Program-made: the position numbers and the translations under genes
The notes under the pieces: generated by a model
Databases searched by the model: none
What the model saw: only the letters and a program-made list of their open reading frames with translations
What the model was told of the DNA's origin: nothing
Assembly: GCA_011056555.1 (NCBI GenBank)
Contig: DSEQ01000001.1
Span: 1 to 64,000 of the forward strand
Source: Candidatus Zixiibacteriota bacterium
Lineage (GTDB): Bacteria; Zixibacteria; MSB-5A5; JAABVY01
DNA length: 64,000 nt
Direction of reading: 5' to 3'
Part shown: positions 1-64,000 of the stretch, piece after piece
How positions within the stretch are numbered: the first letter of the stretch is position 1
How the letters are laid out: every line of letters starts with the position of its first letter

Positions 1-864
1 CAGCCCCGCAGCCAGGCCGATTGAATCGCCGGTGAAAGTCTGCTTGCTGTTCTCGATAGAGAAATGTGCATTGTAAAATCGTTTGCTTGCTTCCTTGTGA
101 CCATACCTGCCAATTACTTTTCGCACAGCTTTCAGTGAGTTATAAACAGAACCGACAAATGGATCATCCGGCGACTTGGTCTGGTTGTCAAAGGAAACCT
201 TGTCATCGGGAGAAGCTTTCGATGCCAATTCCAGCGAGGCTTTCAGCGTTCGCATGCGCCCGCGCACGCCCCTGCCGGAATCACCTTTTTCAACAAATAA
301 GCAGAGCGCATAATCATAATCCAGGCTTGTCGATTTAGCCTTCCATTCGTCCCTCATCTGAATCAGAATCTCATGCATCCCGGAATCGTGTGTTTCGTAG
401 TACTTGCAAACCGCATCAAAATATTCATATTCGCTTGAACCGGGGGTGTCGTCAATTTCAAAGCTCATATCGACTTCCCGATTCATGATGCCCTGACATG
501 CTTCAAGGCCTGATTTAACTTCCCCGACATAAAAATAGAGCATCGCCAGCCTTTTAAGGGCCAGCTTGTTCAATTCATCCAGGCCCAGTTTTGAATCAAT
601 CTTTGTTAATCGGATCAAAATAGAGACAATATTGCGGATCTCCGAAATCTCCAGGTCCAGCAGTGAAGCGGCATCCAGATAATGTTTCAGGAGGGAAGCA
701 TATTCCTGCAGGTAGCCATGGTAAGACTTGCTCTGCAGGTCATTCTGGAGATCGGGCCAACAATTAGTCAAAACCAGCAGTTTTGAATCCATGCCGGGCG
801 CCCGCTTGAGCCTGCCCTTCATCTCCTCAAAGATCCGAGCGAATTGCAGTGGGGAGTAATGCAT
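1..864 (-). CDS. Partial helical protein with possible Lon-like (S16) segment, runs off window
   Basis: This frame is open on the minus strand from an ATG at 864 to the window edge (288 codons, no stop), so it is missing from the ORF track. The start sits next to the stop of the upstream gene (TAA at 867-865, ATG at 864-862), which indicates translational coupling. The first 200 or so residues are leucine-rich and helical, in a TPR-like style. Near the visible end there is an FTGDSIGLAAGL segment. It resembles the GxSxGxA region of Lon-type (S16) proteolytic domains, but too little is visible to be sure. It is the third gene of a unit with a zinc-finger anti-sigma-like protein and a possible sigma-like protein. 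Its function is unknown. Confidence 0.6.
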   Translation of the reverse strand, partial: MHYSPLQFARIFEEMKGRLKRAPGMDSKLLVLTNCWPDLQNDLQSKSYHGYLQEYASLLKHYLDAASLLDLEISEIRNIVSILIRLTKIDSKLGLDELNKLALKRLAMLYFYVGEVKSGLEACQGIMNREVDMSFEIDDTPGSSEYEYFDAVCKYYETHDSGMHEILIQMRDEWKAKSTSLDYDYALCLFVEKGDSGRGVRGRMRTLKASLELASKASPDDKVSFDNQTKSPDDPFVGSVYNSLKAVRKVIGRYGHKEASKRFYNAHFSIENSKQTFTGDSIGLAAGL

Positions 865-1719
865 TTACTTAAAAAGCCTTATGTCTATTCCTGCTTTTTT
901 ATCAGCAAGATCGAAAACCACATCGCCTGTTTCAGATATTGACTTTATAAGTCTCAAATTTTCCTGGGAAATAAGAACCTTGAGTCCTCCGAAATCCGAT
1001 TCTCCTTCCAGCTGCATTATCGTGACGCTGATCTGTTTGCCCTCGGTTTTGCCTTCGAACCTGATCCTGATTTTATCTCCATGGTCTGTTTCAAGTTCCA
1101 TCTCTTTGGAATACTCTGTTTTGTCGGGATCATATTCAAGTGGCTCCAGATGAAATACAGCATCGGGCATTTTGATCTGCCAGGAGAATTGCTCATATTG
1201 GCTGTTTTTTAAATCCGCCAAAGAAGCGATTCCGTTTGTATCTGTGATTAAGTCATGTTCAATTTCGGGGATTCTGATCATAACGTTAGCTACCTGAAAT
1301 GGCTCATCGCCTATCAGCTCCAGATAATCGCGTTTCTCCCGGTTATTCCGCATGACCTTCAATACCAGCTCGGGATCATCGGAATAAAATGTGACCAGAT
1401 TAACGATCTCCGGCAGCTCACCCTCTGGCCCGTCAGCCGCAAGGTAGGCTATCTCCTCGTCACAGGCAGATTCAATAGGCTTTAAAGGTATAATCGTGCC
1501 TTCCAATGCCTGGTTAGCCAGCAACTCGGCCTGCCGATAGGCGCGAAGAGGTATTTCGGGATCTTCTTCGTACAGCAACTCAAGATATTCCCTGAATTCT
1601 TCGGCAATCTCGCTGCAGAACTCGCATAGTTTCAAATGTTCTGCTATTTCCGCTCTTTTTTTATCGTCATCAAGCCTTCCGGCCAGATACATTTCTATCT
1701 CAAAGCGGGAAGGGTGCAC
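865..1719 (-). CDS. Zinc-finger (anti-sigma-like) protein
   Basis: This is a 284-residue protein starting at GTG. The N-terminal 40 residues contain HLKLCEFC, which is the H-x3-C-x2-C signature of zinc-binding anti-sigma (ZAS / zf-HC2) domains. The remainder is acidic and shows no membrane segment, so this would be a cytoplasmic sensor or adaptor and not a membrane anti-sigma factor. The C-terminal half (about residues 200-284) is beta-rich, with alternating hydrophobic residues. It lies 27 nt after the preceding gene and overlaps the junction with the next one, so the three are probably co-transcribed. Control of a sigma-like partner is inferred from the domain and the neighbours only. Confidence 0.6.
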   Translation of the reverse strand: MHPSRFEIEMYLAGRLDDDKKRAEIAEHLKLCEFCSEIAEEFREYLELLYEEDPEIPLRAYRQAELLANQALEGTIIPLKPIESACDEEIAYLAADGPEGELPEIVNLVTFYSDDPELVLKVMRNNREKRDYLELIGDEPFQVANVMIRIPEIEHDLITDTNGIASLADLKNSQYEQFSWQIKMPDAVFHLEPLEYDPDKTEYSKEMELETDHGDKIRIRFEGKTEGKQISVTIMQLEGESDFGGLKVLISQENLRLIKSISETGDVVFDLADKKAGIDIRLFK

Positions 1720-1746
1720 AAATCACCGCCTTTCTCCACACATATA

Positions 1747-2820
1747 TCAATAGTCCCCAATTCCATTGATTGTAGAATCATTTCTTAATAAATTTGTGAA
1801 ATAATCCCTGGCAGAATTAATCATTGTCTCGAATGGATATTTATGATTTTTCAGATAAAAATCCTGTTTATTGCCCGGGAAAAGCGCAAAATAGTAGCGG
1901 GGATATTTATCAGGAGAACCATCACAGCCAAAGTCCCGGAGATATAATTCAATCGCCTTCAAAAATAATTGGGATTCCTCTTTGGTTATTCTCTTTTTTT
2001 CCACAAATCCCCTACTGGCATTTTCACTAACCCAATCAAGAGTCTTTGGAATCGCCCTCTCCACAGCCTGCCTGATCAATGCTAACTCGATCGAGGATAG
2101 ATTGTTGCGCTCGACAAAATTAATTTCCATATGCTTGCTGCTTATTTCAATTGCTGCCTGGAAAAGTTCATGGCGGAAAATGCCGTTTTGATATTCTCCC
2201 CATTTATCTATCGCTTCAAATATCTTTCGGCACCATTTGACATAGCTGATATTTTCGTGGTAAGCGTTTTCTACAATCTGCAAAAGTTTCTCGTAGGGTA
2301 TAACCGGCTTGTCCTCCCGAAGATTCTGGGTAGCTTCAAGCGTGAAGAATTCTCTACCACCAATATTGCTCTCGTGATAACCTGAGCCTTTCAATATATC
2401 CTTGAAACGCCTTTTGATTTTCCTGGTCTGGGGATTTTCGTAACCACGGATTTTATATAACTCCTGATTGGCAAAACCTCTAATCAGCACTGTAAATCGA
2501 TGGTAGACCAAAAAACCGTCTAGCTTCTTATCAGGATTAATGCCATGTTTCGCAAAGTAATCGAATACTATATTGTATGGCCCACTGGCGCTGCTGAGCA
2601 ACACACCGAGTACGTCTATTGTCACATCATCCAGATTCTTCTCAGGGTCGGATCCTATTTGGGGAAGCGCGGCCCCACGGCGCTGAAGAGAGCAGAGATG
2701 TTTTCTCGTGTGGTTAAAGCAGAGTTTATAGAATTGCATGAAATGCTTGTGCGGGCCTCTCAAGAAGTCCATGATCATTCCGGAATCACGGTCAATCCTG
2801 TCTTGATACTTGTTCCCCAT
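1747..2820 (-). CDS. Conserved hypothetical, possibly sigma-factor-like
   Basis: This 357-residue soluble protein is the first gene of a minus-strand unit and has a good promoter about 75 nt upstream. The N-terminus (DFLRG...F..FY....NHTRKHL) recalls region 2 of ECF sigma factors, and the next gene encodes a ZAS-type zinc finger as sigma/anti-sigma pairs do. However, no clear region 4 helix-turn-helix can be read. The middle (NQELYKIRGYENPQTRKIKRRFKDI) is basic and could bind nucleic acid. I do not recognise the family with confidence. It is best recorded as a hypothetical protein with a possible role in transcription. Confidence 0.5.
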   Translation of the reverse strand: MGNKYQDRIDRDSGMIMDFLRGPHKHFMQFYKLCFNHTRKHLCSLQRRGAALPQIGSDPEKNLDDVTIDVLGVLLSSASGPYNIVFDYFAKHGINPDKKLDGFLVYHRFTVLIRGFANQELYKIRGYENPQTRKIKRRFKDILKGSGYHESNIGGREFFTLEATQNLREDKPVIPYEKLLQIVENAYHENISYVKWCRKIFEAIDKWGEYQNGIFRHELFQAAIEISSKHMEINFVERNNLSSIELALIRQAVERAIPKTLDWVSENASRGFVEKKRITKEESQLFLKAIELYLRDFGCDGSPDKYPRYYFALFPGNKQDFYLKNHKYPFETMINSARDYFTNLLRNDSTINGIGDY

Positions 2821-2892
2821 CAGGTATGATCCCCAATTATGTGCCCTGACATGAAGCCCGCCGCGTCAAATTAAACTTATATGGTCGTCATA

Positions 2893-2920
2893 AATATACT
2901 AAAATCAGAATGAGTGTCAA
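2893..2920 (-). promoter_or_regulatory. Sigma-70-type promoter for the 0-3 kb unit
   Basis: On the minus strand TTGACA (2920-2915) is followed after 16 nt by TATATT (2898-2893). The predicted transcription start lies about 65 nt before the ATG at 2820. No other strong promoter is visible between this site and the three genes downstream. Confidence 0.6.
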
Positions 2921-2967
2921 TAGTTGACATTAAGAGATCTTAATGGTGCGGATAGAATCCTATACTC

Positions 2968-3219
2968 GTGCGCGGCACATTCAATTTCCTCAAGGCTGGA
3001 GGTTATGCCATGTCAGATAAGGAAAAAGTCGAGGCTGCCAGGCGCAATTATGGGTTTCTTGAGGCAAGAAGACCGGTTGGGAATGTCGGTTATCTTAAGT
3101 TCAACTACTTCACACACCTGTCTATTGGCGGCCCGACCGCTGCGGCCGCCACGCAGTTTCTGGCCAACACTAATGCTATTATAAACGACCTTCGCGGTGA
3201 TAGGGGAGGCGAGGTGTAA
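2968..3219 (+). pseudogene. Fragment of S41 (tail-specific, IRBP-like) peptidase
   Basis: The 83-codon frame carries ARRNYGFLEARRPVGNVGYL followed by FLANTNAIINDLRGDRGG. This is the order seen in IRBP-like S41 peptidases: the N-terminal helical end, then a GNIGYL strand, then a DLRxNGGG strand. A full enzyme would continue for about 250 more residues with the SxSxSE nucleophile segment. Here a stop follows the DLRGDRGG strand at once, and no continuation is seen in the other frames. It looks like the remnant of a deleted peptidase gene. An intact but different S41 protein lies at 46557-49724. Confidence 0.55.
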
Positions 3220-3223
3220 AAAG

Positions 3224-3550
3224 ATGGTTAGAAGTCTATTCTCCGAATTTAAGCCGGATTATGTCCTGCATCATCCGCATACCACCGTCAAGACAAGGAT
3301 CTGGATTGCTGCCTGGAAGACTCTAGAAATGGAAGCTAGTACAGATATTAAATGGGCCAGTGCAGGGAAGTTCTGCGAAGCGCATCGTGACAAGAGCGAT
3401 TATGATAATATGATTGGCGTGATGCAGGCGAGCAAAAGTAAGAACATAAGCTCTATGGATTTGATATGTTCCAAATTAGGCACATATTTTCCGATTAAGT
3501 CTGACCTATTGCGTCTTAATAATCAATATTACATACAGAATCGAATCTAG
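3224..3550 (+). CDS. Hypothetical small protein
   Basis: This is a 108-codon frame starting at the ATG at 3224, with GAGGTG about 8 nt upstream as a possible ribosome binding site. The track start at 3197 has no such site. The product is basic, without signal peptide or membrane segment, and matches no family I know. It lies in decayed DNA behind the S41 fragment, so it may be a chance frame or a relic. Confidence 0.25.
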   Translation: MVRSLFSEFKPDYVLHHPHTTVKTRIWIAAWKTLEMEASTDIKWASAGKFCEAHRDKSDYDNMIGVMQASKSKNISSMDLICSKLGTYFPIKSDLLRLNNQYYIQNRI

Positions 3551-4258
3551 AATACCCGTGAAAGACTTCGAGCACAGTCAATTCCAAACAGCTTCTATAT
3601 AAATTCTCGGAGGGATGGGAACCCGAATTGTTGTGAACCCCCTGCTTTGTAGGGGCATGCCAGGAACCGCGCACGCTATAGTACATGAACTTCACACCTG
3701 TGATTTGGGGGCTGGTCTTTATGATCTCTCACACTTTTGTGATGGGATTCTCCACTGGAGAAGGTCATTCCATTCCCCGCTGTCTCGGATCGAGAAGGAT
3801 GAATGGTCCACTTTTCAATCCTATGGTTTGGGATGGGTTGTCCAAAATCATGCTGCACGTGTTGGGCAGGATGCAGTTTTCTGAGATTGTCTAGAAGTGA
3901 AGAATACCCATCAATCGGAAAGAATTGCCACAGAAGCTGTATTTTTGGCCCCCGCAGAGCCAAAATCAGTCGAGATCATGGTGAAAACAAAGAAAGAGAA
4001 TGAACGAACAAGCCTTTATCAAATATTCACTTAGCTTGAAGCTCTATTTCTATTACAGGGCATATCTCTGCAACTTTATCGAAAAGCGGGCCCCCGCTAC
4101 CAAATTTAAGCCTCTGAGGTTGAAGAACTTCGGAGGTTTCACTTTTTGCGGAATTACCCTCGAATACCGGATTTTCTAACAGTTTTCTGTCAACATAGTA
4201 AATTCTTCCTGTGGTAACAAATTCCATGAAAAGTAAACCGTGTTGATTTTTAGGGAGT
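3551..4258. other. Intergenic / decayed region, no convincing gene
   Basis: About 700 nt between the S41 remnant and the 3' end of the RND transporter gene. Short overlapping frames occur on both strands (such as 3676-3963 minus and 4027-4311 minus), but none has a ribosome binding site, a recognisable motif or normal composition. I see no terminator with a T-tract, no tRNA and no repeat. Confidence 0.4.
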
Positions 4259-7200
4259 TCACTTTTTCCATATCCGCGAGAACCAGCCCTGTAAATCATC
4301 CAGCCAGTCATATATGATCGGAATCACAATCATGGTCAGCAGGGTAGAGGCTGTCATGCCTCCGATGACAGCTATGGCAAGCGGCGAGAACCTCTCTGCT
4401 CCAAGCGCCCATTCCATGGCAAGTGGAATCATACCCACGATGGTCGAAAACGAAGTCATCATAATCGGCCTGAAGCGGGTCTCGACCGATTCGATTATAG
4501 CTTCCCGGCGGCCAACGCCATCAATACGTCGTTGACGGATTAAATCAATTAAGATAATCGAGTTGTTCACCAGGATGCCGATCAGAAGAATCAGTCCAAC
4601 CATCACCGGCATCGAGACTGCTTTACCAGCTACCCACAAGGCAATGCCCACGCCAATTAAACTGAGGGGGATGCTCATCAGGACTGTAACGGGGTGCAGA
4701 AATGATCGGAACTGTGCCACCAATAATAGATACACGGTGACAAATGCAATAACCAGCGCAAAAACCAGCTCGCTTCTGGATTCTGCCATGTCTTTGTCCT
4801 CTCCCAGTAATTCCGCCGTATAACCCTGCGGAATTGTCAACTCATTAACAGCTTTGCTGACATCAGCAGCCACAAAATTCAGCGGTCGCCCCTGGTGAAG
4901 TGCGAGAATATCAAGAGTTGGTTGTAAATTCTCTCTGGTCACAAGGCCCTGGACAGTCGCCTCCCGGCCATTAATAATCGCACTTACCGGAATTGAAGTT
5001 TCCCCGGCCGGCGATATCGCTCTGACCGCATACGCATCCGGTTCCGTCGCGCGGTAGCGCCGGTCATATCTGACCCTGATCGGAGTCTGCTCACCGTCCT
5101 GACCCTCAAAAGTTCCCGCCATAACACCGTCCAAAGAGTAGGTCAGATCCCGCGAAAGACCCAGCGGTGTCATCGCCAGATCAAGCGCACGCTCTCTGTT
5201 GACATTTAAATAGACGGCACGCTGGTCGCGACGCCAACTCCTGTATGGATTGACCACCGAGGGAACTATGCTAATGGCATTCAATACCTGGTCCCCCAGT
5301 TGATCAAGAACCAGGGGATCGTCCCCCCGAATACTAACCACGATTGAGGAAGCCGTGGTTGACCTTGCTGTGCTTCCGGATTCGCGCACTACAAGATTTT
5401 CAATACCAGGAATTTTTTTTATCTTTTCTCTAATACGGTCTTGAATTTCCCAAATTGTTTCATTGCGGTCAGTACGGGGGGAAAGTGTTATCGATATATA
5501 ACCCTGTGTCGGACCCTGGACACCGCCTCCCCCAAAGGAATGCATTCCAGGCTCAAAACCAATCTGGGTTGAAACCAGAAGTACTCCGGGCTCCTCAAGA
5601 ATTATTTCTTCAACCTCTTTAACAATTGTCTCTGTATGATCCAGTGAGGTTCCGGAGGTTGTCTCGACGGTCACGAAGCTCGTCCCGCTGTCCATCTTGG
5701 GCAGCAACTCAGTTCCCTGATTCCTCAGAAGCAAAAGACCGGCAAAGAGCAATATGACAGCCGAGACAAAGACAGCCCAGCGATGTGAGAGGGAATATGT
5801 TAATAGAAACAGGTAAGCCATTCGGACCCGATCCATAAGCCAGTTCCACGGTCCGGATATCTTGCGGGACAGCCTCTCAAAACGTCCGCCCTCGCCCGCG
5901 GTAAAGGTGGTCAGAATTGGAACCATAACCAGAGCGACCAACAGCGATGACAAGAAAGCAATTATTAAAGTCGCAGCCAGAGGACCAAAAGTCTTTCCGA
6001 CAAATCCGTACAAGAAAAGCAAAGGAATCAGAACTGTCAGCGTCGTCGCATTACCGGCGATAATAGCAAACTGGATTTCCGAAGCTCCGACCCGAGCCGC
6101 TTCTTCGGGAGTGAGATCCTCCAGCTGATATCTCCTTGCAATATTTTCCAGAACTACAACAGAGGCATCGATAACCATGCCAACAGCCAGGATAATCGCT
6201 GTCAGCGTAACCAGGTCGATTTGAATCCCGAAAAATTTCATGCCTGCAAAAGTAAGCAGGAAAGACATGGGCATTGATATCGCAACCACCACAGCCCTGC
6301 GCAGACTTCCCAGAAAAAGAAATATGATTACAGCCGCGAGCAACAGCGCTTGCGCGACACTTCCAAACATGTTGCTTACAACCTGTCGCGTAAACGAGGC
6401 CGATTCTTCAGCTTCAATGAACTCGAGTTGCGGATATCGGTGATCCAGTTCATCGAACTTCTCCTGAGCATTCGAAACTACATCGACGGTATTCGCATCA
6501 TCCTGCTTGAATATCTGGACAGCAATAGCAGCCTGGCCGTTAACATGGTACTTGGACAGGTCCTCCGCGCTGCCATAACGAATCGCAGCCACATCACGCA
6601 ACAGAAGTCGGCTTCCATCATGAAGCGGGATGGGAATATTTTCAATATCCTGGATTGTCTTGCTCTCTTCGTCAATGCGAAACGAATACTGGCTCTCTTC
6701 GGAGTTGATTTTTCCTGCGGGAACACTGATGTTGTGGGATTTTATGGCATTGGCAACAGCCGCGATGGGCAGGCTGTATGCCTCCAGCCGGTTGCGATCA
6801 AGCAGCACCGATAGTTCAGGTTCATGACCCCCGAAAACATCCACCAGCGCAACCCCCTCCACACGCTGCAGTTCAGGAGCAAGTTTCTCCTCGGCTAACC
6901 TGCGCACATCAGTAAGATTTTCACCTGTAATGCCAACAGTCAAAACCGGCCTGTCGCTTGTAGAGAACTTTAAGACCTGTGGCTCCTGTATACCGGCTGG
7001 CAATTGTTCCCGGATTCGAGATATCGCGTTTTGCGCATCCAATGCTGCCATATCGACGTCAACATCGTACCGGAATTCAACCGTCACAAGTGATAATCCA
7101 TCCTGCGACGAAGAGGATACCTTATAGACTCCTTCCAAGGCAGCGCATTCCTCCTCGATCGGATCAGAGACCATGTCAGCAACATCTTCAGCCGCGGCTC

Positions 7201-7357
7201 CGGGGTATGGTGTCAATATGTTCACCAGCGGCGGAGCCGTTTCGGGGAAGAGCTGGATCGGAAGCGAGAAATACGACAAAACACCGAAGAATATCGCGGC
7301 AATCGCCAACGCGTATACGGTATGTTTATTTTTCAGAGCAAATTCTGATAATGTCAT
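4259..7357 (-). CDS. RND efflux transporter, AcrB/HAE-1 family permease
   Basis: This inner-membrane proton-driven pump is the core of a tripartite efflux system. It has 1032 residues, the family's normal length. It shows an N-terminal membrane helix followed by the LPIQLFPE...PGAAAEDV porter start typical of HAE-1 proteins, then two blocks of membrane helices. TM4 carries GMVIDASVVVLENI with a single acidic proton-relay residue. The late LILLIGILVNNSIILID segment matches TM10. Two large periplasmic loops lie between. It is the last gene of the operon tetR-tolC-adaptor-RND, 5 nt after the adaptor gene. The substrate cannot be told from the sequence; hydrophobic toxins or drugs are the usual load. 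Confidence 0.95.
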   Translation of the reverse strand: MTLSEFALKNKHTVYALAIAAIFFGVLSYFSLPIQLFPETAPPLVNILTPYPGAAAEDVADMVSDPIEEECAALEGVYKVSSSSQDGLSLVTVEFRYDVDVDMAALDAQNAISRIREQLPAGIQEPQVLKFSTSDRPVLTVGITGENLTDVRRLAEEKLAPELQRVEGVALVDVFGGHEPELSVLLDRNRLEAYSLPIAAVANAIKSHNISVPAGKINSEESQYSFRIDEESKTIQDIENIPIPLHDGSRLLLRDVAAIRYGSAEDLSKYHVNGQAAIAVQIFKQDDANTVDVVSNAQEKFDELDHRYPQLEFIEAEESASFTRQVVSNMFGSVAQALLLAAVIIFLFLGSLRRAVVVAISMPMSFLLTFAGMKFFGIQIDLVTLTAIILAVGMVIDASVVVLENIARRYQLEDLTPEEAARVGASEIQFAIIAGNATTLTVLIPLLFLYGFVGKTFGPLAATLIIAFLSSLLVALVMVPILTTFTAGEGGRFERLSRKISGPWNWLMDRVRMAYLFLLTYSLSHRWAVFVSAVILLFAGLLLLRNQGTELLPKMDSGTSFVTVETTSGTSLDHTETIVKEVEEIILEEPGVLLVSTQIGFEPGMHSFGGGGVQGPTQGYISITLSPRTDRNETIWEIQDRIREKIKKIPGIENLVVRESGSTARSTTASSIVVSIRGDDPLVLDQLGDQVLNAISIVPSVVNPYRSWRRDQRAVYLNVNRERALDLAMTPLGLSRDLTYSLDGVMAGTFEGQDGEQTPIRVRYDRRYRATEPDAYAVRAISPAGETSIPVSAIINGREATVQGLVTRENLQPTLDILALHQGRPLNFVAADVSKAVNELTIPQGYTAELLGEDKDMAESRSELVFALVIAFVTVYLLLVAQFRSFLHPVTVLMSIPLSLIGVGIALWVAGKAVSMPVMVGLILLIGILVNNSIILIDLIRQRRIDGVGRREAIIESVETRFRPIMMTSFSTIVGMIPLAMEWALGAERFSPLAIAVIGGMTASTLLTMIVIPIIYDWLDDLQGWFSRIWKK

Positions 7358-7362
7358 GGTTA

Positions 7363-8439
7363 CTATCTCTCCACATAAACCGGGTATACAGGATCGCCAT
7401 CAGAGAGGCCGGCAATGTTCGAAATTGCCACCGGATCAGAGCCATTCCAATCGAACTGCACGGCAACATATTCAGATTGCTGAATTCCCACCGATACGGG
7501 AGTTCTGACCGCACGATTATCAATTATCAGATAGATGGCTGGATCGGTGCCTGTGTTTAACAGTGCAGTTACCGGAACGGAAAGGACCTGTTCCGAACTC
7601 TTCACTATAAAGTCAACCACAACAGCCTCGCCGACGCGGTATTGCTCACCGAATGACGGCGCCAATGAAACTGTAACTGTAAACGTACGGCTCTTCTTGC
7701 TCGTCATCGATGCGACCTGTGCCACCCGGGTCCTGTGTTGCGCGCCTTCGCTGTCGTGAACAACGGCGACCGTACCGGGCTTGATGCTCGGGCCAATGTC
7801 CTCCTGAACAACCTCGGCTTGAATTTCAAGCTCGTCACTGCCGATTTGAAGAAGCGGCTGTCCGGGCATCACGGTCTGGCCGGGATCCACAAAGTGCTTG
7901 AGCATATAGCCGTCAAATGATGCCAGTTCAGTAGCCTTCGCCAGCTGTGATTCGGCTTCCTGTAAGGCGGCTTTGGAGCTTGCGAAAGCCCTCTTTGATG
8001 CATCTACCTGTTCACGTGAAATCGCCCCTTTGGCCTCCAGTCTCTTATCCTCTGCCAATCTTTCGTCCCAGTATTCGAATTCCGCCTCCAGTCTCGCCAC
8101 AACCGCTTCAAGTTCCGGAGTAGATAATGCAACCAAAGTGTCGCCTGTATGAATTGCCTTACCTTCAGCTATCGGGAGAGAGCCCACGGTTCCCTGCACC
8201 CGCGCGATAACAGTGTACTCCTGTCTGGCCCGGACGATACCGGTATAGGTTACATGATCCGTCATATCCCTTACCTGCGGACTGGTTACCCTCACAGCCA
8301 CCGGAGCATCCGCTTTCGGGCTTTCGCTTTCCCCCGAACAGCCTGTCAAGAACGCCAGTGAAAACATCATAAGCACTATGGCTGCGTGCCTGAGCGGCGT
8401 TATTGAGACTCCTATTATTAAAGTTGCTAAACCTTTCAT
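7363..8439 (-). CDS. RND periplasmic adaptor (membrane fusion) lipoprotein
   Basis: This 358-residue protein bridges the RND pump and the TolC channel. The N-terminus has a hydrophobic segment ending in the lipobox LTGC, so it should be a lipid-anchored periplasmic protein. The order is a first half-lipoyl strand set (ARVQGTVGSLP), an alpha-helical hairpin at about residues 105-170, a second half-lipoyl part (GYMLKHFVDPGQTV), then beta-barrel and membrane-proximal domains. It overlaps the tolC-like gene by 4 nt and precedes the pump gene by 5 nt, so all are made together. Confidence 0.93.
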   Translation of the reverse strand: MKGLATLIIGVSITPLRHAAIVLMMFSLAFLTGCSGESESPKADAPVAVRVTSPQVRDMTDHVTYTGIVRARQEYTVIARVQGTVGSLPIAEGKAIHTGDTLVALSTPELEAVVARLEAEFEYWDERLAEDKRLEAKGAISREQVDASKRAFASSKAALQEAESQLAKATELASFDGYMLKHFVDPGQTVMPGQPLLQIGSDELEIQAEVVQEDIGPSIKPGTVAVVHDSEGAQHRTRVAQVASMTSKKSRTFTVTVSLAPSFGEQYRVGEAVVVDFIVKSSEQVLSVPVTALLNTGTDPAIYLIIDNRAVRTPVSVGIQQSEYVAVQFDWNGSDPVAISNIAGLSDGDPVYPVYVER

Positions 8440-9776
8440 TGAACTCCTCCTGTCAAACTTATCACCTTGCTCTGAGTAAGAGTCCCGGCGGCAGCCTCGT
8501 AACGCAGGAGCGCCAGACGCGCCTCATATTGCTGAGCGTTTTTTTCTATCTGCAACTGGAGGAGTTCTGTCTCCTGGACATGCAAATCGCGCAGCGGTAT
8601 TCGCCCGGCCTCATACAGGTCAAGATGAGCCTGCACAGAAATCAGCTTTTCCTTTACAGCCGTAGATAAATAATCACGCCTGTTTGCTGCCGATATGTAA
8701 TCGTTATATGCTGCTTGAAGAATTGATTGCTGTTCCAATTTTGCGCTTCTGAGAGCATTTTCAGAGGCGCGCCTGAGTGAGGCAGCCTCTTCGATATTTG
8801 AGATTCTTGATCCCCCTGTAAAGAGCGGCAAAGAGACTTTTATGCCAACGGTCCATTCACCCACCGGATCCCAGTCGGAACCGGTACGGTAGGAATAGAC
8901 TCCAAAACCGGAAATCTCAGGCCACAATTCTCGAGATGCTAAGGACTGGTAAGCCCCGGCTTTTTTAAGACGAGCCTCAGAAACACGTACACTGGGCCCG
9001 CTCTGCCCATCAGCCTCGAAATCTGTCAGCGGATAAGATTGAATAAGTGCCTCAAGGTCCATTCCGTTTTCAGAGATTGCCGGTGTCACCTCGTCATCCG
9101 TGCCCATAAGAGCTGAAAGCCGTATTCCAAGCTGATGCCGCGATCGTGCAATTGCGCTTGAGTCCGATTTCAGTGAAGCTATGAGGGAGGATACCAGAGC
9201 AAGATCACCTTTGGACGCTCGACCTTCCTTCTCCAGACTTTGCAGGTCGTGCAATTGCCGATACAGGGAAGTCAGTCGTTTGTTGATGAGCGCCGACTGA
9301 TCTTCAGCCCGGCGGGCATATAAGAATATCTCAGCAACCTGCTGCAATATCTCATTCCGAACAAGATCATCTGTTGCCCGGCTTTCATCGACATCGGCAG
9401 AGGCAGCTTTACGCCTGGTTAAGCGGCGGCCTCCATCAAAAATAGGTATGGACAATTGGAGGTTGGCCTCATAAATCTCATCATCAAGCGGCGGGAAAAC
9501 ACCCTGCTCATGGATTGGAGTAACAATATTGGGTTCCTCATATCGGGTGTATCCGGCCGTAGCGTAAAGCTGCGGCAGCAGCGATCCTGTTGCCTGACGA
9601 ACCGTGGCCTCAGAGGCATCCAGCTTAGCATCTGTCATTAGAAGTTGAGGATTAAACGCCAAAGAGGAATCGATCGCCTCCGAGACAGTTACTGCTCGCT
9701 GACCTGAAGCTGGCGCCAGTGATGCCAACAGCACAGCTGCCATAATCAGATATGTAAATATATAATGATGTTTCAT
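8436..9776 (-). CDS. TolC-family outer-membrane efflux channel
   Basis: This 446-residue protein has a cleavable signal peptide (about 25 residues ending near APASGQ) and two repeated OEP domains. Each has long amphipathic helices and beta strands; the first strand block contains LYATAGYTRY and the second ISGFGVYSYR. It forms the outer-membrane duct for the RND pump encoded downstream. It overlaps tetR at the 5' end and the adaptor gene at the 3' end by 4 nt each, which shows a single translational unit. Confidence 0.93.
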   Translation of the reverse strand: MKHHYIFTYLIMAAVLLASLAPASGQRAVTVSEAIDSSLAFNPQLLMTDAKLDASEATVRQATGSLLPQLYATAGYTRYEEPNIVTPIHEQGVFPPLDDEIYEANLQLSIPIFDGGRRLTRRKAASADVDESRATDDLVRNEILQQVAEIFLYARRAEDQSALINKRLTSLYRQLHDLQSLEKEGRASKGDLALVSSLIASLKSDSSAIARSRHQLGIRLSALMGTDDEVTPAISENGMDLEALIQSYPLTDFEADGQSGPSVRVSEARLKKAGAYQSLASRELWPEISGFGVYSYRTGSDWDPVGEWTVGIKVSLPLFTGGSRISNIEEAASLRRASENALRSAKLEQQSILQAAYNDYISAANRRDYLSTAVKEKLISVQAHLDLYEAGRIPLRDLHVQETELLQLQIEKNAQQYEARLALLRYEAAAGTLTQSKVISLTGGVQ

Positions 9777-10384
9777 TCTCTTCTCTCCGGATGGTTATTT
9801 CCATCAAGCATGCTTTTAACGATGAAAGGGAGCATCGATCCGGCCAAATCTTTGTGGGCCTGAGTGCTTATTCCAAGCCGGCGCTGTATTGCTATGGCTG
9901 TGGCCATGCCGAAAAACAGGGTGGCGAACTCCTGTGCTGATGGTCCTCCGTCGGCACCGATGACCTCGGCAACCAGGCCCTCGAGAACCTCCTGATATGA
10001 CTGGATAATGCCTCTGATCTGCTGAACCAATACCTCAACATTTCCGGAGGCCACCTCAGCCATGAAGACAAGAGGAAGCCCGTTGCTTTCATGCACAAAT
10101 TGTAAATGAACGGCCACGATCTTCTCCAGTTTGACTTCGGGCGGGAGATCTGATTCCAGCAGTTGTTTGATCGGACCCATTAAAGCGGCCTTGATTTTCT
10201 CAGTGATCGCCGTGAGCAATGCTGTCTTATCAGGGAAATAGCGATAGGCGGTAGCTTCATTGATACCGACGATATCAGCAACCTTCCTCATCGTCAGGGC
10301 CTTAATTCCTCCCTGGCGGATCAGTGACATTGCCTCGTTTATAATCTGATCCTGTCGTTTCTTTCCTTTCTTTCCAATAGCCAT
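9773..10384 (-). CDS. TetR/AcrR-family transcriptional repressor
   Basis: This 203-residue regulator has an N-terminal helix-turn-helix (MRKVADIVGINEATAYRYF) at about residues 27-45, preceded by a basic tail. The ligand-binding C-terminal part is helical and typical for AcrR proteins. It is the first gene of the efflux operon and overlaps the TolC gene by 4 nt. A strong promoter with a perfect 14-bp palindrome just after the -10 element lies 27 nt upstream. The protein very probably represses its own operon and releases it when an efflux substrate binds. Confidence 0.92.
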   Translation of the reverse strand: MAIGKKGKKRQDQIINEAMSLIRQGGIKALTMRKVADIVGINEATAYRYFPDKTALLTAITEKIKAALMGPIKQLLESDLPPEVKLEKIVAVHLQFVHESNGLPLVFMAEVASGNVEVLVQQIRGIIQSYQEVLEGLVAEVIGADGGPSAQEFATLFFGMATAIAIQRRLGISTQAHKDLAGSMLPFIVKSMLDGNNHPERRE

Positions 10385-10410
10385 AAATTCACCACGTATG
10401 CAAAGAGCCC

Positions 10411-10456
10411 AGCAAGTACTTGCTTATATTATCGGAATTGAGCGAGAGATTGTCAA
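10411..10456 (-). promoter_or_regulatory. Efflux operon promoter with TetR operator palindrome
   Basis: On the minus strand TTGACA (10456-10451) is followed after exactly 17 nt by GATAAT (10433-10428). Right behind it is AGCAAGTACTTGCT (10424-10411), a perfect 14-bp palindrome that covers the expected transcription start. This arrangement fits an autoregulating TetR repressor that blocks promoter clearance. The ATG of the regulator follows 27 nt later. Confidence 0.8.
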
Positions 10457-10928
10457 GGGATTTTTTCAAAAATATCGTCTATGACTCTAACTCATTATAT
10501 TATAATAGATAACAGGGGAAGGGTGCAATTGTGAGCGAAGGTGCGTGGTGAAGAATTTGATCCTGAATTCAACCGGTTCTGACTTTGTAAGGGAATCGCC
10601 AGAAACTGAATTCGCCATAAGCGGTTGCTATTATTGCAGTTTAGCCCCTGGCGCCGGCTATTGGGTGCAGAGTTTAAAACGGTGGTGATCCGAAGGTCGC
10701 CGGTTCAGATGCAGTTCCTTAACAAAGATAAGTTTATGAAGTGCACCGATATCGGGGATATTTTTCGGGATTACGCTCGAAAACATGACGATCTTTTGCC
10801 CGATTCCCGGAGATCCGGGCAATAACAAAATGCCCGATTCTCATGTCTGAACACAAGCATCAGGCACCTGTCTCATTATTGGGAAGGATGGATAAGTTAT
10901 GAAATATGCCGGATCAACTTCCGGGATT
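10457..10928. other. Intergenic region with stem-loops, no gene
   Basis: About 470 nt between the efflux promoter and the end of the Tad operon. The frame at 10625-10825 has no binding site or motif and is taken as chance. Around 10797-10835 the word TTGCCCG / CGGGCAA occurs several times in both orientations and can form nested hairpins. They lack a T-tract, so they are not clear intrinsic terminators, though they lie where the Tad operon should end. Confidence 0.4.
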
Positions 10929-11033
10929 TCAAAAGTTCCTGTGGGTCTGCTTTTTCAGCCTCGAATTTCTCCTGGCGAAGTAAAGCAATCCCAGGATGAC
11001 CGCCACGACGATCAGAATTATGGTTGTTGACAT
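10929..11033 (-). CDS. Small single-span membrane peptide at end of Tad operon
   Basis: This 34-residue frame is too short for the ORF track. It starts at the ATG at 11033-11031, with AAGGAG 7 nt upstream. It encodes a hydrophobic N-terminal helix (TIILIVVAVILGLLYFA) followed by a basic tail (RRNSRLKKQ), which predicts one membrane span with the tail in the cytoplasm. It begins 25 nt after the TadC stop, so it is probably the last gene of the pilus operon. Its role is unknown; a small partner of the TadB/TadC platform is a guess. Confidence 0.6.
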   Translation of the reverse strand: MSTTIILIVVAVILGLLYFARRNSRLKKQTHRNF

Positions 11034-11058
11034 GGGAATCTCCTTACAATTGGTTTTC

Positions 11059-11967
11059 TTATACCACAGTTGAAAGTGTTTTATACATAATAATCAGCGC
11101 AGGCCCGACCAGAATGACCAGCAGTTCGGGAAATATTAGAAGGACCAGCGGGAATACCAGCTTCACCGAGGTCTTGTTGGCTCTTTCCTCGGCATTCTGC
11201 CTGCGTTTGAACCTCATTGAATCCGCTAAGACTCTCAATGATTCGGCGATGCTTGTTCCCAGCTTCTCGGCCTGGATCAGGGTGATTGCCAACGACCTGA
11301 TTTCCTCCACCCCGGTCCTGTCGGCCAGATTCCTGAAGGCATCCTGTTTGGAACCGCCGATCAGGAATTCCTGGGTTAGAAGGTGCAGCTCCTCGTACAG
11401 GGGGTTTCTGCTGCCGCGATTTTCATTCACTATTCTATGAATGGCCGCGGTGAAACTCAGGCCGGCCTCAGCACAGACAACCATCAGATCCAGGACATTG
11501 GGAACCGCTCTTCTGATTTCTTCTCTGCGCTTAACAATTTTGTGCATGACCCAGATTTTGGGGATAACGGCTCCCACAACAACACCCACGAATATAATTG
11601 CGGTCATTTCCGCCGAATTGAGGTGCAGGTAGAAACCGAGCATCGCTGCTGATACAGTAAAAAACAAGGTGGTCAGCAGCCTGCTGCCGTAATAATTCGA
11701 TACACTCTGGGGCTTTCTGTATCCAGCCTTGGCCAGCCATAATTTGATATAAGATGACTGCTGATTGTTCTCCCCCCAGAGAGAGAGACCTTTCTTGCGT
11801 GCGGCATTTGACTTCTTCTTCAGGTACTCCGCGTTATTCTGCAACTCTCCCAACCTGCGCCTGAGAGGATTTTTGGCCCTGGAGTACATGTAGAGTAATG
11901 TAAATGCCAGCAAAAAGCCGGATACGAAAACGAAGGAAATAATTAAATATATATCCATTACATCCAC
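11059..11967 (-). CDS. tadC: Tad pilus inner-membrane platform protein TadC
   Basis: This 302-residue protein contains a T2SSF (GspF-like) domain. A membrane helix near the N-terminus is followed by a basic cytoplasmic stretch, two middle helices, the conserved domain (EIRRAVPNVLDLMVVCAEAG...AA) and C-terminal helices. TadB and TadC together form the inner-membrane platform on which the TadA ATPase assembles Flp pilin. Its start abuts the tadB stop. Order and size match TadC in other Tad loci. Confidence 0.9.
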   Translation of the reverse strand: MDVMDIYLIISFVFVSGFLLAFTLLYMYSRAKNPLRRRLGELQNNAEYLKKKSNAARKKGLSLWGENNQQSSYIKLWLAKAGYRKPQSVSNYYGSRLLTTLFFTVSAAMLGFYLHLNSAEMTAIIFVGVVVGAVIPKIWVMHKIVKRREEIRRAVPNVLDLMVVCAEAGLSFTAAIHRIVNENRGSRNPLYEELHLLTQEFLIGGSKQDAFRNLADRTGVEEIRSLAITLIQAEKLGTSIAESLRVLADSMRFKRRQNAEERANKTSVKLVFPLVLLIFPELLVILVGPALIIMYKTLSTVV

Positions 11968-12939
11968 CTATAGCCTGATGTTGACTATTTTTCTTATGAC
12001 AAAGATTCCAATTATCTGCATGATTACCGCAGCAATAAGAAGATAATTACCTATCTTCTCTTCAATAAGCACCATCACGTAATCAGGGTTTAGCAGATAA
12101 ATAGCTGCGGCCATTATTATGGGCAGAAGGATCAGGATCATACCGGAGAACCTGCCATGCACGGTCTTTGTTTTCACTTCTCTTTTCAGTCTCAGCCTGT
12201 CCCTGATTGTCCTGGCTGTTTTGCCCAGAACCTCGGCCAGGTTGCCGCCGGTTTTCTTATGAATAATCAGCGCAGTCAAGAATATTTCCAGGTCATCGCT
12301 GGGGACCCTGGTCTTGAGGTTATTCAGGGCCTCGGGCAGCTCGATGCCGAGGTTTTGTTCCTCGTAGGTTATTGCCATTTCGAGTCCCAGAGGATCGGGT
12401 ATTTCCTGCACCACCATTTTCAATGCCGAATCGAAAGAGAATCCCGCCTTGAGGGCATTGACGATCATATCCAGAGCCTCTGGAAGCAGGTTTTCAAATT
12501 CTTCCAGCCTCTTCCGCTTTTTCAGAAGGAGATAAAGGTATGGTATTGCTACTCCGGCTGTTCCCAATGCCAGCGCTATCGCCATATCGCTGAGCACATG
12601 ATATCCGAATAACAGCAGCAGAGCTCCCAGGGAGAGCATGCTTAAAACCAGTGTGCCCAGGTTTACCGAAACTCCCGATTGAGTGATCAGGAGCTGCAGA
12701 TTCCTGGAGAACCTGAATTTCATTAAGAAACTGTTCAGCAATGGTATCTTGCTGAGCTTGTTATCTTTTATAAGCGAGTGCAGGAAATCATCCTGACTTT
12801 CGCCCCCGGCAGCAATTCCATTCATTCTCATCTTCAAGCGCCTGCTTTCGCTGCTCATTCGCTTGCGCAGGACCAGAAAGAGGCCGAATGTTACGAAGAA
12901 TACCGCCGTAAAAACCAGAATTGCTATCTTGATTAACAT
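11968..12939 (-). CDS. tadB: Tad pilus inner-membrane platform protein TadB
   Basis: This 323-residue T2SSF-family protein has an N-terminal membrane helix, two central helices (about residues 95-140), a cytoplasmic GspF-like domain (LPEALDMIVNALKAGFSFDSAL) and C-terminal membrane helices. It is the partner of TadC in the platform. It lies 11 nt after tadA/cpaF and directly before tadC, the usual order. The paralogy to TadC is visible in the LPEALDMI / VPNVLDLM motif shared by both. Confidence 0.9.
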   Translation of the reverse strand: MLIKIAILVFTAVFFVTFGLFLVLRKRMSSESRRLKMRMNGIAAGGESQDDFLHSLIKDNKLSKIPLLNSFLMKFRFSRNLQLLITQSGVSVNLGTLVLSMLSLGALLLLFGYHVLSDMAIALALGTAGVAIPYLYLLLKKRKRLEEFENLLPEALDMIVNALKAGFSFDSALKMVVQEIPDPLGLEMAITYEEQNLGIELPEALNNLKTRVPSDDLEIFLTALIIHKKTGGNLAEVLGKTARTIRDRLRLKREVKTKTVHGRFSGMILILLPIIMAAAIYLLNPDYVMVLIEEKIGNYLLIAAVIMQIIGIFVIRKIVNIRL

Positions 12940-12950
12940 GGATAGTGCTC

Positions 12951-14297
12951 CTACAAATTAAATACATCCGTCTGAAGTTTAACTCCCGACGAAAGGATAC
13001 GGTCCAGCGAGCGCGGACGGATCCCTGTCGCTCTGTATTGACCGATTACTTCCCCCTCCTCGCCAACTCCGGTTCTATCAAACTTGAAAATTTCCTGCAT
13101 CGTGATCGTGTCATGCTCCATTCCGACTATCTCGGAAATGCTCGAGATCTTTCGGGATCCATCGCTGAAGCGGTTGATCTGTATTACAATGTCGATAGCA
13201 GAGCTTATCAGCTGCCGAATAGCTTTCTCGCGAATCTCAATGCCGGCCAGAAGCATCAGGGTCTCAAGTCGCAGCAGAACATCCCTGGAGCTGTTGGCAT
13301 GAACTGTGGTCAGGGAGCCGTCATGACCTGTGTTCATGGCCTGTAACATGTCGTAAATTTCGGCTCCTCTGACCTCTCCGATGATTATTCGGTTGGGTCT
13401 CATCCTGAGCGCGTTTCGGACCAGATCTCTTTGCTCGACCGTGCCTCTGCCCTCGATATTGGCAGGCCTGGTCTCGAGCCTGATCACATGCGGCTGTTGC
13501 AGCTTCAACTCGGCCGAATCCTCAATAGTAATAATCCGCTCCTCGGTCGGAATATATCCCGACAAGATATTCAGAAGGGTGGTTTTACCGGCGCCGGTCC
13601 CGCCCGAGATAATGATGTTCAATCTGCTTTTTACCGCGCCCTGGAGGAATTGCAGCATGGGCATGGAGATAGAATTGTTTTTCAAAAGGTCATTCATGCT
13701 GAGGACATCAGTCCTGAACTTTCTGATAGAAAGCATCGGACCATCGATCGCGATGGGTGGAATTACCGCATTCACACGGGAGCCGTCTGGCAGCCGCGCA
13801 TCAGCCATGGGCGAAGATTCATCCACCCTTCGGCCGACTTTGGATAATATTCTGTCGATGATCAGCATGACGTGACTGTCGCTTTTAAATTTTGTTTCGG
13901 TAAGCATCAATTTGCCGTTTTTCTCGATATACACCTGGCCGTGGGTATTGACCAGGATATCGGATATGTCCTGATCATGGGTATATCTTTCAATCGGCCC
14001 CAGCCCGAGAGTTTCGTTCTGGATTTCATTTATCAGCCGCTCTTTGTTTTCCTGGCTTAGAAAAATATTCTCTTCCGCCACCAGTATTTCGGTGATCTCC
14101 CGAATCTGTGCGCGCAGCAAGGCCTGGTCCAGATTGGCCAGCGCTGCCAAATTGAGCCTTTCGACCAGCTTCTGGTGGAGCTGGGTCTTCAATTCCTCAA
14201 AGCTATCGCGCCTTTGCTGCAGGGTCTCTGAATCCCCGCTCTGAAAGGGCTGGCTGGCTGGAATTCTCTCTCCCTCTGAGTTCTTTCTAAAATTCAT
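12951..14297 (-). CDS. cpaF: Tad pilus assembly ATPase TadA/CpaF
   Basis: This 448-residue hexameric ATPase of the type II/IV secretion family powers Flp pilus polymerisation. It has an N-terminal helical domain, Walker A GGTGAGKTT at about residues 225-233, an Asp box, Walker B (RIIIGEVRGAE) and a His box (TGHDGSLTTVHAN). It is cytoplasmic and binds the TadB/TadC platform. It sits 21 nt after tadZ and 11 nt before tadB. Confidence 0.95.
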   Translation of the reverse strand: MNFRKNSEGERIPASQPFQSGDSETLQQRRDSFEELKTQLHQKLVERLNLAALANLDQALLRAQIREITEILVAEENIFLSQENKERLINEIQNETLGLGPIERYTHDQDISDILVNTHGQVYIEKNGKLMLTETKFKSDSHVMLIIDRILSKVGRRVDESSPMADARLPDGSRVNAVIPPIAIDGPMLSIRKFRTDVLSMNDLLKNNSISMPMLQFLQGAVKSRLNIIISGGTGAGKTTLLNILSGYIPTEERIITIEDSAELKLQQPHVIRLETRPANIEGRGTVEQRDLVRNALRMRPNRIIIGEVRGAEIYDMLQAMNTGHDGSLTTVHANSSRDVLLRLETLMLLAGIEIREKAIRQLISSAIDIVIQINRFSDGSRKISSISEIVGMEHDTITMQEIFKFDRTGVGEEGEVIGQYRATGIRPRSLDRILSSGVKLQTDVFNL

Positions 14298-14318
14298 AAC
14301 TTAAATCCCAATCTAAGA

Positions 14319-15485
14319 TTAACTGCTTCTTTTGGTTTTGTGGCTAAAGTTTCCATTAGTCATAACCCTGGCAAGTTTGAAAATGCTCTTGCCTACATTG
14401 GTCATGCGTTTCTCCCCGATCAAAGGCAATCCGGAGTCGATAGCGTTGATTGAAGCCTTGTAATTGTTCGGAATCGACCAGAACACCGGGAAATCAAGAA
14501 TTCTCTCAATCTCTTCGACTTTGATCTTGTCCCTCTTGTTGAAACGATTGACGACAATCTTGATCTTGTTCTCGTCATAGCCAAGATTCCTGAGATAATC
14601 AAGGGTCTTGCGTGTTGCCCGTATGGCCGGAATACTGGAGACTGAAACAAGGAAGATATAGTCGGATTGGGCGAAGACCTCGAGATTCTTGGAATCAAAG
14701 GAGTGGGATGTATCAACCAGGACATATGGATACATCGATTTGAGATGATCCAGTATCTGGCCGATATGAACGGAACTTATTCCATTTGAATCGGCCGGAT
14801 TTGTTGGCTCGGCCAGAATAGAGATGCCGAGTTTATGATGTGTCATGCAGCTCTGCAACTTGGTTCCGTCGACCCGGCCCTCACTGTCGCATGCATCTAC
14901 TATATTATATTGAGGAGCAAGGTCGAGAAAACTGGTCACATCACCGAGCTGCAGGTCGAGGTCAAAAATCGCCGCTTTCTGTTTTGAAATCCTGGCCAGT
15001 GCACCGGCTATGTTAACAGCCAGGGTAGTGACCCCCAAACCGCCTTTTTTGCTGAATACACTGATGACCTTGCTTTTTGGCGGGCCAACCTGAGCCATAC
15101 GCTGTTTTTTCAATACGATTCGTTCCACTGCCCTTTTAAATTCCTCTATTTCAAGAGGTTTGCCGAAAAATTCCTGGGCACCGGAACGCAGGGCGGTCAG
15201 TATCAATTCAGGCTCCTGGATTGTGGAGCTGATAAAGATGGCGGTATCCGGATATTCGATGCTGATTTTGCTGGAGATGGCAAAGATATTCTCAACATCA
15301 CCGGACCTGTGAAGATCGATCAGTATTATATCCGGCCTGAGAGATTCCATATTCTCATAGCACGTCTGGATATCGCCGATCTCGGATATGAGCCTGATTT
15401 CCTCGATCTCGTCAATGTGGTCCTTGATCACATTGTGCAAGGAATCATCCGCCTGTACCATTATTATTGTCAACTGTTCATTCAC
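14319..15485 (-). CDS. cpaE: Pilus localisation ATPase TadZ/CpaE
   Basis: This 388-residue protein has two parts. An N-terminal receiver-like domain (about 1-120) keeps an aspartate in DIILIDLH. It is followed by a ParA/MinD-type ATPase with the deviant P-loop KKGGLGVTT, in which the second lysine is replaced, as is usual for TadZ. In other bacteria TadZ places the pilus machine at a pole. It lies between the TadG-like gene and cpaF in the operon. Confidence 0.9.
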   Translation of the reverse strand: MNEQLTIIMVQADDSLHNVIKDHIDEIEEIRLISEIGDIQTCYENMESLRPDIILIDLHRSGDVENIFAISSKISIEYPDTAIFISSTIQEPELILTALRSGAQEFFGKPLEIEEFKRAVERIVLKKQRMAQVGPPKSKVISVFSKKGGLGVTTLAVNIAGALARISKQKAAIFDLDLQLGDVTSFLDLAPQYNIVDACDSEGRVDGTKLQSCMTHHKLGISILAEPTNPADSNGISSVHIGQILDHLKSMYPYVLVDTSHSFDSKNLEVFAQSDYIFLVSVSSIPAIRATRKTLDYLRNLGYDENKIKIVVNRFNKRDKIKVEEIERILDFPVFWSIPNNYKASINAIDSGLPLIGEKRMTNVGKSIFKLARVMTNGNFSHKTKRSS

Positions 15486-15503
15486 TTTTGTCCTCCGATA
15501 TTT

Positions 15504-16607
15504 TTACTCCACCAGAACCGACTTGAATAAAAATCCGTCCTCGCAGTCCTCGCATATTTCCCCATCACTTGCTCGCTTAATAAAGCGGGCGGTAACATCA
15601 CTGCCGTTATGGTTTTCGATGAAAGCCGCGATAATTTTGACAACAACCAGATAGTCCCTGCCATTGGAGTCAGTCTGAACTCCCAGGCTGGGGTCAAAGG
15701 CACAAACTTTAATTATCCGGGGACTGGTCGGATAAGCTGAGTTTATTATCGTTCCTGTTACCGGGTCCCACTCGGCGGTGGGATCCAGGGCAATCAGATC
15801 CCCAACTCCCTGGGCTGTCGGTCCCACCATATTACCGGGCTCGATCTGGAGATAATCGCCAACTGAGATATTGAACGGCTCGCACTCTGCAATCCACTGC
15901 CTGTAGGCATCCGCTCCTGTTATCACGGGATCGCCGGTGTTGATGGCACCGAAATCAACGGCATAATACCATCCTGTCCTGGGAGACTTATTTGCGTTTC
16001 TCAACTTCAAAGTTATCTGGACACCGACATCATCGGGAACCTTGTAGCCGGTTATATCAGGGTCGTAGTATTCGCCCACATCATAGGTACTATCTATGTC
16101 GGCATCATCCCACTGGTCGGGAAAGCACCAGGGCTTAAGGCAATCAGTACCGCCAATTGGGTAGACCCGGGCTGTGGCTCGGGCCCGCATTTCGCCCAGG
16201 TTGTCGAACAGGGGATCCAGAATCTTCAAAAAATAGAGCCTGACCGGATCTTTGGTCGCCTTTGTTCGATTGGTGTAGACAGTAATCCTGTTTTCATCCG
16301 GGAAGGTTACATCGCCCTCGTCAATGATTACATGCTGCATTGAATCCTGAACAGCATAGTTCATACCGGCCACCGCTATCGCATCCTGGGCGGCGATCTC
16401 CTGATTGCCCGCGCTCAGGTAATAGCCGGTCGCCCCGGCTATTGCGGCGGCATCCGCGGCATTTTGAAGCTGCGTCTTGGCCAGCAGGATCAGGGACACG
16501 TCTATTGCCAGTACCGAGAAAGCGAAGATCATGACAATGGCAACTGCCACCATTATCATGCTTGCGCCTCTATTATTGTTTATATTCGAGATCATGATGA
16601 TCGCCAC
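15504..16607 (-). CDS. TadG-like pseudopilin / Tad-domain protein
   Basis: This 367-residue protein has an N-terminal hydrophobic helix typical of Tad/TadG proteins (GASMIMVAVAIVMIFAFSVLAIDVSL), followed by the conserved AKTQLQNAADAAAIAGA. The large remainder should be exported. It contains four cysteines in two pairs, CLKPWC and CEDCED, which could form disulfides outside the cell. It is a minor pilin-like or anchoring component of the Tad system. It starts 1 nt after the secretin stop and ends 19 nt before tadZ. Confidence 0.82.
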   Translation of the reverse strand: MAIIMISNINNNRGASMIMVAVAIVMIFAFSVLAIDVSLILLAKTQLQNAADAAAIAGATGYYLSAGNQEIAAQDAIAVAGMNYAVQDSMQHVIIDEGDVTFPDENRITVYTNRTKATKDPVRLYFLKILDPLFDNLGEMRARATARVYPIGGTDCLKPWCFPDQWDDADIDSTYDVGEYYDPDITGYKVPDDVGVQITLKLRNANKSPRTGWYYAVDFGAINTGDPVITGADAYRQWIAECEPFNISVGDYLQIEPGNMVGPTAQGVGDLIALDPTAEWDPVTGTIINSAYPTSPRIIKVCAFDPSLGVQTDSNGRDYLVVVKIIAAFIENHNGSDVTARFIKRASDGEICEDCEDGFLFKSVLVE

Positions 16608-16608
16608 C

Positions 16609-17880
16609 TCACTCGCTTAGATGCTCCGCATTTTCAAAGGATGAATCGGACATTTCCTCAGGTCCCTCAACAGGCTGCTTTTCAGGGGATGAGTTTTCCG
16701 CAGGCGAGCTTTCCGGAGCTGAACTTCCCTGAAGAGGCTCCTTACTCTTCTTTTGAGGCTTAACCGCTTTCTCCTCGTCTTTCTCAAACGGGAGAGGCGG
16801 AATCACCTCGTCTTCCACAGAGGTGATGATCCTGGGAGAAACGATAATCAGCAGTTCCGTTTCCATCTTCGAGGTCTGTTTATGACTGAAGAAGAAACCG
16901 AGAATGGGAATATGTCCGAGGATCGGAATTCTCTTGATTGTCTCGAAAGACTCGCTCGACAAAAGGCCGCCCATGACTATGGACTGACCCGAATTCAATT
17001 CCACAATTGCATCGGCTTTGCGCGTTCTCAGCGCCGGAATATCAAAGCCCCCGTATGTGACCGCATTGGTGTAGTCGAGGCTGGAGACCTCCGGCATTAT
17101 TCTCAGGTTGACCAGGTTTGTGTCCACAACGGTGGGGACAAAGTCGAGCATGATACCGAATTCTTTCCATTCTATCGTCACAGTGGGCACGCCTCCGGCC
17201 GACACCGATTGTGCCACCGGGACCGGGATCTCGCCACCCACGAGGAAACTGGCCTGTTCCCCGCTCAGGCAGAGCAGATGCGGATTGGCCAGCAGCTCGA
17301 GGTCGCCCTTTCTCTGCATGGTCCGAATGACTGCGGATATTTCCTGGTTGTCTCCCAGCCATCTGATCACACCGGAGATATTCGGGCTGGCGGGCAGGCT
17401 CATGCTTGTCGGATCGGGAGTGGTAACTTCGCCGGCATAGGAGCCCAAAATTTTTGTACCCTCTGCTATATGCCTGTCGTCATCATCAATAAATAAGAAG
17501 TCAAAACCATACTCCGAAAGGGCCGTTTTATTCACCTCGGCCACCTGCACATCCAGGACCACCTGCTGGCCGCTTGTATTGCGGTCCACTTTAATTTCGT
17601 AGGATGTCAGTTTTTCTGATTCACCCCAGACTATCAGCGAGGTTTCGCCCTGCTCCTTGCCGATGACCACCAGTGCGGTGGCGGTTATCGAGACCACATC
17701 GGCAACATCTTCATTAGCAAGTGAAACAGCCTTGATTACTTCGTGATATTTGATCACGGTGGACTTGCCTTTTGTGACCCTTATCAGCTGATCCTGTGCG
17801 TTAAGACTTGAGACGCACATCAGCAGCAGGGCCGCAATTACCACCATTTCAAAAGCCGGTTTTAGGATTCTATATTTCAA
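16609..17880 (-). CDS. cpaC: Tad pilus outer-membrane secretin CpaC/RcpA
   Basis: This 423-residue secretin has a signal peptide (to about residue 28), the N-terminal pilus domain (VTKGKSTVIKYHEVIKAVSLAN) and a BON-like linker. The secretin core contains the VPVAQ and RIPILGHIPILGFFF motifs that line the gate. The C-terminal 60 residues are proline, serine and glutamate rich. It forms the outer-membrane ring through which the Flp pilus leaves, so the cell is diderm. It sits 43 nt behind cpaB. Confidence 0.93.
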   Translation of the reverse strand: MKYRILKPAFEMVVIAALLLMCVSSLNAQDQLIRVTKGKSTVIKYHEVIKAVSLANEDVADVVSITATALVVIGKEQGETSLIVWGESEKLTSYEIKVDRNTSGQQVVLDVQVAEVNKTALSEYGFDFLFIDDDDRHIAEGTKILGSYAGEVTTPDPTSMSLPASPNISGVIRWLGDNQEISAVIRTMQRKGDLELLANPHLLCLSGEQASFLVGGEIPVPVAQSVSAGGVPTVTIEWKEFGIMLDFVPTVVDTNLVNLRIMPEVSSLDYTNAVTYGGFDIPALRTRKADAIVELNSGQSIVMGGLLSSESFETIKRIPILGHIPILGFFFSHKQTSKMETELLIIVSPRIITSVEDEVIPPLPFEKDEEKAVKPQKKSKEPLQGSSAPESSPAENSSPEKQPVEGPEEMSDSSFENAEHLSE

Positions 17881-17923
17881 TTCGGATCTCCTTTCCCCAA
17901 ATCGCCATCGGTCAATCTATCGA

Positions 17924-18793
17924 TTATTTATTGGATTCCCTGTCTACCTTTTCTTCAGCCATCGCCGGAACCTCGGTTTTCTTCGCAGCTCCTCTGAAGA
18001 TCACAAGCGAATCGGATTCCTTAACCGGCTCCTCCTTTTTCACCACCACTCTGGGCTTGGTCACTTTGGGAGCGGGCTTGGGCTTGGGCTTGGCATTATC
18101 TTTCAGAATCTCGGTCTTGCTGATCGGACTCATCGGAACAACTTCATTGTCAGCACGATTTCTCAGAGCCAGATGGAGTTTTCCCTCCTGGGATGCCAGG
18201 GCCAGATCCTGCACGCCTTTGGCATCAACCAGCAATGTAACAGCCTGTACGGTAATGACCTTATCGCCTTTCTGCTCGGTCTTTTCGCCTGCCGCCAGCA
18301 CTTCTACCTTCTGCAGGATAGTCTTGGCCATAGCGTCTCTGCGGCTGCCGTAATCATCTACTGTCAGAATTACATCGACCATATCACCCGGGAGAATAAA
18401 GCCTGAGACCCCGGATACCTTGTCCACCTGGATCGAGGCGGCGCGCATATTCGGCTCAATCAAAAGCGACAGCCCGCCTCCGATGGAGGAAAGTTTGGAA
18501 TTCAGGATAGGCTCATTTTCCTTCAGGAAGACCTTGGTTATCTGGCCTTTCAGGCTGTCAATCTCCGCATAGGCGTTTTTGGGGACGCTCGTGGCCGGGT
18601 ACATCACCACCCTCATGTCCTGCGGCTCAAGTGTTTCCCCGAATGTCAGATCATGGCTGGCAACCACCACCGGCGTCAGCTCCGGTCCCTTTTCGCCGGG
18701 ATTGTTCTTCAGGTAATAATAGGCCATGACACTGGCCGCGGCGCCGCATACGAGCGCCAAAAATATCACCAAAATTATTCCGATGTTTCTCAT
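17924..18793 (-). CDS. cpaB: Tad pilus protein CpaB/RcpC
   Basis: This 289-residue protein has an N-terminal membrane anchor and an SAF domain at about residues 40-100 (VVVASHDLTFGETLEPQDMRV), followed by the RcpC/CpaB domain. The C-terminus holds a KPKPKPAPKVTKPRVVVKK run, very basic and proline-rich, that could reach through or bind peptidoglycan. CpaB modulates the secretin. It precedes cpaC in the operon, as is common. Confidence 0.9.
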   Translation of the reverse strand: MRNIGIILVIFLALVCGAAASVMAYYYLKNNPGEKGPELTPVVVASHDLTFGETLEPQDMRVVMYPATSVPKNAYAEIDSLKGQITKVFLKENEPILNSKLSSIGGGLSLLIEPNMRAASIQVDKVSGVSGFILPGDMVDVILTVDDYGSRRDAMAKTILQKVEVLAAGEKTEQKGDKVITVQAVTLLVDAKGVQDLALASQEGKLHLALRNRADNEVVPMSPISKTEILKDNAKPKPKPAPKVTKPRVVVKKEEPVKESDSLVIFRGAAKKTEVPAMAEEKVDRESNK

Positions 18794-18882
18794 CTTGAAT
18801 ATCCTTCCAAAAATCTCATCTTATTGAACCCGTCATATTTCATCATTAGAACTCTATTTCAATTACTGCATCTGAAATTCGA

Positions 18883-19281
18883 TCAGCCCTCATATTTCAT
18901 TATCGTCGTTCCTTGCAGTTCTATTACCCCCGCAAATGTACCAAGTATGCCCAAACTCAATACTTCGAAATCAGAAGTGACCGATACCCTCACGGTTTTT
19001 GTGGCGGCGTCGTACTGCATGGTTATATTTTTGGGCGCCACGTTGGATGCGGAGAGAACCTCCTGCACCCTGGTTTGAATTGAAACGGTATCGCTCAAAT
19101 CTGAAACAGAGGCCAGGCGGGCGCCCTCCCGCGAGGCTGTATGCAGAACATTGGTTACCATAATAGCCCTGCCGAATTCGGTGATTCCGAACAGGATCAA
19201 GAGCAAAATGGGCAGAACCAATGCGAACTCTATGATAGAGTTGCCTTTTTTATTCCTGAATATCCTGGATTTGAAAGCCAT
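18883..19281 (-). CDS. tadE: TadE-like minor pilin
   Basis: This 132-residue protein begins with a short basic stretch, then GNSIIEFALVLPILLLILFGITEFGRA, the TadE signature. The glycine before NSIIEF offers a prepilin-like cleavage site. The remainder is a small exported domain. It follows the prepilin peptidase gene at 12 nt and precedes cpaB at 89 nt. It is probably processed by the TadV-type peptidase encoded just upstream. Confidence 0.85.
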   Translation of the reverse strand: MAFKSRIFRNKKGNSIIEFALVLPILLLILFGITEFGRAIMVTNVLHTASREGARLASVSDLSDTVSIQTRVQEVLSASNVAPKNITMQYDAATKTVRVSVTSDFEVLSLGILGTFAGVIELQGTTIMKYEG

Positions 19282-19293
19282 AACATTATCCTC

Positions 19294-19830
19294 TTAAACG
19301 ATTTTGCCCGCCAACAGGTAACAAAATGTTCCCAGTCCTATCGCTATGCCATAAGGTATATGGATGCTTTTTTTCATCTGCTCGGCCGGCAGTACGAAGC
19401 ATCGGGATATAAAAATAGCACAGACGATAAGCCATATTCTTTTTAAGGTAGCCCTTAACTGTTTGTTGAAAATGGCCACGATCAGGGCCAAAATTCCTCC
19501 CGCAAGCGTGGTATACAAAAATATATTCAGAACCGAGTATCCTCCCAGAAGCGCGCCCAGAGCCCCCATAAATTTGACATCGCCGCCGCCCATACGTCCC
19601 AGTGTATAAGGAATAATCATTAAGCCTACACCGGCGAAGAGTCCCAGCAGCGAAAATAAAAGACCATGCCAGCCACTGACCAGAGTGTTCAGAAGAACGC
19701 CCAGGACGATGGCTGGCAAGGTCAAACGGTTGGCAATAATTCGATAACGATAATCGCTATGCATTGCAAGTAAGGTTAACAATATGGCTGCTGCTATAAC
19801 CAGATTATCTATTTTGATTATGTCGCTCAT
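19294..19830 (-). CDS. cpaA: Prepilin peptidase TadV/CpaA
   Basis: This 178-residue membrane aspartyl protease has about six hydrophobic segments and the two family aspartates: one in MHSDYRYRII after the first helix and one in the GxGD motif (MGGGDVKF). It lacks the N-methylation domain, as is normal for TadV. It cleaves Flp pilin and TadE-like pseudopilins at the cytoplasmic side of the membrane. It lies 26 nt after the flp stop. Confidence 0.92.
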   Translation of the reverse strand: MSDIIKIDNLVIAAAILLTLLAMHSDYRYRIIANRLTLPAIVLGVLLNTLVSGWHGLLFSLLGLFAGVGLMIIPYTLGRMGGGDVKFMGALGALLGGYSVLNIFLYTTLAGGILALIVAIFNKQLRATLKRIWLIVCAIFISRCFVLPAEQMKKSIHIPYGIAIGLGTFCYLLAGKIV

Positions 19831-19856
19831 TTAGTTAACCTCACTTCCTGTCACCC

Positions 19857-20021
19857 TTAAGCGGTCGGGGTTAAGGCATTCTGAATATTTGTGTAAATTG
19901 TCTGAACCAGCGGTCCAATTGCCCTGATAGCAAGAATCGCTACGATTGAGATGAATGATCCGAGCAGGGCGTACTCGATCATATCCTGCCCTTTTTCATC
20001 GCGGATAAGTTTTAGGAACAT
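19857..20021 (-). CDS. flp: Flp/Fap-type major pilin
   Basis: This 54-residue gene is not in the ORF track. It starts at the ATG at 20021, with a strong AGGAGG about 6 nt upstream. It has a short leader (MFLKLIRDEKG), then QDMIEYALL, giving the classical cleavage after Gly11 with Glu at +5 followed by Tyr. A hydrophobic helix of about 25 residues follows. This is the major subunit of the Tad pilus and the first gene of the operon. It has its own leader with a stem-loop and a sigma-54-like promoter. Confidence 0.9.
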   Translation of the reverse strand: MFLKLIRDEKGQDMIEYALLGSFISIVAILAIRAIGPLVQTIYTNIQNALTPTA

Positions 20022-20062
20022 TAGCTCCTCCTAAGGTTAATGGTTTATCCTTCCTGGCTATT

Positions 20063-20100
20063 AAAAACACCCGACTCTTATCGTGATGAGTCGATCGGTG
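20063..20100 (-). terminator. Leader hairpin with T-tract upstream of flp (possible attenuator)
   Basis: On the minus strand CACC-gat-CGACTC, a 10-nt loop, then GAGTCGGGTG is followed by TTTTT. This is a bulged 10-bp stem with a U-tract, of the form of an intrinsic terminator. It lies about 40 nt before the flp start and after the predicted promoter. A competing pairing, GTCGA with TCGAC just 5' of it, shares bases with this stem, so the leader could switch between two forms. It could also be the terminator of something further upstream. Confidence 0.45.
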
Positions 20101-20130
20101 TCGACTTCCTATGTGGTTGTCAGATGATTC

Positions 20131-20147
20131 CGCAAATCTTATGCCAG
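20131..20147 (-). promoter_or_regulatory. Sigma-54-type promoter for the Tad pilus operon
   Basis: The minus strand reads CTGGCATAAGATTTGCG. It matches the -24/-12 consensus YTGGCACG-N4-TTGCW with GG and GC exactly 10 nt apart. It lies 110 nt before the flp ATG, so the 5' leader would be about 100 nt. No comparable sigma-70 promoter is evident nearby. No enhancer-binding activator gene is visible in the window. Confidence 0.5.
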
Positions 20148-20671
20148 CAGGATTCGCGAATTTAAATTGTGCAGCGATTCACCCCAATTTACATTTCTGA
20201 CCCCGGAAAGCAGGATATGAGTTAAGTTTCGGCCAAAACCGCATGAAATTTATCTGATTAGGCCGGCTGCGCTGTATATAATTACCTTAATGAATAGATG
20301 ATCTCGTCCTTAGATTTATGTCAGCGGCGGTCTGCCTGCTGGTCAGGGTTTGAGCAAGTGAAATTTGTATGCAAAACGATGACATCAAGTTCATTTTTTT
20401 TGAAATAAGTTGCATCCTTTTGCCTACCTGATACTCATGCTCGCGGCCTCCATCAACATACCTATTTTGGTTTCTCCATTGATTTTCGCCCAAAATTGTC
20501 CCAACCGAAGACCGTTGCGGGGTTATGTTCAAAACGGGCCGCGGCTGAATTTTCCCGCCAATAAAATTTCATTCCTTATTTATAGACTATTAAGGCGCGA
20601 ATCCGCCTTACCGATACTTGTAATAGCATAATTTTAATTAACCTGAGAATTCGAAAAGAAGGATATATTCT
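20148..20671. other. Divergent intergenic region
   Basis: About 520 nt between the divergent flp operon and the zinc-ribbon membrane protein gene. It should hold activator sites for the flp promoter and a promoter for the plus-strand gene. I find no further gene, RNA or repeat in it. Confidence 0.4.
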
Positions 20672-21376
20672 ATGAAATCAAAAGGCATATTTACTCTGGG
20701 TATATTCCTGATATGTATAGCGCTGGGTTTCTTCATATATGTTTTTGAGGCCAAAACCGTATTGGCAGGCATTCCGACCGATCTGATATCTTCGAATAGC
20801 TTCAAGTATGCCGGTTATATAGCAGCCGTACTGGGAATGACTTTTCTTTTCGCCGGACTCTTCAAGACCCGCAGCCTGGTTGCCGAATATGAAAAGCTGC
20901 GCAGGAGCCTCGGTAAATCAAGTGATTCCGGGGAAACCGAAGTCAGGGATTCGATTCCTGTGGTGAGTTTCAAATGCCTGAATTGCAAAAAGAACATCAA
21001 CGCTGAATTCCTGAAGGGAAATGACTCGATTGAATGCCCGCATTGTCATGTAAGGAATATGATTCCTGAATCAGCTATTGGCTCGCTTACTCATGTTATG
21101 CTCCGGAATAAGAAGGGCAGGATAGTGACCCCTCCAAGTAAATCCAACGAGTCAAATGGATTTGTGATATCCTTTTTGAACTTGTTGGCCTGGATAAACC
21201 TGATTGTGCTGTCCGCTGCAGGCGCTTATCTGATATGGCGGGGGGTACCCTCGAATATCAGCGAAAATGTCTATCTGGGCGGTGTAATGATATATGCCGG
21301 GCTGATATTTACGGCCCTGATGTTCGGCGTGGTATGGCTGTCATTTAATCAATTCAGTAAGAGCCATTCTCAATAG
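20672..21376 (+). CDS. Zinc-ribbon membrane protein, unknown function
   Basis: This 234-residue protein has two membrane helices near the N-terminus (about 5-27 and 48-68). A cytoplasmic or periplasmic domain follows with a CLNC...CPHC zinc ribbon at about residues 100-128, then two more helices near the C-terminus (about 165-190 and 200-222). The ribbon resembles those used to bind other proteins or nucleic acids. An AGAAGGAT sequence lies upstream of the ATG. The family is not recognised. It stands alone, divergent from the Tad operon. Confidence 0.6.
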   Translation: MKSKGIFTLGIFLICIALGFFIYVFEAKTVLAGIPTDLISSNSFKYAGYIAAVLGMTFLFAGLFKTRSLVAEYEKLRRSLGKSSDSGETEVRDSIPVVSFKCLNCKKNINAEFLKGNDSIECPHCHVRNMIPESAIGSLTHVMLRNKKGRIVTPPSKSNESNGFVISFLNLLAWINLIVLSAAGAYLIWRGVPSNISENVYLGGVMIYAGLIFTALMFGVVWLSFNQFSKSHSQ

Positions 21377-21463
21377 CAATCCGGCCAAGCCTCAGCAAAT
21401 CGCTAAGTCCGGCCTCTTTCTCAGGACGATCCTGTCAGCGCGGGGGGTATTGCGTGTACTTTG

Positions 21464-22111
21464 TTACAACAACTTACCTTCGCTCAGAAATCTGTTATAC
21501 TGCTCTTTAAACAGCTTACATATCATCTTCGCACCTTCAAAAGCAGGTTCAATTACATTACAGAGAAATTCTTTCTCATGCCCAAAGAAGGCGGTATAGA
21601 TATCTGCAAGACAGGCCTCGCATTTTTCAACATTTTCGGCAATTCCGGCATTCAACTGTTTGAGCAGATCGTGCTGGTAGGCTGTCAGGGGTGTGTCCGG
21701 ATAATATATATTGCCAACGATAAAGCATGAAAGCGGATTTCTCTTCCTGATTCGGGCCAGCAATTTTTCATGTTCTAAGACAATTTCTTTGACGACAAGT
21801 CGACTGGGATCTCCCAGGAGGGAAATAACATCATTTCCTGCTATAGTGAGCGTAATCAGGTCGGCTTCATGGTCAAAAGGTACCTCTCGAATGACGCATC
21901 CGTCAAAGGTCTCATCGATAAGACCCCATCCAGGCCCCAGAAATTTGAAGAACTGGCTGACCGCTCCACCGCCCTTGATACCGGTATAGTAGTCAATGCT
22001 CATGCTGTCGCCCAGCGCCAGGTATATGCGACCTCTACTATTTTCTTTGCTGGCTTTCGCAAATTCCATCGCCATAATATTATGGTAATGTGAATAGTCT
22101 CCCGTACGCAA
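21464..22111 (-). CDS. SGNH/GDSL-type hydrolase
   Basis: The product has block I GDSMS at about residue 33 and block III GND (TIAGNDV), which mark an SGNH fold esterase. In place of the usual block V D-x-x-H-P, the sequence reads NVIEPAFEGA, so the catalytic Asp and His are not in their normal form. This may be a divergent subfamily. The track start at 22111 is a TTG; an ATG at 22075 or 22069 is equally possible, and none has a clear binding site. There is no signal peptide, so it would be cytoplasmic. The substrate is unknown. Confidence 0.65.
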   Translation of the reverse strand: MRTGDYSHYHNIMAMEFAKASKENSRGRIYLALGDSMSIDYYTGIKGGGAVSQFFKFLGPGWGLIDETFDGCVIREVPFDHEADLITLTIAGNDVISLLGDPSRLVVKEIVLEHEKLLARIRKRNPLSCFIVGNIYYPDTPLTAYQHDLLKQLNAGIAENVEKCEACLADIYTAFFGHEKEFLCNVIEPAFEGAKMICKLFKEQYNRFLSEGKLL

Positions 22112-22212
22112 GTTTGTTGTTTTGTGCTTATTATAAATCCTGACAGATAGAGAACTCTGTATGAAAACTGTTGTAAGATAAAATAATATGCATTGCGGAA
22201 TTTTGAGGTCGA

Positions 22213-22956
22213 ATGGATACAGGAATTGAAATACTGGCCGGAATCGATGATGCCACCAAATGCCCCTGTATTGGAAGCATCTTCATTGCCGGGGTTGTGG
22301 CTGATGAAAGGCTGGTTGAAAAATGGCGCAAAGCCGGGGTTAAGGACAGCAAGTTGTTGAGCCGTAAGCGGCGCGATGAGCTCTGCCGGATAATCAGGAG
22401 CACAGCCCTGACAACCTCGATCAGACATATCCCGCCCCTGGAAATCGATGATAAATCGCTCAACCTGAATTCGTGGGAGATGGTGGCCTTCCTGAAACTG
22501 CTCAGAAATCTTCACCGTAAACATCGATTCAGCAGGGTGATAGTTGACAACTGGGAGGTCTCGACCGAGTTGTTTTTCAGGCGGCTGGAGCTGTTGACAG
22601 GCCGGGGTATGGCGCCGCTGCTTCAAGAGAAGGCGGTGCTGATCCCCAAACGCCTGCACCGCAACATCGAGATCAACCCGGAACATCAGGCTGATAAAAA
22701 TCATGTCATCGTGGGAGCCGCGTCAATACTCGCCAGGGCCGCTTCCGACCGGCAGTATGACCGCTATCGCAAACTTTATGGTGACTTTGGTTCCGGCAGC
22801 CCGGGCGATCCCAAAACGCGTTATTATGTCTGGAAACATCGAAACAACCCTACCCCCATAATCCGCCAGAGCTGGAATACCTATAAAACTTTATGCCGAC
22901 TTGACGACTTTGGTGATGATTATACTCAGAGGAAGAAAAATGGAGATCGAAGATGA
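22213..22956 (+). CDS. rnhB: Ribonuclease HII, archaeal-type
   Basis: RNase HII removes ribonucleotides from DNA and RNA primers. The 247-residue product shows the whole family pattern: GIDDA at residues 10-14, GVKDSK, VIVD, HQADKNHVIVGAASILAR and GSGSPGDPKT, then a C-terminal RQSW. The last two features are typical of archaeal and eukaryotic RNase H2 and not of the common bacterial form. The usual DEAGRG is changed to DDATKC: the second acid is Asp, and the GRG loop that senses the ribonucleotide is lost. GAGGT lies 3 nt before the ATG. It is convergent with the ATP synthase operon. Confidence 0.82.
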   Translation: MDTGIEILAGIDDATKCPCIGSIFIAGVVADERLVEKWRKAGVKDSKLLSRKRRDELCRIIRSTALTTSIRHIPPLEIDDKSLNLNSWEMVAFLKLLRNLHRKHRFSRVIVDNWEVSTELFFRRLELLTGRGMAPLLQEKAVLIPKRLHRNIEINPEHQADKNHVIVGAASILARAASDRQYDRYRKLYGDFGSGSPGDPKTRYYVWKHRNNPTPIIRQSWNTYKTLCRLDDFGDDYTQRKKNGDRR

Positions 22957-23002
22957 CTCATTTAGAGTTTAAAATTTGGATTGCCTGAAAAAAGTGACAG
23001 GC

Positions 23003-23917
23003 TTATTCATCATCCTCTTCTTCTTCATCCTCATCGCCGGTCAGCGCTTCATAACCGGCCACCATATCCAGCAGCTCTGAGGTTATGCTTTCCTGTCTCT
23101 CATGGTGATACTCGGAGGTCAATCGATCCAGTTGCTCTTCGATATTTTTTTCGGCCGCCTGCATGGCCGCCAGGCGGCTGGCGTTTTCGCCGGCCAGAGA
23201 TTCCGCCAGCGCGCGATATAATCCGGAAAACATATACTGTCGAACCAGGGCCGAGAGAAGATTATCGGTAGCGATCCTGTAGTTGGGAATAACTTTGTCC
23301 GGCCATTTCCTGTCTGACAGCTCTTCCAGCCAGCTCGCGGTTATGGGCAAAAGTCTCTGGCTGACAGGCTGGTAACTGGAACCGGATGATTTCCTGTTAT
23401 AGAACAGGCGCAGATTGATAAAACCCCGCTCTTTCCTCAGCTTTTCCAACATGGACAATATATTCTCAATCGAATTGGATATAGTCTCGACCGAAGCGGG
23501 AGCAGGGAAGGACCGCAGTAAATCAAAATCGCTGTCAGCCACTATGGAATACATTTTGACCCCGATCACAAGCAGCTCTATTTTCCCGATGTTTTCTTCC
23601 ATTTCTTCACGGTTTTTTTCCAGAAGATCAAAAGCGCGTTCATTGAACTGCCCGCACATTCCCTGGTCGGACCCTATTATCAGGGCTACCGTCTGTTCCG
23701 TATGCTGGCGTTCCCGGATCAAGCGCACAAGCCGTCCCGACTTTCGTGAGAGGGCCTGGAATCCGAGTTCAATTGTATGGTAGTACAATTGAGCCGATTC
23801 AACCGCTTTTTCATATTGACGGATGCTTACTGCCGCCATGGCCTTCATGGTCTTTACCACCGACATCAGGTCTGTGACGCTCTGAATTCTGTTCTGCAGT
23901 GCCTCAAGAGTTGCCAT
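23003..23917 (-). CDS. atpG: N-type F-ATPase subunit gamma
   Basis: This 304-residue product is the central stalk of F1. The N-terminal helix (LQNRIQSVTDLMSVVKTMKAMAA) and the C-terminal helix (AAEKNIEEQLDRL...ERQESITSELLDMVAG) form the rotor coiled coil; the middle is a Rossmann-like domain. The tail is very acidic. It overlaps the alpha gene by 14 nt and is the last gene, which matches the atpDCQRBEFAG order of N-ATPases. Confidence 0.92.
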   Translation of the reverse strand: MATLEALQNRIQSVTDLMSVVKTMKAMAAVSIRQYEKAVESAQLYYHTIELGFQALSRKSGRLVRLIRERQHTEQTVALIIGSDQGMCGQFNERAFDLLEKNREEMEENIGKIELLVIGVKMYSIVADSDFDLLRSFPAPASVETISNSIENILSMLEKLRKERGFINLRLFYNRKSSGSSYQPVSQRLLPITASWLEELSDRKWPDKVIPNYRIATDNLLSALVRQYMFSGLYRALAESLAGENASRLAAMQAAEKNIEEQLDRLTSEYHHERQESITSELLDMVAGYEALTGDEDEEEEDDE

Positions 23918-25445
23918 CTGACTCCTCGAGATTCAGTTTCTCCCTGAATAAATTCAGGAGCTGCTCAATATCTTTATCTTTGAGTTTTTCATTGTTCAAT
24001 ATCTTTTTCGAAATATCTTCGGCCTGATCCAGCATTGTTTGCCTGACCTTGCTTGAGATATCTCTCACCTCTGCAGGCTGGAATTGGTCGAAAAGACCAT
24101 TATTGACAGCAACCAGGACAGCAATCTGCTCGGGCACACTGAGGGGTTTATATTGAGGCTGCTTGAGAGCCTGCCGCACACGTTCCCCGCGCTTGAGCTT
24201 GCGGCGGGTTTCCTCATCGAGACGGGTGCTGAAACGCGAGAAGGTTTCCAGTTCTTCGAACTGGGAATAGGCCAGCTTCAAATCCCCGGCCAATCCGTGA
24301 TAGGCGGCAAGCTGAGTTTTTCCTCCAACCCGCGAGACCGATTTGCCAATATCGATCGCGGGAAGAATTCCCTGCCGATATAACTTGGGCGACAGATATA
24401 TCTGCCCATCGGTAATGGAAATCAAATTAGTAGGAATATAGGCCGAGATATTCTGCGCCTGAGTTTCTATTACGGGCAGTGCGGTTAAAGAGCCCCCTTC
24501 GAGCTCCGGATTCAAATGGGTTGCCCGCTCCAGCAGACGGGAATGAATATAAAAGATATCGCCCGGGTATGCCTCGCGCGCTGGCGGACGGCGCAGGAGT
24601 AAGGACAGCTCACGGTATGCCCTGGCATGCAGCGTCAGGTCGTCGTATACCACCAGCGCATCACGGCCCCGGTCCCTGAAATACTCTCCCATCGAAGTGG
24701 CGGAATAAGGAGCAATATATTTCAAGCCGGGAGGATTTTCCCCGGAGGCAGCCACCACAATCGTATAATCAAGAGCATCGTGTTGACGCAGGTCCTCAAT
24801 TACCGATGCAATATCCGAACTCTTCTTGCCGATAGCGCAGTAGATGCAGATGACATCCTGATCGCGCTGATTAATTATCGTGTCCAGAGCTATAGCTGTC
24901 TTTCCCGTCTTGCGGTCCCCCAGAATGAGTTCTCGTTGACCTCGACCAACCGGGATAAGGGCATCGATTGCCTTGATTCCGGTCAGCAGCGGCTTTTTGA
25001 CAGGGTCACGATCCATCATCGAGGGCGCCTCGCGCTCGACCGGCATACGATTTTCCGTGTTTACGGGACCGCCTCCGTCAAGAGGACGGCCGATCGCATC
25101 GACCACCCGCCCGATCAGCTCTTCACCCACAGGCACATCAATCACACGATGAGATCGTTTGACCTCGCTTGCAACCGGGATATCTGCGCCTCTGTCCAGC
25201 AGGATAATACCTGTCTGGCGCGGCTTGAGGTTGAATACTATTCCTCGCAGCCCTCCAGGAAACCTGACCAGCTCCTGAAATCCGACGCTCCTCAACCCCC
25301 GTACCCAGGCAATACTCGAGATTACCGCGACCGTGCGCCCGCTCTCATACATCTCCAGGTTGTATTTATATTCCCTGCGGGTGCTCTCAAGCAGTGATAA
25401 TGTATGGTCGATGATAGATTTTAAACCGGTATCTTCTGGGCTCAT
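23904..25445 (-). CDS. atpA: N-type F-ATPase subunit alpha
   Basis: This 513-residue non-catalytic nucleotide-binding subunit has P-loop GDRKTGKT at about residues 170-177 and the alpha signature PAIDIGKSVSRVGGKTQ. The length is normal. Unlike a standard F-ATPase operon, alpha is separated from beta by the whole membrane part, and no delta gene precedes it. It lies 10 nt behind the b subunit gene and overlaps gamma. Confidence 0.95.
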   Translation of the reverse strand: MSPEDTGLKSIIDHTLSLLESTRREYKYNLEMYESGRTVAVISSIAWVRGLRSVGFQELVRFPGGLRGIVFNLKPRQTGIILLDRGADIPVASEVKRSHRVIDVPVGEELIGRVVDAIGRPLDGGGPVNTENRMPVEREAPSMMDRDPVKKPLLTGIKAIDALIPVGRGQRELILGDRKTGKTAIALDTIINQRDQDVICIYCAIGKKSSDIASVIEDLRQHDALDYTIVVAASGENPPGLKYIAPYSATSMGEYFRDRGRDALVVYDDLTLHARAYRELSLLLRRPPAREAYPGDIFYIHSRLLERATHLNPELEGGSLTALPVIETQAQNISAYIPTNLISITDGQIYLSPKLYRQGILPAIDIGKSVSRVGGKTQLAAYHGLAGDLKLAYSQFEELETFSRFSTRLDEETRRKLKRGERVRQALKQPQYKPLSVPEQIAVLVAVNNGLFDQFQPAEVRDISSKVRQTMLDQAEDISKKILNNEKLKDKDIEQLLNLFREKLNLEESDGNS

Positions 25446-25455
25446 AATGAATCAC

Positions 25456-26313
25456 TCACTTATCCGACTGGGAGGGCTTTTCAGGCTCCTGTTCTTCTGG
25501 CTTTTTATTATCGTCTTCACCGTCAGGTTTATCCTGGCCCTTCACTTTCTCGGCTTTTAGTTCGACCATCCGCTCTTTGAATTCTTCTTCAAGCCCTTCA
25601 AGATAATCATCGATATTCCATTCTATGCGCTGGCCTTCCGCCACCAGTGCGATTCCACACCTCAGGTCGCTGTCTTCTTCGTAATCGATATCCCTGATCC
25701 CATCGAGCTTATCTTTCAGGGCCCTGGTCAGCTTCTCTTTTGTCTTGCCGGAAATCTCAAAAGAACTCAGTACCTGCACCTGGCCCTTGTTGCCGCTGAC
25801 CGAACTTTTCAATTTGTCCAGCTGTTTCTGGCTCAGTTCCGAGAACCGTTCAAGGAAGCGGTCAATCATCTGCTCCTGCAGTTCAGCGCCGGCCAGGTCA
25901 TCGAGAACCTGTCTGGAGATTTCAAAGACCTGCCGGGCAGTGCGGTCTCTGAGCGTATTAAGAATCGAGGATTTCTCGTGTTCCAGGGATTTCTGCCAGT
26001 CCTGTCGAAGCTGCTCTATTTCCTCCCTGGATTCATGCAGCATCTGCTTCTTTCGTTTTTCAGCTTCTTCTTTCGCATCCGATATGATTTCCTCCCGCTT
26101 TCCTTCGAGCTCCTTCTTTTTATTCTCGTATTCCTCGCGCAGTTTTTCCGCTTCGGTTTTTTTATCATCGGCTTCCTTGAGGCGGGATGATATTTTCTCA
26201 CGCCGTTTATCCATGCTGTCCACTATGCGGTCGTAGAGAAAATGCTTCAGGAGCCAGACCAGAATCAAAAAGTTTACGATCTGTGCGATCAATGTAAACC
26301 AGTCTATCTGCAT
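25456..26313 (-). CDS. atpF: N-type F-ATPase subunit b with delta-like C-terminus
   Basis: This 285-residue protein is far longer than the usual 150-170. One N-terminal membrane helix (WFTLIAQIVNFLILVWLL) and a long charged coiled coil (about 35-150) form the stator. The part from about 160 to 250 ends in DLRCGIALVAEGQRIEWNID, which resembles the C-terminal strand pair of the delta subunit. As no delta gene is present, this subunit probably covers both roles. A highly charged tail of about 40 residues follows. The fusion idea is inference from motif and context. Confidence 0.88.
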   Translation of the reverse strand: MQIDWFTLIAQIVNFLILVWLLKHFLYDRIVDSMDKRREKISSRLKEADDKKTEAEKLREEYENKKKELEGKREEIISDAKEEAEKRKKQMLHESREEIEQLRQDWQKSLEHEKSSILNTLRDRTARQVFEISRQVLDDLAGAELQEQMIDRFLERFSELSQKQLDKLKSSVSGNKGQVQVLSSFEISGKTKEKLTRALKDKLDGIRDIDYEEDSDLRCGIALVAEGQRIEWNIDDYLEGLEEEFKERMVELKAEKVKGQDKPDGEDDNKKPEEQEPEKPSQSDK

Positions 26314-26314
26314 C

Positions 26315-26596
26315 TTATTGTCCTCCCGCCTGCGCGGTTACATAGTTCCAGAAGGGGTTGGCGAAAATCAGAATAATCGCTATAACGAAACAGTAGATCG
26401 CGGTCGACTCGATCATGGCCATACCCACGAAAAGAGTACGGGTGATCGTATTGGACTCATCCGGCTGCTGGGCGATAGAATCCAGCGCCCGTGCCAGGGC
26501 GCGCCCCTCTCCAAGAGCCGGTCCGATCGAGCCGATAGCGATAGCCAGCCCCGCACCTAAAACCGAGGCTGCGCCGATAATACTTATGCTGTCCAT
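26315..26596 (-). CDS. atpE: N-type F-ATPase subunit c
   Basis: This 93-residue hairpin forms the rotor ring. The second helix has E63-S64-T65 and Y68 (MIESTAIY), the residues that bind sodium in Ilyobacter-type c subunits. The glutamine of the first helix is replaced by E30 (LGEG), giving two acids per binding site, as reported for N-ATPases. The ion may be sodium or protons and cannot be settled from sequence. The start overlaps the stop of the a subunit gene (TGATG). Confidence 0.95.
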   Translation of the reverse strand: MDSISIIGAASVLGAGLAIAIGSIGPALGEGRALARALDSIAQQPDESNTITRTLFVGMAMIESTAIYCFVIAIILIFANPFWNYVTAQAGGQ

Positions 26597-27324
26597 CAGT
26601 TATCCTCCTCGTCTTTATTTTCTGTTTGATTATTTTCATCATTTTGATGTTCCTCCTCGGAACGCGCCCGGGAGGCCGAACCGATATATACCGCCGCCAG
26701 TATGGCGAAAATATAGGCGTGAATCTGCCCGATCAGAAGACTCAACACCTGCATGACCACCGGTACAAAAAGCGGCGCTACCGCCAGAAGGACAGCAGCT
26801 ATCATCGTGCCGCTGAGTACATTGCCAAAAAGACGGACTGCCAGAGCCAGTGTGCGCGAAAACTCGGAGATCACCAGGAAGGGAAACATAATCGGGGTAG
26901 GTTTGAGATAGTGCTTCAGGTATCCTCCCACTCCGCGCCGGCTTATGCCGAAAATAGGTACCGCAAAGAAGACACAGATGGCCAGGGCGCCGGTGGTATA
27001 AATTGAACCGGTGGGCGGATGATACTCGGGTACGAATGCCAGTAAATTGGACAATGAAATAAACATAAACAGGGTGCCCAGAAATGGCAGGTATCTCTTC
27101 GGATCCTCTCTGACTATTTGTCTGATCTGGTCCCGGATATATTCCACCACAGTTTCAAGAAAGCTCTGCCAGCGGGACATCTTAAATCCGGATTTAAGGT
27201 TTCTGGTGACAAGTATGGAAATCAATACCAGAATAGCCATCACCACCCAGGTGAATACAATCGTGGCATTCAGGGTGATGAATTTCCATTCCCAGTATAT
27301 TATGGAATCGGGACTTATGGTCAT
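26596..27324 (-). CDS. atpB: N-type F-ATPase subunit a
   Basis: The track frame begins at 27639, but its first 105 codons are only the shadow of atpR. The real start is the ATG at 27324 (MTISPDS), with AAGGAG 10 nt upstream, overlapping the atpR stop by 3 nt. The 242-residue product has five or six membrane helices. The helix ALAVRLFGNVLSGTMI carries the essential arginine, and the last helix ends in IGQIHAYIFAILAAVYIG. It forms the ion path next to the c ring. Confidence 0.93.
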   Translation of the reverse strand: MTISPDSIIYWEWKFITLNATIVFTWVVMAILVLISILVTRNLKSGFKMSRWQSFLETVVEYIRDQIRQIVREDPKRYLPFLGTLFMFISLSNLLAFVPEYHPPTGSIYTTGALAICVFFAVPIFGISRRGVGGYLKHYLKPTPIMFPFLVISEFSRTLALAVRLFGNVLSGTMIAAVLLAVAPLFVPVVMQVLSLLIGQIHAYIFAILAAVYIGSASRARSEEEHQNDENNQTENKDEEDN

Positions 27325-27632
27325 ACTCGACGATCTCCTTTTGTCCTGTACGATTGCTGCCCGGGACCGAATTTTCCAACCATAACTGCACGGATTAGAA
27401 TTAAGCCTGCAAGACCGGCAGCCACTGAAATCCATCCGGCTCTGACCGCAAGGATGTAGAACACCAGCAGTATTACAGCCATTCGTACGAAAAAGCTGAA
27501 TAGCGTAATAAGGCCGGGACTGCCGCTCTTCATCAGCCTGTTTACTGTCATCCAGAGCAGGCTGTAATTGAATGCGCCCAATACCAGGCCGATTGCAAAA
27601 CCGATTATAATCTGTAATGATATATGTATCAG
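27321..27632 (-). CDS. atpR: N-ATPase accessory membrane protein AtpR
   Basis: This small protein has three membrane helices, with FAIGLVLGAFNYSLLW and a basic RMAVILLVF segment typical of AtpR, thought to help assemble the c ring. The track start at 27662 lies inside the antiporter gene without a binding site. GGAGGT ends 5 nt before a CTG at 27632 whose last bases overlap the antiporter stop (CTGA). I therefore propose CTG as the start, giving about 103 residues; an ATA or ATT nearby is less likely. It ends in a TGA that overlaps the atpB ATG. Confidence 0.75.
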   Translation of the reverse strand: MIHISLQIIIGFAIGLVLGAFNYSLLWMTVNRLMKSGSPGLITLFSFFVRMAVILLVFYILAVRAGWISVAAGLAGLILIRAVMVGKFGPGQQSYRTKGDRRV

Positions 27633-28864
27633 CCCGCACCTCCGGTTTGTGCCTGGGGCCATTTATGCAGCATGGCTCTTACTGCGAAAGGCGTCAGGAT
27701 ACATGTCGCGGCCGAAACAAATACCATGGCAGAGAACAGTTTTGATGAAACCGCCCAGGCCCCGAGTGCCAGACCTTTCTGCATGATAATCAGTGCGATT
27801 TCAGCCCGCGGAATCATGCTCACTCCTAAAAGGCTTGCTCCCTTCCAGCCTTCGCCGAAAACAGCCGGCGTGCATGTACCGATTATCTTTCCAAATATCG
27901 CTGCTACTGTTAGGATGAGCCCCACAATAATCGCCCCGGAAAGGGATGCCAGAGCGACCTTAAGGCCGATCCCTATAAAAAAGAAAGGGCTTAAAAATGA
28001 ATATAGAGGTGAAAAGGCGGCATCGATCTTGACATGTTCCGGGTCACGGGAGAAGGCTGCCCCCGCAAAAAAAGCCCCGATTGCCAATGAAAATCCAAGG
28101 AGGCCGGCCAGCGATGCCAGGACTATTCCGAGTCCGGCAATTACTATGATCGGTTCCGATTTTTTCTGCAGATTTTTGAAATAACTGACCACACGTTGCT
28201 CGAGATAAATAGAGAATAAAACACATATCGCCCCGAATAATACAAGCTTCAATAGCACCAGACCGGTCTCCCGTAAAACTTCTGAAAACAGCGCTCCCGA
28301 GAAAGAGCCCTGTTTCAGGAACGGTACAATAGAAAATAACACCGCTATCACTATAATACCGGTGATATCATCCAACTCGGCCACATCAGTCAATATCTCT
28401 CCTCGCCTCGATTTGAGCTGCTCAGCCTCTTTCCAGATGCCGACCGATATACCCACTGATGTCGCTACCATAGCCGATCCTATAAAGAGGCTGGGGACCA
28501 GATTCAAATCGAGTAAGTAATATGCCGTCCAGTAACCTGCCAGAAAACTTATGACTATATTGCCGATCCAGATAAAACTGGCGCTCTTGAGACGCTCAAA
28601 AAGCATCTTGATGTTGCTTTCCAGTCCGATCCGGAACAAAAGGGCGACCAGTCCCAGTTTTGCCAGAAACTCGAAGACATCCTCACACTCGGATGTTATC
28701 CAGTGCCACTGGTAATGGCTGGCCCGCAGAATTACGCCTATCAAGATGAAGGCCACCAGGGCAGGCAGTCCCAGCCGCTTAAGATATGACCCAAAGAGGC
28801 GCACCGCCAGGAGGATCAGCCCCACCACAAAGGTAAGCAGAATAATGTCTGACGATTCAGTCAT
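27629..28864 (-). CDS. CPA2-type cation:proton antiporter inside the ATPase operon
   Basis: The track start at 28915 lies within atpQ. The ATG at 28864 (MTESSDI) overlaps the atpQ end by 8 nt and is preferred, giving 411 residues. It has about 12 membrane helices of the Na+/H+ exchanger (KefB-like) family, with a conserved AELDDITGI segment carrying the paired acids of the ion site and GAFFAGAAFS in the second repeat. No TrkA-N or other regulatory domain follows. It lies between atpQ and atpR with overlaps on both sides, so it is made together with the ATPase. It may balance the ion used by the enzyme. Confidence 0.9.
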   Translation of the reverse strand: MTESSDIILLTFVVGLILLAVRLFGSYLKRLGLPALVAFILIGVILRASHYQWHWITSECEDVFEFLAKLGLVALLFRIGLESNIKMLFERLKSASFIWIGNIVISFLAGYWTAYYLLDLNLVPSLFIGSAMVATSVGISVGIWKEAEQLKSRRGEILTDVAELDDITGIIVIAVLFSIVPFLKQGSFSGALFSEVLRETGLVLLKLVLFGAICVLFSIYLEQRVVSYFKNLQKKSEPIIVIAGLGIVLASLAGLLGFSLAIGAFFAGAAFSRDPEHVKIDAAFSPLYSFLSPFFFIGIGLKVALASLSGAIIVGLILTVAAIFGKIIGTCTPAVFGEGWKGASLLGVSMIPRAEIALIIMQKGLALGAWAVSSKLFSAMVFVSAATCILTPFAVRAMLHKWPQAQTGGAG

Positions 28865-29138
28865 GCCTGCTCTCCCGTTTGATCCAGTACCAGGCATTGA
28901 GAGATCCAAGCACAACTCCGATCACCAGAAAGGTCAGGGTCCAGGAGATCTGTCCCGGATGGGTGGAATCGATCCAGATGCCGATCGCCAGGCACACTAT
29001 GGTGGGGATCGCCACCGACCATCCCACCATACCGAACATGCCCAGCCAGAACCACAGGCCCGATTTGTCTTTTTCCCTCCGGGCTTTCAGCTTGCGTTTT
29101 TCTTTTTTGCTGATCTTCTCGCCAAATTTGCCGCTCAT
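28857..29138 (-). CDS. atpQ: N-ATPase accessory membrane protein AtpQ
   Basis: This 93-residue protein has a highly basic N-terminal stretch (KKEKRKLKARREK) followed by two membrane helices (GMVGWSVAIPTIVCLAIGIWID and a second ending in YWIKRE). This is the form of AtpQ of N-ATPase operons, related to AtpZ/AtpI. It lies 9 nt behind the epsilon gene and overlaps the antiporter by 8 nt. It is inferred to help assembly or magnesium uptake, as suggested for AtpI-like proteins. Confidence 0.85.
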   Translation of the reverse strand: MSGKFGEKISKKEKRKLKARREKDKSGLWFWLGMFGMVGWSVAIPTIVCLAIGIWIDSTHPGQISWTLTFLVIGVVLGSLNAWYWIKRESRHD

Positions 29139-29147
29139 ATTTCCCTT

Positions 29148-29534
29148 TTATTCAATCTGACTCTGCTCAGTGAATTTGCGTATAATTCCTCCCTCCAGCA
29201 TTGCCAGAGAGGAGCGGGCTTTTCTCTCATGCTCGCTCAATACCGTAATTTCCTCGTCAATTGCCTTCTGCAGCTCTCCCAGGGGCCTATCTTTGATCGC
29301 TTTATAGGTGGAAATCATTACCTGCGAGCCGCGCTTGACCAGAATACCCTCATCTATGGCCAGGAATTCTTCCTGATCATCTATCACATAGCTCAGGATA
29401 CCGGCCCTCAGAGAGGAAACATAATCGATATGAGAGGGCAATATGCCGAACGAGCCTTCTTCTCCTTCAGCCGTGATCTGCTCGACATCCTCATCCAGAA
29501 TTATTTCGTGCGGTACGGATATTTTAAGGCGCAT
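29148..29534 (-). CDS. atpC: N-type F-ATPase subunit epsilon
   Basis: This 128-residue product has an N-terminal beta-sandwich (MRLKISVPHEIILDEDVEQI...EGSFGILPSHIDYVSSL) and a C-terminal helical hairpin (LQKAIDEEITVLSEHERKA). It forms the rotor foot with gamma. It lies 2 nt after beta, the second gene as in other N-ATPase operons. Confidence 0.92.
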   Translation of the reverse strand: MRLKISVPHEIILDEDVEQITAEGEEGSFGILPSHIDYVSSLRAGILSYVIDDQEEFLAIDEGILVKRGSQVMISTYKAIKDRPLGELQKAIDEEITVLSEHERKARSSLAMLEGGIIRKFTEQSQIE

Positions 29535-29536
29535 GA

Positions 29537-31269
<1,733 letters not shown>

Positions 31270-31342
31270 TAGCCCTACGGGGAATCGAACCCCGGTTTGA
31301 TGGCTGAGAACCACCCGTCCTAGTCCACTAGACGATAGGGCC
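31270..31342 (-). tRNA. tRNA-Glu (anticodon CUC)
   Basis: The minus strand folds into a full cloverleaf. The acceptor GGCCCTA pairs with TAGGGCT (G-U at the end). The D arm is GTCT...GGAC. The anticodon stem GGTGG/CCATC has loop TTCTCAG, giving anticodon CTC. The T arm is CGGGG-TTCGAAT-CCCCG. The discriminator base is A and CCA is not encoded. It reads GAG codons. Confidence 0.93.
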
Positions 31343-31541
31343 ATATCAGGTCAATTTTGTCTGCACTATTATATACGAAATCGGAAAATATGCAACGGAT
31401 TTTCCTTTGAATCTTTCGTTTTTACAGCCAGTTTTTAACAACCGCGCCCGACGAATGTTCCAAACCGCCCGGATCTTTAAATCCCTTGCCCAACACTCAT
31501 TCCGGCGCTATATTGCATGGCTGAAACAGGAGGTGAGTTTC

Positions 31542-32039
31542 ATGGCGACGATAAAAGGTAAAGTCCACAAATATGGCGATGACATCAATACCGATGTGAT
31601 CTTCCCGGGAAAATATACCTACACCGTAACAGATCCCGAGGAGATGGCGCAGCATGCCATGGAGGACCTCGATCCGGATTTTGTCAAAACTGTCGAGGAT
31701 GGCGATATCGTGGTTGGCGGTACGAATTTCGGCTGTGGCTCCTCGCGTGAGCAGGCGGTTAAATGCCTGAAATTCGCCGGGGTGGGGGCGGTGATAGCAA
31801 AAACATTTGCACGTATCTACTTCCGCAACCTTATAAATAACGGCGTGCCGGCCATCGTCCAGCCCGAACTGGTTGACAAGGTCAAGAAAGGCGACAGGCT
31901 CGAGATCGACCTGGAGAAGGGGAAGATTAAGTCTCCTTACGGTGAATTTGATTTTCCCGCCTACGCCCCTGAAATCATGGCTATCATGAAAGAGGGCGGC
32001 CTGATTCCGTACACGAAAAAAAAGCTGGGGACGGCATAA
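31542..32039 (+). CDS. leuD: 3-isopropylmalate dehydratase small subunit (LeuD/HacB-like)
   Basis: The track start at 31407 is too early. The ATG at 31542 (MATIKGK) has AGGAGGT 7 nt upstream. The 165-residue product has the swivel-domain motifs of the short LeuD type: YGDDINTDVIFPG, GTNFGCGSSREQA and ARIYFRNLINNG. With a large subunit (not in the window) it isomerises isopropylmalate or a homologous acid in leucine or related synthesis. It is solitary here, as often seen for archaeal-type LeuCD in genomes of this kind. Confidence 0.88.
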   Translation: MATIKGKVHKYGDDINTDVIFPGKYTYTVTDPEEMAQHAMEDLDPDFVKTVEDGDIVVGGTNFGCGSSREQAVKCLKFAGVGAVIAKTFARIYFRNLINNGVPAIVQPELVDKVKKGDRLEIDLEKGKIKSPYGEFDFPAYAPEIMAIMKEGGLIPYTKKKLGTA

Positions 32040-32062
32040 AGTCAGCTATATATCTTGTTGAA

Positions 32063-32122
32063 CAGGTTCCCTGCGAACCTGGCGACGATATAATTGGCAT
32101 GATCACAAAGATCATGCCCTAC
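32063..32122. repeat. Double-hairpin intergenic repeat, copy 1 (partly decayed)
   Basis: CAGGTTC-cctgc-GAACCTG is followed after 16 nt by CATGATC-acaaa-GATCATG and CCCTAC. The first hairpin is identical to that at 57713-57796, while the second has a different, still perfectly paired stem. The 5' GTAGGG end present in the other copy is missing here. Confidence 0.7.
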
Positions 32123-32136
32123 ACCAGAATAGTCCA

Positions 32137-32805
32137 ATGCTCAAAGACAAAATAGTAGAGCTCAATCCCGAACGCGTGCTGGATATCGGCTGCCGTGACG
32201 GCTCCTTCACCGCCGAATTGTCCCAATACTGCGGTGAAATTATTGCCATAGACATAAATCCGGATGCTGTCGAACGAGCCCTGAAAGACAATTCAAAATC
32301 CAATATAGAATACATGGTTGGGGATGGGCGCTCGGTGGAATTCGATGATGCCGGCTTCGACCTGGTTTATGAGAAGGATGCGCTTCATCATATTAAAGAG
32401 TGGCAACAGGCGGTTGATGAGATGCTCAGGCTGTCCTCGAACTATGTTCTGATTGAGGAACCGTTGAATGATCCCCGCAGTGAAGCCAAGCGCAACGCCA
32501 TCATGGCCCAGGAGTTCTTCCTGGAGGTGCAGCGAGAGGCCGGCTATTCGCATTTTAAATATATTTCACTCGAGACCCTGAAAGGCTATTTGAAACATAA
32601 GGGCTTAAATTTCGAAATCGAAATTGAGAAGTGCGATGAGCCGGAAACATATGAGCATCATTTCGACCAGTTTGAGGAATTTGCCTTCAAGACCGGGCGC
32701 GGGGATTACTGGATGAAGCGGCTGGATGATTTTCTGGATGAGATGAAAGGCAGGCCGATCTGCCAATCCGATACATTATTCATCGAAGTCAGGAAGCTAA
32801 AGTAA
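32137..32805 (+). CDS. SAM-dependent class I methyltransferase
   Basis: This 222-residue protein has motif I VLDIGCRDGSFTAEL at about residues 15-29, an acidic residue after strand 2 (IAIDIN), and a post-I segment (DLVYEKDALHHI) usual for the methyltransferase 11 type. The C-terminal half is charged and not typical of a known substrate class. No ribosome binding site is visible before the ATG, which follows a repeat by 15 nt. The substrate is unknown. Confidence 0.8.
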   Translation: MLKDKIVELNPERVLDIGCRDGSFTAELSQYCGEIIAIDINPDAVERALKDNSKSNIEYMVGDGRSVEFDDAGFDLVYEKDALHHIKEWQQAVDEMLRLSSNYVLIEEPLNDPRSEAKRNAIMAQEFFLEVQREAGYSHFKYISLETLKGYLKHKGLNFEIEIEKCDEPETYEHHFDQFEEFAFKTGRGDYWMKRLDDFLDEMKGRPICQSDTLFIEVRKLK

Positions 32806-32836
32806 ATCGGCTTACCCCGGTAGCTGTCCGTTACCG

Positions 32837-33106
32837 GCCGAAACGGCAGTCAAACCACATGAGAAGCCCAGCGCCATGATAATCTATGGCCCGTTCAAAT
32901 TAAGCCGCCATCCCATGTACCTCGGTATGACCGCAATTCTTCCGGGAGAGGCGATCTTGCTTGGATCGCTGACTGCGTTCATAGCCCCCCTGGGATTTTT
33001 TCTGGTCATGCAGGCGGTCTTTATCCCCCTCGAGGAACGTTCCATGTCCCAGACCTTCGGTGAGGAATACACCCTGTACCGAAAAAAGGCCAGGATGTGG
33101 TTTTAG
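32837..33106 (+). pseudogene. Truncated isoprenylcysteine carboxyl methyltransferase-like gene
   Basis: The frame carries the C-terminal half of an ICMT/PEMT-type membrane methyltransferase. TAVKPHEKPSAMI is followed by GPFKLSRHPMYLGM (SAM-binding), two membrane helices and EERSMSQTFGEEYTLYRKK. The frame is open upstream of the ATG at 32876 but meets a stop at 32798 within the preceding gene. The first two or three membrane helices are therefore lost. It is a 5'-deleted remnant, not likely to be active. Confidence 0.7.
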
Positions 33107-33323
33107 GCGTAACAACATCTTGGTGAATTATAGCCTTTAAGAATATGATGACGGCTCTGATAGCGACTGCTTCTTAAGATCTGAAAACTAGTGGATTTGC
33201 GACTCATCTAATCTAGATAATTTTTGGAAATTTAATATAAATCCTTTTCTAAATTCCTTCCGTTTATTATATTGTCATCAAAATAGGCGCAATATTTCAT
33301 ACTTTACTCGGAGTTTTAAATCT

Positions 33324-34463
33324 GTGAACCGTAAATTTGCATTTATAGATGAATCTGGAGACAATGGTCTAAATTTTTCTAAATCAGGCACACATTTTTT
33401 AGTCACCGCAGTTATTGTGAATGAATCGGATTATGACGCTGTGGAAAAGGGCACTCTCAAATTGCGGAGTCATTATTTTAGAGGCGGCGAACTAAAGTCA
33501 AGTAAGATCGGGAAGAATGCAAAAAAAAGAAAAGACATTCTAAAAGATATTTCTGGATTAAAAGTCAGGGTCTTTACTGTAGCAATTGATAAACGGCATC
33601 TTGTTTCCAAAGGATTCAAATATAAGAAGTCATTCTATAAGTATATCCATAGAATTTTAGATTCAGAGCTAATCAAAGTTTTCGAAGAACTCACCATTTC
33701 GTCCGATAGCTATGGAGACGCGGAGTTCATGGAAGGTTTCCAAGCTTATATAAAAAAGCATCATCCACCCGATCTGTTCAACAACTTTAACTTCAAGTTT
33801 GAAGGTAGTAAATCCAACACATTTCTTCAATTGGCGGATTTCATTTGTGGAAGTATCGGGAGAGTATATAATTCCAACGATGACGATTCGGATAAGTCGC
33901 AATATATTGAGATACTAAAACCAGTTCTTATTCTAATTTATCACTGGCCGCCAAGATATGAGAAATATATCAATGATCTCAAAGATTCCGGTCATATATT
34001 CAACGAAATCATAACGGATGTATCTTGCAGAATTGCATTAAACTATATTAGTGCCTGGAGTTCTACGACGGATCAAGTCAAAAAATATCAAGTTGAATGC
34101 TTAAAATATTTATTGTTCAATTTTTATATCAATCCCGATAAATATATAAGCACCAAAGAACTGATTAGACACCTATCTCCTCTTGAATCAGACACCATCA
34201 AACCAACGACCTTCCGATTACAAGTGATGGCAAAATTGAGGGATCAAGGTGTTCTGGTAGCAAGTAATGAGAGGGGCTTCAAAATACCAACCACAGAAAA
34301 GGATTGTCTTAATTTTATCGAAACAAGCAATAAGACAATTGCGCCCATGTTAACAAGGATACAGAGATTTAGAAATAGCATTCTGTTGGCAACTAATGGA
34401 CAGTTCGATGTTCTTGGACCATCTCAATTCAGCTACCTCAAAAAAGTCTTTGACGACATCTAA
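33324..34463 (+). CDS. DUF3800 protein with C-terminal extension
   Basis: This 379-residue protein starts at GTG, with CGGAG upstream. The first 220 residues match DUF3800, an RNase H-like fold: FIDESGDNG at the N-terminus with the metal-binding acids and LQLADFICGSIGR near residue 175. The last 150 residues are helical and may form a winged-helix pair. DUF3800 genes are common in mobile and defence regions. The gene is AT-rich with lysine and asparagine-rich codons, unlike its neighbours, which points to recent acquisition. Confidence 0.82.
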   Translation: MNRKFAFIDESGDNGLNFSKSGTHFLVTAVIVNESDYDAVEKGTLKLRSHYFRGGELKSSKIGKNAKKRKDILKDISGLKVRVFTVAIDKRHLVSKGFKYKKSFYKYIHRILDSELIKVFEELTISSDSYGDAEFMEGFQAYIKKHHPPDLFNNFNFKFEGSKSNTFLQLADFICGSIGRVYNSNDDDSDKSQYIEILKPVLILIYHWPPRYEKYINDLKDSGHIFNEIITDVSCRIALNYISAWSSTTDQVKKYQVECLKYLLFNFYINPDKYISTKELIRHLSPLESDTIKPTTFRLQVMAKLRDQGVLVASNERGFKIPTTEKDCLNFIETSNKTIAPMLTRIQRFRNSILLATNGQFDVLGPSQFSYLKKVFDDI

Positions 34464-34678
34464 GCTATTTCCATAACTACTGTGTGCAAAAGAACTTGAG
34501 TACTGAATTTTTTGATTTTACCTGACACAAAAAAGTCCTCGGATTATACAAACCATAAAAAGGAAAGCTTGCCTAGTCTAATAGAGATTATAATACATTG
34601 CACGGTAATCGAATCCAAGGAAACCTCAAGAAGCTTGCAGAAGTTAAGTTTAAGTCCAATTAGGCATATTCGTTAATG

Positions 34679-34915
34679 TCATAAATTGTTTATTTCATAC
34701 GTACCATCATCATCAACAAAATGCACATAACCGTCATCCCGCAATTCCTGCATAATACGACTGAGTGTCTGCTCAGGCGTTCTGCCTTTTGACCTTGTAT
34801 CTTTCACAATATTTCCAATCTCTTCTCTAATTAGCTTGCTTCTTATTACAGTATTCGTATTGTGTCTTTCTGAATAGCGCCTTAAAGCATCAAGAACAGC
34901 ATTTTTCCAGAACAT
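34679..34915 (-). CDS. Stand-alone winged-helix protein (restriction-enzyme-type)
   Basis: This 78-residue product has YSERHNTNTVIRSKLIREE, GRTPEQTLSRIMQELRDDGYV and a C-terminal YEI strand. It corresponds to the C-terminal winged-helix domain found in DpnI-type and other restriction endonucleases. No nuclease domain is fused or adjacent. It could be a remnant or a small DNA-binding regulator. It is AT-rich and lies next to the DUF3800 gene in what seems a short acquired segment. Confidence 0.65.
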   Translation of the reverse strand: MFWKNAVLDALRRYSERHNTNTVIRSKLIREEIGNIVKDTRSKGRTPEQTLSRIMQELRDDGYVHFVDDDGTYEINNL

Positions 34916-34965
34916 TTTAACTCCTCGCTTAATCTTCGTAATAATATATTTAAGTCAATCCCATC

Positions 34966-35502
34966 CTACCTCTCCTTAAACGGCTCAAAGCTCATGAAGT
35001 CGCAGTGGTGGACTATGTAGGCCTCGGGGGTGCGCTTGACCATGTCGCCCTCACCGGCATGCGCCGCGATTATATGGCAGACCTCCCTGGGCACCCCGCA
35101 CTGCATCGCCAGCCCCACACCCGAAAAGGGATGACGCAGCACCTTGCCGTAATCCGACTGCACCACCCGTCCTCCAACCTTCTCATACTCCAGCAGCTTG
35201 CCGACATCCGCCAGGATCGCCCCGGCAATCACAACATCCATATCGATCGGCAGGTTATCCTTGAAAAACTTCTGCATCTGAGCCGCACAGTCGCGCGCGA
35301 GATGCACCACCGCACGTTTGTGCTGCATAAAGGTCACCTTGCAGTTTTCGATTAAGAGCGTGAATGGTATCTCATTTAAGTCTTTGGCATCGAGGGAACT
35401 TTTTTCCAGCGCCAGCGCCCATGTGTCCGCGGTGGCATGACGCAGTTTCTCATCCTCGATCCACTCCAGCTCCGGCCAGAGTTCATATACATCATCAGGC
35501 AT
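34966..35502 (-). CDS. HD-domain-like protein with altered HD motif
   Basis: This 178-residue protein has the helical HD pattern: HKRAVVHLA (first His), AGAILADVGKLLEY where LLHDxGK is expected, RHPFSGVGLA, and IIAAHAGEG with the further histidines. The doublet is AD instead of HD, so one metal ligand is missing. It may still be a hydrolase of nucleotides or a binding protein. It is cytoplasmic, with AGAAGGAG upstream of the ATG. The substrate is unknown. Confidence 0.7.
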   Translation of the reverse strand: MPDDVYELWPELEWIEDEKLRHATADTWALALEKSSLDAKDLNEIPFTLLIENCKVTFMQHKRAVVHLARDCAAQMQKFFKDNLPIDMDVVIAGAILADVGKLLEYEKVGGRVVQSDYGKVLRHPFSGVGLAMQCGVPREVCHIIAAHAGEGDMVKRTPEAYIVHHCDFMSFEPFKER

Positions 35503-35709
35503 AACTTTCTCCTTCTATGGTTCCCACCGCTAAAGCGGCTGGGGCACCCGGTATAAAGTGATTCGGAAATCAATTTATTGATGTTAAAGGGATTGTCAAA
35601 TGAAAGTGTGTGGTGGTGTCAGAGATGCGCGGGTTCACACCATGCCCGAGGCAAGGCAAGAAACTGAGCGACGGCCGATGTCAGAGCAGGTGCGGTCCTC
35701 CGTATGGAT

Positions 35710-35751
35710 GCGCAGGGTCACATCCGGCCAGGGCCGGACAAGACCCTGCGC
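35710..35751. repeat. GCGCAGGGTC palindrome, copy 1
   Basis: Perfect 10-bp arms GCGCAGGGTC and GACCCTGCGC enclose 22 nt, which themselves hold a 7-bp stem (TCCGGCC-ag-GGCCGGA). The second copy at 55941-55982 has the same arms and loop length but a different internal stem. Confidence 0.75.
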
Positions 35752-35867
35752 TACAGATTGGAGTGTTCGGAGCGATATGATAGAGGGTGGCCTGCTCATA
35801 GGCGGTTGGCCGAGCGCTTGATTATAATCTGCCCAGGCCCGGATGAATTAGGGCGTGCCACCCTATC

Positions 35868-35983
35868 GTCATTGCGAGCCTGGCTGCAGCCGGGCGTGGC
35901 AATCTCTTAGTTTAGTCTGATAGCACAGCGGAGGAGATTCCCACGTCGATCATAATCCGAGATTATGATCTCCTCGGAATGAC
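35868..35983. repeat. MITE-like element with GTCATTGCGAG ends
   Basis: GTCATTGCGAG (35868-35878) and CTCGGAATGAC (35973-35983) form near-perfect terminal inverted repeats. Inside are GGCAATCTC and GAGATTCCCACG as a second inverted pair, and ATCATAATC-cga-GATTATGAT as an internal hairpin. It is about 116 bp, has no coding capacity, and resembles short palindromic elements seen in many bacterial genomes. A partial copy lies at 57646-57692. Confidence 0.65.
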
Positions 35984-36110
35984 TTGGTCCAGATGCCCCC
36001 CCTGAATGACCAGGTGGAACCATCCATCCGAATTATGAGGTTGACACGGACCCGCGGCCCCATCAAATTTAAAGATTTCCATATCGATTTGAATATTTTA
36101 TAATTTCTGC

Positions 36111-36986
36111 ATGGCCGCTATCGAGATCAAAAACCTGAAAAAGCATTTCGGGCCGACACGGGCTGTCGATGGCATTTCGTTCGATGTCGAGAAAAAGGAA
36201 ATCTTCGGCTTTCTGGGTCCCAATGGCGCGGGTAAGACCACCACGATACGCTGCATGATGGATTTCATCCGTCCCACTGACGGCAGTGTCAGCATTCTGG
36301 GTATAGATTCACGGGGGGCTGCGGTCGAGCTCAAGAATAAAATCGGCTATCTCCCGGGGACTGTGCGGCTTTATGATAAATGGACGGGTGAGGACCATAT
36401 CGACTATGTCCGCAGGCTGCGAAAATGTAATGACAATGCCAGGGACATGGCTAAATTTCTGGATCTGGATATTTCCGTCAAAACCCGCCACCTCTCTCTC
36501 GGAAATAGTCAAAAGCTGGGATTGATCCTGGCACTTATGGGTGACCCGGAGATTCTGGTTCTCGATGAGCCCACACTCGGCCTCGATCCGTTATTTCAAG
36601 ATTCAGTCTATGAACTTCTCAAGAAGGCCAATTCCGAGGGCAAGACCATTTTTATGTCCTCGCATTATCTGGGCGACGTTGAGCGGATATGCGATCGGGT
36701 GGAGATAATCAAGGAAGGCAAACTGGTGGCGGCGGAAGGGGTGAGGGATTTGAAGCAGAAGAGGATATACAAGGTCCAGGCCTTCTTTGCAGGATCATTC
36801 GACAGAAATGCATTCGAGATAGAGGGGGTCGAGATCACCAGCGAGACATCCGAGAGCCTTTCAATGGATGTCAAAGGGGATATCAATCCTCTTATCGCCA
36901 GACTCGGTAATTTTGAATTGAGGGATTTGCAGATTGAACATGCATCATTGAAAGACATCTTCCTGGAATTTTATGAAAAGCGGTGA
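36111..36986 (+). CDS. ABC transporter ATP-binding protein
   Basis: This 291-residue ATPase has Walker A GPNGAGKTT at about residues 38-46, the signature LSLGNSQKLGL (a weak form of LSGGQ), Walker B ILVLDEPT and a switch His in MSSHYLGDVE. The C-terminal 80 residues are a small accessory domain. It is of the ABC-2 exporter type (drug, polysaccharide or copper-type). It overlaps the permease gene and acts with it at the inner membrane. The substrate is unknown. Confidence 0.9.
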   Translation: MAAIEIKNLKKHFGPTRAVDGISFDVEKKEIFGFLGPNGAGKTTTIRCMMDFIRPTDGSVSILGIDSRGAAVELKNKIGYLPGTVRLYDKWTGEDHIDYVRRLRKCNDNARDMAKFLDLDISVKTRHLSLGNSQKLGLILALMGDPEILVLDEPTLGLDPLFQDSVYELLKKANSEGKTIFMSSHYLGDVERICDRVEIIKEGKLVAAEGVRDLKQKRIYKVQAFFAGSFDRNAFEIEGVEITSETSESLSMDVKGDINPLIARLGNFELRDLQIEHASLKDIFLEFYEKR

Positions 36987-37792
36987 TTATGTCTGTGATA
37001 TTGCGCCGCCTGTTTAAGGACAGGGGCATAACATTAACGATCTTCTGCCTGGCGGGAATACTCCTTATCTGGCTCTATGTCGCTTTCTTTCCGCTCATCC
37101 TCGAGCAAGCGGAAAATCTCCGCGGATTGATGGAGAGCCTGCCCACAGGCCTTTTGCGGGCATTCGGGATCGAGAACCTGGATATCTTCAATATAGAGGG
37201 TTTCCTGACATACAAGCATTACAGCATGATGGTGCCGCTGATGCTGATCTTCCTGATGGCCTCGCTGGCGGGGTCAGGTCTTTCGGGTGAGGTTGAGCGC
37301 GGTACTATCGAGATTTCTCTGGCCTGCCCGGTCTCAAGGCTCAGCATATACTTCGGGCTGTATTTTGGCGGGCTCGTGATGCTGATTATCTTCACAATCT
37401 GCGCGGTGCTGCCGATTTTCCCTCTGGCCGGGATTTACAATACCGCTGTTGTTTCCAATTATCATTTTCTGGTAGGGGTGATGAGCCTCTTTTTCGGATG
37501 GGCGGTCTTCAGCCTTTCGATGCTGGTGTCGGCAGTTAATTCCGAGCAAAGGCGCACATACATGGTCTTCGGCGGGATAATTTTTGTGATGTATATTCTC
37601 GACCTGATCTCGGCGCTGGTGGGGTCTGTGTCATGGATGAAATACCTGTCCTTTTTCTATTATTATAATCCAAATTATATTCTGCTCAATAATTCAATTC
37701 CTGCAATAGCAATACTGATATTCGCGGCCTCGGCGATAGTTTTTACTGTGGCAGGGGCCGTCTACTTCAGGTCACGGGATATAGCGATCTAA
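36983..37792 (+). CDS. ABC-2 type transporter permease
   Basis: This 269-residue protein has six membrane helices. The first is near the N-terminus, followed by an external loop with YKHYSMMVPLMLIF, then GEVERGTIEISLACPVSR, the ABC-2 coupling region. It starts at GTG (36983) or ATG (36989), overlapping the ATPase stop. The pair forms a complete exporter without a periplasmic partner. Confidence 0.88.
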   Translation: MIMSVILRRLFKDRGITLTIFCLAGILLIWLYVAFFPLILEQAENLRGLMESLPTGLLRAFGIENLDIFNIEGFLTYKHYSMMVPLMLIFLMASLAGSGLSGEVERGTIEISLACPVSRLSIYFGLYFGGLVMLIIFTICAVLPIFPLAGIYNTAVVSNYHFLVGVMSLFFGWAVFSLSMLVSAVNSEQRRTYMVFGGIIFVMYILDLISALVGSVSWMKYLSFFYYYNPNYILLNNSIPAIAILIFAASAIVFTVAGAVYFRSRDIAI

Positions 37793-37934
37793 ACCTAACA
37801 AGCAATGATTCAATAAGTTACCGCGTCCGATACCAGAAACGTCAAATTAATCATAATCAGGAGAAACATTATCCTGTTTAATGCCGTTAACGGTCATATA
37901 TAGATAATCCAAAAAATTAATCCCAGGAGGACTT

Positions 37935-38219
37935 ATGCCTTATCTCGTAATAAAGCATAAAGTTAAGGACTTTGATAACTGGAAGACGCAATTTGATAAT
38001 TTTGCCGACTTCCGCAAGTCATCAGGCGAGAAATCGTACAGCATCATGCATCCTGCCGATGATCCCAACGATCTGGTGGGAATCTTCGAATGGGACAGCA
38101 TCGAGAATGCCCAGAAGTTTGTTAAGGCTCCGGAACTGAAGGAGGCCATGAGCAAGGCGGGCGTGATCAGCGAGCCGGAAATCGAATTTATGAAAGAATC
38201 CACAAGCGGTAGTTTGTAG
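37935..38219 (+). CDS. ABM-fold (antibiotic biosynthesis monooxygenase-like) small protein
   Basis: This 94-residue protein of the dimeric ferredoxin-like fold begins with YLVIKHKVKDFDNWKTQFD and has a central FEWDSIENAQKFVKAPELKEAM, typical of small cyclase or monooxygenase-like proteins. AGGAGG lies 6 nt before the ATG. It is cytoplasmic and stands alone. Catalytic function cannot be claimed, as many of these proteins have unknown roles. Confidence 0.7.
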   Translation: MPYLVIKHKVKDFDNWKTQFDNFADFRKSSGEKSYSIMHPADDPNDLVGIFEWDSIENAQKFVKAPELKEAMSKAGVISEPEIEFMKESTSGSL

Positions 38220-38249
38220 ACAATCATCCTCTATCCGATTAACTCATGC

Positions 38250-38275
38250 GCGGCGCATCGGCCTCGGTGCGCCGC
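38250..38275. repeat. GCGGCGCA/TGCGCCGC palindrome
   Basis: An 8-bp perfect stem around a 10-nt loop lies 30 nt after the ABM-like gene. A related one (GCGGCGTACC...GGTGCGCCGC) lies near 57870-57895. No T-tract follows, so it is listed as a repeat and not as a terminator. Confidence 0.5.
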
Positions 38276-38361
38276 AACCCTGGTTCAAAGCTGAACGCAT
38301 TGAACTCACAATTCACGCCGATTCTTCAATTTTATGGGATTTTTTTAGGAGGAGTTATTTT

Positions 38362-39087
38362 ATGACGAAAAAAGTCCTCACCTGGCCCGCGGTCGCTTCG
38401 ATCATTTTCTTGTTCTTTTTGCTGACAGGATGCGGTGATGATGATAGTATCAATCCTGAGAGCCTCACAATCACCGACATTGATGGTAATATATATAGCG
38501 TAGTCAAAATCGGTGACCAATTGTGGATGGCCGATAATTTAAAAGTGACACATTATCGCAATGGCGATCCTATCGCCAATGTCACCGTTGTTGCTGAATG
38601 GTCCTCGATGACTGCCGGGGCATATTGTGATTACAATAATGAAGTCACCAATGCCGCAGTATATGGCAGGCTCTACAATTGGTATGCCGTGAATGACAGC
38701 AGAGGGATTGCTCCGGAGGGATGGCATGTGCCCTCGGATTCTGAATGGAAGCAGCTTGAGAGGCATCTGGGCCTGAGCAATGAGGAAGCCGATTCCGCTG
38801 GATGGCGGGCTGACGGATTGGGCGGCAAGCTCAAAGCGACTTATAACTGGCAGCTTCCCAACGATGGCGCCACCAACGAGACCGGTTTCACAGCCCTCCC
38901 GGGAGGCAACCGTTATTTTGGCAGCGGCAATACATTTAACTCAATAAACCAGGCAGCGTTTTTCTGGACCGCCGGGGAATCCGAGGGCAGGACATGGCAC
39001 CGTGCCCTCTTATATGACCGGTCAGGCATCTTCCGCTACTACGAACCCAAAAATGTCGGCCTCTCGGTCCGCTGTGTGAAGGATTGA
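38362..39087 (+). CDS. Lipoprotein with Fibrobacter-type (FISUMP) domain
   Basis: This 241-residue protein has a signal sequence with lipobox LTGC at about residues 21-24, so it is a lipoprotein of the outer or inner membrane. The rest matches the Fibrobacter succinogenes major paralogous domain: DIDGNIYSVVKIGDQLWMADNLK at the start, GRLYNWYAV, GIAPEGWHVPSDSEW, and GLSVRCVKD at the C-terminus. The fold is related to C-type-lectin-like surface domains and is probably used in binding. AGGAGG lies 11 nt before the ATG. It is monocistronic. Confidence 0.88.
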   Translation: MTKKVLTWPAVASIIFLFFLLTGCGDDDSINPESLTITDIDGNIYSVVKIGDQLWMADNLKVTHYRNGDPIANVTVVAEWSSMTAGAYCDYNNEVTNAAVYGRLYNWYAVNDSRGIAPEGWHVPSDSEWKQLERHLGLSNEEADSAGWRADGLGGKLKATYNWQLPNDGATNETGFTALPGGNRYFGSGNTFNSINQAAFFWTAGESEGRTWHRALLYDRSGIFRYYEPKNVGLSVRCVKD

Positions 39088-39190
39088 TGGTAACCTTGCC
39101 TGGGGCCACATCCGGCTCAAGGCTGGAAGAGACATCGCGCGACAGATTGATGTGTCGTGATGAATAGGTAAGGGGTTGACTGTTGTCGTC

Positions 39191-39234
39191 GTGCGAGGCC
39201 TTGGTCCCGATTTATCGGGATTGTGATCTCGCAC
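39191..39234. repeat. Nested palindrome GTGCGAG ... CTCGCAC
   Basis: The outer arms GTGCGAG and CTCGCAC (7 bp) surround an inner perfect stem TCCCGAT-tt-ATCGGGA. It lies between the FISUMP gene and uvrA. It has the same nested form as the other intergenic palindromes. It may also help to end transcription of the two convergent genes, though no T-tract is present. Confidence 0.6.
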
Positions 39235-39249
39235 TCAAATGATCCTTTA

Positions 39250-42081
39250 TTAATCCCCTAATTCCTGCTTCAAAAACTGGCCGGTGTATGATTTGCCGTT
39301 TTTGGCTACCTGTTCGGGGGTGCCGGTGGCGATGACGTAACCGCCGTCATCTCCGCCCTCCGGGCCGAGATCAATGATCCAGTCGGCGGTCTTGATCACA
39401 TCCATATTATGCTCGATCACAAGCACCGTATTGCCGCGGTTGACCAGCTCATTTAAGACATTCAGAAGCATCTTGATATCCTCGAAATGCAGTCCGGTGG
39501 TGGGCTCATCGAGAATATAGAATGTCCTCCCGGTGGCAGTCTTGGAAAGCTCGGTGGAAAGCTTGACCCTCTGCGCCTCGCCGCCCGATAATGTGGTGGC
39601 CTGCTGGCCGAGATGAATATAGCCCAGGCCGACATTATACAGTGTCATCAGCTTGCGCTTGAGCGGGGGAATATTTCCGAAAAATTCCAGTGCCTCGGCC
39701 ACAGTCATATCCAGCACCTCGGCAATATTCTTGCCCTTGTACCTGATCTCCAGCGTCTCATTATTATAGCGCCGGCCCTTGCAGACCTCGCAGGGGATAT
39801 AAACATCGGGCAGGAAATGCATCTCGATTTTTATTATCCCGTCCCCCTCGCAGGCCTCGCATCGCCCGCCCTTGACATTGAACGAGAACCGTCCCGGCTT
39901 GTAACCGCGCAGCTTGGCTTCGGGAGTCTGGGAGAAAAGGTCGCGGATAAATGTGAATGTCCCGGTATATGTAGCGGGATTCGAACGCGGGGTTCTTCCA
40001 ATCGGCGACTGGTCGATATCGATCACCTTATCAATATGCTCCAGGCCGAGAATTTTCTTATAGGGCAACGGTTTCCGTCGTGAATTGTAGAATCTGCTGC
40101 TCAGAATCGGATACAATGTCTCCTCGATCAATGTCGATTTGCCCGATCCGGAGACTCCGGTCACGCAGATAAACTTGCCTAACGGGATATCGATATTGAT
40201 CTCTTTCAGGTTATTTCCGGCCGCACCCTTGAGATTGAGCATATCCCCGTTGCCGCCGTTACGATGTTTCGGCACAGGGATCTTCGATTTTCCAGCCAGA
40301 TATTTTCCGGTCAGCGATTTTTTGGTCTGGCGCTTGATTTGTGCGGGAGTGCCTGCCGCCACAATCTCGCCGCCATGTTTACCTGCGCCGGGTCCCAGAT
40401 CCACCACATAATCGGCCGCAAGTATCGTATCGCGATCATGCTCAACCACCACAACAGTATTGCCCAGATCGCGAAGTTCTGTCAAAGTGCTCAAGAGACG
40501 GTTATTATCCCGCTGATGAAGGCCTATTGAGGGTTCATCAAGTATATATAAAACCCCTGTCAGGCGTGACCCTATTTGGGTTGCCAGCCGTATCCTTTGA
40601 GCCTCCCCGCCGGAGAGGGTGGAAGCCGCGCGGTCAAGGGTCAAATACTCCAGCCCCACATTGACCAGAAACCCCAGCCGTTCCCGGATTTCCTTCATAA
40701 CCTGATGTGCTATCTTCTGTTGGCGTTTGCTGAGTTTGATCATTTCGAAGAACTCACGGGCCGCCTTGATCGACATTCTGGTAATATCATGAATATTTTT
40801 ATCAGCGATATAGACCGCCAGCGACTCCCGCCTCAATCTCGCGCCCCCGCATAACGGGCATTCTGTAATCGACATATACTGCTCGATCCAGTTGCGGACT
40901 CCTGAAGATTCGGTTTGGCGGTATCTTCTTTCCAGATGTGGGATTACACCCTCAAATGAGGACACAAATTCACCTCGGGCATTGCCGCGTCCGGAAGCAT
41001 GTTCATAGGCGAATTTTATCTCAGTATTACCGGAGCCATGCAAAATGACGTTCTGAACCTTTCTTGGCAATTTGCTGAAGTGACTGGAGAGTTTAAAACC
41101 GTAATGATTCGCAAGTCCGCGCAACTGGTACCGATACCAGTTGGCCAGATCGGCACCCCATGGCGCAATTGCACCCTCGTTTATCGGCAGGTCAGGATTG
41201 GGAATCACGAGGCTCTCGTCAATTTCCATCCGATGGCCCAGGCCGTCACAGGCCGGGCAGGCCCCATAAGGCGAATTGAACGAAAACATGCGCGGAGTCA
41301 GCTCTTCATACGATATACCACAGTCAACACAGGCGTAATTCTCGGAGAAGAGCATCTCCTCTCCGCCGATAATATCGACCATAGCCATACCGCCGCCTAT
41401 CTTCAGGGCGATTTCGACCGAATCGGCCAGGCGCCGGCGGACTTTTTCCGAAATCACCAGCCGATCAATCACTATTTCGACGTCATGTTTCTTATTTTTC
41501 TCCATATCCGGGGCCTCGTCGATCGGATAGACCTCGCCGTCGATGCGAATGCGCACGAAACCCTCTTTTCCCGCTTTTTCGACGATTTCCTTATGTTCGC
41601 CCTTGCGTCCCCGCACCAGAGGCGCCAGAATCTGCAGCCTGGTGCCCTCTTTCAGCTCCATGATCTGGTCCACCATCTGCGAGGAGGTCTGCTGGGCGAT
41701 CTTTTTACCGCAGTTGAAACAGTGCGGCACGCCGATGCGCGCGAACAGAAGTCTAAGATAATCATAGATTTCCGTCACAGTACCCACAGTCGAGCGGGGA
41801 TTTTTGGCGGATGTGCGCTGTTCAATCGAGATGGCCGGAGAGAGGCCGTCGATAAAATCGACATCCGGCTTATCCATAATCCCCAGAAACTGGCGGGCAT
41901 ATGCCGATAACGATTCCACATATCGCCTCTGGCCCTCGGCATAGATAGTATCAAAGGCCAAAGAGGACTTTCCTGACCCGGAAAGCCCGGTAATTACTAC
42001 CAGCTTGTCACGTGGGATCTGCAGGTCTATATTCTTAAGGTTGTGCTGACGAGCACCCTGAATTGTTATTTTCTTTTCCAT
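39250..42081 (-). CDS. uvrA: Excinuclease ABC subunit A
   Basis: UvrA is the damage-recognition ATPase of nucleotide excision repair. The 943-residue product has two ABC modules: Walker [10 protein letters not shown] near residue 31 and GVSGSGKST near 640, with LSGGEAQR signatures in both. Zinc-binding CxxC pairs are present (CVDC, CPLCGG and CEACEGDG...CEVCKGRR). The length is normal. It is monocistronic, and its promoter should be in the 42082-42389 gap. Confidence 0.97.
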
Positions 42082-42254
42082 TCTATAATCTTCCAGGTGA
42101 GATTAAACACCATTTCCGGTCTAAAGTTTCGCGCTCCTATCATTTTGGCGATCAAGCAGAAAAAGTGAACATCGGGTTTTGGACATTCTTGAAATATAAA
42201 CGTCTCTTCATCTGATGGCAAGAATTATGACAGTATCAAAAGACCAAAAAAGTG

Positions 42255-42281
42255 TTGACAAAGGCGGGATTATAATATAGT
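42255..42281 (+). promoter_or_regulatory. Possible sigma-70 promoter of the FadL-like operon
   Basis: TTGACA (42255-42260) and TATAGT (42276-42281) are separated by 15 nt, somewhat short. The start codon of the porin gene follows 109 nt later. The 308-nt gap between uvrA and this gene holds no other gene. Confidence 0.4.
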
Positions 42282-42389
42282 TTTGGATTTTACTTTTTTG
42301 CAGAGAAAGAATTTGTTTGGCAACGACTTAAAGCCTTGGGATGCTATTTATTGGGAAATTAATCTATTTAACTGGAGATAGTAAAAACC

Positions 42390-43862
42390 ATGCGAATTTT
42401 TAACACAATCATGCTGATACTCCTGATTCTGTTATTTTCTGGTGAGGTGATGGCAGGCGGTTATAATGTCTCCGGAGTCGGCCTGAAAGCGCTCTCTATG
42501 GGCGGAGCGTTCAGAGCGGTGGCCGATGACTGGAGCGCATTGTATTACAATCCTGCAGGGCTGTCGAACCTCTACCAGCATGAGATAGCATTTGGAATCG
42601 ATCTCTATAGCTATCGACCGGAGTTTACTCCGCAGATGACATTAAACGACTATTCATTTGGATACTATGACGGCGAGGAAAGGGTTTCTGATGACAAGAT
42701 TCCCTACACTCCCTTTGGAGCCGCCGCATTTGTACTTCCGATGTTTGAAAAATTAACTGTGGGATTCGGAGTGTTCCAGCCCTACGATCATGATGTGGAA
42801 TGGAATGTATTCAAGCTCAGCCCGGCCTACAATCAGTATGTAGACGATTCATTCGATTTGCCGGTGGTCGAGCCGCTGGTTCCCTTCCCGGAAATTACTC
42901 ATGCTTTCAATGTTGACCTTATCGATTTTCATCCCACCATTGCGGCTGAGTTGATCGAAGACAGGATGTCCCTGGGCGTGGGTCTTTCAATCCGTAAGGG
43001 TTCGTACAACCGCAGCGAAATAATACTGCGCCCGAACACTCTTTCGGAATCGTTCTCCTCCCGTCCCTATGAAAACCTGGTCACCATGACTGAATATGAT
43101 GCCAGCGGATGGGGTCTGGGAGTGAATGTCGGGCTGCTCTTCCAGGCCAGTGAAAAGTTGAAACTGGGCGCCTCTTATCAGTCCAAGACGACAATAGATC
43201 TTTCGGGTGACCTTTATGCCACCCTTTATTCACCCGGCAACCGGCACCTGGAAGAATTTGCCGACACTGCCAATCCCGCCAACCAGCTATTTAAGGGCGA
43301 GGTTTACACCGCAAATCACGAAGCCGATGCCGAGTGGGTAATCCCCTCCGAATTTGGATTCGGCTTGGCCTACCAGCTCAGCGAGAGGGTTATGATCGCG
43401 GCAGACTTTGCCTATATTATGTGGTCGGAGAACGAGGGCATTGAATTTGATGTTACCAGCACCACCGGTTTGACCGAGTTCTCATTCATAAACGGTTACC
43501 TGACTCCCGTCGACTTCATCGAGGAGTGGGATGATGCTCTCAGGATTTCCGTCGGTGTCGAGGGCCATCCGCACGAAAAATACAAATTGAGGGGCGGTTA
43601 CAGCTTCGAACAGACTCCTATACCTGAGGAGGGTGCACGAGTAATTTTCGATAATCCCGCCGACCGCCATCACCTGAGCGGCGGCGCCTCAGTTTATGTC
43701 GGAATAGTTGAACTCTATGGCGCCGTATCAATGATTATCACACCTGAAACCACCGTCTCGGATCTGGTCGATGCCGATGAAGATGGAATTTTTGATAATC
43801 ATACTGGCACATACAGTGACTTTACGGCTGTCACCTCAATCGGATTCACCGTCAGGTTCTAG
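42390..43862 (+). CDS. OmpP1/FadL/TodX-family outer-membrane protein
   Basis: This 490-residue protein has a signal peptide (cleavage near VMAGGYN) followed by the FadL N-terminal motif GVGLKALSMGGAFRAVADDWSALYYNPAGL. The remainder is alternating beta strands ending with an aromatic residue (GFTVRF), as required for an outer-membrane barrel. FadL proteins take up long-chain fatty acids or other hydrophobic compounds. The next gene begins 13 nt downstream and encodes a lipoprotein, so the two are probably co-expressed. Confidence 0.9.
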   Translation: MRIFNTIMLILLILLFSGEVMAGGYNVSGVGLKALSMGGAFRAVADDWSALYYNPAGLSNLYQHEIAFGIDLYSYRPEFTPQMTLNDYSFGYYDGEERVSDDKIPYTPFGAAAFVLPMFEKLTVGFGVFQPYDHDVEWNVFKLSPAYNQYVDDSFDLPVVEPLVPFPEITHAFNVDLIDFHPTIAAELIEDRMSLGVGLSIRKGSYNRSEIILRPNTLSESFSSRPYENLVTMTEYDASGWGLGVNVGLLFQASEKLKLGASYQSKTTIDLSGDLYATLYSPGNRHLEEFADTANPANQLFKGEVYTANHEADAEWVIPSEFGFGLAYQLSERVMIAADFAYIMWSENEGIEFDVTSTTGLTEFSFINGYLTPVDFIEEWDDALRISVGVEGHPHEKYKLRGGYSFEQTPIPEEGARVIFDNPADRHHLSGGASVYVGIVELYGAVSMIITPETTVSDLVDADEDGIFDNHTGTYSDFTAVTSIGFTVRF

Positions 43863-43875
43863 GAGGTTGTGAACA

Positions 43876-45057
43876 ATGAAGAGATCAAAGATATTATTTA
43901 CGGTTTTGTTTCTGGTCGGATTGATTCTGATTGGCTGTTCGGAGCGCGAGAATCCAGCCGATTTTCCGGATATCAATGAGCGCGGATTTAAAAATGACGG
44001 TGTGTTCACATACCCCCGCGCCTATTCAGCGATTTCCGATCATGCCGGCTGGCAATTCTTTAATTTTACGGTGGACAAGAATTTCTTTACCAAGCTCTAC
44101 GCCCCACCGTCATTTACTCCCCAGGGACGTCCTTTCCCGATCCTTTACCTTCTCCACGATTTTGAAGGTGATGAAAACTACTATTTCTCCAGGATGGTTC
44201 AGTGGATCGCGGACAGTCTCATTTACGAGGGGGAGATCAAGGAGTTCTACATTGCCAGCATCAACGCCTCCACCCCTTACGGCGGCACCTGGTATACCGA
44301 TAACGAGTTTTTTGGGTGGTTTGAAACGATGGTTGTTGACCAGTGGGTTGCCTTTATAGAAAGTACCCTGGAGGATCAGCTTCGGGTTATCAGTGAACGA
44401 GAATCCCGGGCCATCGGCGGTTTCGGCATGGGCGGGTATGGCGCTCTCAAGCTGGCGGCCAAATATCCTGAACTGTATTCTTCGGTTTCGGCCTCGACGC
44501 CTGCCGGAAGCTTCCAGCAGATCGAGGATTTGATCCCGATGATGATCGAGGAGCAGGGCCTCAGCATCCCCATCGATCCCGATGATTACCAGGATATGGA
44601 TACAACCAACCTGTTTACCGAGAAGCCGTACACCATGCTTTTCTTCTCTCTGGCTCAGGCATTCAGCCCGCATCCGGAAGATGGAGAGCCCGGCTACGCC
44701 GATTCGACAACATTCCTTAGCTTCTACGGTATCGACCTGCCCTTCGACTATAACGGCAATATCTATCAGCCCGTTTTCGATAAATGGCTGGCGCATGATT
44801 TGAGCGCTGTTTTTGATACGTATGGCGGGAATTTTGATTCTATCGCCGTACACCTCGAAGTGAGCGATACAAATCAGTTCCTCTTCCATCAGCAGGCTGA
44901 GGACATCCGCAATTCCATGGATCAGAATGGAATCAACTATTCCTTCGACACTTATTCCGGCTACACGGGCTACCCGGCGTTTAATCAGCGGTTCGTATAT
45001 GACCGGCTGGTCGAAATACTCAAGTTCCATTCAGAGAATCTTGTAGAGGAAATGTAA
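43876..45057 (+). CDS. Esterase-like lipoprotein lacking the catalytic serine
   Basis: This 393-residue protein has a signal sequence with lipobox LIGC. It has an alpha/beta-hydrolase fold of the putative esterase (esterase D-like) type: FPILYLLHDFEGDE, then AIGGFGMGGYGALKLAAKYPEL. In active members the latter reads GxSMGG; here Gly184 (GGC codon) stands at the nucleophile. The late GGH segment of the family reads SGYTGYPAF, so the catalytic histidine seems lost as well. It is thus likely a binding protein, not an enzyme. AGGAGG lies 9 nt before the ATG. It pairs with the FadL-like porin, and a strong terminator follows. Confidence 0.82.
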   Translation: MKRSKILFTVLFLVGLILIGCSERENPADFPDINERGFKNDGVFTYPRAYSAISDHAGWQFFNFTVDKNFFTKLYAPPSFTPQGRPFPILYLLHDFEGDENYYFSRMVQWIADSLIYEGEIKEFYIASINASTPYGGTWYTDNEFFGWFETMVVDQWVAFIESTLEDQLRVISERESRAIGGFGMGGYGALKLAAKYPELYSSVSASTPAGSFQQIEDLIPMMIEEQGLSIPIDPDDYQDMDTTNLFTEKPYTMLFFSLAQAFSPHPEDGEPGYADSTTFLSFYGIDLPFDYNGNIYQPVFDKWLAHDLSAVFDTYGGNFDSIAVHLEVSDTNQFLFHQQAEDIRNSMDQNGINYSFDTYSGYTGYPAFNQRFVYDRLVEILKFHSENLVEEM

Positions 45058-45074
45058 ACTAAGGTACTATTATA

Positions 45075-45108
45075 GATGCTGCCCGCATAACGGGCAGCAT
45101 CTTTTTTT
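45075..45108 (+). terminator. Intrinsic terminator after the FadL / lipoprotein operon
   Basis: GATGCTGCCCG-cataa-CGGGCAGCATC, an 11-bp perfect stem, is followed by TTTTTTT. It lies 17 nt after the lipoprotein stop and ends 3 nt before the ATG of the deacetylase gene. Confidence 0.9.
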
Positions 45109-45111
45109 GTT

Positions 45112-45882
45112 ATGACCGAAAAATACGACATAATTTCAATCGGGGCGCACCCCGATGATGTCGAGGTGGGAACCGGTGGAGTACTGATAAAGATGGCTCA
45201 GATGGGCTATCGTACCGGTATCGTCTATCTTACCAAAGGGGAGATGGGCACGGGGGGTACCCCGGAGGTCAGATCGCAGGAATCCAGGAAGGCGGCCGAA
45301 ATCATGCAGGCCGATCTCCTGGAAACCCTAGACTGGGGCGATACCAAACTCAAGGATCGTCCCGAGTACCGCTACGAGCTGGCTGCAATTTTTAGAAAAT
45401 ACAGGCCGGAGATAGTGCTGGCCCCTTGGATGAGCGGCGGGCATGGCAAACGCCAGTCACATCCGGATCATCGGGCAGCAGGCAAAATAGTGACAAACTC
45501 CATCTATTACGCCACCTTCAAGAAGCTCCCCATCCAGGGTGAAATTCACAAAGTCAAAGCTCTCTTTCACTATTTCCTACCGGTCGAGGCCACGCCGACA
45601 TTTATCGTGGATATCACCGATCAATATGAGCTCTGGATGGAGGCGCTCAAGGCTCATGCCTCGCAGTTCATGAATCCCGAGAAATCCAGGGATTATTTAT
45701 GGTCTTTGGAGACGATGGCGCGCTCGTTCGGCGCCATGGCCGGGGTTAAGTACGGGCAGGCCTTTAAAATAGGTGAGCCGCTCAGAATCCAGGATATTTT
45801 CTGCCTCACCCGGGGCAAAGATGAAACGCCCTGTGCATTCGGCAAACATCCCCAAAATATAAAGCGGGATATTCAAAAATAG
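45112..45882 (+). CDS. PIG-L deacetylase, BshB1-like
   Basis: This 256-residue enzyme of the LmbE/PIG-L family has IGAHPDDVEVGTGG near the N-terminus (zinc ligands His and Asp, catalytic Asp) and the SHPDHRAAG motif near residue 120. Sequence and length fit BshB1, which removes the acetyl group from GlcNAc-malate in bacillithiol synthesis. BshA and BshC are not in the window. The ATG lies directly after the T-tract of a terminator and has no ribosome binding site. It must therefore be read from a leaderless transcript or by read-through. Confidence 0.82.
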   Translation: MTEKYDIISIGAHPDDVEVGTGGVLIKMAQMGYRTGIVYLTKGEMGTGGTPEVRSQESRKAAEIMQADLLETLDWGDTKLKDRPEYRYELAAIFRKYRPEIVLAPWMSGGHGKRQSHPDHRAAGKIVTNSIYYATFKKLPIQGEIHKVKALFHYFLPVEATPTFIVDITDQYELWMEALKAHASQFMNPEKSRDYLWSLETMARSFGAMAGVKYGQAFKIGEPLRIQDIFCLTRGKDETPCAFGKHPQNIKRDIQK

Positions 45883-46023
45883 AACAGCACATCCATTCCC
45901 GCTGACCGTTCTGTGAGCAATAATTCCTAATCATGTTATATTCCGCTGATTCCGGTCGACATATTTATTAGAAATGAATGGAAGCGGAGAAATCTCCGCC
46001 TGTACAAGGGAGATTTGTTTCAG

Positions 46024-46542
46024 ATGAATAAGTCCGACGAGGCGATTGCAACGACTATTAAAAAGTACTCCTCTGATCTTCCCTGGGGTATTTATCTCTA
46101 TGATATTTCTGAAAACGAACTGAGCCACTGGGGCGGCCAGCCGCAGGCCGGGGAGTATCATCAGACCGAAAAATACCTGGCCGATATGATCAAAGATATC
46201 TGTTTTATGGCGGTTGAGAAGCAAAAGGTCTACACTGAGACATCCCCCTCCGGACTGGTATATATATCGGTTCCCCTTTTCATCGATAAAAAAATCTGGG
46301 CTGTGCTGGCAACCTATCTCTCGCTCGGTAAAGAGGGTACCTGGCGGCGTACATTGAACCGCGGACCCTCGGTAACCAGGACGGTCGATCTCCTGGAGGA
46401 GCTTGGATTTATTCTCTCCACGCACCAGGAGGTACAGAAATGGTACCGTCCCAGTTTCCAGGACGAATCCGAAAAATCACCCTCCCCTGAAAACGAGGAT
46501 AGGCTGGTGAGCCCGAAGTTATCCTCGTTTGCAAGATGGTAG
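46024..46542 (+). CDS. GAF-like sensory protein
   Basis: The track start at 46015 is TTG; the ATG at 46024 (MNKSDEA) fits better with the GGGAGA upstream. The 172-residue product has an alpha/beta pattern with GLVYISVPLFIDKKIWAVLATYLSL, close to the last strands of GAF or PocR-type sensor domains. No output domain is present. It may bind a small ligand and act through a partner. It is not co-directional with the next gene. Confidence 0.5.
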   Translation: MNKSDEAIATTIKKYSSDLPWGIYLYDISENELSHWGGQPQAGEYHQTEKYLADMIKDICFMAVEKQKVYTETSPSGLVYISVPLFIDKKIWAVLATYLSLGKEGTWRRTLNRGPSVTRTVDLLEELGFILSTHQEVQKWYRPSFQDESEKSPSPENEDRLVSPKLSSFARW

Positions 46543-46556
46543 AATTTTGGAGTCTC

Positions 46557-49500
46557 CTATTCGGTTTTATCTCCAATCTGATTGAGCAGCTCTCTTACTG
46601 CACGCTCCAGTTGCGGATCCCTTCCTTTGACAATATCTGTAAGCATGTTCTCAACTGTAATGTCAGGATAGCGCGGCACCAATTCTAAATTTTCCATATC
46701 GGTCGTGTAGCATCCCCATGAGGGTCTCCTGATACGCGTGCCGTCGATCAGATTATAAGAAGCCGTTCCGATCACGCCGCCCGCGGTCCTTTCGCCCACT
46801 ATCTTACCCAGGCCGAGCTTGCGATAGCCTTCGGCAAAAATCTCGGAGTTGGAACCCGAACCGTTATTGATCAAGAGAATACTGGGTTTTTCGAGCGCCT
46901 TGCTGCGCATTTTATTTTCCGAGGTGACCGGGTAACCGGCGAAGTTGCGATAGATATACGGCTCTTTTATCAGGATGCCCAGGAGATGCACCGCAATATT
47001 GCCGCCGCCGTTATAGCGCACGTCCAGCACGACGCCCTCTTTATCCTGCGTCTGATTGACTATCTCCAGTTTGAATTTCTCCAGGGCGTCGGGATACATG
47101 CGGCGGATATGAATGTATGCCAGCCTGCCGTCAGAAAGTGAGTCAACCATCCGGCGGCGTTCTTCCACCCAGAAATCATAGAACAAGTCGTAGATGGGGC
47201 CGAATTCCGTCCCTTTCACAGTCACATCATAGGGCTCAGCATCAGGGCCTTTGGCCACCGTAAAGATAGTCTTCTTATCGATCTGGCCGCTAAAAAGCGG
47301 ATAGATATTGGTCTCACGGTTGATCTCCTGCCCGTTGATCGCCAATAGATAGTCGCCTGTATCAAGCGGTGTATCGGCCAATGCAGCCGGCGAGTTCGGC
47401 AGCACAAGGCTTATCCTGTAAAGGCCATTTTCATCCAGCTCATCTTGGTCAAGATGAAACCCATACCAGGCGGTCGAGAGTTCTTTTTTGATTCCACCGC
47501 CGCGGGAATAAATGTTGATGTGAGATGATCCCAGGTCGCCCATCATCTCCAGGATGATCTGGTTAAACTCGTCTTCTGTCTCGACCTCGTCGACCAGCGG
47601 ACTGTATTTTTCCCGAATCCTGTCCCAGTCAACTCCATGAAGATCGGGATCATAATAGTATTCATCAAACATCCACCAGGTCTCCTGAAATTTCTGGCGG
47701 TTTTCCCTGTCCACCACAACATCCATCTCGGCCGTGAAGCCAAGATTCTCAACTTTCTTGTCCTTTATATTCAGCTTCTTTAGTTTGCCGCCTTCCAGGA
47801 AAAAAACATATTTTGAATCGGCAGATAATTTCAGATCGCTTTTTGGCTGACCGGAATGGGTCAACTGCGTCAGGTCAGGATCATCTTCCTCCAGACAGGC
47901 CGACCATATCTCCGGCTTGCCCATTATGCCCGCCACAAAGATAATAGACTCGCCATCGGCTGTAATCAACGGATAATGAGAGGAGGCATCCAGGTCAAGT
48001 GCTCTGGATACTCGTTTATGGATATCCTCAAAGTCTATTTTTGTCGGTTCAACTGCTTTTTGGTCTTTATCTCCCTCATCTTTTTTCTCTTTTTCTTCTT
48101 TCTCCATGTCCAGGAGAAGAGAATCGATCCGATCCTCCTCAAATTCAAATGGATCAGGGGCGAGTTCGATTTTAAAGGTCGAGGTCAGATCGTCACGGCT
48201 CCAGCGCGAGAAATATACCAGTTCGCCGTCCCCGGAAAAGCGGGGGCGGAAACATTGATCGGTGTAATGTGATACATTTACGGGCTCGGATTCAAAATCG
48301 GTAATGAAGATATTGGTTTCGTAAGTTTCCCCGGCCATGGTGAGGGTAAGATAGCGTGAATCGGGAGAAAAATCGTACTCGACATGCGGCTCGATTGCCA
48401 GATCTATGAACATTCCGATAATCGTATCAGATTCAACATTATTTTCCAGATCATAGACAATTACTTTATCCAATTCCCGATAATAAACCAGCCTCTTGCC
48501 GTCAGGAGAGCACAATGGTTTGGCTTCATTCTGCGGGGTAGATGTCATCCGGATCTCATTTTTCCCGGCTAAATCATAGGAATAAACATCATAGTTGCCG
48601 GTCCTGTCGGAGACATAGTATATGGTCTTTGAATCCGGTCCGAAGCAGGGATGTTTTTCCCTTTGCGGGGTATTGGTTATCCGCCGTGCAAATTCGGGCT
48701 CATCGGTGGGGATCAGGAAGAGCTCGCCCCGGATTACCAGAACAGCCAGCTCGCCATCAGGTGAAATGTCATATTCCTGAATATATCCGTCGAAAGTCAT
48801 CTGCTTGACCGGATTGTTCTTGTAATCTGCGGTCAGCTCTATATCGACAATCCTGGGGCTGCCCTGGGTGGGATCAAAATACCAGATATTGAAATTCTGT
48901 TCAAATACCAGCTTGTTCATCCGGGGATTCGAATTAAGCCACTGTGCACCATCATCAGAATAATCTGTGAGCTGTGACTCGGCCCCGGAATTCAAGTCCT
49001 TCTTCCAGAGATTGGCTACAGTGCTATCCCTGTTGGCGACAAAATAAATCACCTCACTGGCCTGATCATAGACCGGCCAGAGATCATGGCCATCGTCCGA
49101 GGTTATCCGGTCGAGAGTAAATTCCTCACTGGTTCTATCCAGCATCCAGATATCGCTGTTGGTGTTACCGGCAAAGTTGGCTTTCCACCAGCGGTAACGT
49201 CCCGAACCATTATTGAAAATGAGCTTCTTTCCGTCAGGTGAAACCTTGCCGGCATATTCGCCGTCCCAATGTCCGCCTGTCATGGCCACCGGAGTGCCGC
49301 CATTTATCGACATCTTGAAGACATCATAATTAAATTGCCTGAGTGAATAGAATATTACGCTGTCGCCATCCGGCGTCCAGCCGGTGCCGTAATCGGAACC
49401 GGTATAATATGTCAGTCTTTCAGGTTCACCACCGGTCACCGGGATTATATAAATATCGCGATTGTCGTATCTTTCAGAGGTAAACAGAATCATGCGTCCA

Positions 49501-49724
49501 TCAGGCGAGAACTGGGGCATGATATCATCTGCCGGATGCACTGTCAGCCTTGTGGCCTGCCCTCCCTCTGAGGATACCAGCCAGAGGTCACCCTTACATG
49601 AGAAGCATACAGTCTCCCCGTCCGGAGACAGGGCCGGATATCTCAAGAACGGTTTCGATTCCTCCTGTGCGTTAAGTGTCAGCGCTGTCATGATGACAAT
49701 CAGAATGGTGCTTAAGCGTTTCAT
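46557..49724 (-). CDS. Tricorn-like protease (WD40/PD40 repeats and S41 peptidase)
   Basis: This 1055-residue exported protein has a signal peptide (cleavage near LNAQE). An N-terminal beta-propeller is formed by PD40 repeats (ALSPDGETV, QFSPDGRMI, VSPDGKKL), and a second propeller reaches to about residue 670. A charged EKEEKEKKDEGDKD linker lies near residue 550. The C-terminal part has a core helical domain, a PDZ domain (about 770-850) and the S41 catalytic domain with GSGSNSEIFAEGY near residue 960. It degrades peptides in the periplasm. It is transcribed alone. Confidence 0.92.
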   Translation of the reverse strand: MKRLSTILIVIMTALTLNAQEESKPFLRYPALSPDGETVCFSCKGDLWLVSSEGGQATRLTVHPADDIMPQFSPDGRMILFTSERYDNRDIYIIPVTGGEPERLTYYTGSDYGTGWTPDGDSVIFYSLRQFNYDVFKMSINGGTPVAMTGGHWDGEYAGKVSPDGKKLIFNNGSGRYRWWKANFAGNTNSDIWMLDRTSEEFTLDRITSDDGHDLWPVYDQASEVIYFVANRDSTVANLWKKDLNSGAESQLTDYSDDGAQWLNSNPRMNKLVFEQNFNIWYFDPTQGSPRIVDIELTADYKNNPVKQMTFDGYIQEYDISPDGELAVLVIRGELFLIPTDEPEFARRITNTPQREKHPCFGPDSKTIYYVSDRTGNYDVYSYDLAGKNEIRMTSTPQNEAKPLCSPDGKRLVYYRELDKVIVYDLENNVESDTIIGMFIDLAIEPHVEYDFSPDSRYLTLTMAGETYETNIFITDFESEPVNVSHYTDQCFRPRFSGDGELVYFSRWSRDDLTSTFKIELAPDPFEFEEDRIDSLLLDMEKEEKEKKDEGDKDQKAVEPTKIDFEDIHKRVSRALDLDASSHYPLITADGESIIFVAGIMGKPEIWSACLEEDDPDLTQLTHSGQPKSDLKLSADSKYVFFLEGGKLKKLNIKDKKVENLGFTAEMDVVVDRENRQKFQETWWMFDEYYYDPDLHGVDWDRIREKYSPLVDEVETEDEFNQIILEMMGDLGSSHINIYSRGGGIKKELSTAWYGFHLDQDELDENGLYRISLVLPNSPAALADTPLDTGDYLLAINGQEINRETNIYPLFSGQIDKKTIFTVAKGPDAEPYDVTVKGTEFGPIYDLFYDFWVEERRRMVDSLSDGRLAYIHIRRMYPDALEKFKLEIVNQTQDKEGVVLDVRYNGGGNIAVHLLGILIKEPYIYRNFAGYPVTSENKMRSKALEKPSILLINNGSGSNSEIFAEGYRKLGLGKIVGERTAGGVIGTASYNLIDGTRIRRPSWGCYTTDMENLELVPRYPDITVENMLTDIVKGRDPQLERAVRELLNQIGDKTE

Positions 49725-49823
49725 GAATCAATCCTTTCCGTAAATAATCAATTCCATGAAATTACGAGAAAAGCGGTCATCTGTCAACCGCTAACGGCGA
49801 GCCTCCTGCGCTGCAGAATAGAA

Positions 49824-49852
49824 TTGACTAAATTGGTATCGGTGTTTATCTT
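49824..49852 (+). promoter_or_regulatory. Sigma-70-type promoter of the large lipoprotein gene
   Basis: TTGACT (49824-49829) and TATCTT (49847-49852) are 17 nt apart. The ATG lies 65 nt downstream. It is located between the divergent protease and lipoprotein genes. Confidence 0.5.
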
Positions 49853-49917
49853 ATAGTGTTGCATACCTGCATATTTCTTGGCTTGCCGCGGGAGGATGCC
49901 GAAACCGGAGGACGACC

Positions 49918-52077
49918 ATGCGCAGATTATTTATTTTATTTTTCATGCTATGCTTGATTATCACGGGATGCTCCGGCAATGACTCTTCGGGACCATCAGA
50001 TAATGACCATGACAACCTCTTAGCCTCGGCAACGATAGGAAGCGAGGGCGGCACTCTTTCAAGCGATGATATCTCGATCGAAATCCCCTCCGGATCCCTC
50101 GACATGGCCACTGAACTCAACTTATATTTGTCAGGAAGCGGAGAACCATTTGCGGAACAGGGAGTATCGCCTTTATTCAGGCTCGAGGGTTTACCACAGG
50201 GCTTTGATGGGAATCTTCATATTGCAATCAGATATGATGGGGTGCTTAATGCGGAGAGCTTCATTGCCATGGGTGAGGAGTTTTATCTGGTCGAAGATGA
50301 TGATTCCGGCTCTGTGTACAGTCTCTTCCAGGCTGCCGATTCCTCAGGATTTTTACTTGGCGATATTCCTGTGATCAGCCCCGATGCGAGAACTCATGGA
50401 AAATTGAATGCTGTTTCCGATGGCGCCGGGCTGATTATATATCTGCTTGGTGTGAGCGATTACCTGACTCTTCAGGATGGCGATTTCAGGATTCGATATC
50501 CGCGAATATTGCAGGAGAATGCGGAACAATTGAAGCTCTTCCTGGATCAGGCTTTAAATACCATAGAATATATGCAATTCCAGATTCCCGATGAGAACAC
50601 AACGCTGCCGATTAATGTGCTCATCCGGGAGAAGTCTTTGGGAAGTTTTGCGCAATATATCCCCAGAGAAGCGCACTCTTACTATACCGATAACCAATAC
50701 ACATCGATAGAGGTCCGCGAACAGGATATGGGTACAGCCGATTATCCTGAAATGAAACTTGATATCGGGAATGAGCTCTATCTGCTTGTCGCCGCAATGC
50801 ACAACAGGAGCACGCTTGACAGACTGCCGCTGTCATGGTTTGACTATGCCGGGAGCACATGGTTTCAGTGTTTCATGTCCGCCGATCCCGATACCTTCGT
50901 TCCGGATTTGTATCTTGAAAATTCAACCTGTTTACTGGATTCGTTTGATATGCGTCCCGCCGCACCAGAATATCAGCATCTGCTTCACGGCCGGGGCATG
51001 GGCGCCTTCATCAAATTTATGTACTCACGATTCGGACCCAGTGTTCTGCCATATATATACGTCGAACGTAAAGAGCATGAAATATCAGCGTGGAGAACAA
51101 TCTTCGGGAATTATGTCACTGTCATAAATCAGCCGCATGCCCAATGGTATCCGGCCTTTATCAAGCAATTGATAAATGAAGAAATTTACGATCTTGGCGG
51201 TCAGCTCTCCTCGCGTTTGCTGGATAAGACTTATCACGAATACGACATCGATTCAGATGCTAATCAGAACGCCACTTTTCCGTTCGGGGCAACCGCCCTC
51301 GAATCCAAAATATTCAAATTCGGGCTGAATAATCCGGATTTCGCCGATGGTGATCAGCTGCAAATTACTGTCTATGATAAGAGCATGCTGGCCGACAGTA
51401 TGCATCTGATTGTCTTTAAGAGAAAAGGTACAGCAGTGGAGTACATCGGGGATGGCTCCAGCGTTATTGTCGATAGCATTCTGGGACTCCAGCAGGATGG
51501 CTGGGATATTTTTGCTGTTGCAGTTAATTCAATCGCCGGAAGCTTGAATGACGCTACCGAATATGATTATTACCTGAATATTGAGGTTAAAGAAGCGCCG
51601 AGCATAAATATTGCTCGCGTCGTCATAAACGTTATAGTAGATGCCTATTTCAGGGATTCGGGTGACACTTCCTATCTAAAGCCTGATTTTAATCTATATT
51701 GGGTTGCGACCGGAACTACCACAGGAAATACATTCGAGGGCGATATCGATATGGTGCATGATAACGGCGCTATACCTACCGGTACCATGACCGTGACATT
51801 TGACCCGGATACCTACAGCATATTGTATTTCGACGCTTCCGCCACTGTCGATGATGCCTCTTTCGATTGGGAACACTGGGATATCTCTGGCGGTAATCTT
51901 AGCGGGAGTTATTTTGATGAGACGATAACAGCTCAGGCGGCTGGCCCCAACACCTTCAAATACATAACCGGCTTGAATTACCGCTGGGAGAGCAGCATGG
52001 ATTGGCACGAGATATACTTATTTGAATGTTCTTCCGGAAGTTTAATCGCGATTACACTTTACACACAGGACTATTGA
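49918..52077 (+). CDS. Large lipoprotein with ZU5-like domain
   Basis: This 719-residue protein has a signal sequence with lipobox ITGC (about residues 16-19). Residues 37-60 (IGSEGGTLSSDDISIEIPSGSL) match the start of ZU5-like beta domains found in surface proteins. The middle is mixed alpha/beta with conserved tryptophans and tyrosines (LPLSWFDYAGSTWFQCF) and may be a peptidase-like domain, but no HExxH or other active-site motif is seen. The last 170 residues are beta-rich. It is probably on the outer-membrane surface; function unknown. Confidence 0.7.
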   Translation: MRRLFILFFMLCLIITGCSGNDSSGPSDNDHDNLLASATIGSEGGTLSSDDISIEIPSGSLDMATELNLYLSGSGEPFAEQGVSPLFRLEGLPQGFDGNLHIAIRYDGVLNAESFIAMGEEFYLVEDDDSGSVYSLFQAADSSGFLLGDIPVISPDARTHGKLNAVSDGAGLIIYLLGVSDYLTLQDGDFRIRYPRILQENAEQLKLFLDQALNTIEYMQFQIPDENTTLPINVLIREKSLGSFAQYIPREAHSYYTDNQYTSIEVREQDMGTADYPEMKLDIGNELYLLVAAMHNRSTLDRLPLSWFDYAGSTWFQCFMSADPDTFVPDLYLENSTCLLDSFDMRPAAPEYQHLLHGRGMGAFIKFMYSRFGPSVLPYIYVERKEHEISAWRTIFGNYVTVINQPHAQWYPAFIKQLINEEIYDLGGQLSSRLLDKTYHEYDIDSDANQNATFPFGATALESKIFKFGLNNPDFADGDQLQITVYDKSMLADSMHLIVFKRKGTAVEYIGDGSSVIVDSILGLQQDGWDIFAVAVNSIAGSLNDATEYDYYLNIEVKEAPSINIARVVINVIVDAYFRDSGDTSYLKPDFNLYWVATGTTTGNTFEGDIDMVHDNGAIPTGTMTVTFDPDTYSILYFDASATVDDASFDWEHWDISGGNLSGSYFDETITAQAAGPNTFKYITGLNYRWESSMDWHEIYLFECSSGSLIAITLYTQDY

Positions 52078-52152
52078 GCGGATTCATGTCCCGCTATAAT
52101 CCCCGTTTTTTTCGCTTGCTTATCGCCTCTTGAGCTATTATTTACATGAATC

Positions 52153-52872
52153 ATGGCCGGGAAGCTGGAAAATAAGATCGCACTTGTAACCGGGGCGAGC
52201 AAAGGTATCGGCAGAGCGACTGTCGAACTTTTTGCTGAACATGGCGCCGAAGTATTCTGCCCGGCACGATCTATCGATAAACTGGAAGAGCTTAAATCCA
52301 GCCTGGAAAAGAAGGGCGCCAAAATTCATATCAAACAAACCGATCTTGGAAAGCCCTCTGATATTAATGAGCTCTTCAGGTTCATCTCAGCTAACGCCGA
52401 ACACCTTGACACTGTAGTCAATGCCGCCGGGACATTCAAACGGGGGCGAATCGACCAGATCGCCGAATCCGATTTTGATGAAATCATTAACATCAACCTG
52501 AAAGCAGCATATCTGATATGTCAGCACGCCATACCATTGCTGTTAAAGTCCGGAAACGGAACTATCGTAAACATATCATCTCTTTCAGGATGTTTCGGCC
52601 TGCAGAAGTTTGACGGCTTCGGGCCCTATGATATCTCCAAATACGGCCTCTGGGGCCTGACCGAGATTCTGGATGTCGAATTGAAAGAAAAAAACATCCG
52701 TGTAAACCAGATTTCCCCCAGCGGGGTCGATACGGAAATGCATTACCGGGCCTTCGGGCCGGAATCAAATCCCCCGCTCACTCCTCGGGATGTCGCCCGG
52801 GTGGTATTGTATCTCGCATCTGATGAATCCGCACCACTATCCGGGGAAAATCTGAGGCTTTTTGGTAAATAG
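52153..52872 (+). CDS. Short-chain dehydrogenase/reductase (first gene of pterin operon)
   Basis: This 239-residue SDR has cofactor motif TGASKGIG, the NAAG motif at about residue 95, and active-site Ser (NISSLSG) with YDISK. It ends with a short C-terminus (NLRLFGK). It shares the segment GxFKxGxIDQ with the second SDR of this operon. Its operon partners make tetrahydropterins, so a sepiapterin or pyruvoyl-tetrahydropterin reductase role is likely. The next gene starts 3 nt downstream. There is no clear ribosome binding site. Confidence 0.85.
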   Translation: MAGKLENKIALVTGASKGIGRATVELFAEHGAEVFCPARSIDKLEELKSSLEKKGAKIHIKQTDLGKPSDINELFRFISANAEHLDTVVNAAGTFKRGRIDQIAESDFDEIININLKAAYLICQHAIPLLLKSGNGTIVNISSLSGCFGLQKFDGFGPYDISKYGLWGLTEILDVELKEKNIRVNQISPSGVDTEMHYRAFGPESNPPLTPRDVARVVLYLASDESAPLSGENLRLFGK

Positions 52873-52875
52873 CGC

Positions 52876-53754
52876 ATGTCCAATCAGGTCGACTGGTCAA
52901 GAGCATTTAAATTCAAGGGCGAAGATAAGTACTTCAATTTATCCGTTCTCTGGATTTTCTACTACCCCTATGCCATACGGTTTTTCTATTATCTCAGGGT
53001 TCATCCGCACTTTGTGCTTTCGCTTGCTATAATTCTCGGACTGGCATCGAGCGCATTCCTGTGGTATGATAAACTGATCGTTGCAGCAATACTCCTGCAT
53101 TTACGGGATGTTTGTGATGCCTCGGACGGTTCGCTGGCCAGGTTGCGGGGGATGACCTCACGGGTTGGCCGATTTATGGATTCACTAGGTGACATGCTGG
53201 TTCTAACGATCTTGATTGCTGTTATTGCAATTGAAGCCTATACATCTGTGGACAGCAGCATTTATATAATCCTCGGTATATTGACGTGGTTCAGTCTGTT
53301 CATTCAATGTTCCTACTTCAACTATTATCAGCTCAAGTACGCCGAAAGCATAGAGGAACATCTCGGGGCAAGGCTGGAAGAAAAAAAGAAGGATGACAGG
53401 GATAGTCGGACGGTGGGAATATTGAGACTGTTATACAGGGCGCTGTATAGCTGGCAGGATATGCTCATAAAACAGATCGACAGGCTTTCAATTTCAATAT
53501 TAAGCATTTATCCCGGCTTCAATCAGGACGACTGGTACCGTGATAAAGGGTTTCTGACCTTGAATTCGCTCCTGTGCTTCGGGACACATATATTTGTTTT
53601 TTGTTTGTGTTTCATTTTCGGAAACCCGGCGCTTGCTTTATTCATTATAACTGTATTATTTAATATATACTTTTTCGCGTTGATGGCCGGGCGGATCATA
53701 ATTTATAAATTCAGGCTGGCCGGGGAAAGATCGAAAAAAATAACAGGACATTGA
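52876..53754 (+). CDS. CDP-alcohol phosphatidyltransferase family membrane enzyme
   Basis: This 292-residue protein has six or so membrane helices and a perfect CDP-alcohol motif, D-x2-D-G-x2-A-R-x8-G-x3-D-x3-D (DASDGSLARLRG...GRFMDSLGD). Such enzymes move a phospho-alcohol from CDP-lipid, or from a CDP-polyol to an acceptor. The exact substrate is unknown. A cytoplasmic charged loop (EEKKKDDRDSR) lies between helices. It is placed 3 nt after an SDR gene and 2 nt before PTPS, inside a pterin operon, which is unusual. Confidence 0.88.
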   Translation: MSNQVDWSRAFKFKGEDKYFNLSVLWIFYYPYAIRFFYYLRVHPHFVLSLAIILGLASSAFLWYDKLIVAAILLHLRDVCDASDGSLARLRGMTSRVGRFMDSLGDMLVLTILIAVIAIEAYTSVDSSIYIILGILTWFSLFIQCSYFNYYQLKYAESIEEHLGARLEEKKKDDRDSRTVGILRLLYRALYSWQDMLIKQIDRLSISILSIYPGFNQDDWYRDKGFLTLNSLLCFGTHIFVFCLCFIFGNPALALFIITVLFNIYFFALMAGRIIIYKFRLAGERSKKITGH

Positions 53755-53756
53755 AA

Positions 53757-54173
53757 ATGAAGGTCTCTATAACACGTAAGGCTCATTTCACATCCGGACA
53801 CCGTCTCTATAACCCGGACTTCTCGGACGAGGAGAACAGGCGCATATTCGGGCCCTGCTCCAATCCCAACGGGCATGGTCATAATTATGTGCTGGAGGTC
53901 ACGGTCACCGGCGAGCTCGATCCCGCCACCGGTATGATAATGAACCTCAAGGAGTTAAAGAATATAATTAACGAGCATATAATTTCCCGGTGTGATCATA
54001 AAAACTTCAGCGTTGATGTCGATTTTACCCGGGATATTATTCCCACCGCCGAGAATCTGGCCAAGCGGATTTTTGAAGTACTGGATTCCAAACTTCCCGA
54101 TGGAACACTGCAGCGTATTAAACTGTTTGAAACCGAAAACAATATAGCAATTGCTGAAAGAGGAGATGGCTAA
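53757..54173 (+). CDS. 6-pyruvoyl-tetrahydropterin synthase (PTPS-I type)
   Basis: This 138-residue enzyme converts dihydroneopterin triphosphate to 6-pyruvoyl-tetrahydropterin. The motif CSNPNGHGHNY has the cysteine spacing of animal PTPS and not the C-x3-HGH of QueD. Further matches are GELDPATGMIMNL, the catalytic pair in DHKN and the substrate glutamate in FETENN. The zinc ligands are His in SGHRL and the two of HGH. The track start at 53751 is a TTG; the ATG at 53757 is preferred. It is directly followed by folE2. Confidence 0.9.
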   Translation: MKVSITRKAHFTSGHRLYNPDFSDEENRRIFGPCSNPNGHGHNYVLEVTVTGELDPATGMIMNLKELKNIINEHIISRCDHKNFSVDVDFTRDIIPTAENLAKRIFEVLDSKLPDGTLQRIKLFETENNIAIAERGDG

Positions 54174-55031
54174 ATGATAGATGTGCAGAACAGAAAAGAT
54201 AACCGCAATATCAGTATTGACCGGGTCGGTATAAAGAACATCAAATACCCGATCACTCTTCGCGACAAACATAAGGACCTTCAGCATACAATCGCAAGTG
54301 TTAATCTTTATGTCGATCTGCCGCGCGAATTCAAGGGAACACATATGTCCCGCTTTGTCGAGGTCCTGACCGAACACCACCAGGAAATTGATATCAGAAA
54401 TATAAAGGGCATTCTGGAGGAGATCAAAACCAGGCTGAAAGCCAAAACCGCTCATCTGGAACTGACCTTCCCCTATTTTATCGAGAAGAAAGCACCGGTT
54501 TCAGGCCAGAGTGCAATGCTCGATTATAACTGCACTATCGAGGCTGTGGCCAATGGTTCGGAGGATATAAAACCCGCCATCACAGTCGAGGTGCCGGTGA
54601 CCACATTGTGTCCCTGCTCGAAAGAAATATCCGAGCGCGGCGCGCACAACCAGCGTTCGGTGGTGACTCTCAAAGTCCGCGTTAACCAGTTTATCTGGCT
54701 GGAAGAGCTGATTCATATAGTCGAGCATTCCGCTTCTTGCGAACTCTTCCCGCTTCTCAAACGCGAGGATGAGAAATATGTCACCGAGGAGGCCTACGAT
54801 AATCCAGCCTTTGTTGAGGATGTGGTCAGGAACATCACCGAGAAGCTTCAGGATGATGAGCGTATCGACTGGTTCAGTGTCGAATCCGAAAATCAGGAAT
54901 CGATTCACAATCATAATGCTTACGCCCAGATCGTTCGCAACCTCCGGGCCGAACGCTTTAATGATGAGAAAGCTCGTGAAATCGCTCGTAAGAAAGAGCC
55001 GAATGAGGTCGAAAGCGAGGTCGATGCCTGA
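54174..55031 (+). CDS. folE2: GTP cyclohydrolase FolE2 (type IB)
   Basis: This enzyme opens GTP to dihydroneopterin triphosphate, the entry step for folate and tetrahydropterins. The 285-residue product has GIKNIKYPI, FKGTHMSRFVE, LELTFPYF and CPCSKEISERGAHNQRS, which carry the family's catalytic Cys and His. This form works with other metals where zinc is short. It starts at the base after the PTPS stop and overlaps the next gene by 1 nt. It supplies the PTPS substrate. Confidence 0.95.
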   Translation: MIDVQNRKDNRNISIDRVGIKNIKYPITLRDKHKDLQHTIASVNLYVDLPREFKGTHMSRFVEVLTEHHQEIDIRNIKGILEEIKTRLKAKTAHLELTFPYFIEKKAPVSGQSAMLDYNCTIEAVANGSEDIKPAITVEVPVTTLCPCSKEISERGAHNQRSVVTLKVRVNQFIWLEELIHIVEHSASCELFPLLKREDEKYVTEEAYDNPAFVEDVVRNITEKLQDDERIDWFSVESENQESIHNHNAYAQIVRNLRAERFNDEKAREIARKKEPNEVESEVDA

Positions 55032-55768
55032 TGTCAGACCTACTTAGAGACAAAGTTGTCCTTGTGACCGGCTCTAGCCGCGGACTGGGTAAGACCATTG
55101 CCAGACGTTATCTTGAGGAAGGCGCGAGAGTAATAATCACCAGTCAGCAATCGGATGAGCTCGATCAGGCTGCGGAAGAGTTGAAGCGGGCCTCGGATCA
55201 ACTTAGAAAAGTCGTGGCGGATATAACAGATGACTCTCAGGCCAAGAAACTTGTCGACAGCGCAATCCAGGAATTCGGACAGATAGATATTCTCATAAAT
55301 AATGCCGGTGTATTCAAAGGCGGCGAAATTGATCAGATGGACGTCAAGGACTTCGAGCTGACATTCAATGTCAATGTCAAGGGCGCATTTCTGGTCACCC
55401 GTCATGCTGTGGCGCAGATGAAGAAGCAGAAGTCGGGGCAGATTGTAAATATCTGCTCGATCGGCTCCAAGCTGGGCATGGAAAAGCTCTCGGCCTACTG
55501 CGCCTCCAAGGCTGCTCTTGCTCGTTTCGGCGACAGCTTAAAAGCCGAGCTCAAACCGTATAATATTCGGGTCACCAATGTCATGCCGCACGCCATGAAC
55601 ACGATGGGCAAGAATATCGATCCGGATTCCGACGACCGCCGTAAGATGATTGAACCCGATGATGTCGCCGATGCCATTATTGCGATAACTTCAGCGGAAG
55701 ATTATGTTCAGTACCAGGACATAACGATCTTCCCCAAGTCCACAAAACTGACCAAGACAGAAGAATAA
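55031..55768 (+). CDS. Short-chain dehydrogenase/reductase (last gene of pterin operon)
   Basis: This 245-residue SDR has TGSSRGLGKT as cofactor site, NNAG, active-site Ser (ICSIGS) and YCASKAAL. The start ATG overlaps the FolE2 stop (TGATG). Being coupled to PTPS and FolE2, it most probably reduces the pyruvoyl side chain of the tetrahydropterin, as sepiapterin reductase does. A FabG-like role cannot be excluded from sequence. Confidence 0.85.
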   Translation: MSDLLRDKVVLVTGSSRGLGKTIARRYLEEGARVIITSQQSDELDQAAEELKRASDQLRKVVADITDDSQAKKLVDSAIQEFGQIDILINNAGVFKGGEIDQMDVKDFELTFNVNVKGAFLVTRHAVAQMKKQKSGQIVNICSIGSKLGMEKLSAYCASKAALARFGDSLKAELKPYNIRVTNVMPHAMNTMGKNIDPDSDDRRKMIEPDDVADAIIAITSAEDYVQYQDITIFPKSTKLTKTEE

Positions 55769-55827
55769 ATTCTTCAAGTGCCCATAAATTTCGTGTGCGA
55801 AGTAACTCCCATACTCCGTGGAAAATC

Positions 55828-55883
55828 GTAGGTCAAAAGTCTGTGACTTTTGACATCGTCAAATCTCAAAGAGATTTGACCTC
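55828..55883. repeat. Double-hairpin intergenic repeat, copy 2
   Basis: After GTAG come two adjacent perfect 10-bp hairpins: GTCAAAAGTC-tgt-GACTTTTGAC, then atc, then GTCAAATCTC-aaa-GAGATTTGAC, and CTC. The outer GGTCAAA and TTTGACC can also pair. The design is the same as at 57713-57796, with quite different stem words. Confidence 0.75.
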
Positions 55884-55940
55884 ATAACATAAGTCAAACC
55901 TTTTTAGGCTACCGATAATTGATTATTTTTATTATATGTC

Positions 55941-55982
55941 GCGCAGGGTCTTGCCTCGACTTGTCTAGGTGTGACCCTGCGC
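55941..55982. repeat. GCGCAGGGTC palindrome, copy 2
   Basis: Perfect arms GCGCAGGGTC and GACCCTGCGC enclose 22 nt, as in copy 1 at 35710-35751. The loop is inverted relative to copy 1. Its internal stem (CCTAGAC-aa-GTCGAGG on the minus strand) pairs except at one position. Confidence 0.75.
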
Positions 55983-56017
55983 AATTCTGGTCGTCAGATA
56001 CTGGAGAGCCAACCCGA

Positions 56018-56584
56018 TTAGCGGCCGTTCGAAATGGTAACCGGAACCGGATTGGAGAGCATATCCAGCACAGGCGAGGTCTTCTTGACATGTGCCCAGA
56101 GTTCCTCGACCTTTTCCGGCGGAGCATCACAGTCCACACGATATTTCAGATTGATATCCTTGTAGCCCGGACGGACCTGGTCCGAAAGCCCTAGGAAACC
56201 ATGCAGATCCATCTTCCCCTCAAGGTCGAACTCGAGATTCTTGACATTGATACCCTGAGCCGCGGCATTGTAAGAAAATCCCACTGCCAGACACGATGCC
56301 AGCGCATGAAGCACCGATTCAACTGCATTGGGGGCCTTGTTAGAGCCGAGTAATACCGGCGGCTCATCACCGTCCATAACAAACTCTCTGCTCCGGGACT
56401 TATCTTCCTGCCCTGCGCCATAAAAGCCCTTTATCATGGTTTGGGAATAGCCCCCATCGAGCCATTTAGTCGAGGCGCGGAAATTGAACTGTGCCAGTTC
56501 CGGGTTCTCCTTGATAGCGTTGATAGTATCAACAAGCTGTTCGACATTTACACCGTTGGGATAAGTTTTCTCTTTAGTGGACAT
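56018..56584 (-). CDS. OsmC/Ohr-family protein
   Basis: The track start at 56695 is too early. The ATG at 56584 has AGGAGAG upstream. The 188-residue product has VESVLHALASCLAVGF with the first catalytic Cys of OsmC proteins. The second Cys position reads KTSPVLDMLSNPVPV, with Ser in its place, as in a common OsmC subgroup. It may be a peroxide or thiol-related protein with one active Cys. It is transcribed alone. Confidence 0.85.
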   Translation of the reverse strand: MSTKEKTYPNGVNVEQLVDTINAIKENPELAQFNFRASTKWLDGGYSQTMIKGFYGAGQEDKSRSREFVMDGDEPPVLLGSNKAPNAVESVLHALASCLAVGFSYNAAAQGINVKNLEFDLEGKMDLHGFLGLSDQVRPGYKDINLKYRVDCDAPPEKVEELWAHVKKTSPVLDMLSNPVPVTISNGR

Positions 56585-56816
56585 ATTCTCTCCTGTTTTT
56601 AATGGTGAACAAAAAAGCGGGCGACAGATGCTGGTTATCGCCCGTGTTTTAATCTTGTAATTGAAATCCCGGCCTGATGGTTCCCGTATGTCCATATTTT
56701 TAAATGGATACGGGAGTTTCCCGTCCAGAATGCGGGATATCGTTGCGAGAATGAAAACCCCGGGCGTTGCGGAAACGTATTGTTAATTAGTATTCATTGG
56801 TATTGAGGAGGATATT

Positions 56817-57176
56817 ATGGGATTGGTTATTCTTGAGGAACTTCCCAGGATCGTTATCGCGGACGGGATTAATGGCAAGGCCGTGACAGCCGGTACGATG
56901 ACTGTTATGCATGTCAACCTGGATAAGGGCGCGATCGTTCCGGAGCATTCACATTACCATGAGCAGGTCGTGAATGTTATCGAGGGTGAACTGGAGCTCA
57001 CGGTCGATGGCGAGAAGTTCAGTTTAACGGCGGGTAAGGTTATGGTTCTGCCGCCCAACATCGTGCATTCAGGGCGGGCGAAGACCGAGGTGAGGGTGAT
57101 CGATGTGTTCCATCCGGTGCGGGAGGATTTCGCCGGTTCAGATTTTGGCGGATACAGCCAATCGGATGCCGATTGA
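56817..57176 (+). CDS. Cupin-domain protein
   Basis: This 119-residue small beta-barrel has both cupin motifs: IVPEHSHYHEQVVNVIEGELEL (metal ligands His, His, Glu) and VMVLPPNIVHSG (last His). GAGGAGG lies 7 nt before the ATG. It is a single-domain cytoplasmic protein that could be a sugar or quercetinase-type binding protein. The substrate is unknown. Confidence 0.87.
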   Translation: MGLVILEELPRIVIADGINGKAVTAGTMTVMHVNLDKGAIVPEHSHYHEQVVNVIEGELELTVDGEKFSLTAGKVMVLPPNIVHSGRAKTEVRVIDVFHPVREDFAGSDFGGYSQSDAD

Positions 57177-57186
57177 TATGGCTGAT

Positions 57187-57212
57187 AAAAAAACCCGCCG
57201 GTAAATGACGGG
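57187..57212 (-). terminator. Intrinsic terminator of the small membrane protein gene
   Basis: On the minus strand CCCGTC-atttacc-GGCGGG is followed by TTTTTTT. It lies about 30 nt past the stop at 57243. It also lies 11 nt after the cupin gene stop, which ends from the other side. Confidence 0.75.
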
Positions 57213-57242
57213 CTTAATCTCTGGTACTGGGCAATCGTCCTC

Positions 57243-57500
57243 TTAGACCGGTGTTGTCTTGGCGAGCTTGGTCAGGGCCTGTCTTGCTTCCTCGAGACGT
57301 TCTCGCAGGGACACAATTTCCTCTTCCATTTGTTCAGTCTGGCTGGCTCTCTTTTTGATCAATACCCTGAACAAGAGCCCCAGCGAAACGAGCATAAACA
57401 TTATCGCGTTTGCACTGCGGAAGACCTGTCCATAGTTGAATATGCTGTCGAGCAAAGCCATAACACCCAGGGCAAATAGAATCATACACCATACAAGCAT
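57243..57500 (-). CDS. Small membrane protein with C-terminal coiled coil
   Basis: This 85-residue protein has two membrane helices (about 1-18 and 30-48) joined by a short loop, then a charged heptad-like helix (QMEEEIVSLRERLEEARQALTKL) in the cytoplasm. AAGGAG lies upstream. It is similar in build to small envelope proteins of phage-shock or LiaF-like type but matches no family I know. Confidence 0.6.
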   Translation of the reverse strand: MLVWCMILFALGVMALLDSIFNYGQVFRSANAIMFMLVSLGLLFRVLIKKRASQTEQMEEEIVSLRERLEEARQALTKLAKTTPV

Positions 57501-57645
57501 TGTAATCTCCTTAGCGGCATCAGATTTTTGGAATCATAGACCTATTTTTATATCGGCTGTTTAGATTAATAATATACTTTTTTTGATTGGATTAGAAACC
57601 GGCCATAAATGGCGGGTCACCAATATTGATATCATAACGAATCCC

Positions 57646-57692
57646 GTCATTGCGAGGAGCCCCGACATTGCCGAGGGCGACGTGGCAATCTC
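57646..57692. repeat. Partial GTCATTGCGAG element
   Basis: GTCATTGCGAG starts it and GTGGCAATCTC ends it, as in the left half of the element at 35868-35983. The right half is not present. Confidence 0.6.
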
Positions 57693-57712
57693 ATATTTTC
57701 GATGCAGAAATC

Positions 57713-57796
57713 GTAGGGCAGGTTCCCTGCGAACCTGCCAACGCTGAAAACGAGGTCAATAATGAAATAGGCAGGACCACAGGGGTCCTGCCCTAC
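57713..57796. repeat. Double-hairpin intergenic repeat, copy 3 (complete)
   Basis: GTAGGG is followed by CAGGTTC-cctgc-GAACCTG, a spacer of about 33 nt, then GGCAGGACC and GGTCCTGCC around a 4-nt centre, and CCCTAC. Both ends (GTAGGGCAGG and CCTGCCCTAC) pair too. Confidence 0.75.
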
Positions 57797-57924
57797 CTCT
57801 TATAGCTCGTGCGCGGCCATGTCGGGTCAGATGGAGTACGTCCTCGTGCGGCGCTTCTTTTGAGTTAGTGGGCGGCGTACCTCCCGGTGCGCCGCGAGTG
57901 AGGAATTTTGTTTCCTATGTAGTG

Positions 57925-57964
57925 AGTTTGTATTTAGGAGCAACATAGCAGGATGCCCGGCTAA
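57925..57964 (+). repeat. 40-bp direct repeat, first copy
   Basis: Matches the second copy at 58015-58054 at 35 of 40 positions, all five differences being transitions. Both copies end in AGCAGGATGCCCGGCTAA, and both are followed by a word CATG(T)GGGGTA. Confidence 0.75.
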
Positions 57965-58014
57965 ATCAGTCAGGCGCCTGACCTTCGGCCCACATTTCAT
58001 GTGGGGTACCAGTT

Positions 58015-58054
58015 AGTTTACATTTAAGAACAACACAGCAGGATGCCCGGCTAA
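58015..58054 (+). repeat. 40-bp direct repeat, second copy
   Basis: Second copy of the 57925-57964 repeat. It lies 47 nt before the AT-rich nuclease gene. Confidence 0.75.
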
Positions 58055-58101
58055 TCCCATGTTTTCATGTGGGGTATAGGTGAATTATTAGGAAATAATA
58101 A

Positions 58102-59097
58102 TTGACGAATTTATCTTTTTGTATAAATATGAAGTGTGAATTGATTATTAAAAGCTACATAAACTCACATTGGATTAGGGAAATGAAGAAAAGGATTTCT
58201 CCTGCAGCCATACAATGTTTAAAGGAAGCTTTGACTTATATTTTTTGGTATAAGCGTGATCTAAGAAGCTTTTTGTATCATGCTTTAGAGTCATCAAATA
58301 TTCTGGCTAGAATAAATTGGGATGATCTAAAGCGAAATATTGCCCATGATTTGGTTAATGAGCTAATGAAGGATCAGGAAAAATATCAAACAGAAATCAT
58401 TGATTTGATGAATGAAGTTTGCCAAATGGAGGATTTTTCTCACCTGCGTCGCCTAGATGATGGAAAGAAGAAAGAAACCCTTGCAAAAGAAGCTGTATCC
58501 GCTCTCAGAAAGCAGTTTGTTGGACATCAACAACTCGTAGAGGAAATAAAGCAAATGGAACTACGAAGAGAAAGGGCTCATAAAAAATCAATGCAGATTC
58601 AGGCCGTACAACAAAAGCTCAATGAGCTATCAAGTGAATATGCTTTATTACTAGGATCAACTGAACCAAATAAAAGGGGATATAGATTAGAGAAAATATT
58701 GCGAGAGCTATTCGAAATATTTGATTTGGATCCAAAAGCTTCATTTAAAATAACTGGTGAACAGATAGATGGGGCCTTCTCCTTTGAAATGACAGACTAT
58801 CTACTGGAAGCAAAATGGCAAAAAAGTCCCGTTGCTGCAAGAGACATGGACAGCCTTACGGGAAAATTATCTAGAAAGCTTGACAATACATTGGGACTAT
58901 TTATTTCAATTAATGGATTCGCTCAAGATTCTGTAAAAGCAGTTTCATCTGGCAGACGCCTGATAATATTGATGGATGGAAGCGATTTAATGGCAGTTTT
59001 GGAAGCACGCATAGATTTAGGCCAGTTATTACTCCGCAAAAGACGGAACGCTGCCGAGACTGGCAATATTTACCTTCGTTTTCATGAATTTCTATAA
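58102..59097 (+). CDS. PD-(D/E)xK restriction-endonuclease-like protein
   Basis: This protein of up to 331 residues starts at TTG (58102) with AGGA upstream, or at ATG 58183 (MKKRISPAA). It has an N-terminal helical domain with ALTYIFWYKRDLRSFL, a coiled coil around residues 150-185 and a nuclease domain. In the latter, EQIDGAFSFE...YLLEAKW gives the D...ExK core. The end RKRRNAAETGNIYL is conserved in similar proteins as I recall them. It probably cuts DNA in a defence setting. The gene is AT-rich and lies behind direct repeats, which suggests transfer. Confidence 0.75.
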   Translation: MTNLSFCINMKCELIIKSYINSHWIREMKKRISPAAIQCLKEALTYIFWYKRDLRSFLYHALESSNILARINWDDLKRNIAHDLVNELMKDQEKYQTEIIDLMNEVCQMEDFSHLRRLDDGKKKETLAKEAVSALRKQFVGHQQLVEEIKQMELRRERAHKKSMQIQAVQQKLNELSSEYALLLGSTEPNKRGYRLEKILRELFEIFDLDPKASFKITGEQIDGAFSFEMTDYLLEAKWQKSPVAARDMDSLTGKLSRKLDNTLGLFISINGFAQDSVKAVSSGRRLIILMDGSDLMAVLEARIDLGQLLLRKRRNAAETGNIYLRFHEFL

Positions 59098-59187
59098 TGG
59101 TTTTCATATGGACGCCTTAGTTTATTCTTACTTATAAATGCATAGTCATAAGCACATAAGGTTTTAATTAATTGCTTGGGAGGGAAA

Positions 59188-60045
59188 ATGAATTTTACCG
59201 ACTTGGAGGAGAACAAGAAGCAATTTCGCATTCTATTAAGCGGAATGATGGAAATGCCCGAATCCATAAAAGGAACCAAAATAGAGGGCGATTACCTAAA
59301 ATTGCAGGATGCTGAAAGTATATATAAAAAAACAATTAATCATTGTATTTCCATTTATCATCTTATTGGAGAATCAGAGGTACCCGAATTTGGAATTAGG
59401 ATCCTAGATTATTCATCAATAAGAATCCTCACACGTGCTGTTCATGAAGCCGTCTTAGTATTTTACTATTTATTCATTGATCCAACTACTATAGATGAGG
59501 AAAATTTTCGGTACTACATTTATTCTCTTAATGAAGCCGTAAAGCTTCTGGATATGCCATTTGAGACTATTGATAAAGAAATGAAAAAAGCATGGAGGGA
59601 TGATAAGAAGGATGTCATTGATAAATGCACGAAAACTCTAAAAGCCAATTCCCTCTATAAAGAATTAAAGGAAAAAAGCAAAAAGAAACTGCTTGATGGA
59701 AAAAGAAACTGGCGTCCTTCCTGGGCTGAAATGGGCGAAAAGGCGGGTTTGAGAGAATTACATGCTAAGTGGAATTACTCCTTATTATGCGGGGATGCAC
59801 ATTCTTCAAGTTTTAGTTTACTTCAGGTTAGAGGAATTCAATCGTTGGTTGATAGGCATTTCAGCGTTGTTGCAGATTTGCAGGTCTTAATGATATTAAT
59901 GACCAAGCAGATAAAATTTTACTCTCGTGTGTTCAATCCGGCTACTAAATTTTTGGAATCCAAGGAAAACAAAGAGCTTAGAAATGTAATGGAAATATGG
60001 GACTACATCGGAAGCGAGGAAATCGCCAAACCAGTGAGGGATTAA
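59188..60045 (+). CDS. DUF5677-like helical protein
   Basis: The track start at 59176 is TTG; the ATG at 59188 follows GGGAGGG. The 285-residue product is all helical, with SSIRILTRAVHEAVLVFYYLF at about residues 80-100 and YSLLCGDAHSSSFS near 205, a pattern like DUF5677 proteins. It is lysine-rich and AT-rich like the preceding nuclease gene and lies 90 nt behind it. The pair seems one acquired unit. The function is unknown. Confidence 0.55.
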   Translation: MNFTDLEENKKQFRILLSGMMEMPESIKGTKIEGDYLKLQDAESIYKKTINHCISIYHLIGESEVPEFGIRILDYSSIRILTRAVHEAVLVFYYLFIDPTTIDEENFRYYIYSLNEAVKLLDMPFETIDKEMKKAWRDDKKDVIDKCTKTLKANSLYKELKEKSKKKLLDGKRNWRPSWAEMGEKAGLRELHAKWNYSLLCGDAHSSSFSLLQVRGIQSLVDRHFSVVADLQVLMILMTKQIKFYSRVFNPATKFLESKENKELRNVMEIWDYIGSEEIAKPVRD

Positions 60046-60125
60046 AATGAAAAATAATTGTATTTTAAAACATCTTATCCAAATTCAGAAACTTGGCGTA
60101 ACCTAAAAACAGTCGGATTCGCCTC

Positions 60126-61511
60126 CTACCGCAATATCTTCGAGATAAACTCCTCTACTTCGGGGACGCCGCCCTGCCAGATTAAATAGCCGTCGAAGGG
60201 TTCGCGTTCGGTGATCTCGTCGTTGATCGGTGTCAGCATCATCTTGCGGACCTCCTCACGCTCGGTGGTGTGCGCCAGAACCCATCCCAGCTTGATATAG
60301 GCCACCTCGGGCAGCATGTTCTCCATTGGCATGATACCGATGTCCAGGAGATCGCGTCCGGTGTCGTAAACATACATCTGCACATAACCCCATAAGGTCT
60401 GCACAGTCATGACAACCTGCACGCCCTTCTCAACCGCCTTGCGGATCGGCTCGTACAAGGGCTTGTTCACATGCCCCAGGCCGGTGCCGGCAATCACTAT
60501 TCCCTTGTAGCCGTTGTCCACCAGGGATTCAATAATATCCGGACGCATGTTGGGGTAGTAGTACACGATCGAAACCATCTCCTCGAAAACAGCATCGATC
60601 TTCGGCTTGCGGTTCATGTCGCGGCGCTTGTAATCCTTCTTGATCGGCGTGACCTTCTCCGGCGTAACCATAGCAATCGGGATATCCCCCAGGGTGCGGA
60701 AGGTGGAACGATACGAGGAATGCATCTTGCGCACACGGGTGCCCTTGTGCAGAAGATTGTACTGATCGGAGGTGGGGCCGAACATACATACGGTCACCTC
60801 GGCGATATCGGAATGCGCCGCGGTATGACAGGCACATTGCAGATTGAAGGCGGCATCCGAGGAGGGACGGTCGGATGATCTCTGCGAACCGACTATAACT
60901 ATCGGCACGGGCGAATCCTGCACCATGAATGATAATGCCGCGGCGGTGTGGTGCATGGCGTCGGTGCCATGGCCGATGACTATGCCGTCCACGCCGTTCT
61001 CGATCTCCTCGCCGATCTTTTTGGCTGTGAACATATATTGCTCCGGGCCCATATTCTCGGAGAAGACTCCGTAAAGCTTCTCGGTTTTGAGATTGCAGAT
61101 GTCCGCCAGCTCCGGCACCGCGCCGTAAAGCTCGCCCGGGGTGAAGGCGGGTATAACCGCGCCGGTACGATAGTCCAGACGCGAGGCGATAGTCCCGCCG
61201 GTACCTAATAAGGTAACATTGGGCTTGGCCGGATCACGCGGGAACTCCGACTCGGGAATCTTGTAGTGTGCTTCCTTGTGGCCGATCTCCCGGATGTTTT
61301 GAATATTCTCGGCCAGCACACCGACATTGTAACCGTTGGACATCTTCAAAACCAGGTGACAATCGTCGGCAGTCTCCGAGCGCGGGAGTATCACACCGGC
61401 AAAAACTCCCTTGGTCGTTTCCACCTCGACATCGGACCAGACATAGACATTGAAATTCTTCAGAACCGAAAGGGCCGGGCCGCGGTAGCCCTTGTATTTA
61501 TCATCAGCCAT
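60126..61511 (-). CDS. gatD: Glu-tRNA(Gln) amidotransferase subunit D, archaeal type
   Basis: GatD releases ammonia from glutamine or asparagine for the GatE-catalysed conversion of Glu-tRNA(Gln). The 461-residue product has an N-terminal beta domain of about 80 residues that is special to GatD and absent from L-asparaginases. An asparaginase fold follows with LLGTGGTIASR (nucleophile Thr) at about 100-110 and GHGTDAMHHTA with the second Thr-Asp pair. GatE is not in the window. GAGGTG lies 7 nt before the ATG. A strong hairpin with T-tract lies 66 nt upstream. Bacteria normally use GatCAB. Confidence 0.88.
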   Translation of the reverse strand: MADDKYKGYRGPALSVLKNFNVYVWSDVEVETTKGVFAGVILPRSETADDCHLVLKMSNGYNVGVLAENIQNIREIGHKEAHYKIPESEFPRDPAKPNVTLLGTGGTIASRLDYRTGAVIPAFTPGELYGAVPELADICNLKTEKLYGVFSENMGPEQYMFTAKKIGEEIENGVDGIVIGHGTDAMHHTAAALSFMVQDSPVPIVIVGSQRSSDRPSSDAAFNLQCACHTAAHSDIAEVTVCMFGPTSDQYNLLHKGTRVRKMHSSYRSTFRTLGDIPIAMVTPEKVTPIKKDYKRRDMNRKPKIDAVFEEMVSIVYYYPNMRPDIIESLVDNGYKGIVIAGTGLGHVNKPLYEPIRKAVEKGVQVVMTVQTLWGYVQMYVYDTGRDLLDIGIMPMENMLPEVAYIKLGWVLAHTTEREEVRKMMLTPINDEITEREPFDGYLIWQGGVPEVEEFISKILR

Positions 61512-61577
61512 ATTTCACCTCGTCAAAAATATTTGCACTGAAAATATTGAATCTTGTCATGAAAGTAAAGTGCAGAC

Positions 61578-61622
61578 AAAAAAAATATCCGGACTGGTCC
61601 GAGGGCTCGGACTAATCCGGAT
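61578..61622 (-). terminator. Strong intrinsic terminator between dtxR and gatD
   Basis: On the minus strand ATCCGGA-tta-GTCCGA-gccc-TCGGAC-cag-TCCGGAT is followed by A and TTTTTTTT. The stem has 13 pairs with one symmetrical inner loop. It lies about 150 nt downstream of a promoter and 66 nt before gatD. It may end a short RNA or act as an attenuator of gatD. Confidence 0.85.
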
Positions 61623-61766
61623 GAGATGGCAGAAACAAAAGTAAGAGGTCATAATGGCACTTATGCCATGCATGCTTTTCTTTTATTTTCAATCTTTCTT
61701 TATTTTCGATCTTTATAATCTAAAACCAAAAATCTCCTTAATAGTTCTCAATATTTCCCTTAGACA
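61578..61766 (-). ncRNA. Candidate small RNA or gatD leader
   Basis: A promoter (61800-61773) and a strong terminator (61622-61578) define a possible transcript of about 190 nt. It is A-rich in its first part and contains a second hairpin (ATGGCA-taa-GTGCCAT). A 40-codon frame inside crosses the terminator and is not credible. It is either an independent small RNA or the leader of gatD. It matches no family I know. Confidence 0.35.
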
Positions 61767-61772
61767 TTTATA

Positions 61773-61800
61773 AATATAATAGAGTTCTCTAACTTGTCAA
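61773..61800 (-). promoter_or_regulatory. Promoter with palindromic operator behind dtxR
   Basis: On the minus strand TTGACA (61800-61795) and TATATT (61778-61773) are 16 nt apart. The spacer holds TAGAG-aa-CTCTA, a short palindrome. A similar TAGAGA word lies in the spacer of the dtxR promoter, so both may be bound by the DtxR-type regulator. Confidence 0.55.
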
Positions 61801-61814
61801 GAAAAAAATAATAT

Positions 61815-62270
61815 TTATTTTGTCCGGTTTAAATATTCCGCCAGCCAGTTGCCATTATCCCCCTCATGCTCCTTGGCGAATTCCAGGAAGCGCTCGAGGT
61901 TGTCGATGGAGTTTTTGTGCAGTATATGTTCAATATTGCAGGCATCTGTCTCGGCTATATCTTCCTCAACCCCAAGGATTTTCTGGAAAAACTCGCGCAG
62001 GAGGCTGTGGCGCCTTTCGAGCCGTTTGGCCAGACGCATACCCTCTTCAGTCAGAGTGACATATCCGGATTTTTCATGCTGAACCAGGCCGCTCTGCCTG
62101 AGGCGGTCAACCGCCACCGTAACCGTGGGAGAGGCAACATCACGAAGACGGGCAATATCCTTGATACGGGCCACCGGCCTCTTTTTCTGCAGAGCGTATA
62201 TCAGCTCCACATATTCCTGCTCGAAGGTCGAATAATCTTTTACGTACTTCAGTTCGTCCATAATACCCAT
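61815..62270 (-). CDS. DtxR/MntR-family metal-dependent regulator
   Basis: This 151-residue repressor has a winged helix at about residues 20-65 (RIKDIARLRDVASPTVTVAVDRLRQSGLV) followed by the dimer and metal-binding domain (ERRHSLLREFF, then ETDACNIEHIL with Cys, Glu and His ligands). No SH3-like third domain is present, so it is of the short MntR type. It would control iron or manganese genes. The transcript start should be about 10 nt before the ATG, so the leader is very short; an ATG at 62261 is the alternative start. Confidence 0.9.
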   Translation of the reverse strand: MGIMDELKYVKDYSTFEQEYVELIYALQKKRPVARIKDIARLRDVASPTVTVAVDRLRQSGLVQHEKSGYVTLTEEGMRLAKRLERRHSLLREFFQKILGVEEDIAETDACNIEHILHKNSIDNLERFLEFAKEHEGDNGNWLAEYLNRTK

Positions 62271-62286
62271 AGATAAATTTAAAAAA

Positions 62287-62315
62287 TATATACCTCTCTA
62301 TGATACGCTTGTCAA
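62287..62315 (-). promoter_or_regulatory. Promoter of the dtxR-type gene
   Basis: On the minus strand TTGACA (62315-62310) and TATATA (62292-62287) are exactly 17 nt apart. The spacer ends in ATAGAGAGG. The ATG is 17 nt after the -10 element. Confidence 0.7.
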
Positions 62316-62361
62316 GCAATTTTTTTTGAGGGGAAATTTGCTGAATATTCCACAACCATCG

Positions 62362-63528
62362 TTATTCGGCAGACCGGGAATATTCATCCAGAGCCTGGCA
62401 GAGAAAATCGATCTGCTCCGGATGATTATAAAAATCGGCAGAAATCCTGATCAATCCCTCGCGCAATGAAGGAATTATCTTTTTGTTTACCAGAAATTTA
62501 TACAGCCCTTTCGGATCCGGACAGGTGAAGGAAAATATTGATGACCTATGCTGGATTTCCGTGCTCGATGCCATTTTATAATATTTGCTGGTTTCAAGGT
62601 AATCGATCAGTTTGTCTAAAAGGCTGAGATTGTGCTCATAAATCCGATCCACGCCGATCGAGTTTATGAGCTTGACCGAGTTGCGCATAGCGTACATCTG
62701 CAGATACGGTATCGCACTCAAGCTCAAGCGTTCCACTGACTTGCGGGGCTTCAGGTCATGTCTTATAAGGTTGGTCCAGTCCTCTTTCCAGTCGACCCCG
62801 AACCATCCCGCAAAGCCCTGCTTTACTTCAATTTTGGGATTTTCATTGAGATAGAAAAAGCCGCAACCAACCGGTGAGAGCAGCCATTTATGCGCGCCGG
62901 AGGCCAGAAGATCGATATGGCATTCCTGGACGTCAATGGGCACATTACCCATCCCCTGGATACCATCGACGATATAAAAGATATTTCGCTCTTTGCAGAT
63001 TTCGCCCAGTTTCTGGATGTCATTCCTGTAGCCGTTAAAAAACTGGATATATGATACGGAAAACAGCTTTGTTTTTTTGGTGATGGCTTTTTCGAAAATA
63101 TCGATATCGAAATGCCGGTCTGTGGACCTGATGAATTTGACCTCCACGCCTTTGGCGCGCAGATTGGTCCAGGGATAGGTGTTGGCCGGGAATTCGACAT
63201 CGGACAGAATTATCTCATCCCCTTTTCTAAAATCGATTCCGGCTGCCGCCAGGCTGAGACCATGGGAAGTGTTGTAGGCAAAGCCGACCTGATCGGGATC
63301 AGCATTTATCATCTGACCCAGCTCCTTCTTGGTTTCGCGCCAGTAATCAAAAACTCTGGGAGTAGGATCGGACAGCCGGCTCCATTCAGCGATCATTTCC
63401 ATGATGGCCTCGCGGGAAGCTTTCGGCCAGGGCCCCAGCGAAGCCGCATTAAGATAGCTCTTCTGTTTTAGTTCTGGAAATTGCTGCGCTATACGCGCTC
63501 TTTCTTCTGGAGGTAGTAATTTGTGCAT
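62362..63528 (-). CDS. Class V aminotransferase / cysteine desulfurase-like PLP enzyme
   Basis: This 388-residue fold type I PLP enzyme has YLNAASLGPWP at the N-terminus, YNTSHGLSLAA as phosphate-binding loop, VDGIQGMGNVPIDV with the aspartate that holds the pyridine, and SGAHKWLLSP with the PLP lysine near residue 215. No C-terminal cysteine loop of NifS-type enzymes is seen, so sulfur transfer is unlikely. It follows a membrane protein gene at 4 nt. The substrate is unknown. Confidence 0.85.
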   Translation of the reverse strand: MHKLLPPEERARIAQQFPELKQKSYLNAASLGPWPKASREAIMEMIAEWSRLSDPTPRVFDYWRETKKELGQMINADPDQVGFAYNTSHGLSLAAAGIDFRKGDEIILSDVEFPANTYPWTNLRAKGVEVKFIRSTDRHFDIDIFEKAITKKTKLFSVSYIQFFNGYRNDIQKLGEICKERNIFYIVDGIQGMGNVPIDVQECHIDLLASGAHKWLLSPVGCGFFYLNENPKIEVKQGFAGWFGVDWKEDWTNLIRHDLKPRKSVERLSLSAIPYLQMYAMRNSVKLINSIGVDRIYEHNLSLLDKLIDYLETSKYYKMASSTEIQHRSSIFSFTCPDPKGLYKFLVNKKIIPSLREGLIRISADFYNHPEQIDFLCQALDEYSRSAE

Positions 63529-63532
63529 AATA

Positions 63533-63952
63533 TCAGTAATTCATGTAATGGATTATGACCCCAAGCGCGGCCGTGAGCTTGAGGAGGTTAAATAACAATG
63601 TTGACACTATCAGAGGGGTCGGTAATTTCAGCCGCAGCCCCAGGCTGGTAGCGTAGGGCAGGCTGCCGAGAGCATAAGCTGCTATGCCCACAGCCACCCC
63701 GGACTTATAGCCGGAGAAGGGCATGACAGGATATACCCAGTAGTAAACCAGGGCAGGCAGTATCACGAAGAAAAAGAGGTCCGATATAAACTGCAGCAGG
63801 TACAGCTCGAGCCCCCTGCCGGCACGGCTGTCCTCGGGGATATATTCATGCAGCTTCAACAGGCTTTCTGTTATAGCTTGAATGATCGATATTATCACCA
63901 GCGGAATTGCGCCGTAGATGACTGTCACAAGAAAAATCTTAGCCATATCCAT
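63533..63952 (-). CDS. Four-span membrane protein, unknown
   Basis: This 139-residue protein has helices at about 5-27, 50-75, 85-102 and 110-135. A short charged loop (LHEYIPEDSRAGRGLE) lies between the first two. It has no motif I recognise. It lies directly before the aminotransferase gene (4-nt gap) and is probably translated with it. The ATG at 63952 is close to the window edge, so the promoter may be outside or just at it. Confidence 0.6.
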   Translation of the reverse strand: MDMAKIFLVTVIYGAIPLVIISIIQAITESLLKLHEYIPEDSRAGRGLELYLLQFISDLFFFVILPALVYYWVYPVMPFSGYKSGVAVGIAAYALGSLPYATSLGLRLKLPTPLIVSTLLFNLLKLTAALGVIIHYMNY

Positions 63953-64000
63953 ATATTATAACCACCTTTTTGCTTTATACCACTCGGAAGTGGAATATAA

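Follow-up and report, generated by a model that had tools for sequence, protein, structure and literature searches.

The stretch of DNA analysed here (the window, 64 kb, on contig 18 of a Candidatus Zixiibacteriota genome of 3.58 Mb in 55 contigs) contains three intergenic sites that each fold as two hairpins. The first one lies between convergent genes that end at 55768 (+) and 56018 (-). It comprises a unit at 55828-55854 (+ strand; GTAG and a 10 bp stem, GTCAAAAGTC/GACTTTTGAC, with loop TGT; 37.7 bits) and, after a spacer of 3 nt, an inverted partner at 55858-55882 (- strand; stem GTCAAATCTC/GAGATTTGAC, loop TTT; 27.9 bits) whose GTAG foot has decayed; the paired spans are 55832-55854 and 55858-55880, 10 bp each. 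The second site is formed by a unit at 57713-57739 (+ strand; GTAG and a 9 bp stem, GGCAGGTTC/GAACCTGCC, with loop CCTGC; 38.9 bits) and its partner at 57770-57796 (- strand; GTAG and stem GGCAGGACC/GGTCCTGCC, loop CCTGT; 39.8 bits), separated by 30 nt and with paired spans 57717-57739 and 57770-57792, 9 bp each. At the third site, placed between a stop codon at 32039 and an ATG at 32137, a decayed unit at 32057-32084 (+ strand; core CAGGTTC/GAACCTG, loop CCTGC; 15.9 bits) is followed by a unit at 32096-32122 (- strand; GTAG and stem GGCATGATC/GATCATGCC, loop TTTGT; 36.0 bits); pairing extends over 7 bp in the first (32063-32081) and 9 bp in the second (32096-32118). All six hairpins are present where the preliminary description of this DNA had placed them, but the common plan that it had proposed, GTAG-hairpin-spacer-hairpin-C(C)TAC, is complete with both feet intact only at 57713-57796. 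At 55828-55883 the right foot reads CCTCA for CCTAC, and 32057-32122 has GTTG for GTAG as its left foot, with a shortened first stem. Folded as single-stranded DNA, the double-hairpin sites gave z values from -5.6 to -7.2 and no shuffled sequence was equally stable. A search of the window against Rfam 15 returned only a tRNA, with no hairpin above any gathering cut-off. An unpaired GTAG located 5' of a palindrome of 20-40 nt is the mark of GTAG-REPs, and it is found here with the exception of the units at 55858-55882 and 32057-32084, whose feet have decayed. A BIME (or REPIN) consists of two REPs in opposite orientation separated by a spacer, and each of the three sites is one, that at 57713-57796 being intact.

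These elements are repeated throughout the genome. A strict pattern, GTAGGKC-N6-YYTGY-N6-GMC, in which GTAGGKC, the loop YYTGY and GMC are fixed and six bases on each side of the stem are left free, had 13 matches in the 3.58 Mb against none for the reversed pattern, and the N6 arms were fully complementary in all 13. A looser pattern gave 92 matches, a mixture of background and a palindromic set, and in 41 of them the six unforced pairs were all formed, whereas a chance of 1 in 4 for each pair predicts about 0.02 such matches. Among 29 distinct units the covariation score was 0.698, compared to 0.224 ± 0.026 for shuffles, with slid controls not exceeding 0.17; as these units were picked partly for their palindromy, the unbiased evidence is that of the strict- and loose-pattern counts. 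In the same 29 units 98.5% of the pair cells are paired, and 7 of the 9 pairs have changed on both sides. According to this, the earlier proposal that selection or copying acts on structure is well supported. A covariance model recovered at least about 60 full units in at least 41 clusters, numbers that are a lower bound since 150 of 1295 candidates were scored, and the alternative that only these few copies without a common plan existed in the genome does not hold.

One unit measures 27 nt and consists of GTAG, a stem of 9-10 bp and a loop of 3-5 nt. Three stem subfamilies can be distinguished: A (GGC..GCC, with a loop that is mostly CCTGY), to which the sites at 57713 and 32057 belong, B (GTCAAA..TTTGAC, with a loop that is often TGT), which includes the pair at 55828, and C (GTCAA..CCTGAAGGG..TTGAC). 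Units are single or in inward pairs, and the clusters found included 16 with the order '+-', one '+-+-', one '-+' and one '++'. Two A pairs, on contigs C14 and C26, have a third, internal hairpin in common within the spacer. A-type BIMEs with a common third spacer hairpin (GCCGACAAATTAATTTGTCGGC or close to it) were seen at loci L031 (609-706), L037 (483-577) and L041 (from 511 onwards), which suggests that the composite of an A-type BIME and a third hairpin has been copied as one unit. The sequences at C46:411-441 and C26:25101-25131 look like fusions through deletion of the middle of a pair. In some C-type REPs (L031, about 780-830; L038, about 11240-11300) a further hairpin (gtaggtcaaaccctgaaggccggcttgtcggccggaggggcttgac) is inserted into the loop, so that the structure branches.

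The preliminary description had stated that the repeats were not explained by any gene. This is correct locally, but elsewhere the genome encodes a REP-associated tyrosine transposase (RAYT) in a gene that has these REPs on both sides, and GTAG-tagged hairpins in other organisms are attributed to genes of this family. The gene is at C4:14220-14765 (-), on another contig than the window, preceded at close range by a B-type pair (C4:14788-14844) and followed, just past its stop, by a REP with foot GCAG (C4:14161-14187), so that the linkage to RAYT known for GTAG-REPs (the REPtron) is found at this locus and for subfamily B only. Its product scored 124 bits against the family NF047646 (REP-associated tyrosine transposase), whose cut-off is 80, and its best match of solved structure was TnpA-REP (4er8); the HUH motif, the single catalytic Tyr of the Y1 transposase fold and the WQ..R positions are conserved in the alignment, the roles of the aligned TnpA-REP residues being those given in PMC6006769. 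The named relatives of this protein are mostly from Candidatus Zixiibacteriota. The genome has six full-length RAYT-like genes, and because a scan found no REPs within about 1.5 kb of the other five (on C3, C5, C11, C13 and C30; loci L007, L002, L003, L004 and L008), we have not assigned them to these REPs. None of the RAYT genes of this genome was found to have A-type REPs beside it, and GGC-type REPs flank RAYTs in genomes G007 and G027. Furthermore, RAYTs of related Zixibacteria have inward GTAG REPs alongside, with stem words other than those of this genome (among them GTCGAAACC, GTCAGGATC, GTCAGGAGC, GGCAGAACC, CCGGGGTCCC and CGTCCTCAC). REP-like units were present in 25 of the 30 genomes of the class that were searched, the source genome included, and RAYT-family matches in 28 of the same 30.

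All these data strongly support that the hairpins are GTAG-tagged REP elements organised in head-to-head pairs, a kind of repeat well known in other bacteria. They probably represent non-autonomous mobile elements that a RAYT, a 'domesticated' single-strand transposase, copies and spreads in trans, and we hold this explanation with high confidence. By this mechanism the transposase would recognise a single-stranded 5' GTAG guide together with the folded hairpin and would cleave nearby, so that most letters of the stem could change provided that both sides change together, while a copy that had lost its pairing would no longer be copied. Stem variants would then spread by copying as ready-paired words, with changes of pairs in place or exchange of words on top of this, and the copies that survive would be those between genes, for the most part downstream of stop codons. 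In vitro, GTAG was reported to be essential for the E. coli TnpA-REP, which remained active when the upper stem was replaced by its complement (PMC8266576); by analogy, a similar tolerance in the enzyme described here would let stem words drift while they remain paired.

Comparison with two congeners gives a view of individual sites. Around 55828, G002 has 89-90% identity to this genome, but in place of the stretch with the pair it has some tens of bases of unrelated sequence; in G001 the pair is present after the same gene. The difference may reflect either a gain at this site or a loss in G002, and presence or absence of this kind would support mobilisation by RAYT cleavage only indirectly. 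The pair at 32057-32122 lies between the same two genes in G001, where the right stem is GGCAGGACC for GGCATGATC: two pairs differ and both sides have changed. The G001 arm has its outermost pair and its foot broken and is otherwise still paired. This is the phenomenon of stems that change and stay paired, seen at one orthologous site. The word ATGACC, a one-pair intermediate, is present elsewhere in G001, which makes both a stepwise paired change and an exchange with another copy possible. These two compensated pairs, and the rarity of half-changed stems in the 29 units, would also be obtained if mutation itself kept the pairing, through template switching at replication forks that perfects imperfect hairpins by changing both sides in one event. 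We consider this unlikely, as it leaves unexplained the constant GTAG foot, the high copy number and the linkage to RAYT, and the same few stem words recur at many sites, which favours copying. Moreover, template switching is compatible with mobility by RAYT and competes with it only as to how the stems change.

Regarding the genomic position of the REPs, none of the 41 clusters found was inside a gene, although the window is 86.5% coding. Genes were predicted with a simple home-made caller based on codon usage that ignores RNA genes, so that single cases may be wrong, and by this prediction tandem gaps contained 21 of the clusters, convergent gaps 12 and divergent gaps 5; the remaining 3 were at the edge of a contig. 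Divergent gaps are avoided (5 of 38 clusters, against 42% of the non-coding bases of the window; P = 1.4e-4). The extragenic, mainly tandem or convergent, location is that of GTAG-REPs, for which the same preference of gaps is reported in the pertinent passages of Di Nocera et al. (2013; PMC3733652), and the expectation of the preliminary description that copies would be found after stop codons was borne out. Such a location, together with the strong folding, could be proposed for regulatory RNA hairpins of the host, either terminators or stabilisers of mRNA 3' ends, in which an RNA function would keep the stems paired, and the same passages indicate that REPs can act in this way secondarily. 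It is nevertheless very improbable as the primary explanation. The hairpins lack a T run, terminator-like sites near them numbered 3 when 2.7 were expected, and the GTAG tag, the inward pairing, the flanking of RAYT genes and the absence from the orthologous site of G002 would have no explanation. In the case of intrinsic terminators (a G+C hairpin with a T run) there was no excess over shuffles, and the single REP arm among such sites is followed, on the minus strand, by a weak T-rich tail. Chance occurrence of short palindromes with a coincidental GTAG does produce single GTAG-hairpins, from 0 to 3 in each shuffled window, but it can be dismissed in view of the strict- (13 against 0) and loose-pattern (41 of 92) counts and of the like elements in 25 of 30 genomes.

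The elements described here resemble the GTAG-REP superfamily, as presented in those passages of Di Nocera et al. (2013), in the 5' GTAG beside a short stem-loop, the alternative complementary residues in the stems of one family, the head-to-head dimers with a preference for unlike partners, the intergenic location that favours tandem and convergent gaps, and the linkage to RAYT. Stems that change but stay paired, head-to-head dimers and the avoidance of divergent gaps are thus already published for GTAG-REPs. This comparison was made at the level of the general plan; 24 consensus families have been published for the superfamily, and Zixibacteria do not figure in the passages. Our literature search found no description of GTAG-REPs or of RAYT-REP linkage in Candidatus Zixiibacteriota; the REP families of this phylum appear to be undescribed in the literature searched, and this work extends both to a little-studied phylum. 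As in the BIMEs or REPINs of Bertels and Rainey (2011; PMC3116915), two inverted REPs are joined by a spacer, fusions by deletion of two REPs occur, and the minus strand of 57713-57796 can fold into a single long hairpin. In contrast, the spacers of subfamily B, of 3-5 nt, are much shorter than in the 71 bp unit of P. fluorescens, and the two arms have different stems. The C4 protein shares with the E. coli TnpA-REP (PDB 4er8) the HUH motif, the catalytic Tyr in YIxxNPVKHG, the aligned WQ and R positions for guide binding, and a gene flanked by its own REPs, although it has diverged (80 bits by phmmer). In addition, the stem of E. coli REPs must contain a bulge (PMC8266576), whereas the stems described here are perfect.

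The unlike arms deserve further comment. In this genome and G001 together, the two stems differed in all 41 inward pairs. Among all the Zixibacteria loci that we fetched, homodimers were absent from the 48 pairs with spacers below 10 nt and represented 8 of the 43 with spacers of 10 nt or more (Fisher P = 0.0017), although these 8 come from only two word combinations and their independence is limited. Shuffling the words gave a weak test (P = 0.15 in this genome alone; P = 0.08 in G001); with the stem types kept apart P was 0.00015, and on distinct word combinations only it was borderline, P = 0.058, because copies are not independent. Identical stems only at wider spacing are expected if long perfect palindromes are purged. 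We tentatively propose, as a possibility that falls somewhat short of probable, that the dimer drives stem diversification: close partners would need unlike stems, since two identical ones would together form a long perfect palindrome subject to cutting or deletion, and a compensated stem change would be an escape by which the hairpins stay mobile and distinct from each other. In the passages of Di Nocera et al. (2013) that deal with it, the heterodimer preference has 'no obvious explanation' and protection from SbcCD-type clearance is suggested; the proposal, if true, would bear on that point. The many distinct stems and very short spacers make the preference for unlike partners countable across genomes.

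Finally, other repeats were observed in the vicinity of the REPs. The sequence GTCATTGCGAGGAGCCCCGACATTGCCGAGGGCGACGTGGCAATCTC at 57646-57695 is part of another interspersed repeat, and GTCATTGCGAGGAGC near REPs was also seen in L026/L088 (C5), in L034/L102 (C19) and in loci of G013 and G001. A second repeat-like stretch extends over 57800-58060, in which 57909-58011 is 84% identical over 104 bp to a sequence on C6 (L090) and 57921-57964 is repeated at 58011-58054. Sequence similar to GTACGTCCTCGTGCG lies beside REPs on C4, C15, C19 and C46. At 35933-35983, 51 bp around the hairpin GATCATAATCCGAGATTATGATC are identical to L102:2990-3040 (C19) and 96% alike at L102:5903-5952, and this is an interspersed hairpin repeat without a GTAG foot.

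Follow-up and report, generated by a model that had tools for sequence, protein, structure and literature searches.

An archaeal-type GatD with a GatE partner in Zixibacteriota genomes that also encode GlnRS

Described amidotransferases and the identity of GatD

The amidotransferase GatDE is described as restricted to archaea in reviews of 2021 (PMC8007984) and 2022 (PMC9499178), the second of which also states that no archaeon has GlnRS and that archaeal GatDE recognises the A1-U72 pair together with the D-loop of the tRNA. GatDE goes unmentioned in a survey of GluRS, GlnRS and GatCAB in bacteria (PMC3927822), and bacteria in which GlnRS, AsnRS and GatCAB occur together are known (Bdellovibrio, Deinococcus and Thermus; PMC4206432). 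A search of the open-licence literature, with subscription papers and database annotations outside its scope, found no report of a bacterial GatDE. NCBI's own models would already name the bacterial gatD and gatE genes considered here.

The window analysed, a stretch of 64,000 nt, is part of a contig of 87,765 bases in a Zixibacteriota MAG (G000; 3.58 Mb, 94.65% complete), and the features discussed are listed in Table 1. The original prediction was that this bacterial genome carries an archaeal-type GatD with the GatD-specific N-terminal domain and both threonine motifs, and it was borne out in each respect. In profile searches the ORF protein scored 521 bits against the NCBIfam model TIGR02153 gatD_arch (cut-off 324) and 518 bits against PRK04183 (cut-off 310), whereas the type I asparaginase model asnASE_I gave 383 bits on the same protein, below both GatD models, so that assignment to the ordinary L-asparaginases does not hold. 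The protein has the Pfam domains GatD_N, Asparaginase and Asparaginase_C, the first of which is the feature that divides GatD from plain asparaginases. Among solved structures the best matches were 1zq1 and 2d6f, both chains of archaeal GatD (E about 1e-120), with an asparaginase in third place (E 4e-39). All of the catalytic residues (T107, T183, D184 and K262), including the two threonines, are present and invariant across 51 sequences (49 bacterial and 2 archaeal GatD), and identity to archaeal GatD is 47-49%. The ORF is a true GatD; type I L-asparaginases have its catalytic fold and threonine motifs in common but are without the GatD_N domain, score lower here and have no GatE partner.

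Table 1. Positions of gatD and of the other features discussed (window numbering unless a contig of G000 is named)
Feature	Position	Strand	Description
gatD	60126..61511	(-)	461 aa, ATG start; Glu-tRNA(Gln) amidotransferase subunit D (ammonia-releasing, asparaginase-like subunit)
GatD_N domain	61290..61436	(-)	residues 26-74; PF18195 50.9 bits, cut-off 25.7
Conserved non-coding block and terminator-like hairpin, before gatD	61589..61652	(-)	35 nt identical in three family-f1 genomes; hairpin then T-tract
TTGACA-TATATT pair	61800-61773		near the block ahead of gatD
Gene pair downstream of gatD	58102-60045	(+)	weak EAD8 match below cut-off, and a DUF5677 protein
tRNA-Glu(CUC)	31269-31342	(-)	G1-U72, A73
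gatE	G000:C17:75627-77513		TIGR00134 460 bits (cut-off 319.55); PRK04028 534 bits
glnS	G000:C17:28480-30051		full length; 758 bits
gatA-gatB	G000:C34:14000-19000 (L111)		directly between glutamine synthetase-like and purN-like genes (named from translations)

The GatE partner and the distribution of the pair

The original prediction had also described gatD as lacking an adjacent gatE. This is correct locally, as no gatE adjoins gatD within the window, but it does not hold for the genome as a whole, where gatE was identified by profile search on another contig (Table 1). The protein has a GatB_N domain (169 bits) and a GatB_Yqey domain (32.5 bits, cut-off 27), and its core invariant residues are common to the bacterial and archaeal proteins, which are 33-35% identical; in several bacterial members the tail domain falls below Pfam recognition. 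Of the genes for which a genome search had been proposed, gatE, gatA, gatB and glnS were looked for and all were recovered, glnS at full length, and the genome also has asnS and a single gltX. Because glnS, gatA/gatB and asnS are present as well, GatDE would add a route without replacing one.

Compared with archaeal GatDE (Methanothermobacter, 2d6f; Pyrococcus, 1zq1), the bacterial system has the same two subunits, domain order and catalytic residues, and the family models score over cut-off. It differs in its bacterial host, in the divergence of GatE, in having unlinked subunits in G000 and in the first base pair of tRNA-Gln (see below). The absence of GlnRS that marks all archaea (PMC9499178), a feature of archaeal distribution that lies outside the definition of the enzyme, does not apply to G000. 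The GatCAB of Bdellovibrio, Deinococcus and Thermus is likewise an amidotransferase for the same kind of reaction kept beside both direct synthetases, but its amidase subunit GatA is unrelated to GatD and it is tied to Asp-tRNA(Asn) in those hosts (PMC4206432), whereas here GatDE comes on top of gatA/gatB.

Distribution was determined in 73 Zixibacteriota genomes that were well assembled and at least 93% complete. GatE was over cut-off in 46 of these and present as a clear partial gene in 4 more (50/73), the single-contig genomes with gatE including G023, G074, G075 and G101. For glnS the count over cut-off was 54/73, and a hand count from the two tables placed it (once as a partial gene) in 47 of the 50 GatE-positive genomes. 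Also by hand count, 25 of these 50 are without GatB, among them the single-contig G023, G074 and G075, and GatB occurs in all 13 genomes that lack both GatE and glnS. GatD relatives at 64-73% identity were found in Bacteroidota, one Latescibacteria MAG and one Myxococcota MAG; among 12 genomes from this relative search GatE was over cut-off in nine, and the count for glnS was also nine. The gatE gene stands directly 5′ of gatD in most relatives, also in Bacteroidota and Latescibacterota, and the two are apart in families f1 (that of the window), f2, f11 and f14. For G001 and G049, where GatD was found without GatE, the missing gene may be an assembly gap, because G001 consists of 440 contigs and gltX of G049 is broken into distant pieces. 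GatDE is a real and widespread bacterial system that coexists with GlnRS.

The idea that GatDE replaces GlnRS was rejected, since so many GatE-positive genomes keep glnS, and among the genomes examined none was shown to rely on GatDE alone. G010 and G024 are without glnS but possess GatCAB; the contig of G025 ends within glnS; and for G064, a Bacteroidales MAG with GatDE and no match to glnS or GatB, the portion read, about half of the MAG, contained just six tRNA genes, a completeness too low to settle the case. A positive association between GatDE and GlnS (Fisher p about 4e-6) was lost on phylogenetic pairing, which limits the claim to a lack of mutual exclusion. On the GluRS tree, gains and losses of GatDE had no significant tie to GlnS, and GlnS and GatB tended to swap, with few independent pairs.

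Strong purifying selection acts on both proteins, with a pairwise dN/dS of 0.02-0.08 for GatD and of 0.03-0.12 for GatE. The two are also co-inherited: their distance matrices correlated with r = 0.86, a value reached in 0/2000 permutations and to which shared species history contributes. A tree of GatD, which the original prediction had called for, was run with two archaeal sequences, and its cross-phylum groupings match those of the GatE tree, with Latescibacteria beside Zixibacteriota family f15 and some Bacteroidota, and Bacteroidales beside G086/G088, although some of these forks have a support of 85-95 only. Because both trees share these phylum-breaking groupings, they suggest that gatE and gatD moved together between bacterial phyla. 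With only two archaeal sequences in the comparison, an archaeal origin of the bacterial GatDE is no more than plausible; a plasmid search for further archaeal GatD with which to root the tree gave no match.

Substrate tRNA and the proposed role of GatDE

The two tRNA-Gln genes of G000 (UUG and CUG) are of bacterial type, with U1-A72 and G73, and neither has the A1-U72 pair, which is a property of the archaeal substrate and not a trait of the protein family. The same U1-A72 and G73 were found in 14/14 tRNA-Gln genes read, alike in genomes with and without GatDE, so that a bacterial GatDE would have to recognise another first pair or be indifferent to it. The gatE gene lies near gltX in G023 (1.6 kb) and G016 (3 kb), and near glnS in G031 and G046 (0.7-1 kb), a proximity that supports a putative link to Gln-tRNA formation; G074 and G101, both closed genomes, have gatE unlinked to those genes. 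GluRS has an Arg at the position of T. thermophilus R358 in every route class examined, and because this residue is found in all classes, mischarging of tRNA-Gln by GluRS cannot be read from the sequence. The GluRS column that separated the classes best, D174 versus E, was dropped as an indicator of discrimination: it was one chosen out of about 480, and the tree is confounded.

In many genomes of the class, and independently of the Gln-tRNA route, the gene for tRNA-Gln(CUG) is found near gltX (L107, L113, L114, L128, L131, L132, L136, L139-L141, L149 and L150). The tRNA-Glu(CUC) of the window (Table 1) may be of foreign origin: it resembles a Bacteroidales tRNA-Glu in L245 and differs from the tRNA-Glu(UUC) of G000, which has G1-C72 and G73.

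We consider it probable that gatD encodes the D subunit of a complete and selected GatDE, which would work as a bacterial Glu-tRNA(Gln) amidotransferase beside GlnRS on U1-A72 tRNA. The lone GluRS would load some glutamate onto tRNA-Gln, GatE would bind the resulting Glu-tRNA(Gln) and activate the glutamate with ATP, GatD would free ammonia from glutamine or asparagine at its T/T/D/K site, and this ammonia would turn Glu-tRNA(Gln) into Gln-tRNA(Gln). The route would run parallel to GlnRS, either as a second supply or to clear misacylated Glu-tRNA(Gln), provided that GatDE accepts the bacterial tRNA-Gln. Between the two options in the original prediction, use of GatDE by the lineage or a novel function of GatD, the evidence leans towards a real GatDE pair, whose use in this pathway is predicted from sequence. 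Counting against such a role, the Gln-tRNA product is already supplied because GlnRS is intact in the same genome; the low identity of GatE to its archaeal counterparts, its tail, unrecognised by Pfam in several members, and the difference between U1-A72 and the archaeal A1-U72 are further points against it. A more specific possibility, which we put forward only tentatively, is that the specificity of bacterial GatDE has shifted to tRNA-Gln with U1-A72 and that the enzyme partners GluRS in repair or proofreading where GlnRS is already available; if true, this would be a role that no GatDE is known to have.

That the gene came from archaeal DNA contaminating the MAG might be supposed from the description of GatDE as archaeal only (PMC9499178, PMC8007984), but this was refuted and can be given practically no credence: the closest named relative, an independent Ca. 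Zixiibacteriota MAG, carries a 97% identical GatD, the order gatD-DtxR-aminotransferase V is kept in three family-f1 genomes (G000, G001 and G003), gatE occurs throughout much of the phylum, closed chromosomes included, and identity to archaeal GatD is only 47-49%. The contig is not archaeal. It is also very improbable that gatD is a decaying or newly acquired gene without function, as its redundancy with GlnRS and the MAGs with GatD but no GatE could imply, since its dN/dS is low, its active site is invariant, it is found across many families of the phylum and the absence of gatE in those MAGs may itself be an assembly gap.

The asparaginase fold and motifs, and the separation of gatD from gatE in the window's genome, would fit a GatD acting alone as a cytoplasmic L-asparaginase or glutaminase to which GatE is incidental; this is very improbable given the GatD_N domain, the equivalog scores over cut-off and a GatE that co-occurs, adjoins in most relatives and co-evolves. 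A re-purposed GatDE, a genuine amidotransferase acting on Asp-tRNA(Asn), on a particular isoacceptor or in a non-translational use of Gln-tRNA, deserves more weight, though we still regard it as rather unlikely. GlnRS, AsnRS and often GatCAB are also present, GatDE does not track the loss of GlnRS while GlnRS and GatCAB tend to swap, and the GatE tail has diverged in many members, all of which would suit a new substrate; however, the core residues of GatE are conserved with the archaeal protein, the archaeal enzyme that has been characterised acts specifically on Glu-tRNA(Gln) (PMC9499178), and two lineages have gatE beside gltX or glnS.

A widespread and selected bacterial GatDE beside GlnRS contradicts the archaea-only statement of the 2021 and 2022 reviews, and models of tRNA-Gln evolution rest on the split between archaeal GatDE and GlnRS. 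It can now be tested whether GatDE is able to read a bacterial tRNA-Gln, whether one cell can accommodate both routes and for what reason it keeps them, and the question is raised of what use two routes to one product are to a single cell.

Other features around gatD

A search of the 4.7 kb that follow gatD in G003 (L117) did not find the gene pair seen downstream of gatD in the window, and for this pair PADLOC gave just a weak match of 15 bits to the candidate defence family PDC-S02. On the other side, the conserved block with its hairpin lies between the DtxR gene and gatD. An Rfam search of this block gave no family over threshold (best 19.5 bits against a gathering threshold of 50); it may represent a small RNA or a leader attenuator of gatD.
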